Positions 1 through 64,000 of a DNA stretch of 64,000 bases are shown here, piece by piece. The stretch covers positions 372,001 to 436,000 of the forward strand of contig NZ_RQIT01000001.1 in NCBI RefSeq assembly GCF_003837805.1, read 5' to 3'. Source of the stretch: Bradyrhizobium sp. RP6. Lineage in GTDB: Bacteria; Pseudomonadota; Alphaproteobacteria; Rhizobiales; Xanthobacteraceae. Below the pieces are notes generated by a model, which was not told where the DNA came from, did not search any database, and saw only the letters and a list, made by a program, of their open reading frames with translations. The position numbers and the translations under genes were made by a program. The stretch's first letter is position 1, and every line of letters starts with the position of its first letter.

Positions 1-52
1 CGCGGCCTTCGCGCGACTCGAATCCGAGCAGCGCGGACTCTTGAGCGACTGA
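1..52 (+). CDS. C-terminal end of a phage tail protein (probably tape measure), partial
   Basis: Frame 2 reads an open C-terminus ending in ESEQRGLLSD and a TGA at 50-52, two bases before the next ATG. In P2-type tail operons the gene immediately before U is the tape measure protein, so that is the likely identity. Only 16 residues lie in the window, so nothing in the residues themselves proves the function. Confidence 0.5.
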   Translation, partial: AAFARLESEQRGLLSD

Positions 53-54
53 TC

Positions 55-441
55 ATGCAAAGCACCGTTCTTCTCGCGCTCGGCGCGTACCGCTTCTCGA
101 TCAACAATGCCGCCTACCAGAAGTTCGACCGGACCTCTGCATGGCGCTGGCCGTCCACGGAGCGCATCGGCATGGCCCCGGCTCCGCAGTATGTCGGCCC
201 CGGCGAGGACACGATCACGCTCGATGGCGTGATCTATCCGCACTATCGCGGCGGGCTGCGGCAGGTCGATCAGATGCGGGCGCAAGCCGGTCTTGGGCAG
301 CCGCTCCCTCTCGTTACCGGCTTCGGCCGCTATCTCGGGAACTACGTGATCGAGAAGATCAGGGAGGGGCAAGAGACCCTGATGTCGGACGGCGCCCCCC
401 GTAAGATCGAGTTCACGATTGAACTGAAGGCTTACGTCTGA
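55..441 (+). CDS. Phage tail protein U (P2 GpU family)
   Basis: This 128-residue protein is of GpU type. It has an N-terminal strand with LLALGAYRF, a conserved segment GEDTITLDGVIYPHYRGG (about residues 50-67) and the RKIEFTIELKAY ending typical of the family. In P2-like contractile tails GpU acts at the tail terminus after tube polymerisation. It starts two bases after the preceding stop, and its own stop overlaps the ATG of gene X (TGATG), so the two are probably translationally coupled. The order tape measure, U, X, D matches the P2 late operon. The family assignment is strong. The exact structural role in this phage is inferred from P2. Confidence 0.87.
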   Translation: MQSTVLLALGAYRFSINNAAYQKFDRTSAWRWPSTERIGMAPAPQYVGPGEDTITLDGVIYPHYRGGLRQVDQMRAQAGLGQPLPLVTGFGRYLGNYVIEKIREGQETLMSDGAPRKIEFTIELKAYV

Positions 442-647
442 TGGAGCAATACATCACCATCGAAGGCGATACGGTTGACCTGATCGCCTACAACCGCTTC
501 GGCGTCACGCACGGCGCGACGGAGGCGATCTTGCGCGCGAACCCCGGCCTTGCTGCGGCGGGGACGAAGCTCCCCCAGGGGATGACCATCAACATCCCGG
601 CCTTCACCGTGAAGAAGGCCAAGACGGCCGCGAGGATTTGGTCGTGA
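441..647 (+). CDS. Phage tail protein X (LysM-like GpX)
   Basis: A 68-residue protein with the LysM-like GpX pattern. It opens with YITIEGDTVDLIAYNRFG and closes with the motif LPQGMTINIPAF, where a short proline-rich strand ends the fold. GpX is a small essential tail component of P2-like phages, located next to U and D. The ATG shares its first base with the stop of U. The stop overlaps the GTG start of gene D by four bases (GTGA at 644-647). Length and position both match the family, so the call is firm, although its biochemical role is poorly known even in P2. Confidence 0.87.
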   Translation: MEQYITIEGDTVDLIAYNRFGVTHGATEAILRANPGLAAAGTKLPQGMTINIPAFTVKKAKTAARIWS

Positions 648-1714
648 CGCCCGCTGCGCGCATCCTGCTCGACGGCCGCGACATCACGGCCAACCTGATC
701 CCGGCCCCGTTCGGCCTGCCCTTGGAAGGCGGCGGGCATGTCATCCCCGGCGGCGTCCTGGGCGGCGGACCGCTGCTCTCGCTGACCGTTCAGGACAACG
801 AAGGCAAGAAGTCCGATAGTTGCGAGCTTGAAATCGACAATCGCGAGTACATCCCCGCGCCGGGCAAGGGCTCGAAGCTTCAGGTCTCGCTCGGCTTCGT
901 CGAGACCGGCGTCAACTACATGGGCACCTTCCTGATCGACTCTTGGACGAAGAAGGGGCGACCGAAGATCATGACCGTGACGGCGAAGGCCGCCGGTCTC
1001 ACGACCGAGATCAAATCGCCGAAGTCGCGCTCCTATCATGAGAAGAGCGTGGACGACATCGTGCAGTATATCGCCGGGCGCAACGGGTTGTCGGCCATCG
1101 TCAACGGCGAGGTCGGCGGGATCAAGATCGACCATATCGATCAGTCGAGCGAGTCCGACCTGAACTTCCTGACGCGCTTGGCGGGCCGCGTGGGCGCGAA
1201 TTTCAAGCTGGCTGACGAGAAGGTCATCTTTAACAAGGCGGGCTCTGGCGTGCTCCCTAGCGGCGGCGCGGCCCCTGTCTTCGTGCTGACCGAAGTCGGC
1301 GTCACCGATTGGGATTGCACCGGCTCGACGCGCGGTGACTACAAGTCGGTCGAGGCCGCGTGGCACAACATCAAGAAGGGCGAGCGCGAGTGGGTGAAGG
1401 AAGGCGGCGGGTCGCCGGTCTTTCGCAGCCGCAAGCTCTTCAAGACGAAGGAAGAGGCGGAGGCGCAGGCCAAGGCCACGAAGGGCGCGCTCGCTCGCGG
1501 CAAGAAGGTCTTCGCCGCCAACTTCCTGGGTCGCACTGAGATGTTCGCCGGTGCGGGCATCACGGCCATCGGCTTCGATCCCGACTGCGACGGCAGCTAC
1601 ACGATCAAGTCGGCGACGCATCGCCTGAACGATCAGGGCCTCACGACGCGCATCTCTTGCGAGACTTCGGGCGAGGGAAGCGATGATTTTTGGGGCGGCG
1701 GCGGCGGGGAGTAG
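644..1714 (+). CDS. Phage late control protein D / tail hub protein GpD
   Basis: A protein of about 356 residues of the phage late-control-D family, equivalent to P2 GpD and to the hub of other contractile systems. Seen features are a beta-rich N-terminal half (LTVQDNEGKKSDSCELEIDNR, QVSLGFVETG), the segment YHEKSVDDIVQYIAGRNGL, and SSESDLNFLTRLAGRVGANFKLADEK, a typical hub motif. GTG at 644 is the preferred start because it overlaps the X stop and has GAGGA at 632-636 seven bases upstream; a TTG at 638 is an alternative. The C-terminus is glycine-rich. GpD sits at the tail tip and connects tube and spike. This is known for the family, not shown here. Confidence 0.87.
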   Translation: MTPAARILLDGRDITANLIPAPFGLPLEGGGHVIPGGVLGGGPLLSLTVQDNEGKKSDSCELEIDNREYIPAPGKGSKLQVSLGFVETGVNYMGTFLIDSWTKKGRPKIMTVTAKAAGLTTEIKSPKSRSYHEKSVDDIVQYIAGRNGLSAIVNGEVGGIKIDHIDQSSESDLNFLTRLAGRVGANFKLADEKVIFNKAGSGVLPSGGAAPVFVLTEVGVTDWDCTGSTRGDYKSVEAAWHNIKKGEREWVKEGGGSPVFRSRKLFKTKEEAEAQAKATKGALARGKKVFAANFLGRTEMFAGAGITAIGFDPDCDGSYTIKSATHRLNDQGLTTRISCETSGEGSDDFWGGGGGE

Positions 1715-1782
1715 GGCTACCCGAACGGCCCTGCGCGGAATGCAACGATTGGCAATGATGTCTTCAGCAAACGGAGACATCC

Positions 1783-2691
1783 ATGTCGATCACGATCAAG
1801 AATGGAATGGGCTTTCGAAACGGCGTGGCGATGCCGTTCAAGAAGAGCCCGAACCACGGCGGCGCGCTGAAGCCGCGCTTCATCGTCATCCACGACACTG
1901 CCTCGGGCCTCAAGGACGACGGCGACATTTCGTGGCTGACCAATCCGGCGGCGAAGGTCTCGGCGCATGTCGTCGTGAGCCGTCAGGGCAAGATCACCCA
2001 GCTTGTGCCGTTCAATGTCGTGGCGTGGCACGCCGGGCAGTCCCAATGGAAGGGGCTGAAGTTTCTGAACAGCTATGCGGTCGGCATCGAGATCGACAAC
2101 CCCGGCAAGCTTCAGAAGGTGTCGGACGGCGTCTACAAGAACGATGTCTGCACCATCGACACCAACAAGGACCCGTCGCTGAAGGTCGAGTATGCGAAGA
2201 CCACGGCGCACGGGGCGGGCTATTGGCTCCACTACAGCCCCGAGCAGATCGCGGCCGTCACCGACCTCTGCGCCGCGCTCGCCGAGACCTTCAAGATCGA
2301 GGACATCATCACGCATTGGATGATCTCACCCGGTCGGAAGATCGATACCAATCCGTTGTATCCGCTCGATCAGTTGCGCGCTTCGGCGCTGCCCTACAAG
2401 CCGGTGGGTCTGATGGCGATGCCGGAAGACGGCGAGCGCCACGACTCCGACGAGTCCGGCGAAGAGCCCGTCACGCTCGAACCGCACAGCGGCGTGCGGG
2501 ATGAAAGCGCGACGAAGCCGGACAGGCTGAAGGCGTTCATCAAGAGCAAGATCACTGCCGTATCCGGCCTGTTCGGCGGCTTGTCGGTCACTTCCTTCCT
2601 GGGCGTGCTTCAGGATTGGAAGGTGATCGTCGCCCTGGGCACCTTCATCCTGATCGGCCTCGCCCTCTGGATTTGGTTGGAGAAGGAATGA
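1783..2691 (+). CDS. Endolysin: N-acetylmuramoyl-L-alanine amidase (Amidase_2) with C-terminal membrane anchor
   Basis: The N-terminal 200 residues form an Amidase_2/PGRP domain. It has IVIHDTAS (zinc-ligand His37), SAHVVVSRQG, VAWHAG (His83), GIEIDN and a C-terminal THWMISPGRKIDTNP block carrying the second His and the Lys/Asp region. It should cleave the bond between muramic acid and the stem peptide during lysis. After an acidic linker, residues about 265-298 form one hydrophobic helix ending WIWLEKE. The anchor is therefore C-terminal rather than the N-terminal signal-anchor of SAR endolysins. A GGAG lies upstream. The stop overlaps the spanin ATG (ATGA), placing it first in the lysis block. 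Confidence 0.87.
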   Translation: MSITIKNGMGFRNGVAMPFKKSPNHGGALKPRFIVIHDTASGLKDDGDISWLTNPAAKVSAHVVVSRQGKITQLVPFNVVAWHAGQSQWKGLKFLNSYAVGIEIDNPGKLQKVSDGVYKNDVCTIDTNKDPSLKVEYAKTTAHGAGYWLHYSPEQIAAVTDLCAALAETFKIEDIITHWMISPGRKIDTNPLYPLDQLRASALPYKPVGLMAMPEDGERHDSDESGEEPVTLEPHSGVRDESATKPDRLKAFIKSKITAVSGLFGGLSVTSFLGVLQDWKVIVALGTFILIGLALWIWLEKE

Positions 2692-3194
2692 TCAGGGACT
2701 TTTTTGTGAGCTTGAACGACAAGCTCGGGCTCGGCGATCTGCTTTGGCAGATCGCGGCCTCCGACGTGGTGATCCTCTCGCTCGCGGCTCTCGTCTTCGT
2801 CTGCGTGATCGTCGGCCACTTCCCGATCATCAGCAAGCTCCCGATGGTTGCGCCTTACGCCGCCGTGGCGGCGGTTCTCGTCTACGTCTTCTTGGCGGCG
2901 CAGGCATTCCTTGTCGGCTACCGCTTCGCGGATGGCCGAGCCGAAGCCAAGGCGCTGCGCGAAGCGATCTCTGCCCGTGACGGCGTGATCGAGGGGCAGC
3001 GCAAGAGCCTCAACATGGTGTTCGAGGCAGCCGAGACCGCCGTGAAGCAACGTGATGAAGCGGCGCAGCGCGCCCAAGAAGCTCAGGACCAAATCGATGA
3101 CTATGAAAAGCGCCTCAAGGATCGCCCGAACGCTGCTTGCCTGCTCACTCCTGACGATTTCGCTGGCGGCGTGTCAAACCACGGCAAGCGTTAG
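2688..3194 (+). CDS. Inner-membrane spanin (Rz-like)
   Basis: The 168-residue product has two hydrophobic segments (about residues 24-45 and 52-76) followed by a long charged, Ala/Glu/Gln-rich coiled coil (KALREAISARDGVIEGQRKS through DDYEKRLKDRP). It ends with the CLLTPDDF segment typical of Rz C-termini. Inner-membrane spanins join an outer-membrane lipoprotein partner to fuse the two membranes at the end of lysis. The ATG overlaps the endolysin stop. Its last 92 bases overlap the o-spanin gene in another frame, the classic Rz/Rz1 nested layout. Two N-terminal helices rather than one is a small departure from lambda Rz. Confidence 0.8.
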   Translation: MIRDFFVSLNDKLGLGDLLWQIAASDVVILSLAALVFVCVIVGHFPIISKLPMVAPYAAVAAVLVYVFLAAQAFLVGYRFADGRAEAKALREAISARDGVIEGQRKSLNMVFEAAETAVKQRDEAAQRAQEAQDQIDDYEKRLKDRPNAACLLTPDDFAGGVSNHGKR

Positions 3195-3393
3195 CCCGCA
3201 GCCCGAGTTCTCGGTGCCGCACGAGTCGACTCTCGTTCTCGACCCGGCCCCGAAGAGCAGGCAGATCAAGCCCGGCATCGACGCGCGCGTTGCATGGAAG
3301 CTGGAAGAGGCGCGTGCAGACGAGAACGCTCGCCGCCTCGTTACTTCCAAATCGAACGTGCGCAACGTGCGCCTGAAGGCCCAAGTCAAATGA
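3103..3393 (+). CDS. Outer-membrane spanin lipoprotein (Rz1-like), overlapping Rz
   Basis: Read in the +1 frame relative to Rz, the product from ATG 3103 begins MKSASRIARTLLACSLLTIS and continues LAAC, a lipobox with Cys at about residue 24. After it comes a short proline-containing periplasmic stretch (SVSPQPEFSVPHES). That is the organisation of an o-spanin anchored to the outer membrane by lipid. An in-frame ATG at 3097 is an alternative, and ATGs further upstream would add an N-terminus that buries the signal. At 96 residues it is longer than lambda Rz1. Its stop overlaps the next start (ATGA at 3390-3393). The call follows from lipobox plus gene overlap. Confidence 0.8.
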   Translation: MKSASRIARTLLACSLLTISLAACQTTASVSPQPEFSVPHESTLVLDPAPKSRQIKPGIDARVAWKLEEARADENARRLVTSKSNVRNVRLKAQVK

Positions 3394-3725
3394 TCACGAT
3401 CCCCGAATGGCTCATTGGCCTGCTCGGCACCGGCGCAGGCGCGGTTATCGCGCTTCTGATCCGCAACGCAGTCGCGCACACGCAGAACGCAGCGTCGGCC
3501 AAGGCAGGGCAGGCCATTGCCAATGAGGCCAAGGCGGCAGCCGCCGAAGCGCAGCGTCTCGCCGCATCGCTCGAACGCGACCTCGCGCACTTCCGCGAGA
3601 AGGTCGCCACCGAGTACGCGACCATTCAATTGCTCGACCGGATCGAAGAGCGGTTGGTTGGGGCGTTGGATCGCATCGGCGAGCGCTTCGATCAGTTTCT
3701 CTTGACGCAAGGCAAAGCAAAGTGA
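3390..3725 (+). CDS. Small phage membrane protein with coiled coil (possible holin-associated)
   Basis: A 111-residue protein with one N-terminal transmembrane segment (WLIGLLGTGAGAVIALLI). A long Ala/Glu/Arg-rich helix (AGQAIANEAKAAAAEAQRLA onward) and a C-terminal heptad-like tail (LDRIEERLVGALDRIGERF) follow. It overlaps Rz1 by ATGA and the following gene by GTGA, so it belongs to the same translationally coupled run. Phage lysis blocks often carry a small protein of this shape (holin, antiholin or membrane scaffold), but no diagnostic motif is visible. The function remains unassigned. Confidence 0.7.
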   Translation: MITIPEWLIGLLGTGAGAVIALLIRNAVAHTQNAASAKAGQAIANEAKAAAAEAQRLAASLERDLAHFREKVATEYATIQLLDRIEERLVGALDRIGERFDQFLLTQGKAK

Positions 3726-5011
3726 CCACCGACAAACAGAAGAAAGAAGCCATCGAGACCTGCCTGCGCGAGGGCTTCGTGCCGTATCGGTCCGAGCATC
3801 GCGGCAAGGGCTCTGCCGTTCTCGAAGCCACGCGCCGCCTGAAGCTGAACAAGAACACGCTGACGGATTGGGTGCGGGCGCAAGACTCCCTCGCCAATCG
3901 CGGCGAGAAGAACTTCCTGCCCAACTGGTCGCTGTACGTCGCGCCGGGCGACAAGAAGCTGCCCTCTCGCCGGGAGGTCCACGATAGCGCCTACTGGCGC
4001 ACGCGCTACAACGCGGCCGAGAAGGAACTGGCGCACATCGAAAAGCTTCTCGAAGAAGTCGGCGGCATCCGTTCGCTCGACATCCCGGCCCCGGAATGGT
4101 TGCTGAAGGCCAGCACGTCCAACCGCGCGCGTTCGGTCATGTCGATGCTCTTCACCGATCTGCACATGGGCGAGGTCGTCGATCCCGATGAAATCCTCGG
4201 GCTCAACGCCTTCAACCCGCACATCGCCGAGCAGCGCGCCAAGAAGTTCTTCCAAGCCGCATGCGAGATCGGGCCGCGCTGGGCGTCCGACACCAAGCTC
4301 GAAGGGTTGCTGCTCAACCTGGGCGGCGATCTGGTTTCCGGCGACATCCACGAAGAGCTTCGGATCACGAACGCTCTGACCTCGCATGAGCAGGTCCGTA
4401 TGGTGGTCAAGATTCTGGTCGCCGGTATCAAGCTTCTGCTCAAGGCCTATCGCCGCATCCACGTTACGTCGGTGCCCGGCAATCATGCCCGCACCACGTT
4501 CAAGCCGACCGCGAAGCTCTATGCGAAGCTGTCCTATGACACGCTTATCGCTCAGATGGTCGCAGACGCCTTTTCGGGCGATCCTCGCGTGACTTTCCAG
4601 ATCACCGTGGCAACGGACGCTGTGATCCCGGTGCTCGGCCGCACGGCCTTCCTGACGCACGGCGACAAGATGGGCACCGGCGGCGGCCAGGGCTTTGCCG
4701 GGCCGATGCTCCCCATCGTGCGCGGCACCAAGAAGGTCGAGGCGCAGCAAGCTCGCGCGGGGCGGCGGCCGGACATCATTATGCACGGCCACTATCACCA
4801 CTCGGGCAACCCCGGCAACGTGTTCTCGAACGGCGCGTTCCCCGGCTACAGCGAATACGGCAACGGCCTGCGCGCCGCGTTGGAGCCGCCGCAGCAATGG
4901 CTCTTCCTCATTCATGAGACGTGGGGCGTGCGCGAGCGGTGCGAGATCAAGCTGGAAACGCCCGCTGCCTTCCCGCGTCTGGCGAGCGCTATGCCCAAGG
5001 AGATGGCGTGA
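3722..5011 (+). CDS. Phage metallophosphoesterase with N-terminal helix-turn-helix
   Basis: This 429-residue protein carries a calcineurin-like metallophosphoesterase core. The five signature blocks appear in order: TDLHMGE (D-x-H), NLGGDLVSGD (GGD), VPGNHAR (GNH), THGDK and MHGHYHH (GHxH). These supply the ligands of a two-metal site, as in MRE11/SbcD nucleases and related phosphatases. Before it, residues about 5-50 (FVPYRSEHRGKG, ATRRLKLNKNTLTDWVRAQ) look like a helix-turn-helix. The start is GTG, overlapping the previous stop. No SbcC partner is visible in the window. It may be a phage nuclease or phosphatase; the substrate cannot be read from sequence. Confidence 0.8.
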   Translation: MTTDKQKKEAIETCLREGFVPYRSEHRGKGSAVLEATRRLKLNKNTLTDWVRAQDSLANRGEKNFLPNWSLYVAPGDKKLPSRREVHDSAYWRTRYNAAEKELAHIEKLLEEVGGIRSLDIPAPEWLLKASTSNRARSVMSMLFTDLHMGEVVDPDEILGLNAFNPHIAEQRAKKFFQAACEIGPRWASDTKLEGLLLNLGGDLVSGDIHEELRITNALTSHEQVRMVVKILVAGIKLLLKAYRRIHVTSVPGNHARTTFKPTAKLYAKLSYDTLIAQMVADAFSGDPRVTFQITVATDAVIPVLGRTAFLTHGDKMGTGGGQGFAGPMLPIVRGTKKVEAQQARAGRRPDIIMHGHYHHSGNPGNVFSNGAFPGYSEYGNGLRAALEPPQQWLFLIHETWGVRERCEIKLETPAAFPRLASAMPKEMA

Positions 5012-5100
5012 TGCTGTTGTTGCTCGCATTCATCTTTTGCCTCTGCGAAGAATCGGAGTGGGCCGCGTTCATGCTCTTCCTGTATTGGGTGCTGCTGTGA
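5011..5100 (+). CDS. Tiny hydrophobic protein (29 residues), holin candidate
   Basis: ATG at 5011 shares its base with the stop of the metallophosphoesterase gene, and its TGA overlaps the GTG of the next gene. The reading frame gives MLLLLAFIFCLCEESEWAAF then MLFLYWVLL. These are two hydrophobic stretches separated by an acidic EESEW, enough for a hairpin or a single bent helix. The coupling on both sides argues for a real gene despite its size. A membrane role is inferred from composition only, and holin is one possibility among several. Confidence 0.5.
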   Translation: MLLLLAFIFCLCEESEWAAFMLFLYWVLL

Positions 5101-5315
5101 AGGTCGCCTGGGACTACGTCTGGAACATCCTGATCGCCATCGATCAGCTTGCCAACGCGGTTCTCGGCGGCTGGCATGACGAGACCATTTCGAGCCGCCT
5201 GGGCAAGTCGATCCTGAAGGGCGGCTGGGCATCGAAGGTGCCGTGGCCGCGCTGGCTTTATGATCACTTCATCGAGTCCGTCGAGCCCGACGAAGATTGG
5301 AATATGGGCTACTGA
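5097..5315 (+). CDS. Small phage protein of unknown function (72 residues)
   Basis: GTG at 5097 overlaps the preceding stop (GTGA). The product begins MKVAWDYVWNILIAIDQLAN and ends FIESVEPDEDWNMGY. It is Trp-rich, with a central basic patch (SRLGKSILKGGWASKVPWPRW) and an acidic end. This resembles the small conserved proteins found near phage structural genes that share the AVLGGWHDETIS type of segment, but I cannot name a family. The tight gene spacing and the ordered hydrophobic N-terminus support it being expressed with its neighbours. Confidence 0.65.
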   Translation: MKVAWDYVWNILIAIDQLANAVLGGWHDETISSRLGKSILKGGWASKVPWPRWLYDHFIESVEPDEDWNMGY

Positions 5316-5371
5316 ACTGATCTCGCGCGGCGGTGTGCGACGGGCTTTCCTGTCTCTGACTTTCACAGGAT

Positions 5372-5632
5372 ATGCCCGTGCCCCGCCCCTCGAATCCTTA
5401 CGCCGTTCCCTTCGATGGTCCCGCCCTCGATTGGGTGCCGATTCTCCCGAGCGCCGATCCGCTCGCGCAGCCGATCCGCGCGATCCGCGCGAACACTGAT
5501 GGCACCGTTACCGTAACGATGAAGAAGACCGGCGCGAGCCGCACGCTCAACTTCGTCGCCGGTGAAACGCGCACGCTTTGGGCGACGCACGTTACGGCCG
5601 CGACGGCAACCGGATTGGAAGGCGCGATCTAA
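5372..5632 (+). CDS. Spike-base-like phage protein (RCAP_Rcc01079-type)
   Basis: An 86-residue protein built of a short proline-rich lead (PVPRPSNPYAVPFDGPALDW) and two beta-rich blocks: PIRAIRANTDGTVTVTMKKTG and TLNFVAGETRTLWATHVTAA. This is the pattern of the small spike base proteins described in gene transfer agents and related phages, where a positional phrase of the type 'RAIxxxxDGTVxVT' is followed by 'FxxGExxxLxxxxVxAT'. It lies directly before a small protein and the SGNH hydrolase, which would fit a receptor-binding tip. Assignment is by resemblance and moderately sure. Confidence 0.65.
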   Translation: MPVPRPSNPYAVPFDGPALDWVPILPSADPLAQPIRAIRANTDGTVTVTMKKTGASRTLNFVAGETRTLWATHVTAATATGLEGAI

Positions 5633-5817
5633 TGCGCCTCGGTCTTGGCATCAAGATTACCAAGCCCGCTGCCGGGGCGAGCGCCGCTGCTTTCGCAAAC
5701 GGTCAAGTCGCTCCCACGGGATTCCGTTGGGAGTTTGTGACTGATCGCGCGACCGGCGAGCGCGTGACGGACCGCACGAACAAAAACCAACCCGTCGTGA
5801 CGTTGGCAGGGAAGTAA
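5632..5817 (+). CDS. Small phage protein (61 residues), tip module
   Basis: ATG 5632 overlaps the stop of the spike-base-like gene by one base, and its own stop lies three bases before the SGNH hydrolase ATG. The product begins MRLGLGIKITKPAAGASAAA and contains GFRWEFVTDRATGERVTDRT. The N-terminal LGLGI-x-ITKPAAG is like the short linker proteins found in tail-tip operons. No catalytic or binding motif is seen. The context (base protein, linker, hydrolase) suggests a structural adaptor for the tip enzyme. Confidence 0.6.
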   Translation: MRLGLGIKITKPAAGASAAAFANGQVAPTGFRWEFVTDRATGERVTDRTNKNQPVVTLAGK

Positions 5818-5820
5818 ATC

Positions 5821-7080
5821 ATGGTCGATCTTAGTGCAACGGGGTACGCGAGGCTGGCTCGTCTGCGGACCATCATGGCCGCAGCGCTCAACAACAACCC
5901 CTATGAGCGGCCTGCAATGGCGACGCCGCCTACCATCACGGTTAGTTCGGGGTCGGACGCGACTCTGAAGTTTTTCACGGTCGCGGCGGCGGGTGCGCTT
6001 ACCTCTGCGGCGCTCAATCAGATCGCTTGGTACGGTGGGGTGCCGACTCCCATCCTGACTCAGTATGTCGCCATGCCGGTTTCGAGTGTGCTGCCCTCGA
6101 CCAACGGCAACATCGGCTCGGGTTTGGCCGATAAGAATCAGTGGGCGAGTGCAATCGAGTTCCTGACGGATAGCGACAAGGTGCAGTTCGGCTTCTACAC
6201 GTCGAGCGCCGTCAAGCATATGTTTCAGGTTGACGGGCAGTATGTCGATTTCGCTGGCACGCCGGGTAACGCGGCGAACAACGCGGACACGTTCTTCCTT
6301 CTGACGTTTGCGTCGCGCAAGGTCCGCCGCATTCGTGCTCTCATTCCCTCGCTTCCCTCGAAGGGGCCGTCGCTGATCAAGTCGATCCGTGTCGCTCAGA
6401 CGGCTTCGATTTGGAAGCCGAATATGTCGGAAGTGATCCGCTGCGGTTGGCTCGCCGATAGCTATGGCGAGGGAACCAATAGCGCGGCCTCGATCTATCC
6501 GGTCCCCAACGCGGCATGGCCGGTGCTGACTTGCGAGTTGCTTGGCATCCGCGATTGTCGTCAGTTAGCCGTGGGATCGACGGGCTACATCTCGACGGCT
6601 GGGGGTACGCGATCAAAGCTGCGCGACCAGTTGCCCAACTACGCCAACCAAGCGCCGTTCGATCTCTTCGTGATCTCCCACGGCTACAACGACGCATCGC
6701 AAACCCCGGCCGCGATTACCGCTGAAGCGCTGCTCGCCTACAAGGCTTTGCGGGCAGCGTATCCGAAGACGCCGATTGTTGTGCTCGGTTGTCAGGCCGG
6801 TGCTGGCGGCCCGAGCGCGGCACAGATCGCGACCGATGGCGCGATTGGTGCGGCAGTTGCTCAGTTCGCTGATCCGCTGTGCGCCTTCGCTCCGGTGTCC
6901 ACGGCCACGTCTTCGTGGCTCAATGGCACGGGCGCAATCGGCGCTACCAACGGCACGGGCAATGCTGACTTCTATGTCGATCCCGACAAGGCACATCCGG
7001 CGCTTCCCGGCGCAGAGTTCCTGTCCTTCATGTCGGCGTCGGCGATCAGAAGCTCGATCTTCGCAATGGCGGGCGTCTAG
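5821..7080 (+). CDS. SGNH/GDSL-type hydrolase tail protein
   Basis: The 419-residue product has an N-terminal beta-rich region (residues 1-190, TITVSSGSDATLKFFTVAAA), then an SGNH hydrolase domain. Block I is GWLADSYGEG with the nucleophile Ser. Block II is AVGSTGY. Block III is SHGYND with the Asn. The closing block is DPDKAHPALPGAEF with the Asp/His pair. Such domains in phage tips are usually O-deacetylases or esterases acting on host surface polysaccharide. The N-terminal part probably attaches it to the tail. Its stop TAG overlaps the stop of the opposing gene within CTAG. The substrate is unknown. Confidence 0.8.
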   Translation: MVDLSATGYARLARLRTIMAAALNNNPYERPAMATPPTITVSSGSDATLKFFTVAAAGALTSAALNQIAWYGGVPTPILTQYVAMPVSSVLPSTNGNIGSGLADKNQWASAIEFLTDSDKVQFGFYTSSAVKHMFQVDGQYVDFAGTPGNAANNADTFFLLTFASRKVRRIRALIPSLPSKGPSLIKSIRVAQTASIWKPNMSEVIRCGWLADSYGEGTNSAASIYPVPNAAWPVLTCELLGIRDCRQLAVGSTGYISTAGGTRSKLRDQLPNYANQAPFDLFVISHGYNDASQTPAAITAEALLAYKALRAAYPKTPIVVLGCQAGAGGPSAAQIATDGAIGAAVAQFADPLCAFAPVSTATSSWLNGTGAIGATNGTGNADFYVDPDKAHPALPGAEFLSFMSASAIRSSIFAMAGV

Positions 7081-7412
7081 TCGATAGCGTAGACGTTCTC
7101 CTGCGTCGTCCACACGCAGGACTTCTCTCCCTTCGGCCGAATGCACGCGACCAAGGCGTTGGGCACTTCAACGACGAAGATGTCCATGCCCTTGCCGTAT
7201 GACTTGCACCCTTCGGCCGCGCCCCTCGCGAGCCCCGCTTGAAAGTCCGTCTTCGCAGTCTTCAACACGGCCTGCAAACCTTCGAGCGTAGGGCAGGCCA
7301 GGGCGGTTGTGTGCAACACCCCGGATTGTCCAACTTCCAGGCGCTTCGCCGCGTGCGCAGAGGCGGTTGCGGCAAGCAGGGCGGCGGCAATGAGGGCTAC
7401 TCGAATGGGCAT
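7077..7412 (-). CDS. Secreted small protein of unknown function (prophage accessory gene)
   Basis: A 111-residue protein on the opposite strand to the tail genes. It has a clear signal peptide (MPIRVALIAAALLAATASAH, cleavage after AHA), so the mature product is about 88 residues. Four cysteines in the mature part (ALACPTLEG, EGCKSYG, ALVACIRP, KSCVWT) could form two disulphides. A strong GGAGG lies about seven bases before the ATG. The convergent stop codons share CTAG with the SGNH hydrolase gene. A lone antisense, exported gene at the end of the tail operon is typical of a moron, that is, a prophage gene that benefits the lysogen. No function is recognisable. Confidence 0.7.
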   Translation of the reverse strand: MPIRVALIAAALLAATASAHAAKRLEVGQSGVLHTTALACPTLEGLQAVLKTAKTDFQAGLARGAAEGCKSYGKGMDIFVVEVPNALVACIRPKGEKSCVWTTQENVYAID

Positions 7413-7780
7413 GTCACGGGCCTCCTAATCGCTACTGTAAGCCATCGCCGTTGAGGCGGACGACTTCCGCAACTGACTTGGAGCACCGTCATGAAGAAGT
7501 AAACCCCTTCTCTCATGTCACCTTTTTCGAGCCCTTAATCCAAGACCCGAAATTGTTCTGACGGCGGCTTTCGTACCCGCCCGGCAACGCAACAGAGTCG
7601 CTACCGTTCCGACGACCGCGATCCGCAAAAATGCCTTGAGAACAGCTAGGGAGCCGTGGGCGACACGGCTTTAAGAGACCCGCCGGGGAGACCCGCGCGG
7701 GTCTCATTGTGTTTAGACGGTGCCTTAACCACGAAACCTAGCGGCTGGGACTCGCGTTGCTTCGGCGGTAGGATCGAGAC
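7413..7780. other. Intergenic region between two prophage transcription units
   Basis: About 370 bases with no convincing gene. It holds the ribosome-binding site of the minus-strand secreted protein at its left edge and the AGGA site of the zinc-ribbon gene at its right edge. In between is the palindrome at 7688-7705. Promoters for both flanking genes are expected here but I cannot point to a convincing consensus. Confidence 0.5.
7688..7705. terminator. Perfect 18-bp palindrome, possible terminator
   Basis: GAGACCCGCGCGGGTCTC can form a 7-bp GC-rich stem with a four-base loop. A half copy, GAGACCCG, lies 14 bases upstream. The stem is followed on the plus strand by ATTGTGTTT, a weak T-rich tail. 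It could terminate transcription or be a protein-binding site; the first is slightly favoured. Confidence 0.4.
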
Positions 7781-8245
7781 ATGGCCCGCATCATCCGCAT
7801 GATGCCGCTCTCGGGCGGCGACCGTAAGCACTACGCGCGCGAGCTTGCCCGCACCGAGCGGCTGCACGCTGATCTTGAGGCGCGGATGCTCGCCGCATAT
7901 GAGGTCGCCCACCGGCTGGCCTGCGAAGAGTGGAACGCGCGGCGCTTCCTGGGCGGCGAGGTTGATCCCTCGCCGACCATCGGCGCGGCGATCTCGGCGG
8001 GCTTCACGCTGCTCGAAGTAAAATGCCCCGCCTGCCGCCACGTCGAGCGCGTGCCGTTGCCCGATCTCGTCTGGTCACGGGAGCGGCCGATCCACTCGCT
8101 TGCGGACGTGCTGTTCTGCCGACGCTGCCGGGTCGATAGCGGCGCAACGCGGCGACCGACGCTGATCTGCCTAGTCGCGCCGGGCACGGGCTCAGAGCCG
8201 CCTAAAACTCGCGCGAGAAGGCAGGGTGGGCGCGGTTCTTCTTGA
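7781..8245 (+). CDS. Zinc-ribbon-like small protein (154 residues), prophage accessory
   Basis: The N-terminal half is helical and basic (SGGDRKHYARELARTERLHA). Two CxxC knuckles follow, CPACRH (about residue 85) and CRRCRV (about residue 113), which together can bind one zinc. A helix-plus-ribbon plan suggests DNA or RNA binding, but no family name is certain. The ATG follows AGGA at good spacing. The last 15 codons lie antisense to a ligase-gene remnant on the minus strand (8201-8240). The C-terminus KTRARRQGGRGSS is thus partly the complement of that coding sequence, so the original 3' end overlapped a convergent ligase gene. Confidence 0.65.
   Translation: MARIIRMMPLSGGDRKHYARELARTERLHADLEARMLAAYEVAHRLACEEWNARRFLGGEVDPSPTIGAAISAGFTLLEVKCPACRHVERVPLPDLVWSRERPIHSLADVLFCRRCRVDSGATRRPTLICLVAPGTGSEPPKTRARRQGGRGSS
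8201..8240 (-). pseudogene. 3'-end remnant of a second ligase gene
   Basis: On the minus strand, codons read K-N-R-A-H-P-A-F-S-R-E-F-stop. The intact ligase downstream ends K-N-R-A-H-P-A-Y-S-R-E-F-stop. The two share an identical 20-mer (GCAGGGTGGGCGCGGTTCTT on the plus strand, at 8221-8240 and 9625-9644). Outside it they differ mainly at synonymous positions (GCC/GCA, CGC/AGG, TTT/TTC), as expected for diverged coding sequence. Upstream of about 8241 the similarity stops, so only the tail remains. Confidence 0.7.
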
Positions 8246-8264
8246 TCGGCCTTCGGGGCGGCTC

Positions 8265-9548
8265 CTAGGGCCTTCCGGCAGTATTTTCATGCCGACCCAG
8301 GTCGATGCCCTGGGCTTCCGCGCGCAACCGCACGTATCCTCGCATGATGTTTTCGCGGAACGCAAACCACCCGGAGCCGAATCCTGCCACGATTCTGGCG
8401 TGAGAATCCTTGCGCATTGCAAGATAGCGTTGATTCAACTGTTCTCGCGATAGCATCGACCTGCCTGTGCGCTTCATCATGATCCATTTGTACGACTGGT
8501 CGTAAATGTCGCTGATCTGACGTTTGTCGGAAGTGCTGTCGGCGAGCGCCCAAAGCGCCTCTTCATAGTCTTCTGTGTTTCGCGTTTTGCGAGTGGCTTT
8601 CTCATAGGCAGCCTGTAAGGCCGCTTCTGTTCTCTGAAGAGCGCCCGTGATGCCGATTTTGTAGTGATCGGCATTTGATCTCGTCACTTCGTCGGGGTCA
8701 TCGAACATCCCCCAAAAAAGACACTCTCCAATGAGATGAACGTAGTGAGGAAAGCCATCGCTCACTTGCCCGATGCGGATCAGCGCTTCCTCTTGAATTT
8801 CGATGTTGAGCTTCTTTGCGACGACCGTCAGAATTTTCCACAGATCGGAATAGTTCAAGCGCTTAAGCTCGATTGTCTCTAGGATGCGGCCTGCCGATGG
8901 ATGTGTCTGTAAAAGCTCAGACACGTCATGCATGATGCCGCAGAAGATAAAACGCACGTCTGCGTTTAGCTCAGGAATATTGCGGATGAACTCCGCAAAC
9001 TTCTCTCGCTCTGCTTGGCTCTCGATTCTCTCCATCTCATCCACGATGATGATCGTGGTGTTCGCTCTTTTCGCGGCGACGTACCGAATGATGTCAAGAG
9101 CCTCATTGAGCGATTGCGGCGCGGTTATATTGGAAGAAGCTTGCGTGCCATCGGACACGCCAATTCCGCCAAATCCGCCGGGCAAACTAAAGTTGAAGCC
9201 GCCCCCGGAAGCGGCTTTCTCAAGTCTCTGCTCGACGGGGATTAGTGCGTTGCCGATTGCTTGGATCGTTTGCCCGAAGTTGTTTGTGCGCCCGCACATG
9301 ACGTAGATCGGCAGGTTTTCTACGCCGGTATGCATGAAGGCGGTCGTGAGGGCGAGAGAAGTCTTACCGACGCCCCGATCACCGTAAATAAAAATCTGGC
9401 GGCCGGGCGAGCTAAATGCCCGGTCGATGGTGGTCAGGGTTCGCTCGCGCCCAAATAGGCGTTCTGGTGTCTTAATCGAATCCGAAGGCGTAAGGTTTTC
9501 GGAGAGAATGAGCTTCAAGTCTGCGTCGGTGATGCCGCGAATAGCCAT
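8265..9548 (-). CDS. AAA/STAND-like P-loop ATPase, prophage cargo
   Basis: A 427-residue single P-loop protein. Walker A is YGDRGVGKTS (residues 55-64), Walker B is IIIVDEME (about 166-173), and a sensor-1-like strand FIFCGIMHD lies near 200. A Gly-rich insertion (SGGGFNFSLPGGFGGIG, about 114-130) lies between them. The C-terminal part (EDYEEALWALADSTSDKRQI and on) looks winged-helix-like. The fold resembles ORC/Cdc6-type or STAND ATPases, often used in defence or replication control. By eye the gene is clearly more AT-rich than its neighbours, and it lies alone between two ligase 3' ends. No effector domain is obvious, so a defence role is a hypothesis. Confidence 0.75.
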   Translation of the reverse strand: MAIRGITDADLKLILSENLTPSDSIKTPERLFGRERTLTTIDRAFSSPGRQIFIYGDRGVGKTSLALTTAFMHTGVENLPIYVMCGRTNNFGQTIQAIGNALIPVEQRLEKAASGGGFNFSLPGGFGGIGVSDGTQASSNITAPQSLNEALDIIRYVAAKRANTTIIIVDEMERIESQAEREKFAEFIRNIPELNADVRFIFCGIMHDVSELLQTHPSAGRILETIELKRLNYSDLWKILTVVAKKLNIEIQEEALIRIGQVSDGFPHYVHLIGECLFWGMFDDPDEVTRSNADHYKIGITGALQRTEAALQAAYEKATRKTRNTEDYEEALWALADSTSDKRQISDIYDQSYKWIMMKRTGRSMLSREQLNQRYLAMRKDSHARIVAGFGSGWFAFRENIMRGYVRLRAEAQGIDLGRHENTAGRP

Positions 9549-9591
9549 CGGAACCTCGATTCGCGGCGATTGTAGCGGGTTCCATAGGGTT

Positions 9592-9606
9592 GGCTACCCG
9601 GTAGCC
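9592..9606. terminator. Short perfect palindrome at the ligase 3' end
   Basis: GGCTACC-C-GGTAGCC, two 7-base arms around one base, abuts the ligase stop codon (complement of 9606-9608). Read on the minus strand it follows the ligase gene and precedes the ATPase start by about 45 bases. It may attenuate read-through or mark the junction of the inserted segment. No T-tract follows. Confidence 0.35.
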
Positions 9607-9644
9607 TAGAACTCCCTCGAATATGCAGGGTGGGCGCGGTTCTT
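9605..9644 (-). repeat. Ligase-tail repeat, intact copy
   Basis: These 40 bases pair with 8201-8240 as a diverged direct repeat bracketing the ATPase gene. Here the sequence is the functional 3' end of the ligase gene. The shared part is the 20-mer at 9625-9644, and the rest matches at roughly three positions in four. Confidence 0.7.
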
Positions 9645-10193
9645 GATCTTGCGCCAATCGCATGTGCGGGGCCGGTAGCGGGTCTCGCGGCGCTTCGAGA
9701 CGATGCCTTCGAGCCCGGCCTTGCACGCCGCCTTGAACAGGCCGGGTCCTAGCTCGCCCGGTTGGAACGGGGCGGCGAAGATCGCGGCCGTGGGATCGGG
9801 GAGAAGCCGACCCAGGCGATCCTTGCGCTCGAATAGGGGGAGTTCCCGAAGGTCGTCACCGTCGAGCGCCAAGAGGTCGAAGGCGTAGAGTTGGGCTTCC
9901 GAGTTCCGCCGGTTGCCGTGGAGGGCGTCGAAGTCTGCGTCGCCGGTCTCGGTCAGGATCACGATCTCGCCGTCGAGCACGAAGCGCTTGGCGCGGAGCT
10001 TCAGGGCGGCCTCGACGATCAGCGGGTAGCGCCACGTCCAATCGAGGCCAGACTTGGACCGTAGCCGCACGTTGTCGTCGTCGCGTTCGAGAAGACCGCG
10101 ATAGCCGTCGAGCTTGATTTCGTGTATCCATTCGGGACCGGCCGGTGCGGCCGTCACGGCCTTCGGCGAGCAATACTCGATACGCTTTTGCAT
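9606..10193 (-). CDS. Minimal ATP-dependent DNA ligase (nucleotidyltransferase domain only)
   Basis: A 195-residue protein with the core motifs of LigD-type ATP-dependent ligases. Motif I is EIKLDGYRG with the adenylated Lys at about residue 27. Motif III is FVLDGEIVIL (about 71-80) and a YAFDLLALDGDD block follows. Motif IV is LEGIVSKRRETRYRP, and motif V is DWRKIKNRAHP. The chain ends there, so the usual C-terminal OB-fold of about 100 residues is absent. It could need a partner, act weakly on nicks, or be a degraded ligase kept by the phage. It is the last prophage gene before the presumed attR. Confidence 0.75.
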   Translation of the reverse strand: MQKRIEYCSPKAVTAAPAGPEWIHEIKLDGYRGLLERDDDNVRLRSKSGLDWTWRYPLIVEAALKLRAKRFVLDGEIVILTETGDADFDALHGNRRNSEAQLYAFDLLALDGDDLRELPLFERKDRLGRLLPDPTAAIFAAPFQPGELGPGLFKAACKAGLEGIVSKRRETRYRPRTCDWRKIKNRAHPAYSREF

Positions 10194-10270
10194 GTGGCGG
10201 ATGTAGGCACCGGCAGGACGGAAATGGAGTCCCGGCGCACCGGAATCGGGGTGCGCTACTGTGATACAAA

Positions 10271-10288
10271 TTGGGATTAATTTGGGAT
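10271..10288. other. Tandem TTGGGAT motifs, possible integrase arm sites
   Basis: TTGGGAT occurs at 10271-10277 and 10282-10288, eleven bases apart, about one helical turn, in an AT-rich stretch between the ligase gene and the tRNA-like sequence. Short phased repeats beside a tRNA end are typical of tyrosine-recombinase arm sites. The evidence is pattern only. Confidence 0.35.
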
Positions 10289-10351
10289 ACAGGGCGAGGT
10301 CTTCAGGCGAAATTACCGAATGAAATCAATAGGTAATAGCCCAACTTGGTT

Positions 10352-10367
10352 CCCTCCGAGCGCACCA
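10352..10367 (+). other. tRNA 3'-end-like sequence, candidate attR
   Basis: CCCTCCGAGCGCACCA fits exactly the last 16 bases of a tRNA gene: 5 bases of T-stem (CCCTC), 7 of acceptor stem (CGAGCGC), a discriminator A and CCA. No 5' half, D-arm or anticodon arm lies upstream, so it is not a whole gene. A prophage integrated into a tRNA leaves such a partial copy at its distal end, and the phage genes do lie to its left. An acceptor stem beginning GCGCTCG would fit some tRNA-Arg genes, but the species is uncertain. Confidence 0.5.
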
Positions 10368-10384
10368 AGGGCGATAAGCCTCTG

Positions 10385-10510
10385 TTACGAAAAAAGATTT
10401 CGCGGCTTCTCCTCTCGTCCTGTTGCTCCAGACCGCGAACGTGCCTTCGGCGGCATCCTTCGCTTCCCGATCTTGCGCGTCTCGAGCGCTGGTCCCTTTG
10501 GCTTGGTCAT
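10385..10510 (-). CDS. Small basic hypothetical protein (41 residues)
   Basis: From the ATG at 10510 the frame reads MTKPKGPALETRKIGKRRMP, a lysine/arginine-rich start, and it ends EEKPRNLFS. The composition is even and unlike a random high-GC frame. It lies just beyond the presumed attachment site, on the chromosomal side. The ribosome-binding site is weak. The small size keeps confidence low. Confidence 0.35.
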   Translation of the reverse strand: MTKPKGPALETRKIGKRRMPPKARSRSGATGREEKPRNLFS

Positions 10511-10587
10511 GTTTTCAGTAGGCCAATTCCTCGCCAGGGAAACCTTGGCTCGCTCGTGAGAGAGCACTGGCGTAGCCACGCATGAAC

Positions 10588-11802
10588 TCAAACAAGCGTC
10601 ATAGTCATGCCCGCGGCAGCGCTGAAGGCGACGACGATGAGCGGAGGGGCGCGCCAGGCGATCAGCAGGACGAAGCCGACAAGAGCGATGCCGAAGTCGC
10701 GTGGCGAATGCACGGTCGTCGTCCATAGCGGATCGTACAGCGCAGCGCCGAGCACGCCGACCACGGCGGCGTTGACGCCCCGCATCATGGCCTGGGCACC
10801 GGCGCGTTTCCGGAACGTGTCCCAGAACGGGAGGGCGCCGAGCAGGATCAGAATTCCTGGCAGGAAGATGCCGATGAGGCCGAGCGCCGCGCCGGCGAGC
10901 CCGTGCGGCTCAGGAGAGACCACCGTGCCGAGATAGGCTGCGAAGGTGAAGAGCGGGCCCGGGACCGCCTGCGCAGCGCCGTAGCCGGCGAGGAAGGCGT
11001 CGTCGCTCAACCAGCCGGGGGCGACGAAGGCCTCGCGCAGCAGCGGTAGCACGACGTGACCACCGCCGAAGACAAGGGCGCCGGAGCGATAGAACGCATC
11101 GAACAGCGCGACGCCCGTGGATCCCGTCAGGCCTCGCAGCGCGGGCAGCCCAGCCAACAGGACGAAGAACATCCCGAGCGTGATCAGGCCCACGGTCCGC
11201 GACACCCGGATTTCAACGTGTCCGGACGCTGCCGGCACCTCGCTGCGGCACAGCCACGGGCCGGCGAGCCCGCCGAGAACGATTGCGCCGATCTGGGCGA
11301 TCGAAGCGGTGCTGAAGAGTATAATCAATGCCGCAATCACCGCGATCGACGCACGCTCCCGGTCGGGACAGAGATTGCGCGCCATGCCCCAGACCGCCTG
11401 TGCCACGATGGCGACGGCGGTCAGCTTGAGCCCGTGGAGCAGGCCGGCGCCAACCGACCCGCTCAGTGCACTGGCGCCGTAGGCAAACAGGACGAGGATC
11501 ACGGCTGAGGGGAGGGTGAATCCGGTCCAGGCTGCGAGCGCGCCCAGGTAGCCTGCCCGCATCAATCCAATCGAGAAGCCGACCTGGCTGCTGGCCGGGC
11601 CCGGCAGGAACTGGCACAGCCCGACCAGATCGGCGTAGGCGTGCTCGTCGATCCACTTCCGCCGCACGACGAACTCATCGCGGAAGTAGCCGATATGCGC
11701 GATCGGACCGCCGAAGCAGGTCAGCCCCAATTTGAGGAAGATCAGGAGCACTTCGGCAGGCGAGGTGGCGCTCTTGTTGTCCTCGATCGCGTCGTCGCTC
11801 AT
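10588..11802 (-). CDS. chrA: Chromate transporter ChrA
   Basis: A 404-residue membrane protein of the CHR family, made of two homologous halves. Each opens with the family signature: FLKLGLTCFGGPIAHIGYFRDEFV and LCQFLPGPASSQVGFSIG in the first half; FGGGHVVLPLLREAFVAPGW and AAQAVPGPLFTFAAYLG in the second. It should export chromate and so confer resistance. The start at 11802 is chosen because GGAGGA sits six bases upstream; the frame is open for 15 more codons. Relics of other genes separate it from a PadR regulator (12637-12939); PadR genes are often linked to chrA, so regulation by it is plausible. Confidence 0.92.
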   Translation of the reverse strand: MSDDAIEDNKSATSPAEVLLIFLKLGLTCFGGPIAHIGYFRDEFVVRRKWIDEHAYADLVGLCQFLPGPASSQVGFSIGLMRAGYLGALAAWTGFTLPSAVILVLFAYGASALSGSVGAGLLHGLKLTAVAIVAQAVWGMARNLCPDRERASIAVIAALIILFSTASIAQIGAIVLGGLAGPWLCRSEVPAASGHVEIRVSRTVGLITLGMFFVLLAGLPALRGLTGSTGVALFDAFYRSGALVFGGGHVVLPLLREAFVAPGWLSDDAFLAGYGAAQAVPGPLFTFAAYLGTVVSPEPHGLAGAALGLIGIFLPGILILLGALPFWDTFRKRAGAQAMMRGVNAAVVGVLGAALYDPLWTTTVHSPRDFGIALVGFVLLIAWRAPPLIVVAFSAAAGMTMTLV

Positions 11803-11904
11803 GACTTGTCCTCCGTCCCGCATCGTTCCAGTCGTTCTAGCGGTCATCGAATTTCGATAAAAGGCGATTGTCTCAGCGGTTCTAGATCATGCGAGCTCGC
11901 CGGG

Positions 11905-12045
11905 ATGGCGCTGTTGAACCAGCATGGCCGTGTGGCAGAAGCGATCGGATCGTGCGTGCTCTTGGCGCGCAATGGGAAGGTCATAACGCCGTCGTGGTCG
12001 GAAGGCGCACTCGAGACCATCATGATCGACATCATTGAAGAGCTG
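11905..12045 (+). pseudogene. Class IV aminotransferase fragment
   Basis: The frame from 11905 reads MALLNQHGRVAEAIGSCVLL and continues ARNGKVITPSWSEGALETI. This matches the C-terminal half of branched-chain or D-amino-acid aminotransferases, where G-x-V-A-E-x-x-x-x-N/C-x-F/L-L-x-x-x-G-x-x-x-T-P is conserved. The N-terminal half with the PLP lysine is missing. After about 12045 the family resemblance stops and another frame carries an unrelated relic. Confidence 0.6.
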
Positions 12046-12311
12046 CAAGACAAACGATCTTCGGCGCAGGAGGAAGCGACAATTTCGTGTTCAATGAGAA
12101 TTTTGGCACCGCAACAATCGGCGATTTCGATGTCGATAATGATACGATAGCGATCAGTCGTAACTTGTTCGGCAGTGTTGCCGAGATCTTGGCTGCAGCA
12201 ACCGACGCCGGCCCGGACACGATCATTACATCGCCCGCCACTCAGGATGCCATTGTGCTGAAGGGGGTATCACCAGCGCAGCTGCATGGCTTCGAGTTCC
12301 AGTTGCTCTGA
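12039..12311 (+). pseudogene. C-terminal relic of an RTX/haemolysin-type calcium-binding protein
   Basis: The frame reads TIFGAGGSDNFVFNENFGTA, TIGDFDVDNDTIAIS, then LFGSVAEILAAATDAGPDTI and IVLKGVSPAQLHGFEFQLL. G-x-G-G-x-D-x-F is the last RTX nonapeptide. The following block is the usual C-terminal domain of large secreted rhizobial calcium-binding proteins. The preceding in-frame stop is at 12036-12038, so thousands of bases of repeat protein are missing. No start codon or ribosome-binding site is convincing. Confidence 0.6.
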
Positions 12312-12338
12312 CCGTCGAGGGCTTTGGGTTAGGCGATC

Positions 12339-12633
12339 CGAGAACCCTCCCGGCTGCACAGGGTCTTCACCGTCGTCAGGGGCAAGCGGTACCGTCTGGT
12401 GCTGAACAACAATAGCGGCGAGGAGCATCCCATGCCCCTGCATCGCCACTCGTTCGAGATCACGAAGGTAGGAACAAGCCGACCGCCGGGGTGATCAAGG
12501 ACACGATCAGCATGCCGAAATACTCCACGGCCGAGGTCGATTTCGCCGCCGACGGCCCCGGACCGACCTCGTTCCACCGCCATCATCAAACCACATGGAC
12601 GAAGGCTTCGCCGGGCTGATCACATATGCATGA
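12339..12633 (+). pseudogene. C-terminal relic of a multicopper oxidase, with frameshifts
   Basis: Frame A (about 12360-12470) reads VFTVVRGKRYRLVLNNNSGE then EHPMPLHRHSFEITKVG, a copper-site block with H-P-x-x-L-H-R-H. After a shift near 12470, frame B reads KPTAGVIKDTISMPKYSTAE and VDFAADGPGPTSFHRHHQ. A second shift near 12590 restores HMDEGFAGLITYA-stop. Intact oxidases read 'FHCHQQxHMDxGF' here, so one Cu-ligand Cys is lost too. Two frameshifts and a missing N-terminal two thirds make this a clear pseudogene. Confidence 0.75.
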
Positions 12634-12636
12634 TCG

Positions 12637-12939
12637 CTACTTCTTGAGGGCCTCGCCGGTGAACTCGAGGACCCGCGACTTGGCCAATGCGAGTCCGCGC
12701 TTGCCGAGCGGCGTCGCCCGATAGAGGGTGCGTGCCGTTCGTCCGGGATGCTCTTTGCGCGACCGCAGATAGCCTTTCCGCTCCATGCCATGAAGCAGCG
12801 GATAGAGCGTCCCGGGGCTGAGCTTGTAGCCGTGGCGAGCCAGCTCTTCGATCATCCACTGGCCATAGATTTCATGTTCCGCGGCGTGGTGCAGAATGTG
12901 CAGCCTGATGAATCCCGTGAGCAAATCCTTGTACTTCAT
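12637..12939 (-). CDS. PadR-family transcriptional regulator
   Basis: A 100-residue PadR protein. The winged helix-turn-helix runs from LLTGFIRLHILHHAAEHEIYG through the recognition element KLSPGTLYPLLHGMERKGYL to the wing TARTLYRATPLGKRGL. It is the short PadR-s2 type, with almost no C-terminal dimerisation domain. Such proteins repress adjacent stress or efflux genes and release on ligand binding. Transcription is away from the EcfG promoter at 12965 and towards the multicopper oxidase relic. The nearest intact same-strand target is chrA, 0.8 kb downstream. Confidence 0.85.
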   Translation of the reverse strand: MKYKDLLTGFIRLHILHHAAEHEIYGQWMIEELARHGYKLSPGTLYPLLHGMERKGYLRSRKEHPGRTARTLYRATPLGKRGLALAKSRVLEFTGEALKK

Positions 12940-12964
12940 GTTCCCGTTATCGGATTTCGTAATT

Positions 12965-12989
12965 GGAACGACGCTCGTGACGGTCCGTT
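12965..12989 (+). promoter_or_regulatory. EcfG-type (general stress response) promoter
   Basis: GGAAC at 12965-12969, 16 bases, then CGTT at 12986-12989: a perfect match to the alphaproteobacterial EcfG/SigT consensus. It points to the small gene at 13054, leaving about 60 bases of leader. The pattern and spacing are exact; use in vivo is inferred. Confidence 0.7.
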
Positions 12990-13053
12990 AACTCGGCGTC
13001 CCGCCGGAGCTCCTGTGTCCGGCGGAGGCATATTAGGAGCGAGGAGACAGGCC

Positions 13054-13263
13054 ATGGCAAGTGCGGCAGATCGCGATCCCCGGCACCATACGCAGAAGAT
13101 GCAGAAGACGCTTGCGGACATTCGGAACCATCTGCGCGAGGACATCGAGAAGGTCGACGAACCGCAGTTGAAGGCGATGTTCGAGACGTCCGCCGAAGTC
13201 CTCGGTGGGCTCGAGAAGGCCTTCAAGGACTACGAACAGAAGAACGAGAAAGCCTGGCGCTGA
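13054..13263 (+). CDS. Small helical protein, probable general-stress gene
   Basis: A 69-residue, charged, probably all-helical protein (QKMQKTLADIRNHLREDIEK, FETSAEVLGGLEKAFKDYEQ, KNEKAWR). It has no membrane segment, cysteine or catalytic motif. GAGGAG lies eight bases before the ATG and a perfect EcfG promoter about 65 bases upstream, so expression in stationary phase or stress is likely. Proteins of this kind recur in Bradyrhizobium, but I cannot name a family. Function unknown. Confidence 0.72.
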   Translation: MASAADRDPRHHTQKMQKTLADIRNHLREDIEKVDEPQLKAMFETSAEVLGGLEKAFKDYEQKNEKAWR

Positions 13264-13444
13264 GGCGGGTGAGCCCGGGAAGGGTTGGGTCTACGCGCTG
13301 AACACCGCAAGGGGCGAGATTGGTGCGCCTCTTCGGCGAGCTATCCACGTATGCTGCCTGCGAGCACACCGATGATGGCGCCGGCGCCAGCATTGAAAGG
13401 TCGGATCTCTGCCGAGCAGCGCAGAGGTCAAGGCCAACCCGGCG

Positions 13445-14317
13445 CTACGGTCCAGGCTTTTGGGCGCGATCCATTTCCGCCGCGGGCATCCCGACCCTCG
13501 TCGGATGGCTGAATATCTCGAACTCGTTTCCCCGTGCGATGCCGACAAGCGTGATGCCGGTGGCTTCGGCTGTCCGGACTGCAAGTGCCGTCGGCGCTGA
13601 CATGCCAACGACGATGCCGGAACCGATCGCCGCCGTTTTCTGCACCATCTCGACCGATATCCGGCTGGTGAGGATGACGGCGCCCTTGCATCCGGATCTC
13701 CCCTCCAGGGCGAGAGCGCCCGCAAGCTTGTCGAGCGCGTTGTGGCGACCCACGTCCTCGCGGACCAGCATGGTCCCTCCGTCCGGCTCGAAGAAACCCG
13801 CGGCATGGGTGGCGCGAGTCCAGTGATTGAGGACTTGAGACCCGGTGAGGGCCGCAATCGCCGTGCCGATCTGTTCGGAGGTGAGACACGTGCCGTGCTC
13901 GACGGCTTGCGCGATCCGGCCCGCTTCGCGCAAGCTGTCGATGCCGCACAGTCCGCACCCCGTCGGCCCGACGAGCTGCCGCCGTCGCTCCTTCAGCCGG
14001 CGCCCCGCGCCCGGTCGCAGCCAGAGACGCAGTTCGATGCCGTCGGGACCGGGCACGACCGTGAGTTCCTCGATCTCGCCGATGTCGCGAATGATCCCTT
14101 CGGTGAGACTAAAACCCCGGGCGAGGTCGGGCAGATCGGCCGGGGTGGCCATCAGAACGGCGGCTGTCGTTCCGTCGTAGACGAGTGCCACGGGACATTC
14201 CTCAGCCATGACGCGCGTATCACGCGCGCCGCTCGAGGTCAGCCTTGGCATATTGACCGCGGCCGCGGCCGCGGGCGTCGATGCGTGATTGCGTGCGCCA
14301 AATTGAGAGCCGTGCAT
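13445..14317 (-). CDS. fdhD: Formate dehydrogenase accessory sulfurtransferase FdhD
   Basis: A 290-residue FdhD. The signature is TGCGLCGIDSL with redox Cys121 and Cys124, which receive sulfur from a desulfurase and pass it to the Mo-bis-MGD cofactor. Other family blocks are present: MAEECPVALVYDG, FSLTEGII, HAAGFFEPDG, VREDVGRHNALDKLAGA and LTSRISVEMVQKTAAIGSGI. An internal ATG at 14251 could be the true start, since the first 22 residues are low-complexity. It is divergent from the molybdoenzyme gene at 14436, which is its probable client. Confidence 0.92.
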   Translation of the reverse strand: MHGSQFGARNHASTPAAAAAVNMPRLTSSGARDTRVMAEECPVALVYDGTTAAVLMATPADLPDLARGFSLTEGIIRDIGEIEELTVVPGPDGIELRLWLRPGAGRRLKERRRQLVGPTGCGLCGIDSLREAGRIAQAVEHGTCLTSEQIGTAIAALTGSQVLNHWTRATHAAGFFEPDGGTMLVREDVGRHNALDKLAGALALEGRSGCKGAVILTSRISVEMVQKTAAIGSGIVVGMSAPTALAVRTAEATGITLVGIARGNEFEIFSHPTRVGMPAAEMDRAQKPGP

Positions 14318-14435
14318 GGATGCTCGTCCTGCGTCCCGTCATGACGCGCAAGCCGGCGCAAAGGTTCCGAGCGCTCAGGAACTTGCGAAGGCATCTCGGG
14401 TTCTGGGTGCGGGGCCTGCAATCGAAGGAAACGTC

Positions 14436-16757
14436 ATGCGGCAGAAGGCGAAGGTCGAGAACTATGATGCTCCGGCCGGCGGATGGGGCTCGCTCAACGC
14501 CGTCGCTCATATTCTCACGCAGGAGGAGATTGCGATCCTCGGCAGCGAAATCCTGCTCAAGCAGAACAAGCCCGACGGATTCATGTGCGTGAGCTGCTCC
14601 TGGGCCAAGCCGGCGAAGCCGCGCCCGTTCGAGTTCTGCGAGAACGGCGCCAAGGCGACCGCCTGGGAGGTGACACGCAAGACCGTGACGCCTGAGTTCT
14701 TTGCGCAACATACGCTCGCCGAGCTGCGAACCTGGTCCGATCATCAGCTGGAGGAGCAGGGGCGCCTGACGACGCCGATGCGTTACGACAGGGCCAGCGA
14801 CAAATACCTGCCGGTCGACTGGGACGAAGCCTTCCGGCACATCGGCACAGAGCTGAACCGGCTCGATCCGCGCTCCGTCGTCATGTACACGTCAGGCCGC
14901 GCCTCGCTCGAAGCGAGCTACATGTATCAATTGTTCGGCCGCATGTACGGCACCAACAATTTCCCCGACAGCTCGAACATGTGCCACGAGAGCACGTCGG
15001 TGGCGCTGCCGGAGGTGATCGGAGTTCCTGTCGGCACGGTGCTGCTGCAGGATTTCGAGACCACCGATTGCATCTTCTTCTTCGGACACAACACCACCAC
15101 GAACGCGCCGCGCATGCTGCATCCGCTTCAGGAGGCGGCGCAACGCGGTGTCCCGATCGTGACCTTCAATCCGCTCCGAGAGCGCGGCCTCGAGCGCTTC
15201 GTCAATCCGCAAAATCCCGTTCAGATGATCGCGGGCGGCACGCGCATCAGCTCGCAATATTATCAGGTGCGGGTCGGCGGTGACGCCGCCGCCATCACGG
15301 GAATCTGCAAATGGGTAATCGAGACGGACGACCTCGCTCGCGCCGATGGGAGTTCGCGCGTCGTCGATGTCGCGTTCATCGATCAGCACACGTCCGGCTT
15401 CGAGGAGTTCGCCGCGTTTTGCCGCGCGCAGGACTGGGACGAGATCGAGCGGGCCTCGGGGCTCTCGCGCATGGCATTGCGCCAGGCCGCGAACACCTAC
15501 ATGACCGCCAACGCCGTGATCGCCAATTACGGCATGGGCATCACCCAGCACAAGCACGGGGTCGAGACGACCAAGATGATCGTCAACCTGCTGCTGCTGC
15601 GCGGCAATATCGGCAAGCCTGGCGCGGGGATCTCGCCGATCCGCGGCCACTCCAATGTCCAGGGCCAGCGCACGGTCGGTATTTCCGAGAAGACCAAGCT
15701 CGTGCCGCTCGACAAGCTTGCCGAGCTCTACGGTTTCGAGCCGCCGCGGTGGGAGGGGCTGTCCACCGTCGACTCCTGCGAGGGCATCCTGAAAGGCGAG
15801 GTACGCGGCTTCGTCAGCCTCGGCGGAAACTTCCTGCGCGCCGTTCCCGAGCGCTCGTTGATGGAGCCCGCATGGTCGGATCTGCGGCTGTCCGTGCAGG
15901 TCGCGACCAAGCTCAACCGGACTCACCTTGTGCCGGGGGAAGTCACCTATCTGCTGCCGTGTCTCGGCCGGATCGAGATCGACCGGCAGGCAAGCGGTCC
16001 GCAGGCGGTGTCGATGGAGGATTCCACCGCCTGCATTCACGGCTCGCAGGGCCAGCGCAATCCGGTGGCCGAACATCTCCTGTCCGAACCGGCGATCGTT
16101 GCCGCGCTCGCAAAGGCGACATTGAAGCCCAATCCCAAGGTCGATTGGGACGCCTGGACCGCCGATTATTCACGGATTCGCGATGCTATCGAGCGTACCT
16201 ATCCCGACCAGTTCGAGGATTTTAACGCGCGCATGTTCGAGCCGGGCGGCTTTCCGCGGCCACTCGCGGCCCGCGAGCGGAAGTGGAAGACCCCGAGCGG
16301 GAAGGCGAACTTCACCGTTCCAAGGTCGGCCTTCGCGCCGCCGCGCGAGAGCGACGGCGTCTACGAGCTGATGACGATGCGCGCCGACGGACAGTTCAAC
16401 ACCACGATCTACACGGAAGACGATCGTTTTCGCGGTATCAAGGGCAGCCGCTATGTCGTGTTCATGAATCCCGCCGACATGGAAGACGACGGGCTGAAAT
16501 CGGGAGATACCGTTACGCTGGTGACGGAGGCGGGCGACGGCGTCGCGCGCAGCTTGAGCGAGCTCCAGGTCGTTCCCTACGGCATTCCGCGCAGGAGCAT
16601 TGCGGCCTACTACCCGGAGTGCAACGTGCTCATTCCGCTCTGGCACTACGCGGAAGGCAGCAAGGTCCCCGCCGCCAAATCCGTCCCGGTACGCCTATTC
16701 AAGGACGTCCCTCCCGAGATCGCCGACGGCGGAGAGGCTCCGATTTCGGCCTCGTGA
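14436..16757 (+). CDS. FdhF/YdeP-type molybdopterin oxidoreductase (formate-dehydrogenase-like)
   Basis: A protein of 773 residues of the FdhF/YdeP (CbbBc) family. The N-terminus has the metal-cluster segment GFMCVSCSWAKPAKP-x-PFEFCENGAKA (Cys51, Cys54, Cys68), the YdeP-style variant of the 4Fe-4S motif. The molybdopterin domains carry VVMYTSGRASLEASY, NNFPDSSNMCHESTS, FFFGHNTTTNAPR and GISPIRGHSNVQGQRTVGI; a C-terminal MGD-binding domain begins near YELMTMRADGQFNTTIY. ATG 14436 follows AAGGA by six bases. In E. coli YdeP is linked to acid resistance, but the substrate is unknown. Adjacent fdhD supports cofactor sulfuration. Confidence 0.88.
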   Translation: MRQKAKVENYDAPAGGWGSLNAVAHILTQEEIAILGSEILLKQNKPDGFMCVSCSWAKPAKPRPFEFCENGAKATAWEVTRKTVTPEFFAQHTLAELRTWSDHQLEEQGRLTTPMRYDRASDKYLPVDWDEAFRHIGTELNRLDPRSVVMYTSGRASLEASYMYQLFGRMYGTNNFPDSSNMCHESTSVALPEVIGVPVGTVLLQDFETTDCIFFFGHNTTTNAPRMLHPLQEAAQRGVPIVTFNPLRERGLERFVNPQNPVQMIAGGTRISSQYYQVRVGGDAAAITGICKWVIETDDLARADGSSRVVDVAFIDQHTSGFEEFAAFCRAQDWDEIERASGLSRMALRQAANTYMTANAVIANYGMGITQHKHGVETTKMIVNLLLLRGNIGKPGAGISPIRGHSNVQGQRTVGISEKTKLVPLDKLAELYGFEPPRWEGLSTVDSCEGILKGEVRGFVSLGGNFLRAVPERSLMEPAWSDLRLSVQVATKLNRTHLVPGEVTYLLPCLGRIEIDRQASGPQAVSMEDSTACIHGSQGQRNPVAEHLLSEPAIVAALAKATLKPNPKVDWDAWTADYSRIRDAIERTYPDQFEDFNARMFEPGGFPRPLAARERKWKTPSGKANFTVPRSAFAPPRESDGVYELMTMRADGQFNTTIYTEDDRFRGIKGSRYVVFMNPADMEDDGLKSGDTVTLVTEAGDGVARSLSELQVVPYGIPRRSIAAYYPECNVLIPLWHYAEGSKVPAAKSVPVRLFKDVPPEIADGGEAPISAS

Positions 16758-16795
16758 ATGCTGGATGAGGACGACATGACCAGGGGTGAACGACG

Positions 16796-17404
16796 ATGAG
16801 GGACAGCTCGTCGGATGTTGCCGACATCAGGGACGCCGTTCACCTGTGCATCGACATGCAGAACATTTTCGCGCCGGGCGGCCTCTGGGCGACGCCCTGG
16901 ATGGAGCGTGTCCTGCCGACGATCGTTTCAGTGGTCTCGCGCCATCCGGAGAGAACGATCTTCACGCGCTTCATCGCCCCGCGGGATCCAGAGGATCGTC
17001 CCGGACAGTGGCAGAGCTATTTTCGCCGCTGGCACCAGGCGACCCGCAGGCATCTGCCGCCATCTGCCCTCGAGCTCGTGCCGGCCTTGAACCGCTTCGT
17101 TCCGCCTGCTGCCGTCATCGACAAGCCGGCCTATTCCGCGTTCAGCAATCCCGGTCTTGCGAGCCTGCTGGTCGAAAAGAAGGTCGCCACCGTCGTGATA
17201 TCGGGCGCAGAGACGGACGTCTGCGTGCTCTCGACCGTCCTGAGCGCCGTCGATCTCGGCTTCAGAGTCGTCATCGTCGAAGACGGGCTGTGCAGCTCGT
17301 CCGACGTCGGGCACGATGCACTCATGACGATGTACCGCACCCGGTTTCACGGTCAGGTCGACCTGGTGACAGCGGAAGAGCTGGCCGAGTTCTGGCGGGA
17401 GTAG
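16796..17404 (+). CDS. Cysteine hydrolase of the isochorismatase-like superfamily
   Basis: A 202-residue alpha/beta hydrolase with the full catalytic triad: Asp20 (HLCIDMQNIFAPGG), Lys110 (IDKPAYSAF) and Cys143 (SGAETDVCVLSTVL). Relatives hydrolyse isochorismate, nicotinamide, N-carbamoyl amino acids or biuret, so the substrate cannot be fixed. It begins 38 bases after the molybdoenzyme stop, with AGGGG upstream, and probably shares its transcript. A redox enzyme followed by an amidohydrolase suggests a small catabolic or detoxifying unit. Confidence 0.85.
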   Translation: MRDSSSDVADIRDAVHLCIDMQNIFAPGGLWATPWMERVLPTIVSVVSRHPERTIFTRFIAPRDPEDRPGQWQSYFRRWHQATRRHLPPSALELVPALNRFVPPAAVIDKPAYSAFSNPGLASLLVEKKVATVVISGAETDVCVLSTVLSAVDLGFRVVIVEDGLCSSSDVGHDALMTMYRTRFHGQVDLVTAEELAEFWRE

Positions 17405-17465
17405 GAAGCGGAATTTGATCCGCAATCGCAGAGGCGCGTAACGCGCTGGCGCCCCTCGAAGCGAT

Positions 17466-18248
17466 TCAGGCGAGGGCGACGTCCGCCGTGACCGATCTCG
17501 CGTATGGCGGCCGCACATCGTCCGCACCGGATCGAACGCTCAGATAGGCTGGGTCGAAGCCAGCGAGCCGGACCAGGCCCGGCCAGTCCGTGATCGTCAA
17601 GGTCTTGCCTTGCCATTGCAACAGATTGCAGCGGCGCAGCTCCTGGATGGTGCGGTTGGCATGGACCGGGGAGATGCTACAGGCCGCGGCAAGGTCGGAC
17701 TGGGTGAAGGGCGAGGACAATCTGAAATCCCTGGCGAGCCCCACGATCTGCAGCCGCGCGGTAATCTCGCAGAGCAGATGGGCCACGCGGGTCAATGCAT
17801 CCCGGCTGCCGAGGTTCACCGTCCAGTTGCGCTGGATCGCGTGATCGGCAAGCAGCATCAACAGCATGGCATGCGACATCGCCGGCGAACGCTCCGCGAC
17901 TTCGCTAAAGAAGCGGTGCGGCACGAGGGCGACGATGGCGGGGCCGAGCGCGATCAGATTGCCGTCGATGCGCGGGCGATAGAGGGTGTGCAGGTTCGCG
18001 ATGTCGCCCGGGACGCAGATCGCGGTGATCTGGCCATCTGCGCTTTCGTGATTCTGCCAGGACAGATATCCATGGAGCAGCAGGCAGCATTGCGTTGCCT
18101 CGTCACCGTGCCGCAAGATCGTCTGATGCGCGCCGAAATGCGCAATGCTGCTCGGCATGTCGGCAAGCAGGTCGAGATCGTCGGTGCTCAGTTCGACGAG
18201 GCTCGTCAGGCGATCGGCGAGTTTCGAGAAAGCGAATCCTGCCTGCAT
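17466..18248 (-). CDS. Crp/Fnr-family transcriptional regulator
   Basis: A 260-residue regulator. The N-terminal cyclic-nucleotide-binding-like barrel runs over HFGAHQTILRHGDEATQCCL through ICVPGDIANLHTLYRPRI. A long dimer helix leads to a helix-turn-helix with SPFTQSDLAAACSISPVHAN and RTIQELRRCNLL. It lacks the N-terminal cysteine cluster of FNR, so it is not an oxygen-sensing Fe-S protein of that type. The gene is divergent from the diheme cytochrome and adjacent to the caa3 oxidase operon. A paralogue of similar architecture lies at 36878-37567. Confidence 0.85.
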   Translation of the reverse strand: MQAGFAFSKLADRLTSLVELSTDDLDLLADMPSSIAHFGAHQTILRHGDEATQCCLLLHGYLSWQNHESADGQITAICVPGDIANLHTLYRPRIDGNLIALGPAIVALVPHRFFSEVAERSPAMSHAMLLMLLADHAIQRNWTVNLGSRDALTRVAHLLCEITARLQIVGLARDFRLSSPFTQSDLAAACSISPVHANRTIQELRRCNLLQWQGKTLTITDWPGLVRLAGFDPAYLSVRSGADDVRPPYARSVTADVALA

Positions 18249-18430
18249 GTGATCTCCGATAGCCGCCGCCCGCGTCCAGTTTGAGCGAGAATGACGGCAG
18301 AAAGCATTAACGTTTGATAGGTTCGCTCCGGTGCGTCGGCCGATCCGGCGAGCCGAGTGGCTCGACGAGCCGCCTTGCTCGATGTTCCTTTCGGTTGGGC
18401 TGATCCGAGCGCAGTGGCGTCTGTCGGGCA

Positions 18431-18455
18431 GGAACAGCCGCGGTTTGCGTCCGTT
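18431..18455 (+). promoter_or_regulatory. EcfG-type promoter before the diheme cytochrome c
   Basis: GGAAC at 18431-18435, 16 bases, CGTT at 18452-18455: an exact EcfG consensus. The transcript should begin near 18462, which makes an ATG at 18461 impossible as a start and moves the likely start into 18473-18494. The position decides the start of the next gene and suggests stress control of a respiratory cytochrome. Confidence 0.68.
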
Positions 18456-18493
18456 ACCGGATGGACAGTCCCATGGAGGAAATGGATAAGCGG

Positions 18494-19414
18494 ATGCGCA
18501 GGCGCTTCTGGCTGGTGTCGGCAGTCCTCGTCGCGAGCGCAGCCGCTGCGGCGGGGGTATGGTTCATCACCGCGCCGGAGCGCTTCGGCTCGGCCGCAGC
18601 GGATGCCGTGTCCGATACGGGCGGCGACGTCGAGCATGGCAAGCTCGTGTTCGCGGCTGGCGATTGCGCCTCCTGCCATGCCTCGCCGGGCCAGTCCGAC
18701 CGTTTGCGTCTTGGTGGCGGACTCGCTCTTGCGTCCCCCTACGGGAGCTTTCGTGCGCCCAACATTTCGACGGACCGGATCGACGGCATCGGGAACTGGA
18801 CCGCCAAGGACCTCGCCAATGCACTGCTGCGCGGCGTGTCTCCGGATGGAAGCCATTATTATCCGGTCTTTCCCTATGCGAGCTTCACGCATATGCGTCC
18901 TGAGGACGTGCGGGATTTGATGGCCTATCTGCGTACGCTGCCCGCGGTGAAGGGGCGTCCGCCGGACCATCAGCTCAATCCGCTATTCGGCATTCGCCGC
19001 TTCGTCGGGTTCTGGAAAGCGTTGTATTTCGAGCCGGGCCCGATCGCGCCGGATCCGGCTCACGACGAAAAATGGAATCGCGGCCGCTATCTGAGCGAGG
19101 CGCTGGCGCATTGCGCCGAGTGCCATTCCTCCCGCAACATGTTTGGTGGCATCAAATCGAGCACGCGCTATGCCGGCGGGCAGGACCCCGTGGGCACCGG
19201 CTTCTATCCCAACATCACGGCCGCGCGCCTCGGCGATTGGTCGGAGGCGCAACTGGCGGACATGCTGAGGACCGGGATCACGCCGAACCATGGCCGGGTC
19301 GGCTCGTCGATGGCCGATGTGGTCACCAATCTTGCAATGCTGCCTGAGAGCGATCGCCTAGCGATCGCCGCCTTCGTGAAATCATTGCCGTCGCGGCCGA
19401 CCCCCAATCCATGA
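18494..19414 (+). CDS. Diheme cytochrome c, membrane-anchored
   Basis: A 306-residue protein with an N-terminal anchor (MRRRFWLVSAVLVASAAAAA) and two haem c sites, DCASCHASPG and HCAECHSSRN. Around them are typical features of the alcohol-dehydrogenase-type diheme subunit: LRLGGGLALASPYGSFRAPN, FPYASFTHMRPEDV and a repeat SVADVVTNL-like segment near the C-terminus. It should carry electrons in the periplasm, perhaps from a dehydrogenase to the neighbouring caa3 oxidase. Start choice: ATGs at 18461, 18473, 18482 and 18494 are in frame. GGAGGA (18475-18480) and the EcfG promoter favour 18494, but spacing is a little long. Confidence 0.82.
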   Translation: MRRRFWLVSAVLVASAAAAAGVWFITAPERFGSAAADAVSDTGGDVEHGKLVFAAGDCASCHASPGQSDRLRLGGGLALASPYGSFRAPNISTDRIDGIGNWTAKDLANALLRGVSPDGSHYYPVFPYASFTHMRPEDVRDLMAYLRTLPAVKGRPPDHQLNPLFGIRRFVGFWKALYFEPGPIAPDPAHDEKWNRGRYLSEALAHCAECHSSRNMFGGIKSSTRYAGGQDPVGTGFYPNITAARLGDWSEAQLADMLRTGITPNHGRVGSSMADVVTNLAMLPESDRLAIAAFVKSLPSRPTPNP

Positions 19415-19421
19415 GAACGTC

Positions 19422-19838
19422 TCATTGCGCGTAAAGGTAGGCAGCGACATCGCGCGCCTCGGCTTCGGTGATGCCGGTGGCGGGCATTGCGGTGCGGGGC
19501 GAGAAGGCCTGTGGCGTCACGATCCATTGGACCAGATTGTCCGGCGCGTTGGTCGCAACGCCGGCGATGTAGACGCGCGTCCTGAGATCGGACAGCGAAG
19601 CACCGACCTGGCCGTCGCTGCCGGGAATGCCTGGGATGGTGTGGCATCCCGCGCAACCATAGCGGCGGATCAGCGCCGGCGCGCGGCTCGGATCACCCCC
19701 CGTCATGGTGCGGGCGATGCTTTCATTCTGCCGGCGCTCATTGCGCGCGAAGCCCGTCGCGACCGCCGCAGCGATGAGGAGGCTTGCTGTCCCCAATGCG
19801 ATGGCTGACCAGCTAGAGCGCGTGAAGCGCATCGGCAC
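19422..19838 (-). CDS. Monohaem cytochrome c, membrane-anchored
   Basis: A 138-residue protein with an N-terminal hydrophobic anchor (WSAIALGTASLLIAAAVATG) and one haem c motif, RRYGCAGCHTIPG. The sixth ligand Met is probably in FSPRTAMPATG. It is the last gene of the oxidase operon, overlapping the ctaG stop region by 26 bases. It converges with the diheme cytochrome gene only seven bases away. As a small periplasmic cytochrome it likely feeds electrons to CoxB. Confidence 0.82.
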   Translation of the reverse strand: MPMRFTRSSWSAIALGTASLLIAAAVATGFARNERRQNESIARTMTGGDPSRAPALIRRYGCAGCHTIPGIPGSDGQVGASLSDLRTRVYIAGVATNAPDNLVQWIVTPQAFSPRTAMPATGITEAEARDVAAYLYAQ

Positions 19839-20697
19839 GCTCCCTGTCTTGCCCGGCGCCTCGGATCCAGAGCGCGATCAGCGCGAGCGCAGCGCCGGCA
19901 TAAATCGTCCCCGCGGGGACCCACATGATGATGCCAGCCAGTTGCTGGTCCTCGAGCGGCGTCAGGCCCCAGGCCGCCGCGGCGTCGGCTTGCTGCCGGT
20001 AGAGGAGATGCGGCGCCAGCGCCATCAGCGCGCCGAGGATGCTCGTGTGCAGCATGGTGACGAAGACATGCCAGGCAGCACTGCCGGTTTGGCTGCGCCG
20101 GAACACCGACCACCAGAACAGGATCGCGGTCAGGAAGAAACTCAGATGCTGCACCCGGTGCAGGACGATATTCTCCAGCGCGGCATCGAACAGCGCCGGC
20201 GCGTGCCAGGCCCAGATCGCGATCCCATGCAGCAGTGTAGCGTTGCGGCCGGCGCTCAGCAGGGTCCAGAGCCGCGTGGTGAGCGGATGTCGCATCGCCC
20301 AGCCGATCGCGAGCCGTGCGTGTCGCGGCAACGACCATAGCAACGGTCCGACCGGCCTTGCGATCACGAGCAGCGGTGCCGCTATGGCCATCAGAATCTC
20401 ATGCTCGATCATGTGGAACGAGAGGAGGCGCTCCCCGAGCCAATGCAGCGGGGACACCAGCGCGCCTGCCAGCGTCAGCCAGCCCGCGCCGCAGACGATA
20501 TCCTGCGCGATGCGTTTGCGGCCTTTGCGCGCCAGCAACAGCCTGCCGATGCCGTACATGAGGCCGAAAAGCATCAGCGGCGCGACAATCCACGGATCGG
20601 TCGTCCAGCTCGGAGCCGCAGCCCCGGGCGGCGAACCATGGGCATAGACCGAGTGCGGCATCGACCAGGCTATCGCGGCGAAGGCTATTTTTCGCAT
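19813..20697 (-). CDS. ctaG: Cytochrome c oxidase assembly protein CtaG (caa3 type)
   Basis: A 294-residue polytopic protein of the CtaG_caa3 (DUF1404-like) family, not the periplasmic Cox11-type CtaG. It has a signal-like N-terminus and about seven helices. The family signature is SPLHWLGERLLSFHMIEHEI, then AIWAWHAPALFDAAL and HRVQHLSFFLTAILFWW, with several membrane-face His residues suited to copper handling. The ATG at 20697 overlaps the previous gene's stop. It should help build the CuA/CuB centres of the oxidase encoded upstream in the same operon. Confidence 0.85.
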   Translation of the reverse strand: MRKIAFAAIAWSMPHSVYAHGSPPGAAAPSWTTDPWIVAPLMLFGLMYGIGRLLLARKGRKRIAQDIVCGAGWLTLAGALVSPLHWLGERLLSFHMIEHEILMAIAAPLLVIARPVGPLLWSLPRHARLAIGWAMRHPLTTRLWTLLSAGRNATLLHGIAIWAWHAPALFDAALENIVLHRVQHLSFFLTAILFWWSVFRRSQTGSAAWHVFVTMLHTSILGALMALAPHLLYRQQADAAAAWGLTPLEDQQLAGIIMWVPAGTIYAGAALALIALWIRGAGQDRERADALHAL

Positions 20698-21029
20698 CCG
20701 GTCAACACCATTGCAGCGACGCCCTGCATCAGCAGGGCGAAAGTGAAGAGGGTCGCGGAGAGCGCGCTCACGGTGCCGCCGAAATCGGCATTGCTCCGGT
20801 GCTCGCCGCTGCCGCCGATCACCCGGCGCGAAGACAGCCATGATGCGAAGCTCGACGCTATCGTGAACGCCGCACCGATGAACGAGGTGGCGGCGGACAA
20901 ATGGAGCTGCGAGCGGCAATCGGCATACGGCAGGACCTGCCCGAGCTGCATGTTCGCAGCCCAGACCAGCGGCGCGAACCAGAGGCCTACCCAGATCGAG
21001 AGATGGGTGAAGAGCTTCGATGCGCTCAT
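20685..21029 (-). CDS. Small membrane protein of the oxidase operon
   Basis: A 114-residue protein with three or four hydrophobic segments (HLSIWVGLWFAPLVWAANMQ, LSAATSFIGAAFTIASSFAS, LSATLFTFALLMQGVAAMVL). It has no haem or copper motif. ATG 21029 overlaps the coxC stop (ATGA), and its own end overlaps the ctaG start, so it is tightly embedded. Genes of this size and place recur in alphaproteobacterial caa3 clusters and may be accessory subunits. Function not established. Confidence 0.72.
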   Translation of the reverse strand: MSASKLFTHLSIWVGLWFAPLVWAANMQLGQVLPYADCRSQLHLSAATSFIGAAFTIASSFASWLSSRRVIGGSGEHRSNADFGGTVSALSATLFTFALLMQGVAAMVLTGCEK

Positions 21030-21628
21030 AGCCGTGCCAGCCAATAGATGCAGCCATAGATCGGAAGCCAGGTCGCGACGACAAAGTTCCAATACATGGC
21101 GTTGTCCTGGACGTCGCCGAACCTCCTCGGGCTATGGCCGTGGCGCGTGAACATCAGGGCCGCCAGCACCAGTGTATCGACGAGATCGGTGATGATGTGG
21201 ATGGTGTGGAGGCCGAGCAGGGTCCACACCACTGAACCGTAGGCGTTGCTGTCCCAGCTCACCTTGAGGGCGGGGAATTCGAAAATGCGCACGATCAGCG
21301 GGACGGTGCCGAGGAGCGACATGATCACAATCCCGATCCGGACCTTGCCCAGGTCCTGCTGCTCCGCCCAGCGCGAGAGCAGGACGTTGGGGACGAGACT
21401 GGCCAGCAGGATCAACGTCACGAGCGTGCCCGGGAGCAGATCGGGCGCCTGCGTATTGATCGGCCAGGCCGTCGCCATGCTCATCAGGTAGAGATAGACG
21501 GCGATGGCGAGCGCGAAGCCGGTGCCTTCGATGAGCATGAAGGCGAGTGTGCCCCACCAGGTGACGCTCGCGGTCCCCAAACCGTGCAGCGGCAATTTGC
21601 CGAGATCGAGCACGATCCTCTCTCTCAT
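21026..21628 (-). CDS. coxC: Cytochrome c oxidase subunit III
   Basis: A 200-residue subunit III of the short (five-helix) type. It has TWWGTLAFMLIEGTGFALAI with the conserved Glu, an NVLLSRWAEQQD loop, LLGLHTIHIITDLVDTLVLA with the conserved His pair, and a C-terminal NAMYWNFVVATWLPIYG that matches 'YWHFVD'. It overlaps coxA by four bases (ATGA). Subunit III stabilises the oxygen-reducing core and the proton-uptake path. GAGGA before the ATG supports the start. Confidence 0.87.
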   Translation of the reverse strand: MRERIVLDLGKLPLHGLGTASVTWWGTLAFMLIEGTGFALAIAVYLYLMSMATAWPINTQAPDLLPGTLVTLILLASLVPNVLLSRWAEQQDLGKVRIGIVIMSLLGTVPLIVRIFEFPALKVSWDSNAYGSVVWTLLGLHTIHIITDLVDTLVLAALMFTRHGHSPRRFGDVQDNAMYWNFVVATWLPIYGCIYWLARL

Positions 21629-23538
21629 GACTCGTCCTCCGGCGTACCCTTGGGCCAGAACCAGCCGATCAGCGCGACCGCGACCGGGATGGAGCCCCAG
21701 ACCACGGCCCATGGCGAGAAGATCGACCAGATCAGCATGATCGTGGTCGCAATCGCCGCCCACAGCGGCCAGATCGAATTCTGCGGCGAGGCGTCGCGCG
21801 CCTGCGGTTCGGCCGTTGCCAGCGTGGTCACGATCAGCTCGCGGCGATCGGTGCGCAGGCCGTCGGCGACAGGGAGAGTATCACGCTCGCTCCACAACGG
21901 GTGCAGGCTGCCGACGACCGGGATCATCGCGAAATTGTAGCTCGGGGGAGGGGATGTCGTCGCCCATTCCAGGGTCGGCGCATCCCAGGGATTGTCCGGC
22001 GCAACCTCGCCGGAGCGCGCACTCCGGATGACATTGACGAAGAACAGCAGGAAGCCGGCTATGAGGATCACTGCACTGAGGCTGATGAACAGGTTAAGTC
22101 CGTGCCAGGGCAGATCGGGCTGATAGGTGTAGATGCGGCGCGGCATGCCCTCGAGCCCGAGGATGTGCATGGGAAAGAACGTCGCGTTGAAGCCAATGAA
22201 GATCAGCCAGAACGACCACCGTCCGAGCGTTTCGCTCATCATGCGCCCGGTCAGCTTGGGAAACCAGTAGTGGATGGTACCAAGCAACGGAAACACGGCG
22301 CCGCCGATCAGCACGTAGTGAAAATGCGCGACGACGAAATAGGTGTCGTGCACCTGGGTGTCGAACGGTACGGAAGCGACCATCACGCCGGTCAGTCCGC
22401 CGATGACGAAGGTCACGATGAAACCGATGATGAAGAGGAGCGGGGTCTTGAACACCGGCCTGCCGTCCCACAGCGTCGCGATCCAGCAGAAGATCTGGAT
22501 CCCGGCGGGGATCGCGATCGCCATGCTGGAGGCTGTGAAGAAGCTGTCGCCGAGCCGCGGCAGCCCCGCCACGAACATGTGGTGCACCCACAAGCCGAAA
22601 GAGAGGATGCCGGTCGCGATCAGCGCCATCACGAGGCCGAGATAGCCGAAGGCCGGCCGTCTCGCGAACGGCTCGATCATGGTCGAGACCATGCCCGCGG
22701 CGGGCAGAAAGATGATGTAGACTTCGGGGTGGCCGAAGAACCAGAACAGATGCTGCCAGAGCAGCACGTCACCGCCCTCGGCCGGATTGTAGAAATGCGT
22801 GCCAACGAGGCGGTCGAGGATCAGGCTGGTACTCGCGATCATGATCGCCGGCATCGCCATGATCACGAGGAACGACGTCACCAGCATGGCCCAGACGAAT
22901 ACCGGGATGCGGTCGAGCGTCATGCCAGGCGCGCGCTGCTTGAATATGGTGACGACCAGCTCGACCGCGACGGCGAGCGCGGAAAGTTCGGTGAAGGTGA
23001 TCATCTGCGCCCAGATGTCGGCACGCTTGCCGGCGCCGTATTGCGGGCCCGACAGCGGCACATAGGCAAACCAGCCGACGTCGGGCCCCATGTCGAGCGC
23101 GAACGCGGTCCAGAGCAGCATGCCGCCGGCGAGATAGATCCAGTAGGAGAAGGCGTTCAGGCGCGGGAAGGCGATGTTGCGGGTGCCGACCATCAGCGGC
23201 ACGAGATAGACCGCCACCGCTTCCATCACGGGCACGGCGAACAGGAACATCATGTTCGCGCCGTGCATCGTGAAGATCTGGTTGTAGCGATCGGGACCGA
23301 GCAGGCGCGCCTCGGGCTGCGCGAGCTGAATGCGCATCAGGGCGGCCAGCACGCCGCCGAGGGCGAGGAAGACGAAGGCGGTGAAAATGTAACGACGGCC
23401 GATGATCTTGTGGTCCACGGTGGCGAGCGCGCCCCAGAAGCCGGATGGTGTCGTCCACGTCTCCGCCAGCGCGCCGGTCAGTTTCGTGCGCGCGATATCG
23501 ATGTCGCGCATACCGGTCGTTGTAGCAGGACGGTTCAT
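21625..23538 (-). CDS. coxA: Cytochrome c oxidase subunit I (haem-copper oxidase, A1 type)
   Basis: A 637-residue catalytic subunit. The low-spin haem and CuB ligands are visible: TMHGANMMFLF, FGHPEVYIIFLPAAGM (His-Tyr crosslink pair), LWVHHMFVAG (adjacent CuB His) and TYFVVAHFHYVLIGG. GHPEVYI carries the D-channel Glu, which points to an A1-type proton pump. The C-terminus has an extra region (residues about 560-637) with two helices, as in caa3 enzymes. The ATG overlaps the coxB stop by four bases (ATGA). It reduces oxygen to water at the expense of cytochrome c. Confidence 0.93.
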   Translation of the reverse strand: MNRPATTTGMRDIDIARTKLTGALAETWTTPSGFWGALATVDHKIIGRRYIFTAFVFLALGGVLAALMRIQLAQPEARLLGPDRYNQIFTMHGANMMFLFAVPVMEAVAVYLVPLMVGTRNIAFPRLNAFSYWIYLAGGMLLWTAFALDMGPDVGWFAYVPLSGPQYGAGKRADIWAQMITFTELSALAVAVELVVTIFKQRAPGMTLDRIPVFVWAMLVTSFLVIMAMPAIMIASTSLILDRLVGTHFYNPAEGGDVLLWQHLFWFFGHPEVYIIFLPAAGMVSTMIEPFARRPAFGYLGLVMALIATGILSFGLWVHHMFVAGLPRLGDSFFTASSMAIAIPAGIQIFCWIATLWDGRPVFKTPLLFIIGFIVTFVIGGLTGVMVASVPFDTQVHDTYFVVAHFHYVLIGGAVFPLLGTIHYWFPKLTGRMMSETLGRWSFWLIFIGFNATFFPMHILGLEGMPRRIYTYQPDLPWHGLNLFISLSAVILIAGFLLFFVNVIRSARSGEVAPDNPWDAPTLEWATTSPPPSYNFAMIPVVGSLHPLWSERDTLPVADGLRTDRRELIVTTLATAEPQARDASPQNSIWPLWAAIATTIMLIWSIFSPWAVVWGSIPVAVALIGWFWPKGTPEDES

Positions 23539-24545
23539 TTCAGGCTCGCCAGATAGGCCGATACCGCGCGCAGCTCGTCGGGCGTCAGCGGCACCATCGG
23601 CATGTTGTTGCCGGGCTTGATGGTCTGGGGATCGGCGATCCAGGCCGCGAGCGAGCCGCGTGTGGTCTCGAACAGGCCGGCGGCGATGGTGCGGCGGCTG
23701 CCGACATGGGTGAGATCGGGCCCGCTGGTGCCGGCCGCCGCTGTGCCGCGAATGGTGTGGCAGGCCGCGCAGGGCTTCGCCAGGAAAGTTTGCAATCCGG
23801 CGGCGGTTTCCTCGTCGGGCGGTCGCGCCGCCGCCTGCCTTTGTGCAGCCGCCCATTGATCGAAATCGTCTTGCGTTTCGGCGATGACCAGCAGCGCCAT
23901 ATGTGCGTGCTGCATGCCGCAGAACTCGGCGCATTGACCGCGATAGACGCCGGCGTGCTCGGCGCGGATGGTGAGCTCGTTCGGGCGGCCGGGAACGAGA
24001 TCCTGCTTGCCGGCGAGGCTCGGGACCCAAACGGAATGGATCACGTCGACGCCTTCGAGCTTGAGCCGGACATTGCGGCCGACGGGAATGTGGATCTCGT
24101 TGGCGGTCTCGAACCGGCTTGAAGGATCGGGGCCGACATATTCGAGACCCCACCACCATTGCAGGCCGCGCACCCGGATCGTCAGATCGTCCTGCCCCGC
24201 GACGGTGAGTGCGCGGGTCGCGATGAAGCTCATGATGGTGAAGGTGCTGATGATGAGAACGGTGGCGACGACGGCGCCGATGACGGCAATGGTCAATCGC
24301 CGCTCACGGCCCGGTTCGGCAGGCGCCGGCCGCGCATCGCGGCCGCGCCACAGCGCGGCGATCAGCGCAGCCATCACCAGCATCCAGACCGCGGAGCAGA
24401 CCGCGACGATCAGGATGATGAGGTGTTTCAGGCTGATCGCCGAGGTGCCGTAGACGTCGAGCGCGGACTGCCAGTTGCCCCCGCAGCCAGCCAGCGGCGT
24501 CGCGAGCATTGCGCTCGAACAGGCTTTGCGGACGGCGCGGATCAC
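23535..24545 (-). CDS. coxB: Cytochrome c oxidase subunit II with fused cytochrome c (caa3)
   Basis: A 336-residue subunit II. It starts with a lipoprotein signal (MLATPLAGC, Cys21), then two membrane helices and the cupredoxin domain. The CuA site is GQCAEFCGMQHAHM. The C-terminal 95 residues form a cytochrome c domain with KPCAACHTIRG and the axial Met in NMPMVPL. That makes it a caa3 enzyme which can take electrons from small periplasmic cytochromes. The start is GTG at 24545, overlapping the upstream cytochrome stop (GTGA). The aromatic LQWWWGLEYVG loop is the usual entry point for electrons. Confidence 0.93.
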   Translation of the reverse strand: MIRAVRKACSSAMLATPLAGCGGNWQSALDVYGTSAISLKHLIILIVAVCSAVWMLVMAALIAALWRGRDARPAPAEPGRERRLTIAVIGAVVATVLIISTFTIMSFIATRALTVAGQDDLTIRVRGLQWWWGLEYVGPDPSSRFETANEIHIPVGRNVRLKLEGVDVIHSVWVPSLAGKQDLVPGRPNELTIRAEHAGVYRGQCAEFCGMQHAHMALLVIAETQDDFDQWAAAQRQAAARPPDEETAAGLQTFLAKPCAACHTIRGTAAAGTSGPDLTHVGSRRTIAAGLFETTRGSLAAWIADPQTIKPGNNMPMVPLTPDELRAVSAYLASLK

Positions 24546-25108
24546 GGTGTCGGTCCCTGATCCGGATGTACGGGCGAGGGGCCTTCATCGAACAACAGCT
24601 TGGCCGGCGCGCGGTTCTCGGCGGGCCGGGTCTGCTTCTCGTCGTTGCGGCTCGGCGCGGCGGTCTTGCCTTCGTAGGAGCCGATGGTCTGCACATACCC
24701 GGCGAGCTGCCAGATCTGATCCGTCGTCATCCTGTCGCCGAACGCCGGCATGCCGTGCGGCCGTCCATCCCGGATCGAGGCGAAGATCGAGACCATCTCG
24801 GGGCCGTAGTACCACCAGCCGTCGAGGAAGCCCGGCCCGCTGCCGCCCTGGCCGTCGCCATGGCAGCTCTTGCAGCCGAACCACGCATAGAGCCGCTTGC
24901 CCTGGCTGAGATTGTAGGCGTTGACCTCATAGGGCTTGCCGAGCACAAAATAGACATCCGGGGGCGCGCCGCTGATGCGGTTCGGCATCAGCGCGATCTT
25001 GTCGAGCGCGTCGGCGATCGGCGGATCGAGCCGCAATTGCCGCTCTTCCCGCTGGCATCCCGCCAAAGCGGTTGCAAGAGCAAGGAGAACGCCGGCCATC
25101 CGTTGCAT
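24542..25108 (-). CDS. Lipoprotein cytochrome c
   Basis: A 188-residue cytochrome. The N-terminus MQRMAGVLLALATALAGCQR has a lipobox with Cys18. The haem site is GCKSCHGDGQGG, followed by GFLDGWWYYGPEMVSIF and RPHGMPAFGDRMTTDQIWQL, the last supplying the axial Met. The arrangement resembles the c-type subunits that donate to aa3 and caa3 oxidases. ATG 25108 was chosen over more upstream starts because it opens the signal peptide; 25099 is also possible. Its stop overlaps the coxB GTG. Confidence 0.82.
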   Translation of the reverse strand: MQRMAGVLLALATALAGCQREERQLRLDPPIADALDKIALMPNRISGAPPDVYFVLGKPYEVNAYNLSQGKRLYAWFGCKSCHGDGQGGSGPGFLDGWWYYGPEMVSIFASIRDGRPHGMPAFGDRMTTDQIWQLAGYVQTIGSYEGKTAAPSRNDEKQTRPAENRAPAKLLFDEGPSPVHPDQGPTP

Positions 25109-25172
25109 CTGATCGCTTGATTTCAGGGAACTACATTCCTCAATCGGCTCGCCGAACCAAAGTTCCTCGCGC

Positions 25173-26327
25173 TCAATTGACGTTGTCGCCGAGCATGTTG
25201 CGAAAGGCGGTGACGACGGCGGCAACGCCGCTCGTGCCGCGCATCAGCGCGATCTCGCCCTGCTGCTCGTGGCGAATGGCGTGCGCCATGATGCGCAGGC
25301 GCAGATCGCCGCCGCTGTGCCACATCCGATTGGCCATCCTGACCGCGCCGCGGTGATGCTTGCTCATCGTCTCGACGAACAGCGTGTCGAACTGGTCCGG
25401 CGGCGCGGTCTTGACCTGTCGCATCTCGGCCGCCGTCAGGAAGCCCGGCATCGCCGCACGCTCCTCGGTGCTGCAATCGGGCATCTCCGTGTCGAACCAG
25501 CTCAGCCACCAATTCTCGAAGATCCTGACCTCACCGGCCTGGCTTGCGACCATCAGCATCGCGAGCTTTCTCAGATGCGGATCTTGCGCGCGCGCCGCGG
25601 CCACCTGCGCCAGCTCGATGCCCTGCGCATGGTGTGCGGTCATGTGACGGATGTAAGCCTGGTCCAGATCCCTGTCGCGGCCCATCCACGGCAGCTCGTA
25701 GCCGCGGCTGCCGAACAGCGCGGTGATGCCGAGCAGGGCGACCACAGCGACCGCACCGGTGCTCCACATGTTGGTGAAGCGCACATCGCGTCCCGGCGCA
25801 GTCCCGGCCCGCCAGCGCAGGCGGGCGAACAGGGGGTACATTAGGGCGGAGGAGGCATGGACCAGCAGCCCGATCCAGTACGGCTGTTGCAGCGTGAACA
25901 GCGGTTGCCAGAACGGAAACAGCGGCACAAGCACGAACCATTCCATGCCTGAGGAGAACACGGCCCAGGGCAGCGCGAGCATGAGGATCGTCACCGGCCG
26001 CAGGTCTTCGGTCCAGCGCCCGAGCACACCGAAGAAGAACAACGCCCAGGAAAAATCCGCCCATTGGTGAAAAGCGATGCCGGTCAGGATCGCGCTCCAG
26101 GACGGCTCGGAGCTGATCGCCCAATCGCGCGCGGGAATGGCGGCGACCGTCATCCAGTCGACCGCGGCGTCGCGGCCGATGCGGGCGGCGAAGAGCTGGC
26201 TGACGATGGTCGAGAAGGTGCTGCTGATCAGGCCGAGTTCGGCCGCGGCGACCCAGCGCGAACGCCGCCGTTCGCCGGTGGTGCGCCGCGCCCCACTGCC
26301 AAGTGCTGGTCGCGGCTCGGCGTTCAC
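25173..26327 (-). CDS. Membrane protein with C-terminal DUF305 domain
   Basis: A 384-residue fusion. The N-terminal 220 residues hold several membrane helices (WADFSWALFFFGVLGRWTED, PWAVFSSGMEWFVLVPLFPF, YWIGLLVHASSALMYPLFAR). The C-terminal part is a DUF305 four-helix domain with two metal-type His motifs, HMTAHHAQGIELAQ and MSKHHRGAVRMANRM, plus a third His in HAIRHEQQGE. DUF305 proteins are often periplasmic and linked to copper. The start is GTG, overlapping the CsbD stop (GTGA). A copper or electron-transfer support role for the oxidase is an inference from context. Confidence 0.78.
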   Translation of the reverse strand: MNAEPRPALGSGARRTTGERRRSRWVAAAELGLISSTFSTIVSQLFAARIGRDAAVDWMTVAAIPARDWAISSEPSWSAILTGIAFHQWADFSWALFFFGVLGRWTEDLRPVTILMLALPWAVFSSGMEWFVLVPLFPFWQPLFTLQQPYWIGLLVHASSALMYPLFARLRWRAGTAPGRDVRFTNMWSTGAVAVVALLGITALFGSRGYELPWMGRDRDLDQAYIRHMTAHHAQGIELAQVAAARAQDPHLRKLAMLMVASQAGEVRIFENWWLSWFDTEMPDCSTEERAAMPGFLTAAEMRQVKTAPPDQFDTLFVETMSKHHRGAVRMANRMWHSGGDLRLRIMAHAIRHEQQGEIALMRGTSGVAAVVTAFRNMLGDNVN

Positions 26328-26503
26328 GTCAGCTGCTTGAGCTTCTTCAGCGGATTGAGCTCGCTCGGCTTGTCCTGTTCGTCGCGTCCGCGCTCGGCTT
26401 GCGCCTTGCCGTCATCGTGCAGATCCTGGTCGCCGATGATCTCGCCGACGGCCTGCTTGGTCTTGCCGGCGATCCGCTGCTGAAGACCTTTGGTCTTGCC
26501 CAT
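26324..26503 (-). CDS. CsbD-family stress protein (59 residues)
   Basis: The frame from ATG 26503 reads MGKTKGLQQRIAGKTKQAVG and continues EIIGDQDLHDDGKAQAERGR. This is the CsbD core (KGxxxxxxGKxKxxxGxxxGDxxLxxxGKxxxxxG). CsbD proteins are small, highly charged and induced under stress; their role is unknown. GGAGG lies seven bases before the ATG. The stop overlaps the next gene's GTG, so it is the first gene of the oxidase transcript. Its short length makes it easy to miss. Confidence 0.82.
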   Translation of the reverse strand: MGKTKGLQQRIAGKTKQAVGEIIGDQDLHDDGKAQAERGRDEQDKPSELNPLKKLKQLT

Positions 26504-26668
26504 GAGCTGCCTCCAATATGTCCTGCCTCCGGCTGCGCGCCGCTACCCCGGCGCATGAAGGGGGCGTTGAGCACCGGGGCTGCGGTTTCGTCCGAATTGC
26601 TTCCGGCGGCGGGGGAGATGCCGGAAGCGTTGATGAGACTCTTCGAGGCGCCGATGGTTCCTTCGCCG

Positions 26669-28273
26669 TCACCGAGGTTCGAGCGCGATGATCACGCCCT
26701 CATTGCCCCGCAGCAGGATGGAAGCATCCGGCATTGGCTCGGGCGCCCGATCCAGCTGCGTCGACATCAGGAGGCGGCCGCGACCCTGCCAGTGCCATGT
26801 CCGTGGTTCAGCCGCGACATTGAGCGCGACCAGGATTTCGTTGCGGCCGTCGATCCGTCTGTAGGCAAGGACATCGTTCTGCGACCGCAGCGGCTCGTAA
26901 CCGCCCCGACGTAGGCATAGATGCTCGCGCCGCAGCGCTATCAGCGCGCGAAACAGTGTCAGGATCGAATGCATGTCGTGCTGCTGTCCGGCGATGCTGG
27001 CGGCGCTATCAGAGGGCTCCAGCGGCAGCCATGGACGGCCCGTGGTGAAGCCGCCCTCGGGACTGTCGTCCCATCGCATCGGCGCGCGTTCGGGATCGCG
27101 GCACAGGCCATAGCCCGGTACGAGCTTCTCGAAGGGATCGCGGACTCGGTCGGGCGGGATCGGGACGCGCTTGCGGCCGATCTCGTCGCCCATGAACAAG
27201 AACGGTGTCCCCCGCAGCGTCATCAGCAGCATCGCCAGCACGCGCATCTGCGGCGCGCCGATCTTGCTCGCGATCCGCTGCTTGTCATGCCCGCCGATCA
27301 CCCAGACCGGCCAAGCATGTTCCGGTATGGCGTTGAAATACGCATCGATCGTCGCTTGCAGCGACAGCGCATCCCATTCCGAGTCGAGCAGCGCGAAGTT
27401 GAGCGGCAGGTGCAGGCGCGGCCGGTCGTTGTCGTAGAAGTGCCCGATGCGGTCTGTCTTGCCCTGAACCTCGCCGCACAGCATCCGGGCGGGATAGCTG
27501 TCGATGACCTCTCGAATGAACTCGATGCAATCCATCGTCTCGGGCCGATCGTCGGTGAAGACGGGCGTGTGGCGCTGCGGCGGCGGCTTGCCCTCGGCTT
27601 GCGGATTTGGCGGGTTGTCGCGCAGAAGTTCATCCTTGATCAGGACCGCGCTGGCGTCGACTCGAAAGCCATCGACGCCGCGGTCGAGCCAGAAGCGCAT
27701 CGCATCGGCGATCGCGGCGCGCACCGCCGGATTGCGCCAATTGAGATCGGGCTGCTCGACGAGAAAGGAATGATAGTAATATTGCCGCCGCGCCTCGCAC
27801 CATTCCCAGCCGCTGCCACCGAACCGGCTCAGCCAGTTGTTGGGCGGGCCGCCATTCTCGGCAGGATCGGCCCAGATGTACCAATCCGCTTTCGCGCTAT
27901 TGCGCGAGCTCGAGCTCTCGACGAACCATGCGTGATCGTTCGCGGTGTGATTGGGAACGAGGTCGAGGATGAGCCGGATGCCTGCGGCGTGCAGCGCCTC
28001 GATGAGGCGGTCGAATTCGTCGAGACTACCGAAAGCGGGATCGATCGAGCAATAGTCGGAGATGTCGTAGCCGAGGTCGCGGAAAGGGCTCTTGTAGATC
28101 GGCGTCAGCCACACCGCGTCGACGCCGAGCCATTTCAGGTAATCGATGCGCGACATCAGTCCGGCGAGGTCGCCCTTGCCGTCGCCGTTGGAGTCCTGGA
28201 AGGAGATCAGCGCGATCTCGTAGATGACGGCGGATTCCCACCATGCCGCCTCGTCACGGGACGCGATGCTCAT
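26669..28273 (-). CDS. GH13 alpha-glucosidase / alpha-amylase family enzyme
   Basis: A 534-residue GH13 enzyme. The four conserved regions are present in order: DLVPNHT (region I), GFRVDASA with the Asp nucleophile (region II), LCGEVQ with the acid/base Glu (region III) and VIGGHDKQR (region IV). Region IV normally reads 'NHD'; here an insertion of Gly gives GGHD, though His and Asp are kept. GWEWCEARRQYYYHSF and FMGDEIG are typical of oligo-1,6-glucosidases and trehalose-forming enzymes. It probably hydrolyses or transfers alpha-glucosyl units of small oligosaccharides. The 5' end overlaps the next upstream gene by 20 bases. Confidence 0.87.
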   Translation of the reverse strand: MSIASRDEAAWWESAVIYEIALISFQDSNGDGKGDLAGLMSRIDYLKWLGVDAVWLTPIYKSPFRDLGYDISDYCSIDPAFGSLDEFDRLIEALHAAGIRLILDLVPNHTANDHAWFVESSSSRNSAKADWYIWADPAENGGPPNNWLSRFGGSGWEWCEARRQYYYHSFLVEQPDLNWRNPAVRAAIADAMRFWLDRGVDGFRVDASAVLIKDELLRDNPPNPQAEGKPPPQRHTPVFTDDRPETMDCIEFIREVIDSYPARMLCGEVQGKTDRIGHFYDNDRPRLHLPLNFALLDSEWDALSLQATIDAYFNAIPEHAWPVWVIGGHDKQRIASKIGAPQMRVLAMLLMTLRGTPFLFMGDEIGRKRVPIPPDRVRDPFEKLVPGYGLCRDPERAPMRWDDSPEGGFTTGRPWLPLEPSDSAASIAGQQHDMHSILTLFRALIALRREHLCLRRGGYEPLRSQNDVLAYRRIDGRNEILVALNVAAEPRTWHWQGRGRLLMSTQLDRAPEPMPDASILLRGNEGVIIALEPR

Positions 28274-28823
28274 CGCCTGGCTTCACCTCGTTATGCCCAG
28301 CGTGAGCTGCGATCTGCCTTGCTGCGGTTCTGGCGCTCTCGATTCCCCTGGGGAAACCGCTGCGGCTCGGATAGAGCTTGCGCCGTGCGTCGCGCGGCGG
28401 ACGTCGCGGCTTGGTGTCCTGCGCGGCGCGGTAGTCGAGCACGGCGATGCCGCCGACCATCAGCAGTGCGAGCGCGATGTTGCCCTTCTTGGGGTTGTCC
28501 GACGTCAGCCCTGAAAGCAGCGCGGCGGCATCGAGGCCGTCGCCGCCGACGCGGGCCCACAGGCCGGCGTTCTTGTCCACCGAGAGCGACATGATCCCGG
28601 CCAGGATCTCGCGTACCCCGAAGGCCCGGACCATCGTCTCGCTGCCTTCCATGCCCAGCGTGCGCGTGACGCGCCTTGGCGCGAAGAGCTCGACCACACC
28701 GAGGCCGATGCTGAACCAGCCCAGCGCGCGCGCGAGCTGGTCCGCCGGCTGCTTCAGGCTCGGGCCGCCTTCGATGATCTTGGGGTCGCCCTTGGTCCGC
28801 ACGATGTTGGAGAAATGAAACAT
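28254..28823 (-). CDS. Membrane protein linked to alcohol dehydrogenase
   Basis: A 189-residue protein. Its centre has four short hydrophobic segments (LARALGWFSIGLGVVELFA, MVRAFGVREILAGIMSL, ALLMVGGIAVLDYRAA), and its N-terminal motif GDPKIIEGGPS is shared by a group of cyclase/dehydrase-associated membrane proteins. The C-terminus (KPRRPPRDARRKLYPSRSGF) is basic and likely cytoplasmic. It is 12 bases downstream of the zinc dehydrogenase, with GGAG before the ATG. The pairing recurs in rhizobial genomes, I believe, but the function is unknown. Confidence 0.7.
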   Translation of the reverse strand: MFHFSNIVRTKGDPKIIEGGPSLKQPADQLARALGWFSIGLGVVELFAPRRVTRTLGMEGSETMVRAFGVREILAGIMSLSVDKNAGLWARVGGDGLDAAALLSGLTSDNPKKGNIALALLMVGGIAVLDYRAAQDTKPRRPPRDARRKLYPSRSGFPRGIESARTAARQIAAHAGHNEVKPGDEHRVP

Positions 28824-28835
28824 GGATTTGCTCCT

Positions 28836-30011
28836 TCAGGGCTTCAGCACGACCTTGACGCAGGAATCTCGCTTGTCGCGGAACACCTGGTACATCTCCG
28901 GTCCCTGTTCGAGCGGGACGGTGTGGGTGATGACGAAAGACGGGTCGATCTCGCCCTCTTCGATGCGGCGGAGCAGGTCGTCGGTCCAGCGGTTCACGTG
29001 AGTCTGGCCGGTGCGCATCGTCAGGCCCTTGTTCATGAAGGCGCCCATCGGCAGCATGTCGGACAGGCCGCTGTACACGCCCGGCACGGAGATGATGCCG
29101 CCGGGACGGCAGACATAGATCATCTCGCGCAGCACGTGAGGCCGGTCGCTCTCCGCCATCACCATCTGCTTGGCGCGGTCGAGCAGGGTGTCGGGCAGGG
29201 AAGCCATCACATGCGATTCCATGCCGACGCAGTCGATGCATTTTTCCGGGCCCCTGCCGTCGGTGAGCTCGTTCAGCCGTTCCACCACGCTCTCGGTCTC
29301 GAAATTGATCGTGGTGGCGCCGCCGGCCTCCGCCATGCTGAGCCGATCGGGCAGGCAGTCGATCGCGACCACCTGGTTGGCGCCGAGCAAGATGGCGCTG
29401 CGGATCGCCATCTGGCCGACCGGCCCACAGCCCCAGATCGCGACCGTGTCGGTCGGCTCGATGTCGCATTGCGCGGCGGCCTGCCAGCCCGTCGGGAAGA
29501 TGTCGCTGAGGAACAGCAATTGCTCGTCGGGGATGCCGGCGGGCACCTTGATGTGAGTGGCGTCGGCAAAGGGCACGCGGAGATATTCAGCCTGGCCGCC
29601 GGGATAGCCGCCGGTCAGATGCGTATAGCCGAACAGGCCGGCCGTCGTGTGTCCGAACACCTTGTCGGCCAGATGGCGCTTGCGGTTGGTGGTCTCGCAC
29701 ACCGAAAAATTGCCGCGCTTGCACTGGTCGCATTCGCCGCAAATGATCGTGAAGGGCACGACGATACGGTCGCCCTTCTTGAGCTTTCCATCGACGCCCG
29801 AGCCGACCTCGACCACTTCGCCCATGGTCTCGTGGCCCATGATGTCGCCGGGCAGCATGCCGGGAATGAAATTGTGGAAGAGATGAAGGTCGGAGCCGCA
29901 GATGGCGCAGCTCGTGACCTTGATGATCGCGTCGCGCGGATCCTGGATCTCCGGGTCTGTGACGGTGTCGCAGCGGATGTCCTCCTTGCCGTGCCAGACC
30001 AGCGCCTTCAT
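28836..30011 (-). CDS. Zinc-dependent alcohol dehydrogenase (formaldehyde-dehydrogenase-like MDR)
   Basis: A 391-residue medium-chain dehydrogenase. The catalytic zinc site is CAICGSDLHLF, GHETMGEVVEVG and DIFPTGWQAA. The structural zinc loop is ICGECDQCKRGNFSVC with four Cys. The Rossmann motif is IWGCGPVGQMAI. This layout is that of glutathione-independent formaldehyde dehydrogenases and related alcohol dehydrogenases. GGAGG precedes the ATG. It is divergent from the SDR gene at 30178 and is probably co-transcribed with the membrane protein and the glucosidase. Substrate not determined. Confidence 0.88.
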   Translation of the reverse strand: MKALVWHGKEDIRCDTVTDPEIQDPRDAIIKVTSCAICGSDLHLFHNFIPGMLPGDIMGHETMGEVVEVGSGVDGKLKKGDRIVVPFTIICGECDQCKRGNFSVCETTNRKRHLADKVFGHTTAGLFGYTHLTGGYPGGQAEYLRVPFADATHIKVPAGIPDEQLLFLSDIFPTGWQAAAQCDIEPTDTVAIWGCGPVGQMAIRSAILLGANQVVAIDCLPDRLSMAEAGGATTINFETESVVERLNELTDGRGPEKCIDCVGMESHVMASLPDTLLDRAKQMVMAESDRPHVLREMIYVCRPGGIISVPGVYSGLSDMLPMGAFMNKGLTMRTGQTHVNRWTDDLLRRIEEGEIDPSFVITHTVPLEQGPEMYQVFRDKRDSCVKVVLKP

Positions 30012-30105
30012 CTTCCGTCCTCCCGGTTGAGCTACGTGCGATCTAAGTCCAGGAATGAACGATGGTTGCTATCGCCGCGCGCAAATTCTTCGCACTGCGC
30101 AAATA

Positions 30106-30130
30106 GGAACGAGGGAGCAGGGCAGCCATT
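30106..30130 (+). promoter_or_regulatory. Imperfect EcfG-like promoter before the SDR gene
   Basis: GGAAC at 30106-30110, 16 bases, then CATT (consensus CGTT). The spacing is right and the site lies 47 bases before the SDR start, but one of the four -10 bases deviates. Confidence 0.35.
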
Positions 30131-30177
30131 GAGCGTCATCGCCTCAATTCCAAGACCTCAATTCCAAGGATATGCGC

Positions 30178-30960
30178 ATGCCCGCCAATCAACTCGCCGT
30201 CGTCACAGGTGCCTCCACCGGTATCGGCCTGGAACTCGCCAGGTGCTGCGCGCAGGCAGGTTTCAACCTCGTCATCGCCGCGGACGAACCTCAGATCGAG
30301 CGGGTTGCGGTCGATCTGCGCCGGGTCGGCGGCAGCGTGGAGCCGGTCGAGGCCGATCTTTCCACCACCGAGGGCGTCGACAAGCTCTGTGCCGCCGTCG
30401 CCGACCGGCCGATCGATGCGCTGCTGGCCAATGCCGGCATCGGTCTCGGCAAGGCCTTCCTCGACCAGGACTTTGCCAGGGTGAAACGCCTCATCGACAC
30501 CAACATCACCGGCACGCTGTATCTGATCCATCGCGTCGGCAACGAAATGCTTCGCCGCAATGCGGGCCGGATCCTGATCACCGGCTCGATCGCCGGGTTC
30601 ATGCCGGGCAGTTTCCAGGCCGCCTACAACGCGAGCAAGGCGTTCCTGGATTCCTTCTCGTTTGCGCTGCGTGAGGAGCTGCGCGACAGCGGCGTGACCG
30701 TCACCTGCCTGATGCCGGGTGCGACCGAGACCGAGTTCTTCCGCCGCGCCGGCATGATGGACACCAAGGTCGGTACCGAGAAGAAGGACGGCGCCTACGA
30801 TGTCGCCAAGGCCGGGTTCGACGCGATGCTGCGCGGGGACTCCGACATCGTCACCGGGCTGAAGAACAAGATCCAGACGACGGTCGCCAACGTCACGCCG
30901 AACGAGTTGCTGGCCAAGCAGCATCGCAAGATGGCGGAGCCGGGCACCGCGCGGTCGTAG
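30178..30960 (+). CDS. Short-chain dehydrogenase/reductase
   Basis: A 260-residue classical SDR. The NAD(P) motif is TGASTGIG (residues about 9-16), NAG appears in LLANAGIGLG, the catalytic Ser in ITGSIAGF, and the Tyr/Lys pair in YNASK. MPGATETEFF follows. Start 30178 is preferred because AAGGA at 30166-30170 is seven bases upstream; the ATG at 30172 is too close. The C-terminus (VTPNELLAKQHRKMAEPGTA) is like that of SDRs described as stress-linked. Substrate unknown. It is divergent from the zinc dehydrogenase. Confidence 0.85.
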   Translation: MPANQLAVVTGASTGIGLELARCCAQAGFNLVIAADEPQIERVAVDLRRVGGSVEPVEADLSTTEGVDKLCAAVADRPIDALLANAGIGLGKAFLDQDFARVKRLIDTNITGTLYLIHRVGNEMLRRNAGRILITGSIAGFMPGSFQAAYNASKAFLDSFSFALREELRDSGVTVTCLMPGATETEFFRRAGMMDTKVGTEKKDGAYDVAKAGFDAMLRGDSDIVTGLKNKIQTTVANVTPNELLAKQHRKMAEPGTARS

Positions 30961-31093
30961 AGCGACGCCGTCGCAGTCGCGCGGAGCTGCGCGAACCGTC
31001 CTGCGAACGGGCGAAGGGAAAAAGCCGATTCACATAGCCTAATGCGCAGCGGCCCCGAAACGGTCCAAATTGTACGGGCTGAAACAGACTGCG

Positions 31094-31189
31094 ATGGCGA
31101 TGGATCGCATCGAGCAGGCCTTTGTCGCGACTGCGGTCACGGGTTTTCTCGTGATGATGGTGGCAATCGTCTGGATGATGATGAGCTAA
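31094..31189 (+). CDS. Single-helix membrane peptide (31 residues)
   Basis: MAMDRIEQAFVATAVTGFLV followed by MMVAIVWMMMS is a short amphipathic N-terminus plus one hydrophobic helix, ending in TAA. No strong ribosome-binding site precedes it. The regular pattern suggests a small membrane protein like those known in stress regulons, but the evidence is composition only. Confidence 0.4.
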   Translation: MAMDRIEQAFVATAVTGFLVMMVAIVWMMMS

Positions 31190-31208
31190 ACGGGGGGAGC
31201 TTGCCGTC

Positions 31209-31289
31209 TTGCGCGTCGCGCTACCCTACGCCGCTGTTATCCTGTGCCTGGCGGTGACGGCCTGGATTGCTTTCGCGCATCTGCTCTGA
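31209..31289 (+). CDS. Possible 26-residue membrane peptide (TTG start)
   Basis: A TTG at 31209 with GGGGGGAG nine bases upstream opens a frame that reads, from residue 2, RVALPYAAVILCLAVTAWIA and ends FAHLL. It is one hydrophobic helix. It overlaps antisense with the last 23 codons of the minus-strand gene ending at 31221, so at most one of the two is fully right here. Listed with low confidence. Confidence 0.22.
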   Translation: MRVALPYAAVILCLAVTAWIAFAHLL

Positions 31290-31505
31290 TGATCGATCCG
31301 GCGCGCCCTCAGATGAGCGGGCGCGGCCCGCTTTCTGGCTGTCCCGGTGCGGCGGCTTGCGGCGCTCTTGCGCCAGCTCATCGCGCAGCCGCTGCCCGCT
31401 CACGAGATGGTCGGTGCTGCGCAGCAGCGCCATGCCCTCGCGCACCAGCTCGCGCGACTGGCTGAGCAGCTGCTTGTCGAGGTCGATATCAGGTGTGTAG
31501 ATCAT
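31221..31505 (-). CDS. Small hypothetical protein (94 residues)
   Basis: The product starts MIYTPDIDLDKQLLSQSREL and continues VREGMALLRSTDHLVSGQRL, an evenly charged helical region. The C-terminal half is polar and probably disordered. GGAGAG sits about eight bases before the ATG. It lies downstream of and on the same strand as the receiver-only response regulator, 51 bases away. No family is recognised. The conserved-looking N-terminal half supports a real gene, while the C-terminal part may vary. Confidence 0.55.
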   Translation of the reverse strand: MIYTPDIDLDKQLLSQSRELVREGMALLRSTDHLVSGQRLRDELAQERRKPPHRDSQKAGRARSSEGAPDRSSEQMRESNPGRHRQAQDNSGVG

Positions 31506-31556
31506 CGAACGTCACTCTCCAATGCGAGAAGTGGGCAGAACGTGCCGCGCTGCACG

Positions 31557-31961
31557 TCATGCACGCCGGTCGCCGACGAGCCCCGCCATGGTCCGCGCCA
31601 TGGCCACGATATCGATCGGCTTTTCCCAGAGCGGTACGTCGTGGAATTCCGGCGCGATGCTCACCTTCTCGTACCCGGTGGTGAAGACGAAGGGCACGTC
31701 GCGCGCCCTGAGCTCCCTGGCGATCGGAAAGATCATCTCCGTCCGGATGTTGACGTCGAGCACGGCGCCGTCAAGTGCTACGCCCCCGTGCAGCATCGCC
31801 GTCGCGTCCTCGATGTCCCCGACGGGACCCGCGATCTCCGCGCCGAGCGTGCGCAGCGCAGCGCCGATGTCGTCGGCGAGAAAATATTCGTCCTCGACCA
31901 CAAGGATACGGCGCCCTGCCAGGGGCGCGCGCTGAGGAGACGATGCGAGCGAACCAGACAT
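31557..31961 (-). CDS. Single-domain response regulator
   Basis: A 134-residue receiver domain with no output domain. The acidic pair is VVEDEYF. The phospho-acceptor Asp is in GAVLDVNIR, the Thr in FVFTTGY and the Lys in PLWEKPID. GGAGGG lies five bases before the ATG at 31961. Such proteins act as phosphate sinks or shuttles for HWE-type kinases, one of which (33601-36810) is encoded nearby. It is divergent from the solo CheB gene. Confidence 0.87.
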   Translation of the reverse strand: MSGSLASSPQRAPLAGRRILVVEDEYFLADDIGAALRTLGAEIAGPVGDIEDATAMLHGGVALDGAVLDVNIRTEMIFPIARELRARDVPFVFTTGYEKVSIAPEFHDVPLWEKPIDIVAMARTMAGLVGDRRA

Positions 31962-32047
31962 GATCCCTCCAGCAATCCCTTCAGGCAAATAGGAACATAA
32001 GACCTGAAGCCAGTTTGGTGCAAACGATGCAATCGGTGCCAGGTTCC

Positions 32048-33055
32048 ATGAGCAATCGCGACGTCATCGTCATCGGCGGCTCGGCTGGAGCCACGCAGCC
32101 GTTGAAACAGATTCTAGGCCGTCTGCCCGCGGACTTGCCGGCTGCCGTCTTCATCGTGCTGCACATTCCGGCGCAGGGCATCGGCATTCTCTCGACGGTT
32201 GTCAGCAGTGCCGGCCCGCTTCCGGTCCGGCAGGCCGAGAGCGGCATGAAGATCGAGCCCGGCCAGATCTATCTGGCCGCGCCTGACAATCACCTGCTGC
32301 TGTCCGGGGATCACATTTTCCTGGGCCGTGGCCCGCGCGAGAACATGGTTCGGCCGGCGATCGATGCGTTGTTTCGTTCAGCGGCTCTTTATCACGGCCC
32401 GCGCGTGATCGGCGTGCTTCTCAGCGGGCTGCTGTCCGACGGCGCGGCCGGCCTCAATGCCATCAAGCGCTGCGGCGGGATGGCCGTGGTGCAGGACCCT
32501 TCGGACGCAATTTCCGACGAGATGCCGCGGCGCGCAATGGAGGCGACGACGGTCGATCTCTGCGTTCCCGGCGCAACCATGGGCGACGTGCTGTCCGAAC
32601 TCGTCAGGGAGCCGGCTGGAGCCGCGCTGCCGATCCCGCCCGAGATCAGGCTCGAGGTCGAGATTGCGGCCGGAGAGCGGATCGGAAGCGACAAACTGAC
32701 CTCGATAGGAAAGCCCGTCGCACTGACATGTCCCGCCTGCGGGGGTGTGCTGTCCGAGGTCAAGGATGCCCGTCCGATGCGCTTCCGCTGCCAGGTCGGC
32801 CATGGTTTCACCGCCGATGCCCTCGCCAAGGAGCAGGAAGGGCGCGTCGACGAGGCCCTGCGCGTGGCGCTGCGGATCATAGAGGAGCGCGCGGAGCTCG
32901 TGCAGCGCATGGCAGCCGACGGCAGGCGCAGCGGACGGGCAGCCGTGGCGGAGATGTACGAGGCTCGGGCACTCGAATACCGCGAATATGCCGACACGAT
33001 CCGACGCGTCGTGCTAAAGTCGCTCGACCCTTCCGTAGGCAAATGGGAGGCCTGA
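32048..33055 (+). CDS. Stand-alone CheB-type methylesterase with C-terminal zinc ribbon
   Basis: A 335-residue CheB without a receiver domain. The catalytic triad is visible: Ser12 (IGGSAGATQP), His39 (IVLHIPAQG) and Asp in SGLLSDGAAG. GMKIEPGQIYLAAPDNHLLL is the usual CheB core. After residue about 220 comes an unusual tail with CPACGG and CQVGHGF, a Cys/His zinc-ribbon-like pair, then a long helix. ATG 32048 is preferred because an EcfG-like element at 31992-32016 places transcription after the ATG at 32015. Proteins of this kind are not linked to flagellar genes and may act on the nearby kinase. Confidence 0.83.
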   Translation: MSNRDVIVIGGSAGATQPLKQILGRLPADLPAAVFIVLHIPAQGIGILSTVVSSAGPLPVRQAESGMKIEPGQIYLAAPDNHLLLSGDHIFLGRGPRENMVRPAIDALFRSAALYHGPRVIGVLLSGLLSDGAAGLNAIKRCGGMAVVQDPSDAISDEMPRRAMEATTVDLCVPGATMGDVLSELVREPAGAALPIPPEIRLEVEIAAGERIGSDKLTSIGKPVALTCPACGGVLSEVKDARPMRFRCQVGHGFTADALAKEQEGRVDEALRVALRIIEERAELVQRMAADGRRSGRAAVAEMYEARALEYREYADTIRRVVLKSLDPSVGKWEA

Positions 33056-33065
33056 AAGCGCTATC

Positions 33066-33332
33066 ATGGCCATCTCGCTTGCCGAACGCACCGCGCAGCT
33101 CGATGCCGAGCAACGTCTCCTGGTGAAGGCCGATCAGGACCTCGATGAGGGGCGGCAGCGCATCCGCGATCAGGAAGATCGGGTGCGTGAGCTGATGACC
33201 GGCGGACACGACACGCAGCAGGCGGAGCGGCTGGTCAGCCTGCTCAAGCAGACCCTGGTCGAATGGGAGCGCCACCGTGTCCTGATCGCGCAGCGGGTCG
33301 CGTATCTTCGGCAGGAGGTCGAGGCTGGTTAG
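33066..33332 (+). CDS. Coiled-coil small protein (88 residues)
   Basis: A highly charged helical protein (MAISLAERTAQLDAEQRLLV, DQDLDEGRQRIRDQEDRVRE, LVSLLKQTLVEWERHRVLIA) without cysteines or membrane segments. It starts ten bases after the CheB stop and so probably belongs to its transcript. The heptad-like pattern suggests dimerisation or binding to a partner such as CheB. No family name is certain. Confidence 0.68.
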   Translation: MAISLAERTAQLDAEQRLLVKADQDLDEGRQRIRDQEDRVRELMTGGHDTQQAERLVSLLKQTLVEWERHRVLIAQRVAYLRQEVEAG

Positions 33333-33600
33333 GAGAGGCGGCTGGCCTGCTGAGCTGTTGATCAGGGCAGCAAGCTGCCGCTCGGCGTACTGGCCCCGGT
33401 CTTTCCGGGCGGGGGCGGGCGTCCGCACTGGCGCGATCGGCGCGCCTGATCGAGATCCTCAGACCTCGCATGGCGGGTTCCCTCCGCCGTGCTGGCCGAG
33501 TATGGACCTGACCGCCGGCGCCAACAACGTTGGGGCTTCGGGACGTTTTTGCGTTTAATGTGTTGGGGTAATATCGATTTCTGCTATTTGCAGGAGCCGG

Positions 33601-36600
33601 GTGCCTATTGGTCCGGCGCGAACGAGAGCCACCAGAGCCATGCAGGAAGTCGGCGACCAGCCGGTTCAAGGAGAGCGCCGGATCAAGACTCCGCTGATCA
33701 TAGGGGTGGGCGCCTCGCCCGGTGCGCTGGACAGTATCGAGCGCTTCTTTGCCTCGCTGACAGTCGGGGCCGATCAGGCCATCGTGCTGGCGCTTCAACA
33801 TCATGGGACTTTCGACGAGCAACGGCTGCGCGGGATCGTGCAGGCGTCAAATGGCGGCAGCGTCGCCGATGTCCGGGATGGCCACGCGATCGAGGGCGGT
33901 ACGATCTATCTGTGCCCGCCGGCGATGATCACCACGATCCAGGGCGACCGGTTCGCGATCCGCAAGGCGGAACAGGCGCCAGGCGAGCGCGCCACGATCG
34001 ACAGCTTCCTGGTCTCGCTGGCGGAGGAGCGCGCGGAACGATCCATCGGCGTCATCCTTGCCGGGACCGGCGGTGACGGAACGCTCGGCACGGCGGCGCT
34101 GAAGGATCACGGCGGCATCGCGATCGCGGAAAAGGTCGCTGGGATGGAAGAGGCCGCGCATCTGGCCGACGGCAACACGCCCGCTTCGATCGCTGACTAC
34201 GTGCTGCCGCCGGAGGAGATCCCCGAGCACATCCAGGTCTATGCCCGGCACCTGCGGCGCCTGGACGCGAAGCAGGGATTCGACGAGGTGCTGGCCGCGG
34301 CGGCGAGCTCGCTGTCGCGGGTCGCCGACATCCTTCGCGCCAAGACCGGCAACGATTTTAATGGATACAAGCAGAACACTTTCCTGCGCCGCGTGCAGCG
34401 GCGCATGCAGGTGGCCCAGATCGACGACATCTCCGCCTATGTCGATCTCCTGCGCAACGACAAGGACGAAGCGCAGCATCTCTTCAACGACCTCTTGATC
34501 GGCGTCACTCAGTTCTTCCGCGACAAGCGCGAGTTCGAGGTGCTGGAAACCCAGATCATTCCGTGGATCTTCGAGGGAAAAGGCGCGGGCCAGCAGGTGC
34601 GCATTTGGGTGCTCGGCTGCGCCACCGGCGAGGAGGCCTATTCTATCGGCATTCTCCTGCGTGAGCACATGGCACGCATGGAGTCCCCGCCGCAGGTTCA
34701 GATCTTCGCCACCGACATCGACGGACGCGCGCTCGCGAGCGCGCGCGTCGGCCGCTACCGCAGCAATATCGAAGCCGACATGACCAGCGAGCGCCTGGCG
34801 CGCTGGTTCGTGCGTGAGGGGGACACCTACTGCGTGGTGAAGGAGCTGCGCGAGATGTGCATCTTCTCGCAGCACAATGTCATCAAGGACGCACCGTTCT
34901 CGAAGCTCGACCTCGTCTCCTGCCGCAACCTGCTGATCTATCTCAATGCCGAACTGCAGAACCGGGTGATCCCGCTGTTCCACTTCGCGCTGCTGCCGGA
35001 CCGCTACCTGTTCCTCGGAAATTCCGAGAACGTGACGCGGCACCCGAAGCTGTTCGTGCCTGTCGACCGCCGCGCGCGCATCTTCAAGAAGCTGGAAACC
35101 GGAACGCGGCTGCCGCCGGAGTTTCCGATCACGACGGCGGCGGGCAGGGCGCCGGCCGAAGTTACGGCCTTGCGCTCGTTCGGCCCCGATGTCGGACTGG
35201 AGCGCCGCGCGCAGCGCATCGCGGAACGCTATGCGCCCGCCTATGTCATCACGGACGACAGTTTCCACATCCTGCATTTCTCCGGACGGACCGGCCGCTA
35301 CATCGAGCCGACGGCGGGCGCCGCCACGCTCGACCTGCTCCAACTGATCCATCGTGACCTCCGCCTGGAGTTGCGCACGGCGCTCGGCCGCGCCGCGGAA
35401 TCGAACGAAGCGGCCCATGCCGAGCAGGTGCAGCTCGGACAGAACGGTCACCGCGTGCTGGTGGATATCACCGTGGAGCCGATTCAGGAGGGTAACGGCG
35501 GCCAGCGCAACTTCGTCGTCCTGTTCAAGGACGGTCCAACTCGCGTCGTCGATGCCGATCAGAGCAATCCGAATGTGTTGGTTCGCACCGAGCACATCGA
35601 GCGTCTCGAAGGCGAGTTGCGTGCGACGCGCGAACGTCTGCAGGCGACGATCGAGGAGCTTGAGAGTACCAACGAGGAGCTGAAATCTTCCAACGAGGAA
35701 TACCAGTCGCTCAACGAAGAGCTTCAGTCGGCGAACGAAGAACTGGAGACCTCGCGCGAGGAATTGCAGTCGGTCAACGAGGAGCTGACCACCGTCAACG
35801 GCGAGCTGGCGCACCGTGTCCAGGAATTGACGCGCGCCACAAGCGACCTCAAGAACTTCCTCGAGAGCACGCAGATCGCGACCGTGTTCCTCGATAACGA
35901 TCTGCGCGTGATGAACTTCACGCCTGCCATCGCGCAGATCTTGCATCTCGTCGAGACGGATACGGGCCGGCCCCTCGCCCACATCAAGGCGCGCATCCCG
36001 ATCGAGGAGCTCTATGACGACATCCGTCGGGTGCTGCGCACGCTCGCCGGCGTCGAACGCGAGCTGAGCGCGCCGGACAGCGGCACGCGTTACATCGTGC
36101 GCATCCTGCCATATCGGAGCATCGACAATTTCATCGCGGGCGTCGTTATCACTTTCGTTGACGTGACCGCCATCACCCGTGCCGAGGAGCGCCAGCGCCT
36201 GCTGCTCGCCGAGCTCCAGCACCGCGTTCGCAACACGCTCGGCGTGGTGCGCTCCATCGCCCGCCGTTCGGCCGAATCCAGCACGACCGTCGAGGAATGC
36301 GCCTCCCATCTCGACGGCCGGCTCAGCGCATTTGCTCGCACCCAGGCGATGGTGACGCGCGATCCCGAAGGCGGCGTCGATCTCGAATATCTCGTGGTCG
36401 AGGAGTTCGTGGCCTACAACGCGCGCGAAGGCGACCAGATGCGGGTCTCTGGGCCGAAGGTGCGCTTCCGGTCCAAGGCCGCGGAGACGTTTGCGCTCGC
36501 GATTCACGAGCTTGCGACCAACGCACTGAAATACGGCGCCCTGAGCCAGCCCGGCGGGCGCGTCGAGATCACGTGGCGTCTCGACGAGATCAGGGAGCCT

Positions 36601-36810
36601 GGCGAGCTCGTCTTTGAATGGCGCGAGCGCGGCGGTCCTCCGGTCAAGCCGCCGTCGCGCAAGGGTTTTGGCACGGAGCTTCTGGAGCGGACGCTAGCTT
36701 TCGAATTCAAGGGGCAGACTACGATGACATTCGACCCTGCGGGGTTGGAATGCACGATCGCAATTCCCCTCGACAAGCGCACGTTCCATACACCGGTGGT
36801 GGCTGGCTGA
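33601..36810 (+). CDS. CheB-CheR-PAS hybrid with HWE histidine kinase
   Basis: A 1069-residue multidomain sensor. Residues 30-220 are CheB-like (GVGASPGALDSIERFF, LALQHHG, AGTGGDGTLG, triad kept). Residues about 245-500 are CheR-like methyltransferase (TQFFRDKREF, VLGCATGEEAYSIG, CRNLLIYL). A PAS region follows, then a Ser/Asn/Glu-rich coiled coil (EELESTNEELKSSNEEYQSL onward, seen near 680-740), a second PAS, and an HWE/HisKA_2 kinase with ELQHRVRNTLGVVRSIARRS and AIHELATNALKYGALS. GTG 33601 follows AGGAG closely; ATG 33640 is an alternative. Such hybrids often feed general stress or light signalling, with the single-domain regulator as target. Confidence 0.88.
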   Translation: MPIGPARTRATRAMQEVGDQPVQGERRIKTPLIIGVGASPGALDSIERFFASLTVGADQAIVLALQHHGTFDEQRLRGIVQASNGGSVADVRDGHAIEGGTIYLCPPAMITTIQGDRFAIRKAEQAPGERATIDSFLVSLAEERAERSIGVILAGTGGDGTLGTAALKDHGGIAIAEKVAGMEEAAHLADGNTPASIADYVLPPEEIPEHIQVYARHLRRLDAKQGFDEVLAAAASSLSRVADILRAKTGNDFNGYKQNTFLRRVQRRMQVAQIDDISAYVDLLRNDKDEAQHLFNDLLIGVTQFFRDKREFEVLETQIIPWIFEGKGAGQQVRIWVLGCATGEEAYSIGILLREHMARMESPPQVQIFATDIDGRALASARVGRYRSNIEADMTSERLARWFVREGDTYCVVKELREMCIFSQHNVIKDAPFSKLDLVSCRNLLIYLNAELQNRVIPLFHFALLPDRYLFLGNSENVTRHPKLFVPVDRRARIFKKLETGTRLPPEFPITTAAGRAPAEVTALRSFGPDVGLERRAQRIAERYAPAYVITDDSFHILHFSGRTGRYIEPTAGAATLDLLQLIHRDLRLELRTALGRAAESNEAAHAEQVQLGQNGHRVLVDITVEPIQEGNGGQRNFVVLFKDGPTRVVDADQSNPNVLVRTEHIERLEGELRATRERLQATIEELESTNEELKSSNEEYQSLNEELQSANEELETSREELQSVNEELTTVNGELAHRVQELTRATSDLKNFLESTQIATVFLDNDLRVMNFTPAIAQILHLVETDTGRPLAHIKARIPIEELYDDIRRVLRTLAGVERELSAPDSGTRYIVRILPYRSIDNFIAGVVITFVDVTAITRAEERQRLLLAELQHRVRNTLGVVRSIARRSAESSTTVEECASHLDGRLSAFARTQAMVTRDPEGGVDLEYLVVEEFVAYNAREGDQMRVSGPKVRFRSKAAETFALAIHELATNALKYGALSQPGGRVEITWRLDEIREPGELVFEWRERGGPPVKPPSRKGFGTELLERTLAFEFKGQTTMTFDPAGLECTIAIPLDKRTFHTPVVAG

Positions 36811-36877
36811 TGCCGTTGTCGACTCTCGAACGCAGCGTCGCAGAGCCGGTCATTCGCCGGCTGAGCGCACTCAGGCA

Positions 36878-37567
36878 TTGTCTACCGAGGCCCGAGCATC
36901 GCTCGAAAATGCCATGCTCGAAGGCCTTCACCGTGCCGGATCGGGGGAGGACCTGATCTCCGAGGGCGACCCAGTCGACAGCGTTCGCGTCGTGCTGTCG
37001 GGCTGGCTCTGCCGCTACAAGACGCTCGAGGACGGCCGGCGCCAGATCGTCAATTTCATCTTCCCGGGCGAGAGCTGCGACGCGCATGCGTTCCTGCTCT
37101 CGGTGATGGATCATTCTATCGCGACGATGACGCCGGTGGTCTACAGCGAGATCAAGCGCGCGCGATTCGAGAACCTGATGGCTAGCGATCGCTCACTCGC
37201 GGAGGCGTTCTGGTGCGAGACCCTCGTCAGCGCCGCCATTCAGCGCGAATGGGCGACCAATCTCGGTCGTCGCGTTGCGCTGGAGCGCGTGGCCCATCTG
37301 TTCTGCGAGACGTTCGAGCGGCTTCGCCCCGTCGGGATGGTCGACGGAAATTCCTGCGTGATGCCCGTGACGCAGATGGATCTCGCCGACGCGACGGGAC
37401 TGTCCGTCGTTCACCTCAATCGGACTCTTCAGGAGCTACGCGCGTCGGGTCTGATCATATTGCGCGAGCGGACGCTGACCATTCCCGATCTCGATGCGCT
37501 CAAGGATGCGGCGCTGTACTCGCCGAGCTATCTGCAACCGTATCGAGCGGCCGAAGCGACGCGGTGA
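36878..37567 (+). CDS. Crp/Fnr-family regulator, 5' end apparently frameshifted
   Basis: The main frame gives a Crp-like barrel (LISEGDPVDSVRVVLSGWLC, FIFPGESCDAHAFLLSVMDH) and a helix-turn-helix (MDLADATGLSVVHLNRTLQE). Within the main frame only a TTG at 36878 or a late ATG is available. An ATG at 36810, overlapping the kinase stop (TGATG), opens another frame reading MPLSTLERSVAEPVIRRLSA then LR, a good Crp N-terminus that joins LSTEARASLENAMLEG after one base is added near 36875. The gene probably began at 36810 and carries a one-base deletion or uses a shift. It shares its C-terminal layout with the regulator at 17466-18248. Confidence 0.72.
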   Translation: MSTEARASLENAMLEGLHRAGSGEDLISEGDPVDSVRVVLSGWLCRYKTLEDGRRQIVNFIFPGESCDAHAFLLSVMDHSIATMTPVVYSEIKRARFENLMASDRSLAEAFWCETLVSAAIQREWATNLGRRVALERVAHLFCETFERLRPVGMVDGNSCVMPVTQMDLADATGLSVVHLNRTLQELRASGLIILRERTLTIPDLDALKDAALYSPSYLQPYRAAEATR

Positions 37568-37640
37568 GGCCGGCGTTCCTGCGCTCGGACGCGTTGCGTC
37601 GGTGACACGGGGTCAGGGCGGGAGACCATCCTGTTCGCAA

Positions 37641-37835
37641 TCATGCCGGCTTGCGATGTGGCCCATCCTGCGCATCATCAGCTTGTTCGCTTGGAAAAGG
37701 CTCGTGCATTCGCCGGCCGAGAAACGTATCCGGCTGAGGAAGCTCCAGAACTTTTCGCGCCTTGCGGATAGCCTCGCGAACCTGCTGTACGTGCCTCTGA
37801 TCGGATTCCGAAGGATAGTGAGTCTGCTTCGCCAT
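37641..37835 (-). CDS. Small hypothetical protein (64 residues)
   Basis: From ATG 37835 the product begins MAKQTHYPSESDQRHVQQVR and continues EAIRKARKVLELPQPDTFLG, then RRMHEPFPSEQADDA. The pattern of helix, LPQPDTFLGR and HEPFP recurs, I believe, among short rhizobial proteins, often in stress-related islands. GGGGAG lies about ten bases before the start. No function is known. It is convergent with the Crp/Fnr gene. Confidence 0.55.
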   Translation of the reverse strand: MAKQTHYPSESDQRHVQQVREAIRKARKVLELPQPDTFLGRRMHEPFPSEQADDAQDGPHRKPA

Positions 37836-38133
37836 CGAGCGCGCTCCCCTGATCATGCAGGCGGGAGCGCCATCGGTCTCTCAGCCACCAGCGCCTACGG
37901 GCGGAGCCTCAGCTGATGATGAGGTGACCGTACACCTGCCGCAGCATCTCGGCCAACGAAATCGGGGGATTTGCCGGTCAAGTTCCGTTCCGATCGCTGC
38001 TTCTGGTTGAAGACCCCTCGAAAACGGTTGTGAACGCTTGATCCAGGTTAGTCAGCGATGCTTTTTGAGCGGTTGGCGCGATTTGAGTAACCTATGCAAG
38101 GGCGTGCTCATGAGCTTCGGTGCATGATGGCGG
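37836..38133. other. Intergenic region
   Basis: About 300 bases with the ribosome-binding site of the minus-strand gene at its left and a TTTTTGAGCGG stretch near 38060. I see no gene, no perfect EcfG element and no strong hairpin. On the minus strand GGAAC occurs twice near 38000 but the -10 spacing is wrong. Confidence 0.4.
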
Positions 38134-38316
38134 ATGCCCGACGCTCTGTTTGCCCGCGCCACACGTGCTATTGAAGAGAGCCGCGCCCTCCGGGAGCAGC
38201 ACAGACAGGCTGCGGGCCATTACGGCGAAACCGTCAACGATCTGCGTCTGGCCATCATGGATAGCGCGATGCTGCGCTCGGAGATCAAGGCGCGCCGGGA
38301 CAACGAGAAACCATAA
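38134..38316 (+). CDS. Small helical protein (60 residues)
   Basis: MPDALFARATRAIEESRALR, EQHRQAAGHYGETVNDLRLA, IMDSAMLRSEIKARRDNEKP: a short amphipathic helical protein with a regular charge pattern and no membrane segment. The motif 'RAIEESRALREQHR' resembles many small paralogous rhizobial proteins. It has only a weak ribosome-binding site. It lies 133 bases before another small helical gene on the same strand. Function unknown. Confidence 0.55.
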   Translation: MPDALFARATRAIEESRALREQHRQAAGHYGETVNDLRLAIMDSAMLRSEIKARRDNEKP

Positions 38317-38449
38317 CTCCGGTCTTTTTACGGAAGTGCGCAACCGTTCCCCTTCCGGAACGTTGATAGTCGGTGAACCTGTGCGGCTGGGCCCGCCAAC
38401 GCCAGAACGCAACGGCGCGTTCGACCTCATGCAGCAGGGAGAACGCCTG

Positions 38450-38650
38450 ATGACGGTGCGACATCGGTTCAAGCATGCAGAGACCTTGGAAGCGCGCTTG
38501 GCCGCCGAGGCGGAGCGGCTGCGTGAACAGGCCAGCTCGCTTCCGCCCGGAGCGGCGCGCGACGAGATGTTGCGCAAGGCGCGTCAGGCGGAAACGGGAT
38601 CTCAGATGAGCGAATGGCTGCGGTCACCGGGCCTGCAGCCGCCGGATTAG
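38450..38650 (+). CDS. Small helical protein, paralogue of 39374-39583
   Basis: A 66-residue protein (MTVRHRFKHAETLEARLAAE, AERLREQASSLPPGAARDEM, LRKARQAETGSQMSEWLRSP). The segment A-x-S-L-P-P-G-x-x-R-x-x-M-L-x-x-A-x-Q-x-E-x-x-S-x-x-x-x-W-L-x-x-P is repeated almost position by position in the gene at 39374. AGGGAG precedes the ATG. Two copies within 1 kb suggest a small family that has duplicated locally or been maintained in different regulons. The role is unknown. Confidence 0.6.
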   Translation: MTVRHRFKHAETLEARLAAEAERLREQASSLPPGAARDEMLRKARQAETGSQMSEWLRSPGLQPPD

Positions 38651-38810
38651 GCATGCGGCCGCCAGCGTGCAGCCTGTCAGGCTGCACGCGCCGGGAACGG
38701 GTTAGATGTCGGCGCGTACCGATGCGCTGGTGTCGTGGGCAGAAACCGGAAAAATGAGCACCACGTCCATCGTCCCCGTTGCGTCCGGTTGTCACCCGGC
38801 GGTGCGGGAA

Positions 38811-39095
38811 TCAACGCCGCTTGGCAGCTTTGGTTCGCCGGTTGTAGGGCGAGCGGTTCACGGGCCTCAGTGAAATCCCTTCGCGTTGCGCCTTGCTGCG
38901 GATGGCCGCGACCGGGCGCTGAAGCTTGATGCTCATCACGCCGGTCGGCGTGTTGCCTTTCGCCAGCTGCTTCAGCTTGCTCACATCCGCCGGCGTCCAC
39001 CGCTCGCGCGCGCGGCGCTTGTAGGCGGGATTTGCCTTGCGCGGTCCCTTGCGGCCGATCGGCGAGCCCGGCCGCTTCCATGCTGCTTTTGCCAT
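38811..39095 (-). CDS. SANT/Myb-like small DNA-binding protein
   Basis: A 94-residue basic protein. RERWTPADVSKLKQLAKGNT then PTGVMSIKLQRPVAAIRSKA is a Myb/SANT-like helix-turn-helix ('W-T-x-x-D/E-x-x-x-L-x-x-L-x-x-x-x-x-x-x-x-I-A-x-x-L-x-R-x-x-x-A-I-x-x-K'). Its ends are rich in Lys and Arg. AAGGAGG lies seven bases before the ATG, and an EcfG-like promoter ends 27 bases upstream. A nucleoid-like or regulatory role in stress is possible; the family is not characterised. Confidence 0.68.
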   Translation of the reverse strand: MAKAAWKRPGSPIGRKGPRKANPAYKRRARERWTPADVSKLKQLAKGNTPTGVMSIKLQRPVAAIRSKAQREGISLRPVNRSPYNRRTKAAKRR

Positions 39096-39121
39096 GATGT
39101 TCCTCCTTCAAGTCGTTCTTG

Positions 39122-39147
39122 AACATGCGAATCAGCATTTCGGTTCC
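39122..39147 (-). promoter_or_regulatory. EcfG-like promoter of the SANT-like gene
   Basis: On the minus strand: GGAAC (39147-39143), 17 bases, TGTT (39125-39122). The -35 is perfect and the -10 keeps GTT, with the 17-base spacing also accepted for EcfG. The distance to the ATG leaves room for the strong ribosome-binding site. Confidence 0.5.
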
Positions 39148-39373
39148 GGCGCAGTGAGGATCGATCGGTGGTTCGCACGTCGCTCGCGCAAAATCGTACC
39201 GCGTTAACTTATTGAAATGCTGGAACCGCAAGTTGCGGCGGAAGCTACAAACGCGCTTCCGGAACTGGGCCGCCCCAACCGGCAGCGACTTGACTGACAG
39301 GCAACTTGGGTCCCGGCGCCCAACCTCCCGCCGGGGCCAGCTTTCTCCATCCGAAATCCAACGTGAAAGCCCA

Positions 39374-39583
39374 ATGACCGCCAAACGTAACCGCAGGAAA
39401 CAGACCCAATCGCTCCAGGAGCGCCTGGCCGCCTTTGCCGAGAACGCCCGCGACCGCGCGCGCAGCCTGCCGCCCGGCAGGGAACGCGAGATGCTGCTGC
39501 GACGCGCCAAGCAGAACGAGGTGACCTCGAACCTGACAGACTGGCTGAGCGCGCCCGTGTCTCCAAGACGGGGACACTCCTGA
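39374..39583 (+). CDS. Small helical protein, paralogue of 38450-38650
   Basis: A 69-residue protein (MTAKRNRRKQTQSLQERLAA, FAENARDRARSLPPGREREM, LLRRAKQNEVTSNLTDWLSA). It shares SLPPG-x-x-R-x-x-M-L and the W-L-x-x-P ending with its neighbour paralogue. The N-terminus is more basic. Its stop overlaps the ATG of the next gene (TGATG). No family is recognised; coupling to the next gene suggests a shared task. Confidence 0.6.
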   Translation: MTAKRNRRKQTQSLQERLAAFAENARDRARSLPPGREREMLLRRAKQNEVTSNLTDWLSAPVSPRRGHS

Positions 39584-39783
39584 TGGGGAGCATCAAGCAT
39601 TACCGCGCGTTTCAGATCGATCCGGACGGACATGTATTCGGGTGCATCAATCTGGTCTGCGACGATGACGAGCAGGCCAAACGCGAAGCGGCCGCGCTCG
39701 TGCTGGTCCACCGTATCGAGCTGTGGCGGCTCGACCAACGCATCGCGCAATTCGATCTGCCGCGGGAGGCTGCTCGCCAGTAG
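39583..39783 (+). CDS. Small hypothetical protein (66 residues)
   Basis: The product MGSIKHYRAFQIDPDGHVFG then CINLVCDDDEQAKREAAALV has the 'YRAFxIxxDGHxxxxxxLxCxxDxxAxxxA' plan of a frequent short rhizobial protein. In it a small beta-hairpin with Cys leads into a helix and an HRIELWRLDQRIAQF strand. The ATG overlaps the preceding stop. Function unknown, but the pattern is well preserved. Confidence 0.62.
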   Translation: MGSIKHYRAFQIDPDGHVFGCINLVCDDDEQAKREAAALVLVHRIELWRLDQRIAQFDLPREAARQ

Positions 39784-39845
39784 AGCTCGGGGAACCGTGC
39801 GCTGCGCGCCGGGTTGGTCGATGACCGACTTCGCCAGGAGCCAGC

Positions 39846-40922
39846 ATGACGGAAGCCGACGTTCGCAAAGGGATGCCGCCCGTCAAGCTATCGCGCGAGG
39901 AGTTCGAGCGGCGTTACAAGGGTCAGTTCGTCGATCCCGCCTTTGCTCCGCTGCAACGTGAGCTCGATGCCATCACCGCTGCGGCCTGGGACGCCTACAG
40001 CCATTCGCGCAAGGCGCCGTTGACGCGGAAGGCCGGTGCAGGCTTCTCCGACCCCGACTACGATCTTGCCGTCGACTGGCTCGAGGCGCGCGCAAAAATC
40101 CTGGAAGCGCAGCGGCGTCACGACGATGCGCGCGAGACGCCGCGCATCCTGATCATCAACGGCTCGGCGCGCAGCGAACACACCTGTCCCGGCGAGATGT
40201 CCAAGACCTGGCGGCTGGTCAAGCTGGCCGAGCCCGTCTTGATCGAGATGGGGTTTGCCGTCGACATCCTCGATCTGTCGCGCCTCGCCTCGGAGTTCGG
40301 CAAGACCATTCATCCCTGCAAGTCCTGTGTCGGCACCGCCATGCCGCTCTGCCACTGGCCGTGCAGCTGCTATCCGAACCATTCGCTCGGCCAGACGGGC
40401 GACTGGATGAACGATATCTATCCGCTCTGGGTTGCCGCCCACGGCATCCTGATCGTGGCGCCGGTGAACTGGTATCACGTGCCCGCCGGCCTCAAGGCGA
40501 TGATGGACCGCATGGTCTGCGCCGACGGCGGCAATCCCGATCCGACCTCGACCCACGGCAAGAACGCCAGCGAAGCCAAGGCGATGGAGCTGAAGGGCTG
40601 GCCCTATCCGCGCCATCTCGCCGGCCGTCATTTCGGCGTCGTCGTTCACGGCGATGCGGTCGGCGCCGAGGGCGTGCGCCGGGCCTTGTCCGACTGGCTG
40701 ACCGACATGCAGCTGATCTCGGCGGGGCGCTTCGCCGAGCTCGACGGCTATGTCGGCTACATGGAGCCATACGCCACCTCGCATCGCGATCTCGACGAGG
40801 ACAGGGAATTCCAGCAGGAGGTGCAGAATGCGGCGCGCGCGCTGGGCAACGCGGTCCGGCTTGCAAGGAGCGGGCGCCTCGGGGATCCCGGTGCCGGTGT
40901 TGCGGACCCGAACCCCAAATGA
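39846..40922 (+). CDS. Flavodoxin-like NAD(P)H-dependent oxidoreductase with cysteine cluster
   Basis: A 358-residue protein. After an N-terminal helical domain of about 95 residues comes a flavodoxin-fold reductase: [20 protein letters not shown] (FMN phosphate loop), [20 protein letters not shown] (isoalloxazine loop), and [18 protein letters not shown]. An unusual cluster, CKSC-x7-C-x3-C-x-C (40317-40370), follows the second strand and could bind a metal or form disulphides. The stop overlaps the next ATG (ATGA). It probably reduces quinones or FMN and works with the adjacent thioredoxin-reductase-like protein. GGAAC-N16-GGTT at 39791-39815 may be a weak EcfG promoter. Confidence 0.83.
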
Positions 40923-41821
40923 CCGGCACGCCTCCGCTCGATTGCCTGATTATTGGCGGTGGGCCGGCTGGGCTGATGGCCGCGATCTATCTCGCGCGAT
41001 TCCGCCGCCGCGTCTGCGTCGTGGACGCGGGCGCGAGCCGGGCGGCGCTAATCCCGCGCAGCCACAATGTTCCGGGCTTCGTCCACGGCCTGTCCGGCAC
41101 TGAACTGATCGAACGGATGTCGGCCCAGCTGGACGAACTCGCCGTCACGCGCGTGGATGCCGAGGTCACCGCCCTGCAGCGCCACGATCAGGGTTTTCTG
41201 GCGAGCTGGAACGGCCGCGCGCATGCGGCTGCCGCCGTCGTCCTCGCCTGCGGGATCGTCGATGCCCATCCTCCGTTCGACCAATGGCGCGCGGCGGTCG
41301 CGGATGGGCTGTTGCGCTACTGCCCCGTCTGCGACGCCTTCGAAGCGACCGGCCGCCGCGTCGGCGTCATCGGCCCGCTCGCTCGCGCCGCGGGCAAGGC
41401 GCTGTTCCTGCGCGGCTATTCGAAAGACGTCATGCTGCTCGCAACGGATCGTGATGACGATCAGGCGGTCACGTCACGATTGGCCGAGGCCGATGTGGAC
41501 GTCCTGTTCGCGCCCGATCTGCGGTTGCGGCGGAGGGGCGAACTCGTGGAAGCCGTCTTCGCCGAGGGCCGCACGGCGCAGTTCGACACGATCTATCCCG
41601 CGATGGGTGCGCAGGTGCGCTCGCAGCTCGCGATGGCGATGGGCGCCGAACACAGCGGGGAGGGATATCTGAAGGTCGACGACCATCAGCGCACGTCGAT
41701 CGATGGGCTCTACGGCATCGGCGACGTCGTCACCGACCTGCACCAGATCGCGGTCGCGTTCGGCCATGCCGCAATTGCCGCCTGCACGATCCACAACAGC
41801 CTGCCGCCGCGACTGGCCTGA
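40919..41821 (+). CDS. Thioredoxin-reductase-like NAD(P)/FAD oxidoreductase
   Basis: A 300-residue flavoprotein. The FAD motif is [20 protein letters not shown], the redox motif is YCPVCDAFE (CxxC), an NAD-domain like [17 protein letters not shown] follows (with a degraded GxGxxA), and it closes with [20 protein letters not shown]. The pyridine-nucleotide motif departs from the classic GGGNSA, so the electron donor may differ from that of TrxB. It is co-translated with the flavodoxin-like gene. Proteins like this act in disulphide or flavin reduction; the partner is unknown. Confidence 0.83.
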
Positions 41822-41924
41822 CCGGGCCGCAGGAGGCGCGCTTCGCAATCGACCGGAACTGGAACGAAGGGCCTTGCCTCGCCTTGATTGAGCGGGGCGG
41901 GCTGGGCGCAACAGGAGACAACCG

Positions 41925-42254
41925 ATGGCTCAATCCGAAGACATGACCCGCTGCATCGACCTCTGCATGAGCTGCTACCGCACATGCCTCGGCACGGCGA
42001 TGAACCATTGCCTCGAGACCGGCGGCAAGCACGTCGAGCCGAAGCACTTCCGCCTGATGATGGCCTGCGCCGAGATGTGCCGGACGGCTGCGCATTTCAT
42101 GCTGATCAACACGCCGCATCACAAGCATACCTGCGGTGAGTGCGCCGAAATCTGCAGCGAATGCGCTGAGGATTGCGAGCGGATCGGCGGCATGGACGAA
42201 TGCGTCGCGATGTGCCGCTCATGCGCCCAATCCTGCCGCGCGATGGCGGCCTGA
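41925..42254 (+). CDS. Cysteine-rich four-helix copper-binding protein (DUF326)
   Basis: A 109-residue DUF326 protein with 14 cysteines placed along four helices (CIDLCMSCYRTCLGTAMNHC, MMACAEMCRTAAHFML, CGECAEICSECAEDC, CVAMCRSCAQSCRAMAA). The spacing is that of copper storage proteins Csp1/Csp3 and related YhjQ proteins, where thiols line the inside of the bundle and bind Cu(I). There is no signal peptide, so it is the cytosolic type. It lies just downstream of two redox flavoproteins, consistent with copper or thiol homeostasis. An acceptable ribosome-binding site (GGAGA) precedes the ATG. Confidence 0.85.
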   Translation: MAQSEDMTRCIDLCMSCYRTCLGTAMNHCLETGGKHVEPKHFRLMMACAEMCRTAAHFMLINTPHHKHTCGECAEICSECAEDCERIGGMDECVAMCRSCAQSCRAMAA

Positions 42255-42264
42255 GGAGGCGCGC

Positions 42265-42453
42265 ATGCTGGAAGAAAAACTCAAGGAAGCGATCGTTGGC
42301 GAGTTGCAGCGTCAGGCCGCCGACCGGCCGCAAGCGCTGAAGGTCCAGGGCGCGCAAGAGGCGAAGGGCTCGGAGGAGCTGACCGTCAACGGCAAGATCG
42401 ATCTCGGCGCGCTGGCCATGGTGATCGCGGGATCGGTCGCGGGCGGGCCTTAG
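42265..42453 (+). CDS. Small hypothetical protein (62 residues)
   Basis: MLEEKLKEAIVGELQRQAAD then RPQALKVQGAQEAKGSEELT, ending DLGALAMVIAGSVAGGP. The N-terminal half is an amphipathic helix and the C-terminal 15 residues are hydrophobic, perhaps a membrane tail. GGAGG lies eight bases before the ATG, and it starts 11 bases after the copper-protein stop, so it is likely co-transcribed. No family is recognised. Confidence 0.6.
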   Translation: MLEEKLKEAIVGELQRQAADRPQALKVQGAQEAKGSEELTVNGKIDLGALAMVIAGSVAGGP

Positions 42454-42468
42454 CGTCGACCGGCGGCC

Positions 42469-42726
42469 TCAACCATACTCCTCGCCGATGCCGTATTCCC
42501 GGTAGATCTCGAGCGGGTCGAGCCCGGGAAACAGGCGGCATTTGGCCTGCGCGAGGTGCAGGCTCACCGCCGCCGGCTCCTTGCCGTTCGCGAGCAGCTT
42601 GCGGATGTCATCCATATGCGCGTTCGGCTGGTGCTTTGGTTCGAGCTGCTCCAGTGCGACCAGCGCGGTTGCGAGCGCCTCGGTCAGAACCCAGTCGTCG
42701 TGGCCCGTGATTCCCTTCTTCGGCAT
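42469..42726 (-). CDS. Small hypothetical protein (85 residues)
   Basis: The product from 42726 reads MPKKGITGHDDWVLTEALAT and continues ALVALEQLEPKHQPNAHMDD, then KCRLFPGLDPLEIYREYGIG. It is helical, with a single Cys and a well-defined C-terminus. A start at the ATG five codons upstream (42741) is possible. It faces the copper-protein operon tail-to-tail. Function unknown; the even composition makes it likely to be real. Confidence 0.6.
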   Translation of the reverse strand: MPKKGITGHDDWVLTEALATALVALEQLEPKHQPNAHMDDIRKLLANGKEPAAVSLHLAQAKCRLFPGLDPLEIYREYGIGEEYG

Positions 42727-43015
42727 CGGCAGACCCCACATATCGCGGCGGTCGAGTTTACCGCGACTTCCGCCAAATCGCCATTGAGCCCTTCGCGGGC
42801 GCGCGCGGGCAGGCGGATGGGCCATGCTCCGGCCCGACTTGTGGCCGCGTCTCGGCGAAAAGGCGGCAAGTTGCGGGACGATAGTATCTTTGTTGAAACA
42901 AACTTGGCGTAGACGGGCCGCTGCCGCATCCAGGCCGGCCGTTCCGGTCCGCGTCCCCCGATCCCGAAATTTCGCAACATGAATGAGTTGCGCGTCCCCA
43001 AAGGTTCGAGCCAGC

Positions 43016-43390
43016 ATGGCCTTTCTCAGCTTCGTCTACCGCTTCCTCACGAATTTCGCCTTCATGGCGGTGGTCTATTTCAGCCTGAACTTCATGGAGA
43101 AGTATCCGAACCGGGCGATCCTGGCGATCCTGGTGCTGGTTTATGCCGGCATGCGCGCCGCCTCGACGCTGCGTGCGTTCTACTTCTTCCAGAAGATCGA
43201 GAAGCTGGAGGCCGAGACCAGGCGCCTTCAGGCTTCGATCAATGACGGTTCGGGCGGAGCCTCGGCGCGGAGGCAGGTCGTCGGCGACGTTGCGCGGCTG
43301 CGGCGCGATGGCGAGCTCAAGTCCTATATGGACCTGTTTTTCCTGGCGCTGATCGTGCTGCTCTGCGTCGCCGCAATCACGCGGCAGTGA
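43016..43390 (+). CDS. Small membrane protein (124 residues)
   Basis: Two N-terminal helices (FLTNFAFMAVVYFSLNFMEK, AILAILVLVYAGMRAASTLR) are followed by a cytosolic coiled coil (FQKIEKLEAETRRLQASIND) and a final hydrophobic helix (MDLFFLALIVLLCVAAIT). No catalytic motif is seen. The protein type is frequent in Bradyrhizobium but undescribed as far as I know. It converges with the polysaccharide deacetylase gene four bases away. Confidence 0.72.
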   Translation: MAFLSFVYRFLTNFAFMAVVYFSLNFMEKYPNRAILAILVLVYAGMRAASTLRAFYFFQKIEKLEAETRRLQASINDGSGGASARRQVVGDVARLRRDGELKSYMDLFFLALIVLLCVAAITRQ

Positions 43391-43394
43391 GGGC

Positions 43395-44717
43395 TTAAGC
43401 GCGCTTCTTCAGGCTGGCGACGCGGGTCGGGCGGCTGGTCGCACTCCTGGATGCCGAGCCCCTGGGTGCAGCGCCGGTGGTCGTGCCTTTGGGCTGCTCG
43501 GCATGATCCGGTGCCGCGGGCGCCGCATGCGCCGTGCGCCGTCCCTGCAGCCTGGCAGCCTTGCCCTTTGCTGCTTTGGCCTGTGCTGCCTTGTCCCTGG
43601 CCGCACGAGAGGTCTCGGCTGCCATCGCCAGCCGCGTCGCGGCACGCCGCGACAAGGTCGTCGACAGCAGCACCTCGACCGAGCCTTCGGGGATCGCAAA
43701 GAGCGCGCGGCTGGGCACGGGCAGGGTGGCCGCGACATTGGCCTGCGCCATGGTTCGGAGCGGAAGCAGCTGCTGATGCTCGGCCTGCGCATTGAGGTCG
43801 GCGAGAGCGGGCGCCGGCAGCGTTCGGGTCTGCGTGAACACGAAGTTCGGCACGCGCGGCCAGCGTGCGATCGGGGTCGTCTCGGTCGGCGGATGCAGCA
43901 GCCATTCCACCGTCGTGGTCGGCGTCGCCGGCCGTTCGGCGGTCGCGGGCACCACATGCACGATGCGATAGCCGCGCGCCTTGAGGTCCCGGATGATCTT
44001 GGGCAGCGCCGCCACCGTGCGGGCCTGGATATCGTGCAGCAGCAGGATACCCTTGCCCTTGGCCTCCAGCCGCTGGATCGCGAGCTGGTAGACGCGGTCG
44101 GACGAGACATGCCGCCAGTCGTCGGCGGGGAAATCGGCGCTCCAGACCTGGATGCCGCGCGACATCAGATAATTCTCGACGCCTTCGGCGCGCATCAGGC
44201 CGGGAATGCGGAAGAACGGGGCGAGCTGGGTCGGATCGGTCATCGCGGCCGAGGTCCACGCGATTCCGCCGTTGATCTCGGCCTCGGCCTTGTCGATCGG
44301 CATGCGGTCGAACGTCAGCGGATGGTCCATGCTGTGCGTGCCGACGGTGTGGCCCGCCGCGACCAGCTTGCGCACGCCTTCCGGATTGGCCTTGGCCTGG
44401 CTGCCGATGATGAAGAAGGTCGCCTTGATGCACTCGTCGGCGAGGATCTGGAGCACCTGGTTGGAATATTTCGGCAGCGGACCGTCGTCGAAGGTCAGGA
44501 CGACCTCATGGTCCTTCAGCGGCAGCGTCTCGCGGTACTGCATGGTGCCGATCAGCGGATGCTCGCGCGGATCGACCACGAGGGTGCGGGAGGTGCCGAG
44601 GGCATCCGGGTGGCCGGGACAGTCGGCGGCGAAGGCCGCCGGCGCGCCGATAGTGAGCATTCCCAGACAGAGGACGATCCAGGATCGCGTCCGCGAAACA
44701 ACGCTACTTCCGATCAT
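43395..44717 (-). CDS. Secreted polysaccharide deacetylase (NodB domain) with long C-terminal tail
   Basis: A 440-residue exported protein (signal peptide ending GAPAAFAAD). The NodB/CE4 domain has motif 1 TFDDGPLP (metal Asp pair), motif 2 HSMDHP (H-x3-H with one spacer), motif 3 RIPG, and motif 5 ILLLHD. After residue about 265, a Pro/Ala/Thr-rich region leads into an Ala/Lys/Arg-rich tail (AARDKAAQAKAAKGKAARLQ), probably disordered and cell-wall-binding. It likely removes N-acetyl groups from peptidoglycan or an exopolysaccharide. A shorter paralogue follows upstream on the same strand (44877). Confidence 0.87.
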   Translation of the reverse strand: MIGSSVVSRTRSWIVLCLGMLTIGAPAAFAADCPGHPDALGTSRTLVVDPREHPLIGTMQYRETLPLKDHEVVLTFDDGPLPKYSNQVLQILADECIKATFFIIGSQAKANPEGVRKLVAAGHTVGTHSMDHPLTFDRMPIDKAEAEINGGIAWTSAAMTDPTQLAPFFRIPGLMRAEGVENYLMSRGIQVWSADFPADDWRHVSSDRVYQLAIQRLEAKGKGILLLHDIQARTVAALPKIIRDLKARGYRIVHVVPATAERPATPTTTVEWLLHPPTETTPIARWPRVPNFVFTQTRTLPAPALADLNAQAEHQQLLPLRTMAQANVAATLPVPSRALFAIPEGSVEVLLSTTLSRRAATRLAMAAETSRAARDKAAQAKAAKGKAARLQGRRTAHAAPAAPDHAEQPKGTTTGAAPRGSASRSATSRPTRVASLKKRA

Positions 44718-44876
44718 GAACCCCGTCTGCCCTCATGCGATTGCCGCCTTAATAGGTCGGAGACGCCCCGGAATGGTTCAGGTGCAATATCCGCTACAAC
44801 CTTGCATGGGCTAGCATGAACAGAGTGTTAATTGGGCCAGGATCACCCCATTTTGCTTCGGCGTGACATTCCGGCA

Positions 44877-45683
44877 TCAATGCGCATCGGCGCTCTTCTG
44901 TGACGTGCCCGCCGGTACGACGTGGACCACCCGATAGCCGTTCTCCCTCAGATACCGCAGAAAGGCCGGCATCATAGCGGCCGTGCGTACCTTGTTGTCG
45001 TGGAAGAGGATGATGCCCTTGCCGCTCGCCGCGAGGCGGTCGGTGACGAGTTTCAACTCCTGCTCCGGCGTGATCTCCTCCCAGTCGCTGGCCCAGAGAT
45101 CGGCCCCGAACACGACGATGCCGCGCGACTGGAGCAGGTCGAGCTGTGCTGGCGTCGACTCGAAATAGGGAAAGCGGAAGAACGGTGTCGAGGGTGTCGT
45201 CGTCGAGGTGCCGTGCAGCGCCATCTCATCGGTAGCGATGCCGCGATCGATGTCGGCCTTCGACTTGTCGAACGGGATATGCGCCATGAACGGATGCGAC
45301 CACGTGTGATGGCCGACGGTGTGGCCCTCGCGGGCGATGCGCTTGACCATGTCGGGATACTCGGCGGCGTGCTGGCCGATCAGGAAGAAGGTGGCGCGCA
45401 CGCATTCGTTCGCCAGTGCCGCCAGCACCTTCGACGTCGTCGGCGGGAATGGGCCGTCGTCGAAGGTCAGCACGACCTCGTGATCTGCCAGCGGCAGCGT
45501 CGCGGGGAAACTCTTCAGGCCGACGCGCGGATACGTCTTGGCGTCAACGCTCAGGATGCGCGAAGTGCCGAGCGCATCCTTGCGCGGGCACTCGGCGGCA
45601 TCGGCCGAGGAGATGCCGATGATGGCCGCGATGGCCGCGCCCGCCGTCATCGATGTCCATTTCAGTCGAAGCATCTTTGTCAT
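44877..45683 (-). CDS. Secreted polysaccharide deacetylase, short paralogue
   Basis: A 268-residue exported CE4 deacetylase (signal AAIAAIIGISSADAAE). Motifs: TFDDGPFPP, HHTWSHPFMAH, FFRFPYFES, DLWASDWEE and IILFHDNK. It shares DALGTSR-x-L-x-V-D near the N-terminus with the gene at 43395, so the pair arose by duplication. The longer one gained a basic tail. An activity on peptidoglycan or surface glycan is inferred from the family. Confidence 0.87.
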   Translation of the reverse strand: MTKMLRLKWTSMTAGAAIAAIIGISSADAAECPRKDALGTSRILSVDAKTYPRVGLKSFPATLPLADHEVVLTFDDGPFPPTTSKVLAALANECVRATFFLIGQHAAEYPDMVKRIAREGHTVGHHTWSHPFMAHIPFDKSKADIDRGIATDEMALHGTSTTTPSTPFFRFPYFESTPAQLDLLQSRGIVVFGADLWASDWEEITPEQELKLVTDRLAASGKGIILFHDNKVRTAAMMPAFLRYLRENGYRVVHVVPAGTSQKSADAH

Positions 45684-45766
45684 TGCGCTCGGAGTTGCCT
45701 TGTGGGTATTGCCTGAACCATCAGCTCAGACCACTGGTTCCAACCTGTCAACCGGCGAGGCGCGCC

Positions 45767-47188
45767 ATGGATGAACATATGGACGTTGCCCCATCCGCCT
45801 CGGATTCGGTACTCGACCACGTGCCGATGCGCAATGAGGACGGCGATATCAGGCACGAATTCGTCGAAGAAATTGCCCGTTCGATCGAGGCTGGCGACAG
45901 CGCTGCGCTGCGTGCCTGTGTCGCCGAGCTGCACGAGGCCGATCTCGGCGATCTGATCGGCGCCCTGGAGCCCGACGACCGCGTCCGCCTGGTCGAGCTG
46001 ACGGGGCGCGACTTCGACTTCTCGGCCCTGAACGAGGTCGACGAGGCCGTCCGCGAGGAGATCCTCGAGGAGCTGCCGCCGGAGACGGTCGCCGAGGGCG
46101 TCCGCGAGCTCGAATCCGACGATGCGGTCGAACTGCTGGAAACCCTCGACCAGGCCGAACAGGAGGAGATCCTCGAAAAGCTGCCGCTCAAGGAGCGCGT
46201 CGCGCTCGAGCGCAGCCTGCTCTATCCGGAGAACTCCGCCGGCCGCCGGATGCAGACCGAATTCATCGCCGTGCCCCAGGATTTCACCGTGGGCCAGGCG
46301 ATCGACTACATGCGCGAGACGCCGGATCTGCCCGACCGCTTCTACGAGATCTACGTCATCGACAAGGACCAGCACTGGCTGGGCGCGGTGCCGCTCGACG
46401 TGCTCTTGCGCACGCGGCGTCCCGTGGCGCTGACCGAACTGACCGATGAAGACCGCCGCCGCGTCTCCGTCCTGGAGGACCAGGAAGAGGTGGCGCGCAT
46501 GTTCGGCAAGTACAATCTCGTCGCCGCGCCCGTGCTTGACACCCAGGACCGCCTGGTCGGCGTCATCACCGTCGACGACGTCGTCGACGTCATCGAGGAG
46601 GAGGCGGACGAGGACCTCAAGGCGCTCGGCGGCGTCACCAGTGACGAAGAGCTGTCGGACACCTTCCTGACGATTGCGCGCGGCCGCTTCAACTGGCTGC
46701 TGGTGAATCTCGCCACCGCCTTTCTGGCGTCCTCCGTGCTCGGCCTGTTCGAGGGGCAGCTGGAGAAGATGGTGGCGCTCGCGGTGCTGGCGCCGATCGT
46801 GGCGAGCCAGGGCGGCAATGCCGCGACCCAGACCATGACGGTGGCGGTGCGGGCGCTGGCGACGCGCGAGCTCGGCTCTTCCAACGCCTGGCGCGTCGTG
46901 ATGCGCGAGGCCCTGGTCGGCCTCGTCAACGGCCTCGCCTTTGCCGTGATCACGGGCATTGCCGCGGTGGCCTGGTTCAAGATCCCGGGCCTCGGCATCG
47001 TCATCGGGCTCGCCATCATCTGCAACCTCGTCGCCGGCGCGCTCGGCGGCATCCTGATCCCCATGGCACTGGATCGCGTGCGGGCCGACCCGGCGGTGGC
47101 CTCCGGCACCTTCGTCACCACCGTGACCGACGTGGTCGGCTTCTTCTCCTTCCTCGGCATTGCGACCCTGTGGTTCGGGCTGAAGTAG
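45767..47188 (+). CDS. mgtE: Magnesium transporter MgtE
   Basis: A 473-residue MgtE. The N-terminal helical domain has the family pattern LHEADLGDLIGALEPDDRVR and ELPPETVAEGVRELESDDAV. Two CBS domains follow (YPENSAGRRMQTEF, VDDVVDVIEEEADEDLKALGG). The C-terminal membrane domain has five helices with ASQGGNAATQTMTVAVRALA lining the pore and ALGGILIPMALDRVRADPAV. Mg2+ binding to the CBS/N domains closes the channel in this family. ATG 45767 was chosen for homology to family N-termini; the frame extends upstream. A hairpin at 47209-47242 follows the stop. Confidence 0.93.
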   Translation: MDEHMDVAPSASDSVLDHVPMRNEDGDIRHEFVEEIARSIEAGDSAALRACVAELHEADLGDLIGALEPDDRVRLVELTGRDFDFSALNEVDEAVREEILEELPPETVAEGVRELESDDAVELLETLDQAEQEEILEKLPLKERVALERSLLYPENSAGRRMQTEFIAVPQDFTVGQAIDYMRETPDLPDRFYEIYVIDKDQHWLGAVPLDVLLRTRRPVALTELTDEDRRRVSVLEDQEEVARMFGKYNLVAAPVLDTQDRLVGVITVDDVVDVIEEEADEDLKALGGVTSDEELSDTFLTIARGRFNWLLVNLATAFLASSVLGLFEGQLEKMVALAVLAPIVASQGGNAATQTMTVAVRALATRELGSSNAWRVVMREALVGLVNGLAFAVITGIAAVAWFKIPGLGIVIGLAIICNLVAGALGGILIPMALDRVRADPAVASGTFVTTVTDVVGFFSFLGIATLWFGLK

Positions 47189-47208
47189 AGAGATTGCTGC
47201 GCGCTCTC

Positions 47209-47242
47209 GTGTCCCCGGCGCGCTGCGGCGCGTCCGGGGCAC
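47209..47242. repeat. Palindromic REP-like element / terminator after mgtE
   Basis: The arms GTG-T-CCCCGG and CCGGGG-CAC plus an inner CGCG-type pair form a GC-rich hairpin with a single bulge. The sequence resembles palindromic repeats frequently found between genes in Bradyrhizobium. It may stop transcription of mgtE, although no T-tract follows. Confidence 0.45.
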
Positions 47243-47311
47243 CAGACCTCGCATCTTTAATCTGAACTTAAGCGACCTGCCGCATCATCGCCTGTGCTTT
47301 GGGGAATGCGC

Positions 47312-47608
47312 ATGCGGTTGCGGCTGAAGGCGGACGGACGGATCGTCGAATTGCGGGATGGGCAGGAATTTCCGGTCCAGCCTGCGCCCAATGCCGCGCC
47401 GAGTGATACCGGCCCGCTCGCGGTGCGCGATTTGCGCCGCCGCGCCTGCCTGACCCAGATGGAGTTCGCCGCCAAGCTCGGCGTCCCCGTCGAGACGATC
47501 CGGAACTGGGAGCAGGGCAAGCGCGCTCCGCGCGGGCCCGCCCGCGCGCTGCTCGCGGTGATCGCACATGCGCCGGATACCGTGTTCCAGGCGCTCGCCA
47601 AGGTCTGA
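47312..47608 (+). CDS. XRE-family helix-turn-helix regulator
   Basis: A 98-residue protein with an unusual N-terminal strand region (LRLKADGRIVELRDGQEFPV) and a C-terminal XRE helix-turn-helix, RRACLTQMEFAAKLGVPVET, then IRNWEQGKRAPRGPARALLA. This is the antitoxin-like layout of HigA-2/NadS-type DNA-binding proteins, but no toxin gene is adjacent. ATG 47312 is favoured, with GGGGA six bases upstream; 47306 and a GTG at 47294 are possible. It may be an orphan regulator. Confidence 0.8.
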   Translation: MRLRLKADGRIVELRDGQEFPVQPAPNAAPSDTGPLAVRDLRRRACLTQMEFAAKLGVPVETIRNWEQGKRAPRGPARALLAVIAHAPDTVFQALAKV

Positions 47609-47725
47609 CGCACACCTCTCGTTAGTCTTGCACTGAATATTCGGCCCGGCCGTTGCGGCATCCGTTGGCAGCATCATGGGTCGGGTCCATAATGAGATTT
47701 CTTGCCGCAACAGAGAGGATTCCTC

Positions 47726-48544
47726 ATGCTGTTCGTCGAGGCCAACGGCGCAAGAATCCCGGCGATCGGGCTCGGGACCTGGGAGCTGAGCGGAAAGCCT
47801 GCCGCGCGCGTGGTCCAGCAGGCGCTGCGGCTCGGTTACCGTCACATCGATACCGCGCAGGTCTACGACAATGAGCGCGAGGTCGGCGACGGCTTGCGCG
47901 CCTCCGGCGTGCGCCGCGACGACGTCTTCCTGACGACCAAGGTCTGGACCAACCATTTCGCGCCCCACGATCTCGAACGCTCGGTCAAGGAGAGCCTCGC
48001 CCGGTTGCGACTTCCCTCTGTTGATCTGTTGCTGCTGCACTGGCCCAATCCCCACGTGCCGCTGGCGGAGACGCTCGGCGCGCTGTCGCATGCCAGGCAA
48101 ATGGGACTGACCCGCCACATCGGCGTATCCAATTTCACGGTGGCGCTGATCGAGCAGGCGGTCGCGCTGTCAGCGGAGCCGCTCGTCTGCAACCAGGTCG
48201 AATACCATCCTTACCTCGACCAGGCGAAGGTAAGGGCGGCCTGCGACCAGCACGGCCTCGCGCTGGTCGCCTACAGCCCGATCGCCAAGGGTCGCATCAA
48301 GTCCGACCAGACGCTCGCGGAGATCGGCCGCGCCCATCGCAAGACGCCGGCGCAGGTGTGCCTGCGCTGGCTGGTGCAGCAAAATGTCGCTGCGATCCCG
48401 CGCACCTCACGCGTCGAGCGCCTGTCGGAAAACATCGATATCTTCGATTTTGAGCTGTCGGAGGATGAGATGGGCCGGATTGCCTCGCTCGCCAACGCGA
48501 AAGGCCGCCTGACCGACTTTGGCTTCGCGCCGAAATGGGATTGA
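47726..48544 (+). CDS. Aldo/keto reductase
   Basis: A 272-residue AKR. The catalytic tetrad is spread as in the family: Asp in YRHIDTAQVYDNE with Tyr, Lys in FLTTKVWTNHF, and His in LLLLHWPNP. Further blocks are IGVSNFTVALIEQAV and a C-terminal cofactor loop IPRTSRVERLSENIDIFDFE. It reduces carbonyls with NADPH. ATG 47726 is preferred because AGAGGA is seven bases upstream. It resembles 2,5-diketo-gluconate reductases but the substrate is unknown. The downstream gene at 48594 is separate. Confidence 0.87.
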   Translation: MLFVEANGARIPAIGLGTWELSGKPAARVVQQALRLGYRHIDTAQVYDNEREVGDGLRASGVRRDDVFLTTKVWTNHFAPHDLERSVKESLARLRLPSVDLLLLHWPNPHVPLAETLGALSHARQMGLTRHIGVSNFTVALIEQAVALSAEPLVCNQVEYHPYLDQAKVRAACDQHGLALVAYSPIAKGRIKSDQTLAEIGRAHRKTPAQVCLRWLVQQNVAAIPRTSRVERLSENIDIFDFELSEDEMGRIASLANAKGRLTDFGFAPKWD

Positions 48545-48593
48545 GGGGAACTTCCACTATGCTAGGACCGCGGCGGCAACTCAAGATCGGTCG

Positions 48594-49511
48594 ATGGAAC
48601 TGCGGAAGACCATACGGACGGACATTGCGGCGTCGGCGATCGCGCATCTGATGCTGGTGGGGCTGATCATCCTGATCAGCGAAGTCCATCCGTTCCATGC
48701 CGCGCCGCCCGAGACTGTGACGGTGGACATCGTCACGCCGGAGCAGGTGAAGCAGGAAGAAGCCAAAGCGGACGAGAAGGCCGAGGAGAAGGAGAAGCCG
48801 CCGGAGCCGCTCCCCGATCTCAAGCTGCCGAAGCTGGATGTCACCGACAAGGCAGACACAGCCTCGAAGCCCTCAGCCAAGCAGGAGGCCGCTGCACCAT
48901 CGCCATCACCGCAGGCCTCGCCTGAGCCACAGCAGAAGCAGCCGCAATCCTCACAGACGTCGAAGCAGCGCGAGGCCAATGTGCAACCTCAGCCGCAGCA
49001 ACCGCCGCCTCAGCAGCTGCAGTCCCAACCGCCACAGGCGATGCAGCAGCCTCAGGCCGCGCCGCCGCCGGCCTATCTGCCTCCGGAGCCGGACGTCACC
49101 GTCAAATACGGCGTCATGCTGGGCCTGCCGCCTGAACTGCCGCCGGAGCTGCCGAAAGAAGCCCCCAAGGACGATGGCGGCGACGCCAAGGATTCGATCG
49201 GAGCCAAGCTGCCGCCCGAAGTCATTGCCGAGCTTCGCCGCCATTTGCGGAGCTGCGCCAAGCTGCCGGCCGGGGTCGCGCCGACCGACAACGTTCATGT
49301 CAAGCTGCGCACGGTGTTCGCCACCGACGGCACGCTGGCCCGCGAGCCGATCCTGCTCGAAGCTCCGCCGTCCGTGAAGGGCGTGGCTATCGTCAAGTCC
49401 GCAATGAGCGCGCTGCAGAACTGCCAGCCTTACAAGATGCTGCCGGCCAATTTGTACGGGGAATGGAAGGTGTTGGATTTGCCGTTCAGCCCGAAGGATT
49501 TCGGGAGCTAA
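48594..49511 (+). CDS. TolA/TonB-like periplasmic protein with Pro/Gln-rich linker
   Basis: A 305-residue protein with an N-terminal signal-anchor (ASAIAHLMLVGLIILISEVH). A charged Glu/Lys region is followed by a Pro/Gln-rich linker (QPQPQQPPPQQLQSQPPQAM). The C-terminal domain (RRHLRSCAKLPAGVAPTDNV, KLRTVFATDGTLAREPILLE, ALQNCQPYKMLPANLYGEWK) has the TolA-like fold with a Cys pair. It may link the inner membrane to the envelope, as TolA or TonB does. No tolQ/R or exbBD genes are adjacent, so it may be an orphan. Confidence 0.8.
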   Translation: MELRKTIRTDIAASAIAHLMLVGLIILISEVHPFHAAPPETVTVDIVTPEQVKQEEAKADEKAEEKEKPPEPLPDLKLPKLDVTDKADTASKPSAKQEAAAPSPSPQASPEPQQKQPQSSQTSKQREANVQPQPQQPPPQQLQSQPPQAMQQPQAAPPPAYLPPEPDVTVKYGVMLGLPPELPPELPKEAPKDDGGDAKDSIGAKLPPEVIAELRRHLRSCAKLPAGVAPTDNVHVKLRTVFATDGTLAREPILLEAPPSVKGVAIVKSAMSALQNCQPYKMLPANLYGEWKVLDLPFSPKDFGS

Positions 49512-49799
49512 CTCCCGGGAAGCCACTCATTAATCCGGACGTCGCTTCGCTGATCGCGGGCTACGGGATCCGGCTGTGTCGCCGGCTGTCAAGCCGCCGC
49601 AGCGGAAATATTCCGCTTTACCGAAATTCGGATTTGTCGTATGTGTCGCCCATCCCGGCTCATCCTTGAGGGGCGATCGTGTGGTCGTCATGTTCGCGAG
49701 CCGGGCTTGCGGTGGACGCGGCAGCGTCGTGCACGAGAGGTGAAGGGCGGGGCGGATTGCTCTCCGTGAGCCCGGAACGGCGTGCGGACGAGCGGCGCT

Positions 49800-50250
49800 G
49801 ACAGGTTCGTCCCGGCGGTCTTCGATGGCAACGTGCACAACGTCGTCGGAGCCGGTGGGGTCAAGCGAGCCGCGCGTACGGCAAAACCGTGTGGTCCTGG
49901 CCGTCGTTGCTACGGTCAAGCTCTTGCGGATGCGGCAGTTGCGTCAACCGGCGCGGCGCCGGTGAATTTCGCTGGGGCGAGGGAGGCCAGAAGGAACTCG
50001 GCTCTCGGGAGAGCACGGTATAAGCCGTCCGACCATCGCGCAGGGAAGGCCGAGTGATCGGCACCACCTGTATGCTGCTGTGGGGTTTTCTGCGTGCACC
50101 TTTTGCGCAGCGGACCGCGGGTGCCTGTCGGCACCCGGTCTTCCCTGTGCCCTCTTGGCTCGACAGGGTGAGCGACGAAGCAAAGCTCGGGCGAATTCAG
50201 CCGCGAGAACGCGAAGGCGTGTCTGCGAGTTGAAATGCGGACGCAGAGCA
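49800..50250. repeat. Conserved non-coding element resembling a multi-copy Bradyrhizobium repeat
   Basis: No convincing gene lies between 49512 and 50259. The stretch contains landmarks I associate with a repeated element of Bradyrhizobium, Rhodopseudomonas and Nitrobacter genomes: AAAACCGTGTGGTCCTGGCC, GGCCAGAAGGAACTCGGCTC, then TAAGCCGTCCGACCATCGCG, and a perfect 8-bp hairpin at 50118-50137 (CGGGTGCC-TGTC-GGCACCCG). Frames in it look like the spurious ORFs often annotated there. It may be a structured RNA or a dispersed repeat. Recognition is from memory; copy number was not checked. Confidence 0.5.
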
Positions 50251-50259
50251 GCACGTGTC

Positions 50260-50976
50260 TCAATGACCGCGCTTCCGCAACTCCTCACCATTCACCACCT
50301 CCGGCGCCATCGCGGCCCATGCACTGGACGCGAACTGCCGTCGCCAGGTCACGACCACCACCGCCGCTGTGGTCACGAACAGCACCCAGAGGCTGACGAA
50401 CCAGCCGAGATAGCCGAGCGCGAAGAAGAAGGCGCGCTGGCCGCGGTTGAAATGGCGGCCGGCGGATTCGAACAGGCGCGAGGTGCGAATGACATGAGCT
50501 TCGGCCTCCGGCGTATCGCGCCGGTCAGCCGGCGGCATGCCGCCGAACAGGATCGCGACGTAGTTGAACAGGCGATAGGCCCAGGCGAATTTGAAGAAGG
50601 CGTAGACGCAGATCAGCACGAGGCCGACGCATTTCAGCTCCCACATCGCGGGCGAGGTGCTGAGGTCAACCGGCAGCTTGCTCAGAATCGTGATGGCGTC
50701 GTTGGTGGCGTGCAGCAGCGCCAGCGCGCCGCCGAGCGCGAACAGGCTGGTGGAAGCGAAGAAGGCGGTGCCGCTCTGCAGCGAGGCCATGATCTGCATG
50801 TCGACCATGCGTGTCTCGCGGTGGAGCATCCGGCGCACCCAGACCTCCCGATAGCGGTTCATGCGCGCCGATAGGCTGTCGCGGCCATAGGTCGAATGTT
50901 CCAGCGTCAGCGCGTAGACCAGCCATTCGATGATGAAGAAGCCGACGGCGGTAATGTCGACCCAGTGCCTGCTCAT
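50260..50976 (-). CDS. DUF599-family membrane protein
   Basis: A 238-residue protein with four membrane helices (ITAVGFFIIEWLVYALTLEH, TAFFASTSLFALGGALALLH, CVGLVLICVYAFFKFAWAYR, FFFALGYLGWFVSLWVLFVT). Between them is a conserved cytosolic region (YREVWVRRMLHRETRMVDMQ). The pattern is that of DUF599, a widespread alphaproteobacterial family of unknown role. ATG 50976 was chosen because the preceding frame is low-complexity. It transcribes away from the GST gene at 51112 and towards the repeat. Confidence 0.78.
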   Translation of the reverse strand: MSRHWVDITAVGFFIIEWLVYALTLEHSTYGRDSLSARMNRYREVWVRRMLHRETRMVDMQIMASLQSGTAFFASTSLFALGGALALLHATNDAITILSKLPVDLSTSPAMWELKCVGLVLICVYAFFKFAWAYRLFNYVAILFGGMPPADRRDTPEAEAHVIRTSRLFESAGRHFNRGQRAFFFALGYLGWFVSLWVLFVTTAAVVVVTWRRQFASSAWAAMAPEVVNGEELRKRGH

Positions 50977-51111
50977 GTCTGTCTCGTGTCCGTCTCTTGG
51001 CGCGGATCGCAACGATTGCCACGCATGACGGGGCGCAGCAACGATTGATTGGCAGCAGGCGATGGCGTTAAAAGCGGCTCGCTTCAAGGCGTCTCGGGAA
51101 GGATTGATGAC

Positions 51112-51774
51112 ATGGCTGCGCTGAAACTCGCGATCGGCAACAAGAACTACTCGTCATGGTCGATGCGGCCCTGGCTCGCGCTGCGCGCCAACGACATCCC
51201 GTTCGTGGAGACGCTCATCCCGCTCTACACCGACAATCCAGCGGACAAGGAGCAGATCCTGTCCTTCAGTCGCGCCGGCAAGGTGCCGGTGCTGGTCGAC
51301 GGCGACATCACGGTGTGGGATTCGCTTGCCATCATCGAATACATCGCCGAGCGCTACCCGGAAGTGAAGCTGTGGCCCGACGATGCCGCGGCCCGCGCGC
51401 ATGCGCGTTCGGTGTGCGCCGAAATGCATTCCGGCTTCATGGCGTTGCGCAACGAATGCGGCATGAACCTGCATCGACCGGTCCGCCCCGTGGCGCTGTC
51501 GGCGGACGCCAAGGCCAACATCGCCCGCATCGAGGCGATCTGGCGCGAGTGCCGCGCCCGCTATGGCGCGAAGGGACCGTTCCTGTTCGGCCGCTTCGGC
51601 GCGGCGGACGCCATGTATGCCCCGGTCGTGCACCGCTTTCGTACCTACGCGATCGAGGTGACGCCGGACACCAAAGCCTACATGGAGACGATGATGGCGC
51701 TGCCGGCATTCCAGGAATGGACGCGCGACGGGCTTGCCGAAACGCTTGTCATCGCGAAGTTCGAGGACGCCTGA
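51112..51774 (+). CDS. Glutathione S-transferase
   Basis: A 220-residue GST. The N-terminal thioredoxin-like domain has KNYSSWSMRPWLALRANDIP, with the catalytic Ser/Tyr region, and the glutathione cis-Pro motif KVPVLVDGDITVWDSLAIIEY. The C-terminal helical domain ends with FGAADAMYAPVVHRF. The SSWSMRPW motif and the length fit a proteobacterial GST group with few studied members. It probably conjugates or reduces small electrophiles. ATG is at 51112. Confidence 0.87.
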   Translation: MAALKLAIGNKNYSSWSMRPWLALRANDIPFVETLIPLYTDNPADKEQILSFSRAGKVPVLVDGDITVWDSLAIIEYIAERYPEVKLWPDDAAARAHARSVCAEMHSGFMALRNECGMNLHRPVRPVALSADAKANIARIEAIWRECRARYGAKGPFLFGRFGAADAMYAPVVHRFRTYAIEVTPDTKAYMETMMALPAFQEWTRDGLAETLVIAKFEDA

Positions 51775-52079
51775 CCGCAGGTTTGACGGGGCCGGCCGAC
51801 CGCGCGCCGGCTGGCGGCCCCCAGGCCGGCAATGAGCGAGGGGCGGTGGGATCGGAGGCTGCGACACCGGCCTGCGACATGTCGGCGGAGCGAGCCGCTC
51901 CAATGGTATCATCGGCCCGCCGATTGTCCCGCTATCATTCTGAAATGACTGAAAAATTCGAACACTTGCCATGCTGCCATGGCGCTGGCCAAAACAGCGC
52001 GGCGCGTGCTATATAACCGCCCGGGTTTCCGGCCGGCCATCGCAGTGGGACACTGGGCGAGGCAGGCGCTGTTTGAGTA
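51775..52079. other. Intergenic region
   Basis: About 305 bases. I see no gene. A TATATAA near 52010 could be a -10 element for the gene at 52080, but no convincing -35 is spaced correctly. Confidence 0.4.
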
Positions 52080-52283
52080 ATGGAGAGGGTGTTGAAGCAC
52101 AAATTTCCCGTGGGATCGCGCGTCCTGTTCACGGCCAGCAACGTTGCGCGTCCCGCTGCCAGCGGCTCGTACGAAGTCATCCGCCTGCTGCCGACCGACG
52201 GCGACGACTGCCAGTACCGGATCAAGAGCTCGACCGAAGCCTTCGAGCGCGTCGCCAAGGAAAGCCAGCTCGCGCTCTCCTGA
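52080..52283 (+). CDS. Small conserved hypothetical protein (67 residues)
   Basis: A compact beta-rich protein (LKHKFPVGSRVLFTASNVAR, GSYEVIRLLPTDGDDCQYRI, KSSTEAFERVAKESQLAL). The pattern 'FxxGxxVxFxxxxxxRxAxxGxYxVxRxLPxxxxxxQYRIKSxxExxERVxxESxL' is a widespread alphaproteobacterial small protein, possibly SH3-like. It may bind RNA or protein. The ATG overlaps a GGAGAGG that could serve a later GTG or TTG start (52089, 52092). No function is known. Confidence 0.72.
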   Translation: MERVLKHKFPVGSRVLFTASNVARPAASGSYEVIRLLPTDGDDCQYRIKSSTEAFERVAKESQLALS

Positions 52284-52437
52284 AGGCTGACCGCACCCGC
52301 GCATTGGCGCCATCAGTGATTTGTGTCCCGCGCCGTCAAAAGGCCCGCTTCACCTTCACAAGGTGGGCCGGGGCAGTTGCCGACCCGCGGTGCTCGCTTG
52401 ACCATTCGCTCTTTGCTCGCGTGAGGGGACGTCGCGC

Positions 52438-53412
52438 ATGAACTGGGCATGGGCCACTTCGCTCGACCAAATCTGGCACTCGCCGGCCTTCCCGATGTGG
52501 ATGACGCTGGTGGCCGCCGGATTCTTCGGATTGATCCTCCTGGTCACGCTGCAGCGGGCCGACAGATCGGTTGCCAACGGTGCGCTGACCGTCGTTACGC
52601 TGCTATCCATCGCGATCGCGGGGGCAGCCACCGTGCGCGTCTATGGAGCGGACGGGCAGGCCGCCCCGGCCGAAGCGCGCGTGCAGGCTACGGTTGCTGC
52701 GAGCCTGCCGGCGCTGGCCTGTCTCGACGATCTCGCGGGCGATGCCGTCGCCGCTGGCTGCGAGAAGGCGCTGTTCGGCGCGCCTGATGCCGCGGCTGCC
52801 GCAGTGTCCTACACCGCCGCCAGGATCGACCGGCTGACCGCGCTCGGCGACGTCGCCACGGCCGAGAAGAGCCTGACACTCGAGATGAAGGTGCTGCGCA
52901 AGTCGCTGGAGCGTGATCGCTACGGCCTTGTCGCGCATGTGCTGATCGTGCGCGACGGCTGCACGCAGTTCGATTGCGCCGCGTTCCGCTCGCTGACCGA
53001 CCAGCAGCAGGTCGCCGCCAACATGGGCTCCCATCTCTACGACACGCTGGTCGCGCGCTATGCGCCGACCTGGAACACGCCCGCAACAGCGCCGGCGATG
53101 CCGGCCACCGCCGCGCTTGCCGGGCTGCCGCCGTCGATGCCGACGGGCAGGCCGACCAATGCGGAGTTCCCGAGCGCTTCGTCGACGCCGCCGGTGAGCA
53201 TCATGAGTCCGGAGCCGTCCACTGCGGCGCGCCAGGCGGCGCCGGCAGCCAACGCAGCGCCGCGCGCACCGGCCGCAGCCTCGGCGCAGGCTGCCGCACC
53301 CGCCCCCAAGAAACCGCCGGCGCCGAAGGCCGCGCGTGCGCCGGCTGCCGCCCCGGTTCCGCTGGCGCCGCCGGCCTCGGCGGCGGCTCCGGCAGCTGCG
53401 GATAACGAGTAG
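52438..53412 (+). CDS. Membrane protein with Ala/Pro-rich C-terminus
   Basis: A 324-residue protein. Two N-terminal helices (PMWMTLVAAGFFGLILLVTL, LTVVTLLSIAIAGAATVRVY) precede a folded domain of about 150 residues with four Cys (LACLDDLAGDAVAAGCEKAL, RDGCTQFDCAAF). Its C-terminal 120 residues are Ala/Pro-rich and probably disordered (AAPAANAAPRAPAAASAQAA). GAGGGG lies eight bases before the ATG. No family is recognised. It may be a periplasmic scaffold. Confidence 0.7.
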   Translation: MNWAWATSLDQIWHSPAFPMWMTLVAAGFFGLILLVTLQRADRSVANGALTVVTLLSIAIAGAATVRVYGADGQAAPAEARVQATVAASLPALACLDDLAGDAVAAGCEKALFGAPDAAAAAVSYTAARIDRLTALGDVATAEKSLTLEMKVLRKSLERDRYGLVAHVLIVRDGCTQFDCAAFRSLTDQQQVAANMGSHLYDTLVARYAPTWNTPATAPAMPATAALAGLPPSMPTGRPTNAEFPSASSTPPVSIMSPEPSTAARQAAPAANAAPRAPAAASAQAAAPAPKKPPAPKAARAPAAAPVPLAPPASAAAPAAADNE

Positions 53413-53454
53413 ATCGTCGTTCCCAATGCGTGGCTGCGCGGCTAAAGCTTGGGC

Positions 53455-53895
53455 ATGCCACTCCATCTGATCAAGCTCGCCGTCGGCTGCGACTCCGTCA
53501 AGGAATTGAAGGAGTGGGTCGCCGAACGGATGCAGACCGCCAAGAGAAAGGGTCTGCCGCAACGTCACATCCACATCACCCGCATGGTGCCCAAGCGTGA
53601 TGCCGAAATCCTTGCCGGCGGTTCTCTCTATTGGGTGATCAAGGGCGAGATTGCCGCGCGCGAAAAGATCATCGGCATCGAGCCGTTCCGCGACAAGGAC
53701 GGCATCGGCCGCTGCCGGATCGTGATGCAGCCGAAGGTGATCCCGGTCTCGCCGCGGCCGATGCGCCCGTTCCAGGGCTGGCGCTATCTCACCGACGATT
53801 CCGTGCCGGCCGATCTCGGCAAGTCCGCAGCCGGCTCGATCGCGGCGATGCCGGAGCCGATGCGGCGCGAGCTGCGTGATCTCGGGCTGCTATGA
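53455..53895 (+). CDS. DUF1489 family protein
   Basis: A 146-residue protein. Hallmarks are MPLHLIKLAVGCDSVKELKE, THITRMVPKR-like (HIHITRMVPKRDAEILAGGS), LYWVIKGEIAAREKIIGIEP and RPMRPFQGWRYLTDDSVPAD. The family is conserved in alphaproteobacteria, with no known function, and is often next to pantothenate genes; here panC is convergent. ATG 53455 is preferred over the TTG two codons before. The last base pairs overlap a palindromic repeat (53894-53942). Confidence 0.85.
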   Translation: MPLHLIKLAVGCDSVKELKEWVAERMQTAKRKGLPQRHIHITRMVPKRDAEILAGGSLYWVIKGEIAAREKIIGIEPFRDKDGIGRCRIVMQPKVIPVSPRPMRPFQGWRYLTDDSVPADLGKSAAGSIAAMPEPMRRELRDLGLL

Positions 53896-53942
53896 GCATG
53901 ATCCGGAAAAGTGTGCAGCGGTTTTCCGGAAAGATCATGCTC
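53894..53942. repeat. Palindromic intergenic element between DUF1489 gene and panC
   Basis: Outer arms GAGCATGATC and GATCATGCTC and inner arms CCGGAAAA and TTTTCCGG form a long hairpin around GTGTGCAGCGG. This sequence type is familiar as a dispersed rhizobial palindrome. It lies between convergent genes and starts inside the DUF1489 stop codon, so it may also act as a two-way terminator. Copy number was not checked. Confidence 0.65.
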
Positions 53943-53978
53943 AAACAATAACCTGGAGCGCGATGGCGTCGTCGCGCT

Positions 53979-54830
53979 TTAGACCGCGATATTATCGATC
54001 AGCCGGGTGGTGCCGAGCTTGGCTGCGACCAGGATGCGCAGGGGCCCGTCCTTGCGCGAGGTGACCGGCGCCAGCGTCTCGGCATGGCGGACCTCGTAAT
54101 AGTCGAGCGCCAGGCCGGCCGCCTTGATCATCTCGGCGCCGCCCGCCATCGCCGGTGCGATCGAATCGCCGGCCCGGATGCGCCCGGCGCTCTCCTTCAT
54201 GGCGCGGTAGAGGACGCTGGCGGTCTGCCGCTCCTCGGGTGAGAGGTAGACGTTGCGCGAGGACATCGCGAGCCCGTCGCGCTCGCGCACGGTGCGGGAG
54301 CCGAGGACCTTGACGCCGAGGTCGAGGTCGCGCGCCATCTGCGTCACCACTCGCAATTGCTGAAAATCCTTTTCGCCGAATATCGCAAAATCCGGCCGGC
54401 ACTGCGTGAACAGCTTGCCGACGACGGTGGCGACGCCGCCGAAGAAGTGCGGGCGAAAGCGGTCCTCGAGGCCGGCCAGCGCCGGTCCTTCCGGCACGAT
54501 GCGGGTGGCAAAGCCCTCCGGATACATGGCCTCGACGCCCGGATGCCAGACGATGTCGACATCCTCGGCCGCGAGCTTGGCGATGTCGGCCTTCCAGGTG
54601 CGCGGATAGGCGCCAAAATCCTCGGTCGGGGCAAATTGAGTCGGGTTGACGAAGATCGACACCACGACGCGGCTGGCGCGCCGCCTGGCGAGGCGAACCA
54701 GCGACACATGACCGTCATGGAGGGCCCCCATGGTCGGGACCAGCGCGATGGTGGCCTTTCGCTTGCGGAGATTGTCGACGGCGCGTCGCAGGGCGGGGAC
54801 CGTGCGGGCGATCAATGGGCTTGCTGACAT
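53979..54830 (-). CDS. panC: Pantoate-beta-alanine ligase PanC
   Basis: A 283-residue PanC. The nucleotide-binding HIGH-like motif is [48 protein letters not shown] and the KMSK-like [12 protein letters not shown] follow. It joins pantoate and beta-alanine with ATP in coenzyme A synthesis. The length is normal. Stop and DUF1489 gene converge on a palindromic repeat. The gene is divergent from mipZ. Confidence 0.95.
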
Positions 54831-55055
54831 CAGGACTCGACTGATTGGGAATCGGCGCAGGTGCGGGCGCCCGGCCGACTAACCATAACAAGTGGCGATC
54901 GTGGACGCCATGCACCCGAATGCGGCACAGCATCCCGCGCAAGGTGGCACAGCACGTCGCGACATTGCAGGCAGGATCACAGACGAAGGACGGCGCCGCG
55001 ATTCATGGCGAAAGCAGCGAACGCTGGGATTTGCATGACCTGTCACGCATTTCCC

Positions 55056-55075
55056 TTGACCGCAGGCGCGGTCAA
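55056..55075. promoter_or_regulatory. Perfect 20-bp inverted repeat before mipZ, candidate operator
   Basis: TTGACCGCAGGCGCGGTCAA has 8-base arms around AGGC and lies 35 bases before the mipZ ATG. The left arm TTGACC can double as a -35 element (a GATATT lies at 55082-55087, spacing slightly long). A dimeric regulator binding here would cover the promoter. Confidence 0.5.
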
Positions 55076-55110
55076 CTCGAAGATATTCGCCAGGGGCGTT
55101 GAGGATCACC

Positions 55111-56034
55111 ATGCTTGTGCAGGCTAGCCAAGGCCAATCCGGCTCGGCGCATGTGGTCGTGCTCGGTAACGAGAAGGGCGGCTCCGGCAAATCGACCACC
55201 GCCTTGCACATCGCCGTCGCGCTCCTGAAGGCCGGCCAGCGCGTCGCCACGATCGATCTTGACTGCCGCCAGCAGAGCTTCACCCACTATATCGACAACC
55301 GAGCCGCCTGGGCCCGCCGCACCAAGCTCGATCTCGAGCTGCCAGTGCATCGCTGCATCAAGCTCGGCGTGAACATGCAGATCGCCGAGAACGAGAATTC
55401 CGAGTTCCAGCAGTTCATGGAAGCGGTCTCGGCCGTCGAGAGCAGCTTCGATTTCATCGTCGTCGATACGCCCGGCACTGACAGCTATCTGATGCGGCTC
55501 GCGCATTCGATGGCCGACACCCTGGTGACGCCGATCAACGACAGCTTCCTCGATTTCGACGTGCTCGGGACCGTCGATCCCGCCAACTACGCGGTGACGG
55601 GCGAGAGTCACTATGCCGAGATGGTGCGCGACGTCAGGCGCAAGCGCCGCCAGCTCGACGGCGCAACCACCGACTGGATCGTCGTGCGCAATCGCCTGTC
55701 CATGCTCGGCTCCCGCAACAAGCAACTCGTCGCCGAGGGCCTGAAGGATTTGTCGCTGCGGCTTGGCTTCCGCTATGTCGACGGCTTCGCCGAACGCGTC
55801 GTCTACCGCGAATTCTTCCCGCGTGGCCTGACCGCCCTCGACGAGATCGACGAGGCCACGCTCGGCATGCGGCCCAATCTCGGCCATCTTACCGCGCGGG
55901 AGGAGGTGACGAGCCTGCTCCGCCAGCTCAAGCTGCCGCTCGACGAGCGCGGTCGCCGCCGCGCCGCCAACCGGGCCGAATGGTTCAATCAGGTCGACAA
56001 GCCGCTCGAGGTCCACGACATCCTGGGCGTCTAA
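55111..56034 (+). CDS. mipZ: Division-plane positioning ATPase MipZ
   Basis: A 307-residue ParA/MinD-type ATPase. The deviant Walker A is LGNEKGGSGKSTTALHIAVA (residues 18-37), Walker B is IVVDTPGTDSYLM, and the conserved EKGG plus ATIDLDCRQQSFTHYIDNR are MipZ hallmarks. Its C-terminal half (MRPNLGHLTAREEVTSLLRQ) also fits. In Caulobacter, MipZ forms a gradient from the poles that places FtsZ at midcell. The ATG at 55111 has GAGG upstream. A strong inverted repeat precedes the gene. Confidence 0.94.
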   Translation: MLVQASQGQSGSAHVVVLGNEKGGSGKSTTALHIAVALLKAGQRVATIDLDCRQQSFTHYIDNRAAWARRTKLDLELPVHRCIKLGVNMQIAENENSEFQQFMEAVSAVESSFDFIVVDTPGTDSYLMRLAHSMADTLVTPINDSFLDFDVLGTVDPANYAVTGESHYAEMVRDVRRKRRQLDGATTDWIVVRNRLSMLGSRNKQLVAEGLKDLSLRLGFRYVDGFAERVVYREFFPRGLTALDEIDEATLGMRPNLGHLTAREEVTSLLRQLKLPLDERGRRRAANRAEWFNQVDKPLEVHDILGV

Positions 56035-56392
56035 GGCGGCGGTAAATTGCTACTTTCGCCGATCCGAGCGGCCGGTCCCTGTGGGAACCGAGGCTGTGCT
56101 CGCCGCGTTTTTACTCCGTTACGTTTTTTACCCGGTATTGACCGCGAAATTGAACCCAATCGAGACCGGTCGCGTAGGATGGTAAGCAGCACCTGACGTA
56201 GTGGTAAGAGAATGGGGCGCACAGAAAACGTGTGCGACGCACAATGGAAGGGCGGCGATTTCACAATATTTAGCCTTCCTGTCACGCTGCTGTGACATAT
56301 ATTAGCGAAAGGCGACAAGGGGCCGAAGAGCCTCGGAAGAACACGATTTTCAACAGGGATTCAGGCCGCTAGGCCTGAGGCTGAGGACGAAA
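56035..56392. other. Intergenic region after mipZ
   Basis: About 360 bases without a gene. A weak terminator may lie at 56068-56113 (GCGGC...GCCGCGTTTTT with an inner GGTCCC/GGGAACC stem). The stretch 56363-56378 (CAGGCC-GCTA-GGCCTG, within a run ending at the ribosome-binding site of the next gene) is a small hairpin just before the alpha/beta hydrolase start and could influence its translation. Confidence 0.4.
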
Positions 56393-57253
56393 ATGAAGCG
56401 TGGAATTGCCGTTCTGGTTTCAGTCAGTGCCCTCTGCGGCATCGCCTATTTCACGGCGAGCAAGTGGGCAATCAAGCACGAGACCATCACCTTCTACGAC
56501 GCGTCGCGCGACAATCGTCCGGTGCCCGTCTACGTCGCGGTGCGTCGCGACAAGGAAATGCAGGCCAATGCCGGCATGATCACGCTGCCGGTTGCCGTGA
56601 TCAATCACGGCAACACCGTCAAGAACACCGAGTACGGCTTCCTCGCCAACATCTTCGCTGCGCGCGGCTACATGGTTTTGAGCCCGCAGCATGACCTGCC
56701 CACCGATCCTCCGATGGTGACCAAGCCCGGCGAGCTCTATGTCGGCCGGCTGCCGCAGATCCTGCGCGGCGTCGCCAATATCCATCTCGCCGTGCAGGAG
56801 ATGAAGAAGGTTCAACCCAACGCCGACTATGAGAAGGTGACGATGGTCGGCCACTCCATGGGCGGCGACATCACGATGTACTTCGCCAAGCACTATCCGG
56901 ATGAGGTCAAGAAGGTCGTCACGCTGGACAATCTGCGCGTGCCCTTCGTCACCGCCGGCAAGTTCAAGATCCTGTCGTTCCGCTCCCAGGATCCGCAGTT
57001 CAAGACCGATGCAGGCGTGCTCCCGACCGACGAGGAATGCGAGAAAGCGGGTATTCAGGTCGTGAAGACCGAATTCCAGCATAACGACATGCGCGACACC
57101 GGTCCGGATGCGGCCAAGAGCTCGATCCAGACCATGCTCGATAAGTTCCTGAGCGCGACGGACAGCGACGTGGCGCCGGTCGATACGCGATCCTCCCCGC
57201 CCAAGATCCTCGAGCCAGGTCCGGTCGCCCTGATGGCACCCGCCAAGAGCTGA
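56393..57253 (+). CDS. Exported alpha/beta hydrolase
   Basis: A 286-residue hydrolase with an N-terminal signal-anchor (MKRGIAVLVSVSALCGIAYF). The oxyanion-type motif is VINHGNTV, and the nucleophile elbow is MVGHSMGGDITMYF (Ser). A candidate acid is in the ILSFRSQDPQF region and the His in EFQHNDMRDTG. The first part of the domain (DASRDNRPVPVYVAVRRDKE) is typical of dienelactone-hydrolase-like exported esterases. GAGGA precedes the ATG, and a small hairpin sits just upstream. Substrate unknown. Confidence 0.82.
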   Translation: MKRGIAVLVSVSALCGIAYFTASKWAIKHETITFYDASRDNRPVPVYVAVRRDKEMQANAGMITLPVAVINHGNTVKNTEYGFLANIFAARGYMVLSPQHDLPTDPPMVTKPGELYVGRLPQILRGVANIHLAVQEMKKVQPNADYEKVTMVGHSMGGDITMYFAKHYPDEVKKVVTLDNLRVPFVTAGKFKILSFRSQDPQFKTDAGVLPTDEECEKAGIQVVKTEFQHNDMRDTGPDAAKSSIQTMLDKFLSATDSDVAPVDTRSSPPKILEPGPVALMAPAKS

Positions 57254-57388
57254 CGTACAAGAGCTCACGTCACCACTCGATTGCACCGATCGTCAAAGCC
57301 TCCGCCGGCGCCGCCCGCGGAGGCTTTGCGCATTGACCGGGCCGCATGCGCTGACCACATTAGCTGCTCACGCAAGGTGCAAGCAGCG

Positions 57389-58138
57389 ATGTCGGGCGAA
57401 CCCATCAAACCGCGCGGTCGCGATGCCATCTCGGCGCAAGCCGACGGTGCGCTCCCGCAAGCGGGGACCTCCACCTCCGAAGACATCGCCGCCTTCGTTG
57501 CCAAGGCGCGGGCGCTGTCACCGCATGCATCGGGCGCGAAGGGGCGGCTGATCTTCGCCCTCGATGCGACGATGAGCCGGCAGCCGACCTGGGACATGGC
57601 CTGCGCGCTCCAGGCCGACATGTTTCGCGAGACCGCGGCGTTCGGCAGTCTCGACATCCGGCTGGTCTACTATCGCGGCTTCAACGAGTGCCGTGCCACG
57701 GGATGGATCTCCGACAGCGCCAAGCTGGCGGCGCTGATGAGCAAGATCGATTGCCGCGGCGGCGATACCCAGATCGGCAAGGTGCTGAGCGAGGCCCGGC
57801 GCGAGGCGGTCGCATCCGGCGTGCGGGCCGTGGTCTTCGTCGGTGATGCCATGGAGGAAAGGATCGACGAGCTCTGCGCCAAGGCCGGCGAGCTCGGTAT
57901 GCTCAAGGTGCCCGTGTTCGTGTTTCAGGAAGGCCGTGACGCCGTCGCCGAGCAGGCCTTCCGCCAGATCGCGCACCTGACCGGTGGCGCCTGGTGCCGG
58001 TTTGATCCCGGCGCGGCGGCGCAGCTGCGCGAACTGTTGCGGGCAGCTGCGGCCTATGCAGCCGGCGGACGCGAAGCGTTGCTGAAACTGGCGAAGACCG
58101 CGAGCGGAGCGGCAAATCTGATCGGCCAGATGAAGTAG
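57389..58138 (+). CDS. VWA-domain protein
   Basis: A 249-residue protein. After a disordered first 50 residues there is a von Willebrand A-like domain with the metal site LIFALDATMSRQPTWDMACA (D-x-T-x-S type) and a second strand GGDTQIGKVLSEARREA, then VRAVVFVGDAMEERIDELCA. The MIDAS motif is slightly altered (DATMS for DxSxS). It may assemble complexes or bind a partner. The downstream gene is a DnaJ-domain membrane protein, with 73 bases between. Confidence 0.78.
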   Translation: MSGEPIKPRGRDAISAQADGALPQAGTSTSEDIAAFVAKARALSPHASGAKGRLIFALDATMSRQPTWDMACALQADMFRETAAFGSLDIRLVYYRGFNECRATGWISDSAKLAALMSKIDCRGGDTQIGKVLSEARREAVASGVRAVVFVGDAMEERIDELCAKAGELGMLKVPVFVFQEGRDAVAEQAFRQIAHLTGGAWCRFDPGAAAQLRELLRAAAAYAAGGREALLKLAKTASGAANLIGQMK

Positions 58139-58211
58139 CGATCAGGCCGGCGCGGCTCGCGGCGGCGGTAGATGCGATGCATTTTGCCGCGAGGGTGACT
58201 ATATTCCGGCC

Positions 58212-58937
58212 ATGACCCTGATTGCCGGCGCTGTCGCCGTTATCACGCTTTATCTGCTGCTTCAGATGTTTCGCGCCGCCAATCCGGCGGTGCTGGCGCG
58301 CACGATCAAGCTCGGGGGCGGCGTGCTGGCGCTGGCGGTCGCGGCCTTCACGGGTTTGCGGGGCGAGCTGGCGGTTGCGATCCCGCTCGGAATCTTCGGC
58401 GCCGGGCTGCTCGGCTGGACGCCACTGGCGAATGCCGGAATCGGCAATATTGGCGGTCTGTTCGGTGGCGGTGCGGCGCCGGCGCAAGGGCAGGCTTCAC
58501 GCGTGCGCTCGCAATTCCTCGACATGCGGCTCGACCACGATTCGGGGCAGCTTGCAGGCCAGATCGTCGCGGGACCTCACGCCGGGCGCAATCTCGACGA
58601 GTTCGATCTCGCCAGCCTGCTGGCGATGGTCCCGACGTTCGACGCCGAGAGCGTGGCCTTACTTGAAAGCTATCTGGACCGCCGGTTTCCCGCTTGGCGT
58701 CAGAACGCGCAAGGCGATGCGGCAGGGCGGCAGCGCCGCACGGCGGCGAGCGGCAAAATGACGGCGGAGGAAGCCTATCAGATCCTTGGCTTGCAGCCGG
58801 GGGCGGGACGCGACGACATCAGCCGGGCCCACAAGTCCCTGATGAAGAAACTCCATCCCGACCAGGGGGGCTCGACGTATCTCGCTGCCCGGGTAAACGA
58901 GGCCAAGGATACTCTGCTTCGCACGCATAACGGCTAA
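58212..58937 (+). CDS. Membrane-anchored DnaJ-domain protein
   Basis: A 241-residue protein. Two or three N-terminal helices (MTLIAGAVAVITLYLLLQMF, GGVLALAVAAFTGLRGELAV, IPLGIFGAGLLGWTPLANAG) are followed by a cytosolic linker. The C-terminal J domain has the pattern AYQILGLQPGAGRDDISRAH and LMKKLHPDQGGSTYLAARVN. HPD is intact, so it can stimulate an Hsp70. The plan, membrane first and J domain last, is that of Tim14/DjlC-like proteins. It probably recruits DnaK to the inner membrane. Confidence 0.85.
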   Translation: MTLIAGAVAVITLYLLLQMFRAANPAVLARTIKLGGGVLALAVAAFTGLRGELAVAIPLGIFGAGLLGWTPLANAGIGNIGGLFGGGAAPAQGQASRVRSQFLDMRLDHDSGQLAGQIVAGPHAGRNLDEFDLASLLAMVPTFDAESVALLESYLDRRFPAWRQNAQGDAAGRQRRTAASGKMTAEEAYQILGLQPGAGRDDISRAHKSLMKKLHPDQGGSTYLAARVNEAKDTLLRTHNG

Positions 58938-59127
58938 CTCCGGCACTACGCTACAAACGCCCGTACCGCGTGAGCTCCGCCTGCTCCGTCTGCCGTCGCC
59001 CCGATGCCCGCCATTGTCGGCGTGGTCGATCCCTTGAGCAAAGTTTTAACCGTAAATCCTTGACGAGAGGTTGTCGCGGAACAGCCTTGGCAGGATCAGC
59101 CCCGGCATCGCCGCATCCCCAAAACGA

Positions 59128-59154
59128 AAATGCCCGCGCAAGGCGCGGGCATTT
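59128..59154 (-). terminator. Intrinsic terminator of the DacA-type gene
   Basis: The stem AAATGCCCGCGC-(3 nt)-GCGCGGGCATTT ends in TTTTCGTTTTGG on the minus strand, a good rho-independent terminator 23 bases after the stop of the minus-strand gene. Confidence 0.8.
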
Positions 59155-59176
59155 GGTCCGGAACGGAAAAGAGAGA

Positions 59177-61027
59177 TCAGTTGCGCACGGTGATGCAGGA
59201 GATCTCGGCGCGCTTCAAGGTGCGGCAGACGGCTTCGGCCTGGTCGCGCTCGAGCCCGGCGAAGCGGGCGCGGTAGAGCTTGCGATTGTCCTTGGCGACA
59301 ACCGTCTCGGTGAACGGATCGGCCTTGCTGAGCAGGCCGCGGGCCGAGCTGCGGGCAGCGTCGATCCGCTGCTGGGCTTCATTCTCGCTCTCGAGTGCGC
59401 CGACCTGGACAATCCAGCCGCTGTGGGTGACGGCCGGCTTGGTGGTGCTGCTCATCTGGATTGGCTGGGGCGCCGCGTCGGCGGACGCGAGCTTGGGACC
59501 GGCGGGGGCGGGCGCAGCGGCGGTTGCCGCCGGCAGCACACCGAGAATGCCGTTGCCGGTGCCGAAGCCGGCCGGCTGCCGGGGCAGTTCGGTGCGGGCA
59601 ATCTCGGCCTTCGGTGCTTCCGGCTGGCTGACCGCCTCGGGCCTGTTGATGAGATCCGCCCGGGCGACGACGGCGCCGGAGGTTTCCGCGACATCGGAAC
59701 GGGGCGGGATGGTGTTGGTGACCGGCGGCGCGACGTGAGCCGGGGCCGCGGAAGCGACCTTCACGGCGCCGGCCTTGACTTGAACCGTCTTGACCCGAAC
59801 CGGCTTCATCGGCTCGGACGAGCCGGGGATGATGGAGAGCGGCTGGCTCGAGATCACGCCGTTGGTGAGCGGCGCGGGCTCAGTCCTGGATTCCGTCGGC
59901 CGAACCTCGGGCTTGCTGGGTTCGGGTTTGATCGGGGCCGGCGGCACCGCAGCCGTCGCGGCAGCCAGCGTCGAGAGGCGGGCGGCAAGGCGCAACGGGG
60001 CAGACTCGGGAGCAGGAGCGGCGGCTTGGACCTGCGCTGCGGGACGGGCCGGCGGAGTTTCCGAGGCGGCAGCAACATCGGTGGCGGCGTCAGCGCCATT
60101 ACGCTCGGTGACCGCGGCAACCGTGTGCACGGTCGCACCCTTCTCGAGATTCTCCGCGAGCAGGTTGCGCATGATGGCGTCGCGCGAGCCACCGCTGCGG
60201 CCGCCCAGTACCACGCCGATCAGGTGGCGGTTGCCGCGGCGCATCGAGGTGACGAGGTTGAAGCCGGAGGCGCGGGTATAGCCGGTCTTGATGCCGTCCA
60301 CGCCCTCGACGCTGCCGAGCAGGTGGTTGTGGTTGCGGATCGACTGCCCCCGCCAATTGAACGTCGAGGTCGCGAAATAGCGATAGTAGCGCGGGAAGCG
60401 CTCCTGGATGGCGCGACCGAGCGTGGCCTGGTCGCGCGCGGTCGTGACCTGCTCGTCGTTGGGAAGGCCATTGGCGTTGCGGTAGACCGTTCTGGACATG
60501 CCGAGCGAGCGCGCCTTGCGCGTCATCATCTGGGCGAAATCGTTCTCGCTACCGGCGATTGCTTCGGCGATCACCACGGCTGCGTCGTTGGCCGAGCGGG
60601 TGACGAGGCCCTTGATCGCGTCTTCGACCCGAATGGTCTGGCCGGCACGCAGATTCAGCTTGGTCGGATCCTGATCGGCGGCGTGCTGGGACACCGGCAT
60701 CTCGGTGTCGAGCCTCATCTTGCCGGATTCGAGGCGCTCGAACAGCAGATAGAGCGTCATGATCTTCGTCAGCGAGGCAGGATGGCGGATACCGTCAGGG
60801 CTTGTCGCCTGGAGCACCGCACCGGAATTACCGTCGACGATGATGGACGCGAACTTCGGGCTGGAGCTCTCGGACACATCGCGCTGGACGCGGTGATGGG
60901 CATGGTGGCGGCGATGGCGCCGCGCCTCCGCTGCATCGGTGGTGATTATGACGGCGATGGTGACCGTAAGAAGCCCCAAAACGCCAACCCGCGCCAAGCG
61001 CGAGGAAGACAAGTTTTTACGAAGCAT
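59177..61027 (-). CDS. D-alanyl-D-alanine carboxypeptidase with C-terminal SPOR domain
   Basis: A 616-residue exported penicillin-binding protein (DacA/DacF type). The active-site motifs are PASLTKIMTLYLL (SxxK), VTRSANDAAVVIAE (SxN) and VDGIKTGYTRASGF (KTG). After residue about 300 a long Pro/Ala/Val-rich linker leads to a SPOR domain in the last 80 residues (HSGWIVQVGALESENEAQQR, FAGLERDQAEAVCRTLKRAE). SPOR binds denuded glycan at the septum, so this enzyme probably trims peptidoglycan pentapeptides at the division site. A terminator follows the stop. Confidence 0.9.
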   Translation of the reverse strand: MLRKNLSSSRLARVGVLGLLTVTIAVIITTDAAEARRHRRHHAHHRVQRDVSESSSPKFASIIVDGNSGAVLQATSPDGIRHPASLTKIMTLYLLFERLESGKMRLDTEMPVSQHAADQDPTKLNLRAGQTIRVEDAIKGLVTRSANDAAVVIAEAIAGSENDFAQMMTRKARSLGMSRTVYRNANGLPNDEQVTTARDQATLGRAIQERFPRYYRYFATSTFNWRGQSIRNHNHLLGSVEGVDGIKTGYTRASGFNLVTSMRRGNRHLIGVVLGGRSGGSRDAIMRNLLAENLEKGATVHTVAAVTERNGADAATDVAAASETPPARPAAQVQAAAPAPESAPLRLAARLSTLAAATAAVPPAPIKPEPSKPEVRPTESRTEPAPLTNGVISSQPLSIIPGSSEPMKPVRVKTVQVKAGAVKVASAAPAHVAPPVTNTIPPRSDVAETSGAVVARADLINRPEAVSQPEAPKAEIARTELPRQPAGFGTGNGILGVLPAATAAAPAPAGPKLASADAAPQPIQMSSTTKPAVTHSGWIVQVGALESENEAQQRIDAARSSARGLLSKADPFTETVVAKDNRKLYRARFAGLERDQAEAVCRTLKRAEISCITVRN

Positions 61028-61329
61028 GGAACCCCGTCCCCGTTTCTGACTTTGATCACCGGCCCGTGAGGCGAAATTGTGCCCAATGGTCCCGGGATCA
61101 TTACCTGCTCAGGCTGTCCCTCCGCCGGTGGTTGCCGCGGGGGACGTTGGACCCGAGCCGCTGTTCTGGCTAAGGTGATGTTCTCAAACGACTTTGGCCG
61201 CCTGTGGAAGTGAACACGTCCAGGGAATCAAGGTAGGGGCCGGCGGTTTCCAAAAGCTTAAGAAACCCTTGCGGGAAATCCCGGGAATTTCGGCGATTTG
61301 CGTCGCATTTTGTGCGGCGCACAAGATTC

Positions 61330-61357
61330 TTGACTTTTTTGTGCGTTGCACTATTTT
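61330..61357 (+). promoter_or_regulatory. Possible sigma-70-type promoter of the phasin gene
   Basis: TTGACT at 61330-61335, 16 bases, then TATTTT at 61352-61357, in the 390-base region between the carboxypeptidase start and the phasin ATG. The elements fit a housekeeping promoter and leave a leader of about 50 bases. No other gene is seen in 61028-61414. Confidence 0.5.
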
Positions 61358-61414
61358 TGGGCGAAGTCAGGGAGCCGGGGCTTCCCGACGCGAGCCAGGG
61401 AAAAGGATTCCGAC

Positions 61415-61753
61415 ATGTTCAAGGTTGAAGACTTTCAGAACTACGGGAAAGAGCAGTTCGAGCAGTGCGTTGCCTCCGCGACTTCGGTGCAGCACGGCCT
61501 CCAGGCGATCGCCAGCGCCTATGGCGACTATACGAAGAAGTCGTTCGAAGACACCAAGTCCTTCGTCGAGAAGCTTTCCGGCGTGAAGTCGCTGGACAAG
61601 GCCATGGAAGCGCAGACCGATTTTGCCCGTTCCACCTACGAGACCTTCGTTGCGGAATCGCAGAAGATCGCCGGCCTCTACAGCGACCTCGCCAAGCAGG
61701 CTTTCAAGCCGGTCGAGACCATCGTGTCGAAGTTCACCCCGGCCGCGAACTGA
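61415..61753 (+). CDS. Phasin-family protein
   Basis: A 112-residue helical phasin (MFKVEDFQNYGKEQFEQCVA, ASAYGDYTKKSFEDTKSFVE, FARSTYETFVAESQKIAGLY, SDLAKQAFKPVETIVSKFTP). It lacks cysteine except one and has the amphipathic heptads of granule-coating proteins. Phasins coat polyhydroxyalkanoate granules and control their size. AAAAGGA precedes the ATG, and a strong terminator follows. No PHA synthase lies in the window. Confidence 0.85.
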   Translation: MFKVEDFQNYGKEQFEQCVASATSVQHGLQAIASAYGDYTKKSFEDTKSFVEKLSGVKSLDKAMEAQTDFARSTYETFVAESQKIAGLYSDLAKQAFKPVETIVSKFTPAAN

Positions 61754-61777
61754 CCCGCTCAACACGCTCCTGGAATC

Positions 61778-61806
61778 AAAAGCCCGGCCGGATTGGCCGG
61801 GCTTTT
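61778..61806. terminator. Bidirectional intrinsic terminator
   Basis: The stem AAAAGCCCGGCC-(5 nt)-GGCCGGGCTTTT has T-rich ends on both strands. It sits between the phasin gene and the convergent TadG-like gene (stop at 61830) and can serve both. Confidence 0.82.
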
Positions 61807-61829
61807 CGTTTGCGGGTTGCGGACTTGAG

Positions 61830-63761
61830 TTACTGCGCGACGCGCAGCTTGCTCAGCGCGGTTCCGATCGTATTGAAAATAGTCGCGATCTCGGTCGAGC
61901 TCTTGATCTCGTAGAACTTGTCCGGGCTGCTCGCGCAATATTTGAGGATGGCCGAACTCGGATCGCCGCTGGTGTTCACCTGGATCGTGTAGATCGTGTA
62001 CATCGATACGCCGTTGGAGTCCTTGGCGTTGTGCAGGTTGTCGCACAGCAGTTGCTGCCGGGCGTCAATCGAACCGGGGAATGTGCTGTTGCCGTAGGTC
62101 GTGGTCTGGCTGCTGCCGTTGCCATATGCCGGCCAGCGGTCCTCGGTATTAAGTCCGTCCGACAGCAGGATGATCACCCGATTGTAGGTGGTGTTGACGG
62201 TTCCACCCTCTGCGGGCGCATTCAGGGGATCGCCCTGCAGCAGAGATTGCCAGGCCCAAGCCAGACCGACCGCCTGATTTGTGCCGCCGGTGGGCTGCAT
62301 GGCGTTGACCGCCGACTTCAGGGTACTCCAATTGTACGTGAGCGGAATGATCGGCTCGAGCTGAGGCGATGAGCTGTCACTGCAATAAGCGGTGCTGTTC
62401 TCGAAATATTGGTTGGCCGGGAACAGCGTCGCGGTGTTGAACGACGAAGGGGACGTACCGGTTGCGTCGTTGGGTTGGGTGCGATCAGTGATACAGCCCG
62501 TCCATGTGTTGATCGGGTTGGTGGATGCCTGCTGCCAATTGTTCTGGACGGTAGGAGTTGAGTTGGTGGCAGTCCATTTGTTGTTGGTGAAGCCGACGAC
62601 GGCGCTCACCCGCGGTTGGTTTAGATTGTGGGTGAGGTCGTTGGGCCCGGGCTGTGTCCAGTCGTGGGTGTAGAGCTTGCCGGTGCACGACCTGCTGCTG
62701 CCGCTGCCGGAACAACTGCAACCGGAGACGCTGTTGCCGTAGGCGTCGACCGGGCAGTTGCAGCTTGAGCTGCCCGAGCAGAACGTTCCATTGCCCACAA
62801 ATTTGCTCTCCCAGCAGCCATTGTACATCGTGTGGGAATTTGCGTCGACGCTCGGGCAGATGTACCCGCTCGACGGAACGACATTGAAGCCGTTGACCGT
62901 GTATTTCGAGCTGTTGTTCGCTGATCCGCTCGTGCAGTAGAAGCCGCCGCTGCCGTTTGACCAGGGGCATCGCGCGCCTGGTCCCACCGCATGCCAATTC
63001 ATCGGAAGATTCGCCTGGTAATTCCCGAGCACGTTCGCCGGCTGTGCGGTAGGCGGATTGAGCCAGTCCGTCCAGTCGATCCAGCTCTGGCCGTACTTGC
63101 TTGCTCCGACATTGACCGTCTTGGCAAAGGGAACGAGTGAAATGTAGACGTCGCCATCGTTCTTGCTGAGCTTGCTGAGCTGGTCGATCAGGCCACCGGT
63201 TCCGGCCACCGCATTTCTCAGTGCCGTCATCTTCTCGTTCTGGGCCATCGACCCCGTGTTGTCGAGCGCGAGCGCCACGCGCATCTTTGCGTTGCCCCAG
63301 GTCGCGGTCGAAGTGGTGTTGAAGCCGAGCGTCGGATAGCCGACGATTTGCATGAACATGGAATCGATGTTGCTGGAGCCTTGCAGAAGGATCTTCGCCG
63401 CCGAATTTGTGGTCGCCGCAGTGTAGGTTGCCGATAGCTGAACCCTTGTCTTCGCCGCCGTATCCGCGGCTTCGCTATCGGTGAAGAGGCCCTTGAAATA
63501 GTCTGCGGCCTTCTGACTGATCTGGGACTGGGAGATGGTACCGGCTGTCAGGTCCTTGGACAGCATCAGTGCGGTCGAATCCAGGGCAGCCTGCATTGAC
63601 GATCGCGCGCGGGTGGCCCGGCTATAATCGATCGCGGCGCCGACGAAGGTCAGCACCGGGACCAGCGCGATGGCGAAGATCATGGCGATATTGCCTTGCT
63701 CGGCCACTGCAAAGCGGGCGAGTTGTCGACCAAGGCGGCTGAGGAGGGGCAGGCGAGACAT
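61830..63761 (-). CDS. TadG-like pilus assembly protein with von Willebrand A domain
   Basis: A 643-residue protein. The N-terminal TadE/TadG-like segment (QGNIAMIFAIALVPVLTFVG, GAAIDYSRATRARSSMQAAL) carries one helix, and the rest is extracytoplasmic. A VWA domain begins at MRVALALDNTGSMAQNEKMT with a MIDAS-type D-N-T-G-S. It is interrupted by a large insertion of low-complexity sequence rich in Ser, Asn, Gly and Cys (FCSGSSSCNCPVDAYGNSVS onward) and resumes at VIILLSDGLNTEDRW. TadG-like proteins take part in Flp pilus assembly; no other tad genes are in the window. ATG 63761. Confidence 0.85.
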   Translation of the reverse strand: MSRLPLLSRLGRQLARFAVAEQGNIAMIFAIALVPVLTFVGAAIDYSRATRARSSMQAALDSTALMLSKDLTAGTISQSQISQKAADYFKGLFTDSEAADTAAKTRVQLSATYTAATTNSAAKILLQGSSNIDSMFMQIVGYPTLGFNTTSTATWGNAKMRVALALDNTGSMAQNEKMTALRNAVAGTGGLIDQLSKLSKNDGDVYISLVPFAKTVNVGASKYGQSWIDWTDWLNPPTAQPANVLGNYQANLPMNWHAVGPGARCPWSNGSGGFYCTSGSANNSSKYTVNGFNVVPSSGYICPSVDANSHTMYNGCWESKFVGNGTFCSGSSSCNCPVDAYGNSVSGCSCSGSGSSRSCTGKLYTHDWTQPGPNDLTHNLNQPRVSAVVGFTNNKWTATNSTPTVQNNWQQASTNPINTWTGCITDRTQPNDATGTSPSSFNTATLFPANQYFENSTAYCSDSSSPQLEPIIPLTYNWSTLKSAVNAMQPTGGTNQAVGLAWAWQSLLQGDPLNAPAEGGTVNTTYNRVIILLSDGLNTEDRWPAYGNGSSQTTTYGNSTFPGSIDARQQLLCDNLHNAKDSNGVSMYTIYTIQVNTSGDPSSAILKYCASSPDKFYEIKSSTEIATIFNTIGTALSKLRVAQ

Positions 63762-64000
63762 GGCTATCCACGAAATCCGGGTTTTGCCTGATTTCGGGGC
63801 ACGCCATTGAACGGCAGGTAAATTAAACCGTAGAAAGCCGGAGCCATGCGCGAAAAACCGTCGCAGGCGGGTCAATGGCCGGGTTCCTGGTCAACATGTT
63901 CTAAACATGGCGAGCGGAAATTTTTGTCAAATCGGTCCGGATTGATTAACCTGACATGGATCGCCCGGACCGGGAATCGGGACTGCCGCGGCCGCATCGG
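63762..64000. other. Region upstream of the TadG-like gene
   Basis: About 240 bases at the window edge. It holds the promoter area of the TadG-like gene and a near-palindromic AACATGTTCTAAACATG at 63893-63909. No further gene is complete here. Confidence 0.4.

Follow-up and report, generated by a model that had tools for sequence, protein, structure and literature searches.

An Orc1/Cdc6-like ATPase gene between two copies of a convergent-gene overlap at the right end of a Bradyrhizobium prophage

The window analysed here, a stretch of 64,000 nucleotides of Bradyrhizobium DNA, carries the right end of a prophage (contig C11), in which a gene for an ATPase lies between a zinc-ribbon gene and the gene of a small DNA ligase. 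Judged from the alignments, the two ligase-tail copies that flank the ATPase gene are the overlap of these two convergent genes, present twice around a 1.36-kb insert. Our preferred reading, held with confidence just above even, is that the ATPase gene came to this slot at the attR end of a tRNA-Leu prophage with an arm of ligase plus cargo, which recombined at the ligase end and left the old ligase tail stranded. Prophage defence hotspots are known, but the entry of cargo between neighbouring genes without breakage is seldom visible. In the window the junction is resolved to the single base, as the complete convergent-gene overlap is found twice.

Results

The coordinates of the features are collected in Table 1. 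The two ligase-tail copies are identical at 35 of 42 positions and have a 20-mer in common. On the ligase strand, the left copy translates as KNRAHPAFSREF-stop and the right copy as KNRAHPAYSREF-stop. Their local alignment scores 52, while the best other 150-base piece of the 64-kb window, with the ligase end and the left copy excluded, scores 27; a chance repeat was therefore rejected. A first-pass annotation had reported two ligase 3' ends bracketing the ATPase gene, and both are present. The boundaries that it gave, 8201-8240 and 9605-9644, located both copies, which are slightly wider (Table 1). Each copy consists of the entire 41-bp overlap of the convergent genes and about 2 bp per side. 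The left copy had been described as a ligase remnant that has lost the rest of its gene. It does hold an antisense ligase tail, but it is not a mere relic, because its plus strand encodes the last residues and the stop codon of the zinc-ribbon gene. The zinc-ribbon protein ends in ..EPPKTRARRQGGRGSS in the window and in ..EPPKTRARRQGGRGS in locus L067. A simple transposon target duplication was also rejected, since the repeat is 45-48 bp long, diverged and equal to the gene overlap.

Table 1 Features of the prophage right end in the window.
Feature	Position	Strand	Remarks
Terminator-like hairpin, left anchor of variable region	7688..7705	+	Homology to the PDC-S42 and one PDC-M48B prophage ends near 7715
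Zinc-ribbon gene	7781..8245	+	154 aa, two CxxC pairs by eye; convergent to ligase
Left copy of 41-bp overlap	about 8200-8247 (3 extra bases)		Antisense ligase tail and sense zinc-ribbon end
Inserted cargo segment	8248..9603	-	Absent from L067, L106, L107 (alignments)
Orc1/Cdc6-like AAA+ ATPase	8265..9548	-	427 aa; mostly helical C-terminal region, probably winged-helix
Promoter-like site	9569..9596	-	TAGCCA-16-TACAAT
Right copy of 41-bp overlap	about 9604-9648		Intact ligase's own 3' end
Small ATP-dependent DNA ligase	9606..10193	-	195 aa; profile match to adenylation domain only
attR core	10351..10368	+	18-bp copy of tRNA-Leu(GAG) 3' end; partner G000:C11:320614-320631

Three related loci hold no cargo: L067 (IMG/VR 2841949485; L008 is the same contig), L106 (G052) and L107 (G046). 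In all three, the zinc-ribbon and ligase genes are convergent and overlap by exactly 41 bp, which is the arrangement into which the segment had been proposed to be exchanged, and the left tail is seen in its original setting. L107 has only this gene pair in common with the window, its left side being another phage. Window segments 7079-8240 and 9604-10232 align to L067 7296-8460 and 8420-9047, respectively, and both copies map to one overlap. The left copy is identical to the overlaps of L067, L106 and L107 at 41/42, 39/42 and 38/42 positions, and to the right copy at 35/42; the right copy matches each of the three overlaps at 34-35 of 42. In the window, the zinc-ribbon and ligase genes each have a separate 3' end, and the cargo fits between them.

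The ATPase gene is full-length and the sole long gene of the insert, as seen from the open reading frames. A composition foreign to the phage core is supported by the GC and codon checks that had been proposed earlier: the gene has the lowest GC of 12 genes tested, 0.537 against 0.615-0.690 for the other 11, and the worst codon fit among them. The GC between the two copies is 0.543. Searches of Pfam, PHROGs, PADLOC and NCBIfam matched nothing to the zinc-ribbon protein within the limits applied. Directly at the ligase stop codon there is a 15-base hairpin-like sequence (9592-9606), which shares bases with the promoter-like site.

Related prophages were compared at their right ends, which number eight distinct ends after near-identical records were merged (L072 and L073, identical over 2.6 kb; L075 and L143, 99.95% identical over 2.0 kb). 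One end carries the ATPase, three have no cargo, three have PADLOC defence candidates and one is missing the ligase; this census is small, and the PDC models are computational candidates. In L068, the same slot holds a PDC-M48B metallo-beta-lactamase-fold gene (E 8.4e-103) and a 260-aa gene; the junction is at the ligase stop, and a broken ligase tail is all that remains of the ligase. L075/L143 carry PDC-M48B (E 2.1e-123 in L143) and a 230-aa, weakly Csx27-like gene (E 1.2e-4). L072, the only one of L072, L073 and L074 covered by the PADLOC scan, carries PDC-S42 (E 6.8e-42), a Vsr-like gene and PDC-M06B (E 1.4e-26). In L075/L143 and in L072 = L073 the cargo starts at 7715, past the terminator-like hairpin, and the zinc-ribbon and ligase genes are absent. 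The scan found 2 such hairpins against 3.3 in shuffles, and since this count is no higher than in shuffles, the anchor role of the hairpin rests on its conservation. G037 has the zinc-ribbon gene, and no ligase was found there. L074 has only the last 0.7 kb in common with the L072 cargo, after which its contig ends. Outside the count of eight stand G113 and G045 (= L061), which have the first part of the ligase only and no zinc-ribbon or 111-aa gene, and G154, in which the relative of the zinc-ribbon gene reaches only about 50% identity. In L109 (G113) the ligase match covers the first 117 residues (88%; 7404-7754) and in L110 (G045) the first 100 (74%; 8063-8362), each followed by other sequence.

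These comparisons support, in a small sample, the view of the slot at the ligase end as a prophage cargo hot spot. The variable site anticipated by the first-pass annotation is seen in relatives that do not all carry the ATPase with the same flanks: the slot is empty in L067, L106 and L107, is occupied by PDC-M48B and its companion gene in L068, and has given way, along with both flanking genes, to other cargo in L075/L143 and L072. An IMG/VR scan with the ATPase, whose reach is close relatives, matched the window's own prophage only, so the ATPase-filled slot has a single known instance.

The 3' end of tRNA-Leu(GAG) marks the end of the prophage, and a 17-mer of the attR repeat is also found in L067, G113 (L109) and G012 (L143). 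L067 has about 1 kb extra between the ligase and attR. Past the ligase of L106 and L107, at a distance of about 0.5-0.6 kb, there is a tRNA-Val gene; these two loci have the tRNA-Val neighbourhood in common, and their ligases are 98% identical. Between L067 and L106, the zinc-ribbon body is 86.8% identical and the ligase body 73.6%. These identities and the tRNA-Val neighbourhood suggest that the ligase moves as a unit with the attachment end and that exchange takes place at the overlap or close to it.

An incoming arm, composed of a ligase and its cargo, would accordingly be pictured as recombining at the ligase end and replacing the old arm. The ligase would be replaced in the same event in which the ATPase entered, and the old ligase tail would stay stranded on the far side of the cargo, where it may have been retained because it supplies the zinc-ribbon gene with its last codons and stop. 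The ligase body of the window shows no crossover: it is about 86% identical to that of L067, with 68-94% in 50-bp windows and no trend, and no breakpoint inside it was found by this comparison. This leaves arm replacement in the window weaker and makes plain insertion a serious rival. Here the resident ligase would never have been replaced; the ATPase segment would have been inserted, the 41-bp overlap copied once through end repair or a replication error, and the copies would then have drifted. The zinc-ribbon body, 83% identical to that of L067, is similar in this respect to the ligase body. Moreover, the window ligase ends in SREF as do the overlapping relatives, unlike most other ligases, and the divergence of the right copy is as expected after release from double coding. 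The ligase arms, however, differ between L067- and L106-type loci that have the zinc-ribbon gene in common, and the stranded tails of other loci, described below, mostly point away from a simple copying of the neighbouring ligase. Overall, we regard plain insertion as unlikely, though well short of negligible.

Stranded tails were sought in 103 ligase entries (94 non-redundant), each of which extends 1 kb or more downstream of the ligase. For this, 80 ligase places were fetched; partial, lower-scoring and contig-end ones were left out, and whole second ligases were set aside from the counts. Six distinct loci have isolated pieces of the ligase 3' third downstream of the ligase and on its strand: G089 (two pieces), G068, G051, G113, G020 and the window. 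Pieces of the 5' third occur in two loci (G264, G112), and of the middle third in none of the 103 entries. For five of the seven stranded tails the best-matching ligase is not the neighbour, which ranks 16, 22, 7, 54 and, for the window, 4; in G068 and G113 the neighbour is the best match. The window's left tail cannot separate replacement from insertion, because zinc-ribbon coding conserves it by any route, which makes arm exchange somewhat less probable and plain insertion somewhat more so. Without this tail, four of six still match another ligase better than the neighbour, which is at odds with plain insertion. A stricter threshold with pooled queries (94 non-redundant loci) kept 3' thirds in four loci (G089, G051, G020 and a marginal single match, G027) against 5' thirds in two, and short tails, the window's among them, dropped out; the excess of stranded tails is therefore modest. 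The pattern fits the replacement of ligase-cargo arms with the old tail left behind, and the ligase end, previously suggested as a recombination site, appears as a recurring junction. L160 (G089) has a single intact ligase followed by two stranded tails in a row, with different small genes in the intervals (4234-5293). In G051 (L164), a small gene similar to that of G089 lies beside the stranded tail.

A further route, in which the cargo would have entered as a small integrative element with the ligase 3' end for its attachment site and would have brought a replacement gene end, in the manner of tRNA-targeting elements, is very improbable. The direct repeat with both gene ends intact would suit such an element, as would the serine recombinases beside distant ATPase homologues in G001 and G194 and the tRNA gene near that of G025. 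Yet the 1.36-kb insert has no recombinase, and the stretches in common between ligases and stranded tails vary in length elsewhere (42-140 bp) and have no common core.

The ATPase has Walker A residues G59, G61, K62 and S64 and Walker B residues D170 and E171, which are invariant in 35 sequences. Its fold matches Orc1/Cdc6, with Orc1 alignments that span model residues 3-414, the C-terminal domain being assessed only as part of this span; families missing from the fold list were not taken as excluded. Residues 15-418 match phrog_6841 of PHROGs (E 5.5e-63), a family without assigned function. The search of defence profiles that had been suggested earlier gave no PADLOC family that fits the ATPase well. 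Four families were returned, with weak and partial matches, the best being mad8 (E 3.2e-5) and PDC-S27 (E 4.4e-5), and there was no full-length match to a curated PADLOC defence model, nothing near the NCBIfam cut-off and no solved structure by sequence search at E 0.01. Relatives of 81-88% identity are found in metagenomes.

Twelve genomes of the genus have a relative of the ATPase at E 1e-10, and gene surroundings were taken from nine of them (the window's own and eight others; the weak matches G028, G177 and G260 were omitted), together with six further surroundings from family and order samples. TIR, Mrr and SLATT genes are among the direct neighbours of distant homologues. The ATPase genes of the window, G099 and G199 have no adjoining effector gene, and the downstream side of that of G816 is beyond the contig. 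Neighbours of the homologues in G342 (531 aa), G689 (239 aa) and two plasmids (237 and 242 aa) matched no family above the cut-off. In L132 (G194; 6236-9334) the homologue is bordered by a TIR gene on one side and by a gene for a serine recombinase on the other. L133 (G205) resembles it, and the G205 neighbour looks like the G194 TIR protein; this arrangement is possibly a mobile two-gene system.

The ATPase of the window is predicted to be a candidate anti-phage gene, on account of the neighbours of its distant homologues and the cargo of other prophages at the right end. It may act as an ATP-driven, DNA-contacting switch of the Orc1/Cdc6 type against the DNA of incoming phages or its replication. 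In distant relatives, the ATPase would be the sensor for TIR, Mrr or SLATT effectors, whereas that of the window appears to act without a partner gene. In the lysogen, it could be expressed from the cargo's own putative promoter. A promoter scan of the cargo gave 1 site against 0.8 in shuffles, and a call on consensus alone was dropped. The -10 side of this site lies in a stretch that is conserved before the G099 homologue (score 33, against at most 22 in 1564 other locus windows). Whatever its entry route, the ATPase might instead be a phage helper, Orc1/Cdc6-like or TnsC/MuB-like, for replication, maintenance or integration of the prophage. We find this role doubtful: the gene was found in none of the other seven right ends, of which three have PADLOC defence candidates, and distant homologues have the effector-type neighbours named above.

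Discussion

The slot appears to be of a known kind, a prophage cargo hotspot (cf. PMC9122126), with a seam that we have not found described in the one literature search made on it. The P2-like and P4-like antiviral hotspots of E. coli are reported as regions of about 1-5 kb with high turnover, flanked by two conserved phage or satellite genes (PMC9122126). Like them, the slot of the window is small, variable and located between conserved phage genes. Unlike them, as they are outlined in that report, its bordering genes overlap at their 3' ends, the overlap is doubled and ligase tails mark the seam; the comparison covers eight right ends at the level of sequence. A literature search worded on convergent, overlapping genes, insertion and prophage gave no description of a seam at a doubled convergent-gene overlap.

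In cluster N mycobacteriophages, a central variable region has genes implicated in prophage-mediated defence, and the AAA-ATPase gene 30 of Kevin1 is located in this region (PMC6544188, PMC10700106). Kevin1 gp30 is a distant homologue of the window ATPase (23.5% over 77%). The phage family and the site are different, and these accounts, as far as they treat gp30, hold no report of a test. Conflict systems with AAA+ ATPases of the Orc1/Cdc6 clade, SspC included, are described with the ATPase coupled or fused to REase, TIR or STAND partners (PMC10853773). The window ATPase is likewise of Orc/Cdc6 type, but has no adjoining partner and no REase domain match, and none of the PADLOC families returned is Ssp. 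It would be a one-gene candidate from a clade that is linked to defence largely by gene neighbourhood (PMC10853773). The phiLM21-like rhizobial prophages of S. meliloti carry phage-defence candidates, PDC-S45 and PDC-M32 (PMC12429752). These are also PADLOC candidates, but other ones in another prophage family, and their description there mentions no ligase seam.

A broader proposal, which we put forward tentatively and consider rather unlikely in full, is that ligase 3' ends form a recombination seam in Bradyrhizobium prophages. The tails would be scars of past swaps, the doubled overlap would host cargo with both genes kept, and the cargo would be a new anti-phage ATPase from the Orc1/Cdc6 clade, acting as a one-gene system. 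If true, stranded ligase tails would be a fossil record of cargo exchange in these prophages. They could also serve as a simple sequence signature of exchange slots, and hence of candidate defence genes, in rhizobial prophages.

A GDSL-like gene of the window (5821-7080) had no tblastn match in L067, L068, L072-L075, L106 or L143, where most surrounding genes match; going by these matches, its site is a second variable slot in the prophage family. In L023, a second, different ligase (43%; 3751-4410) lies at the place of the phosphoesterase and GDSL genes of the window.
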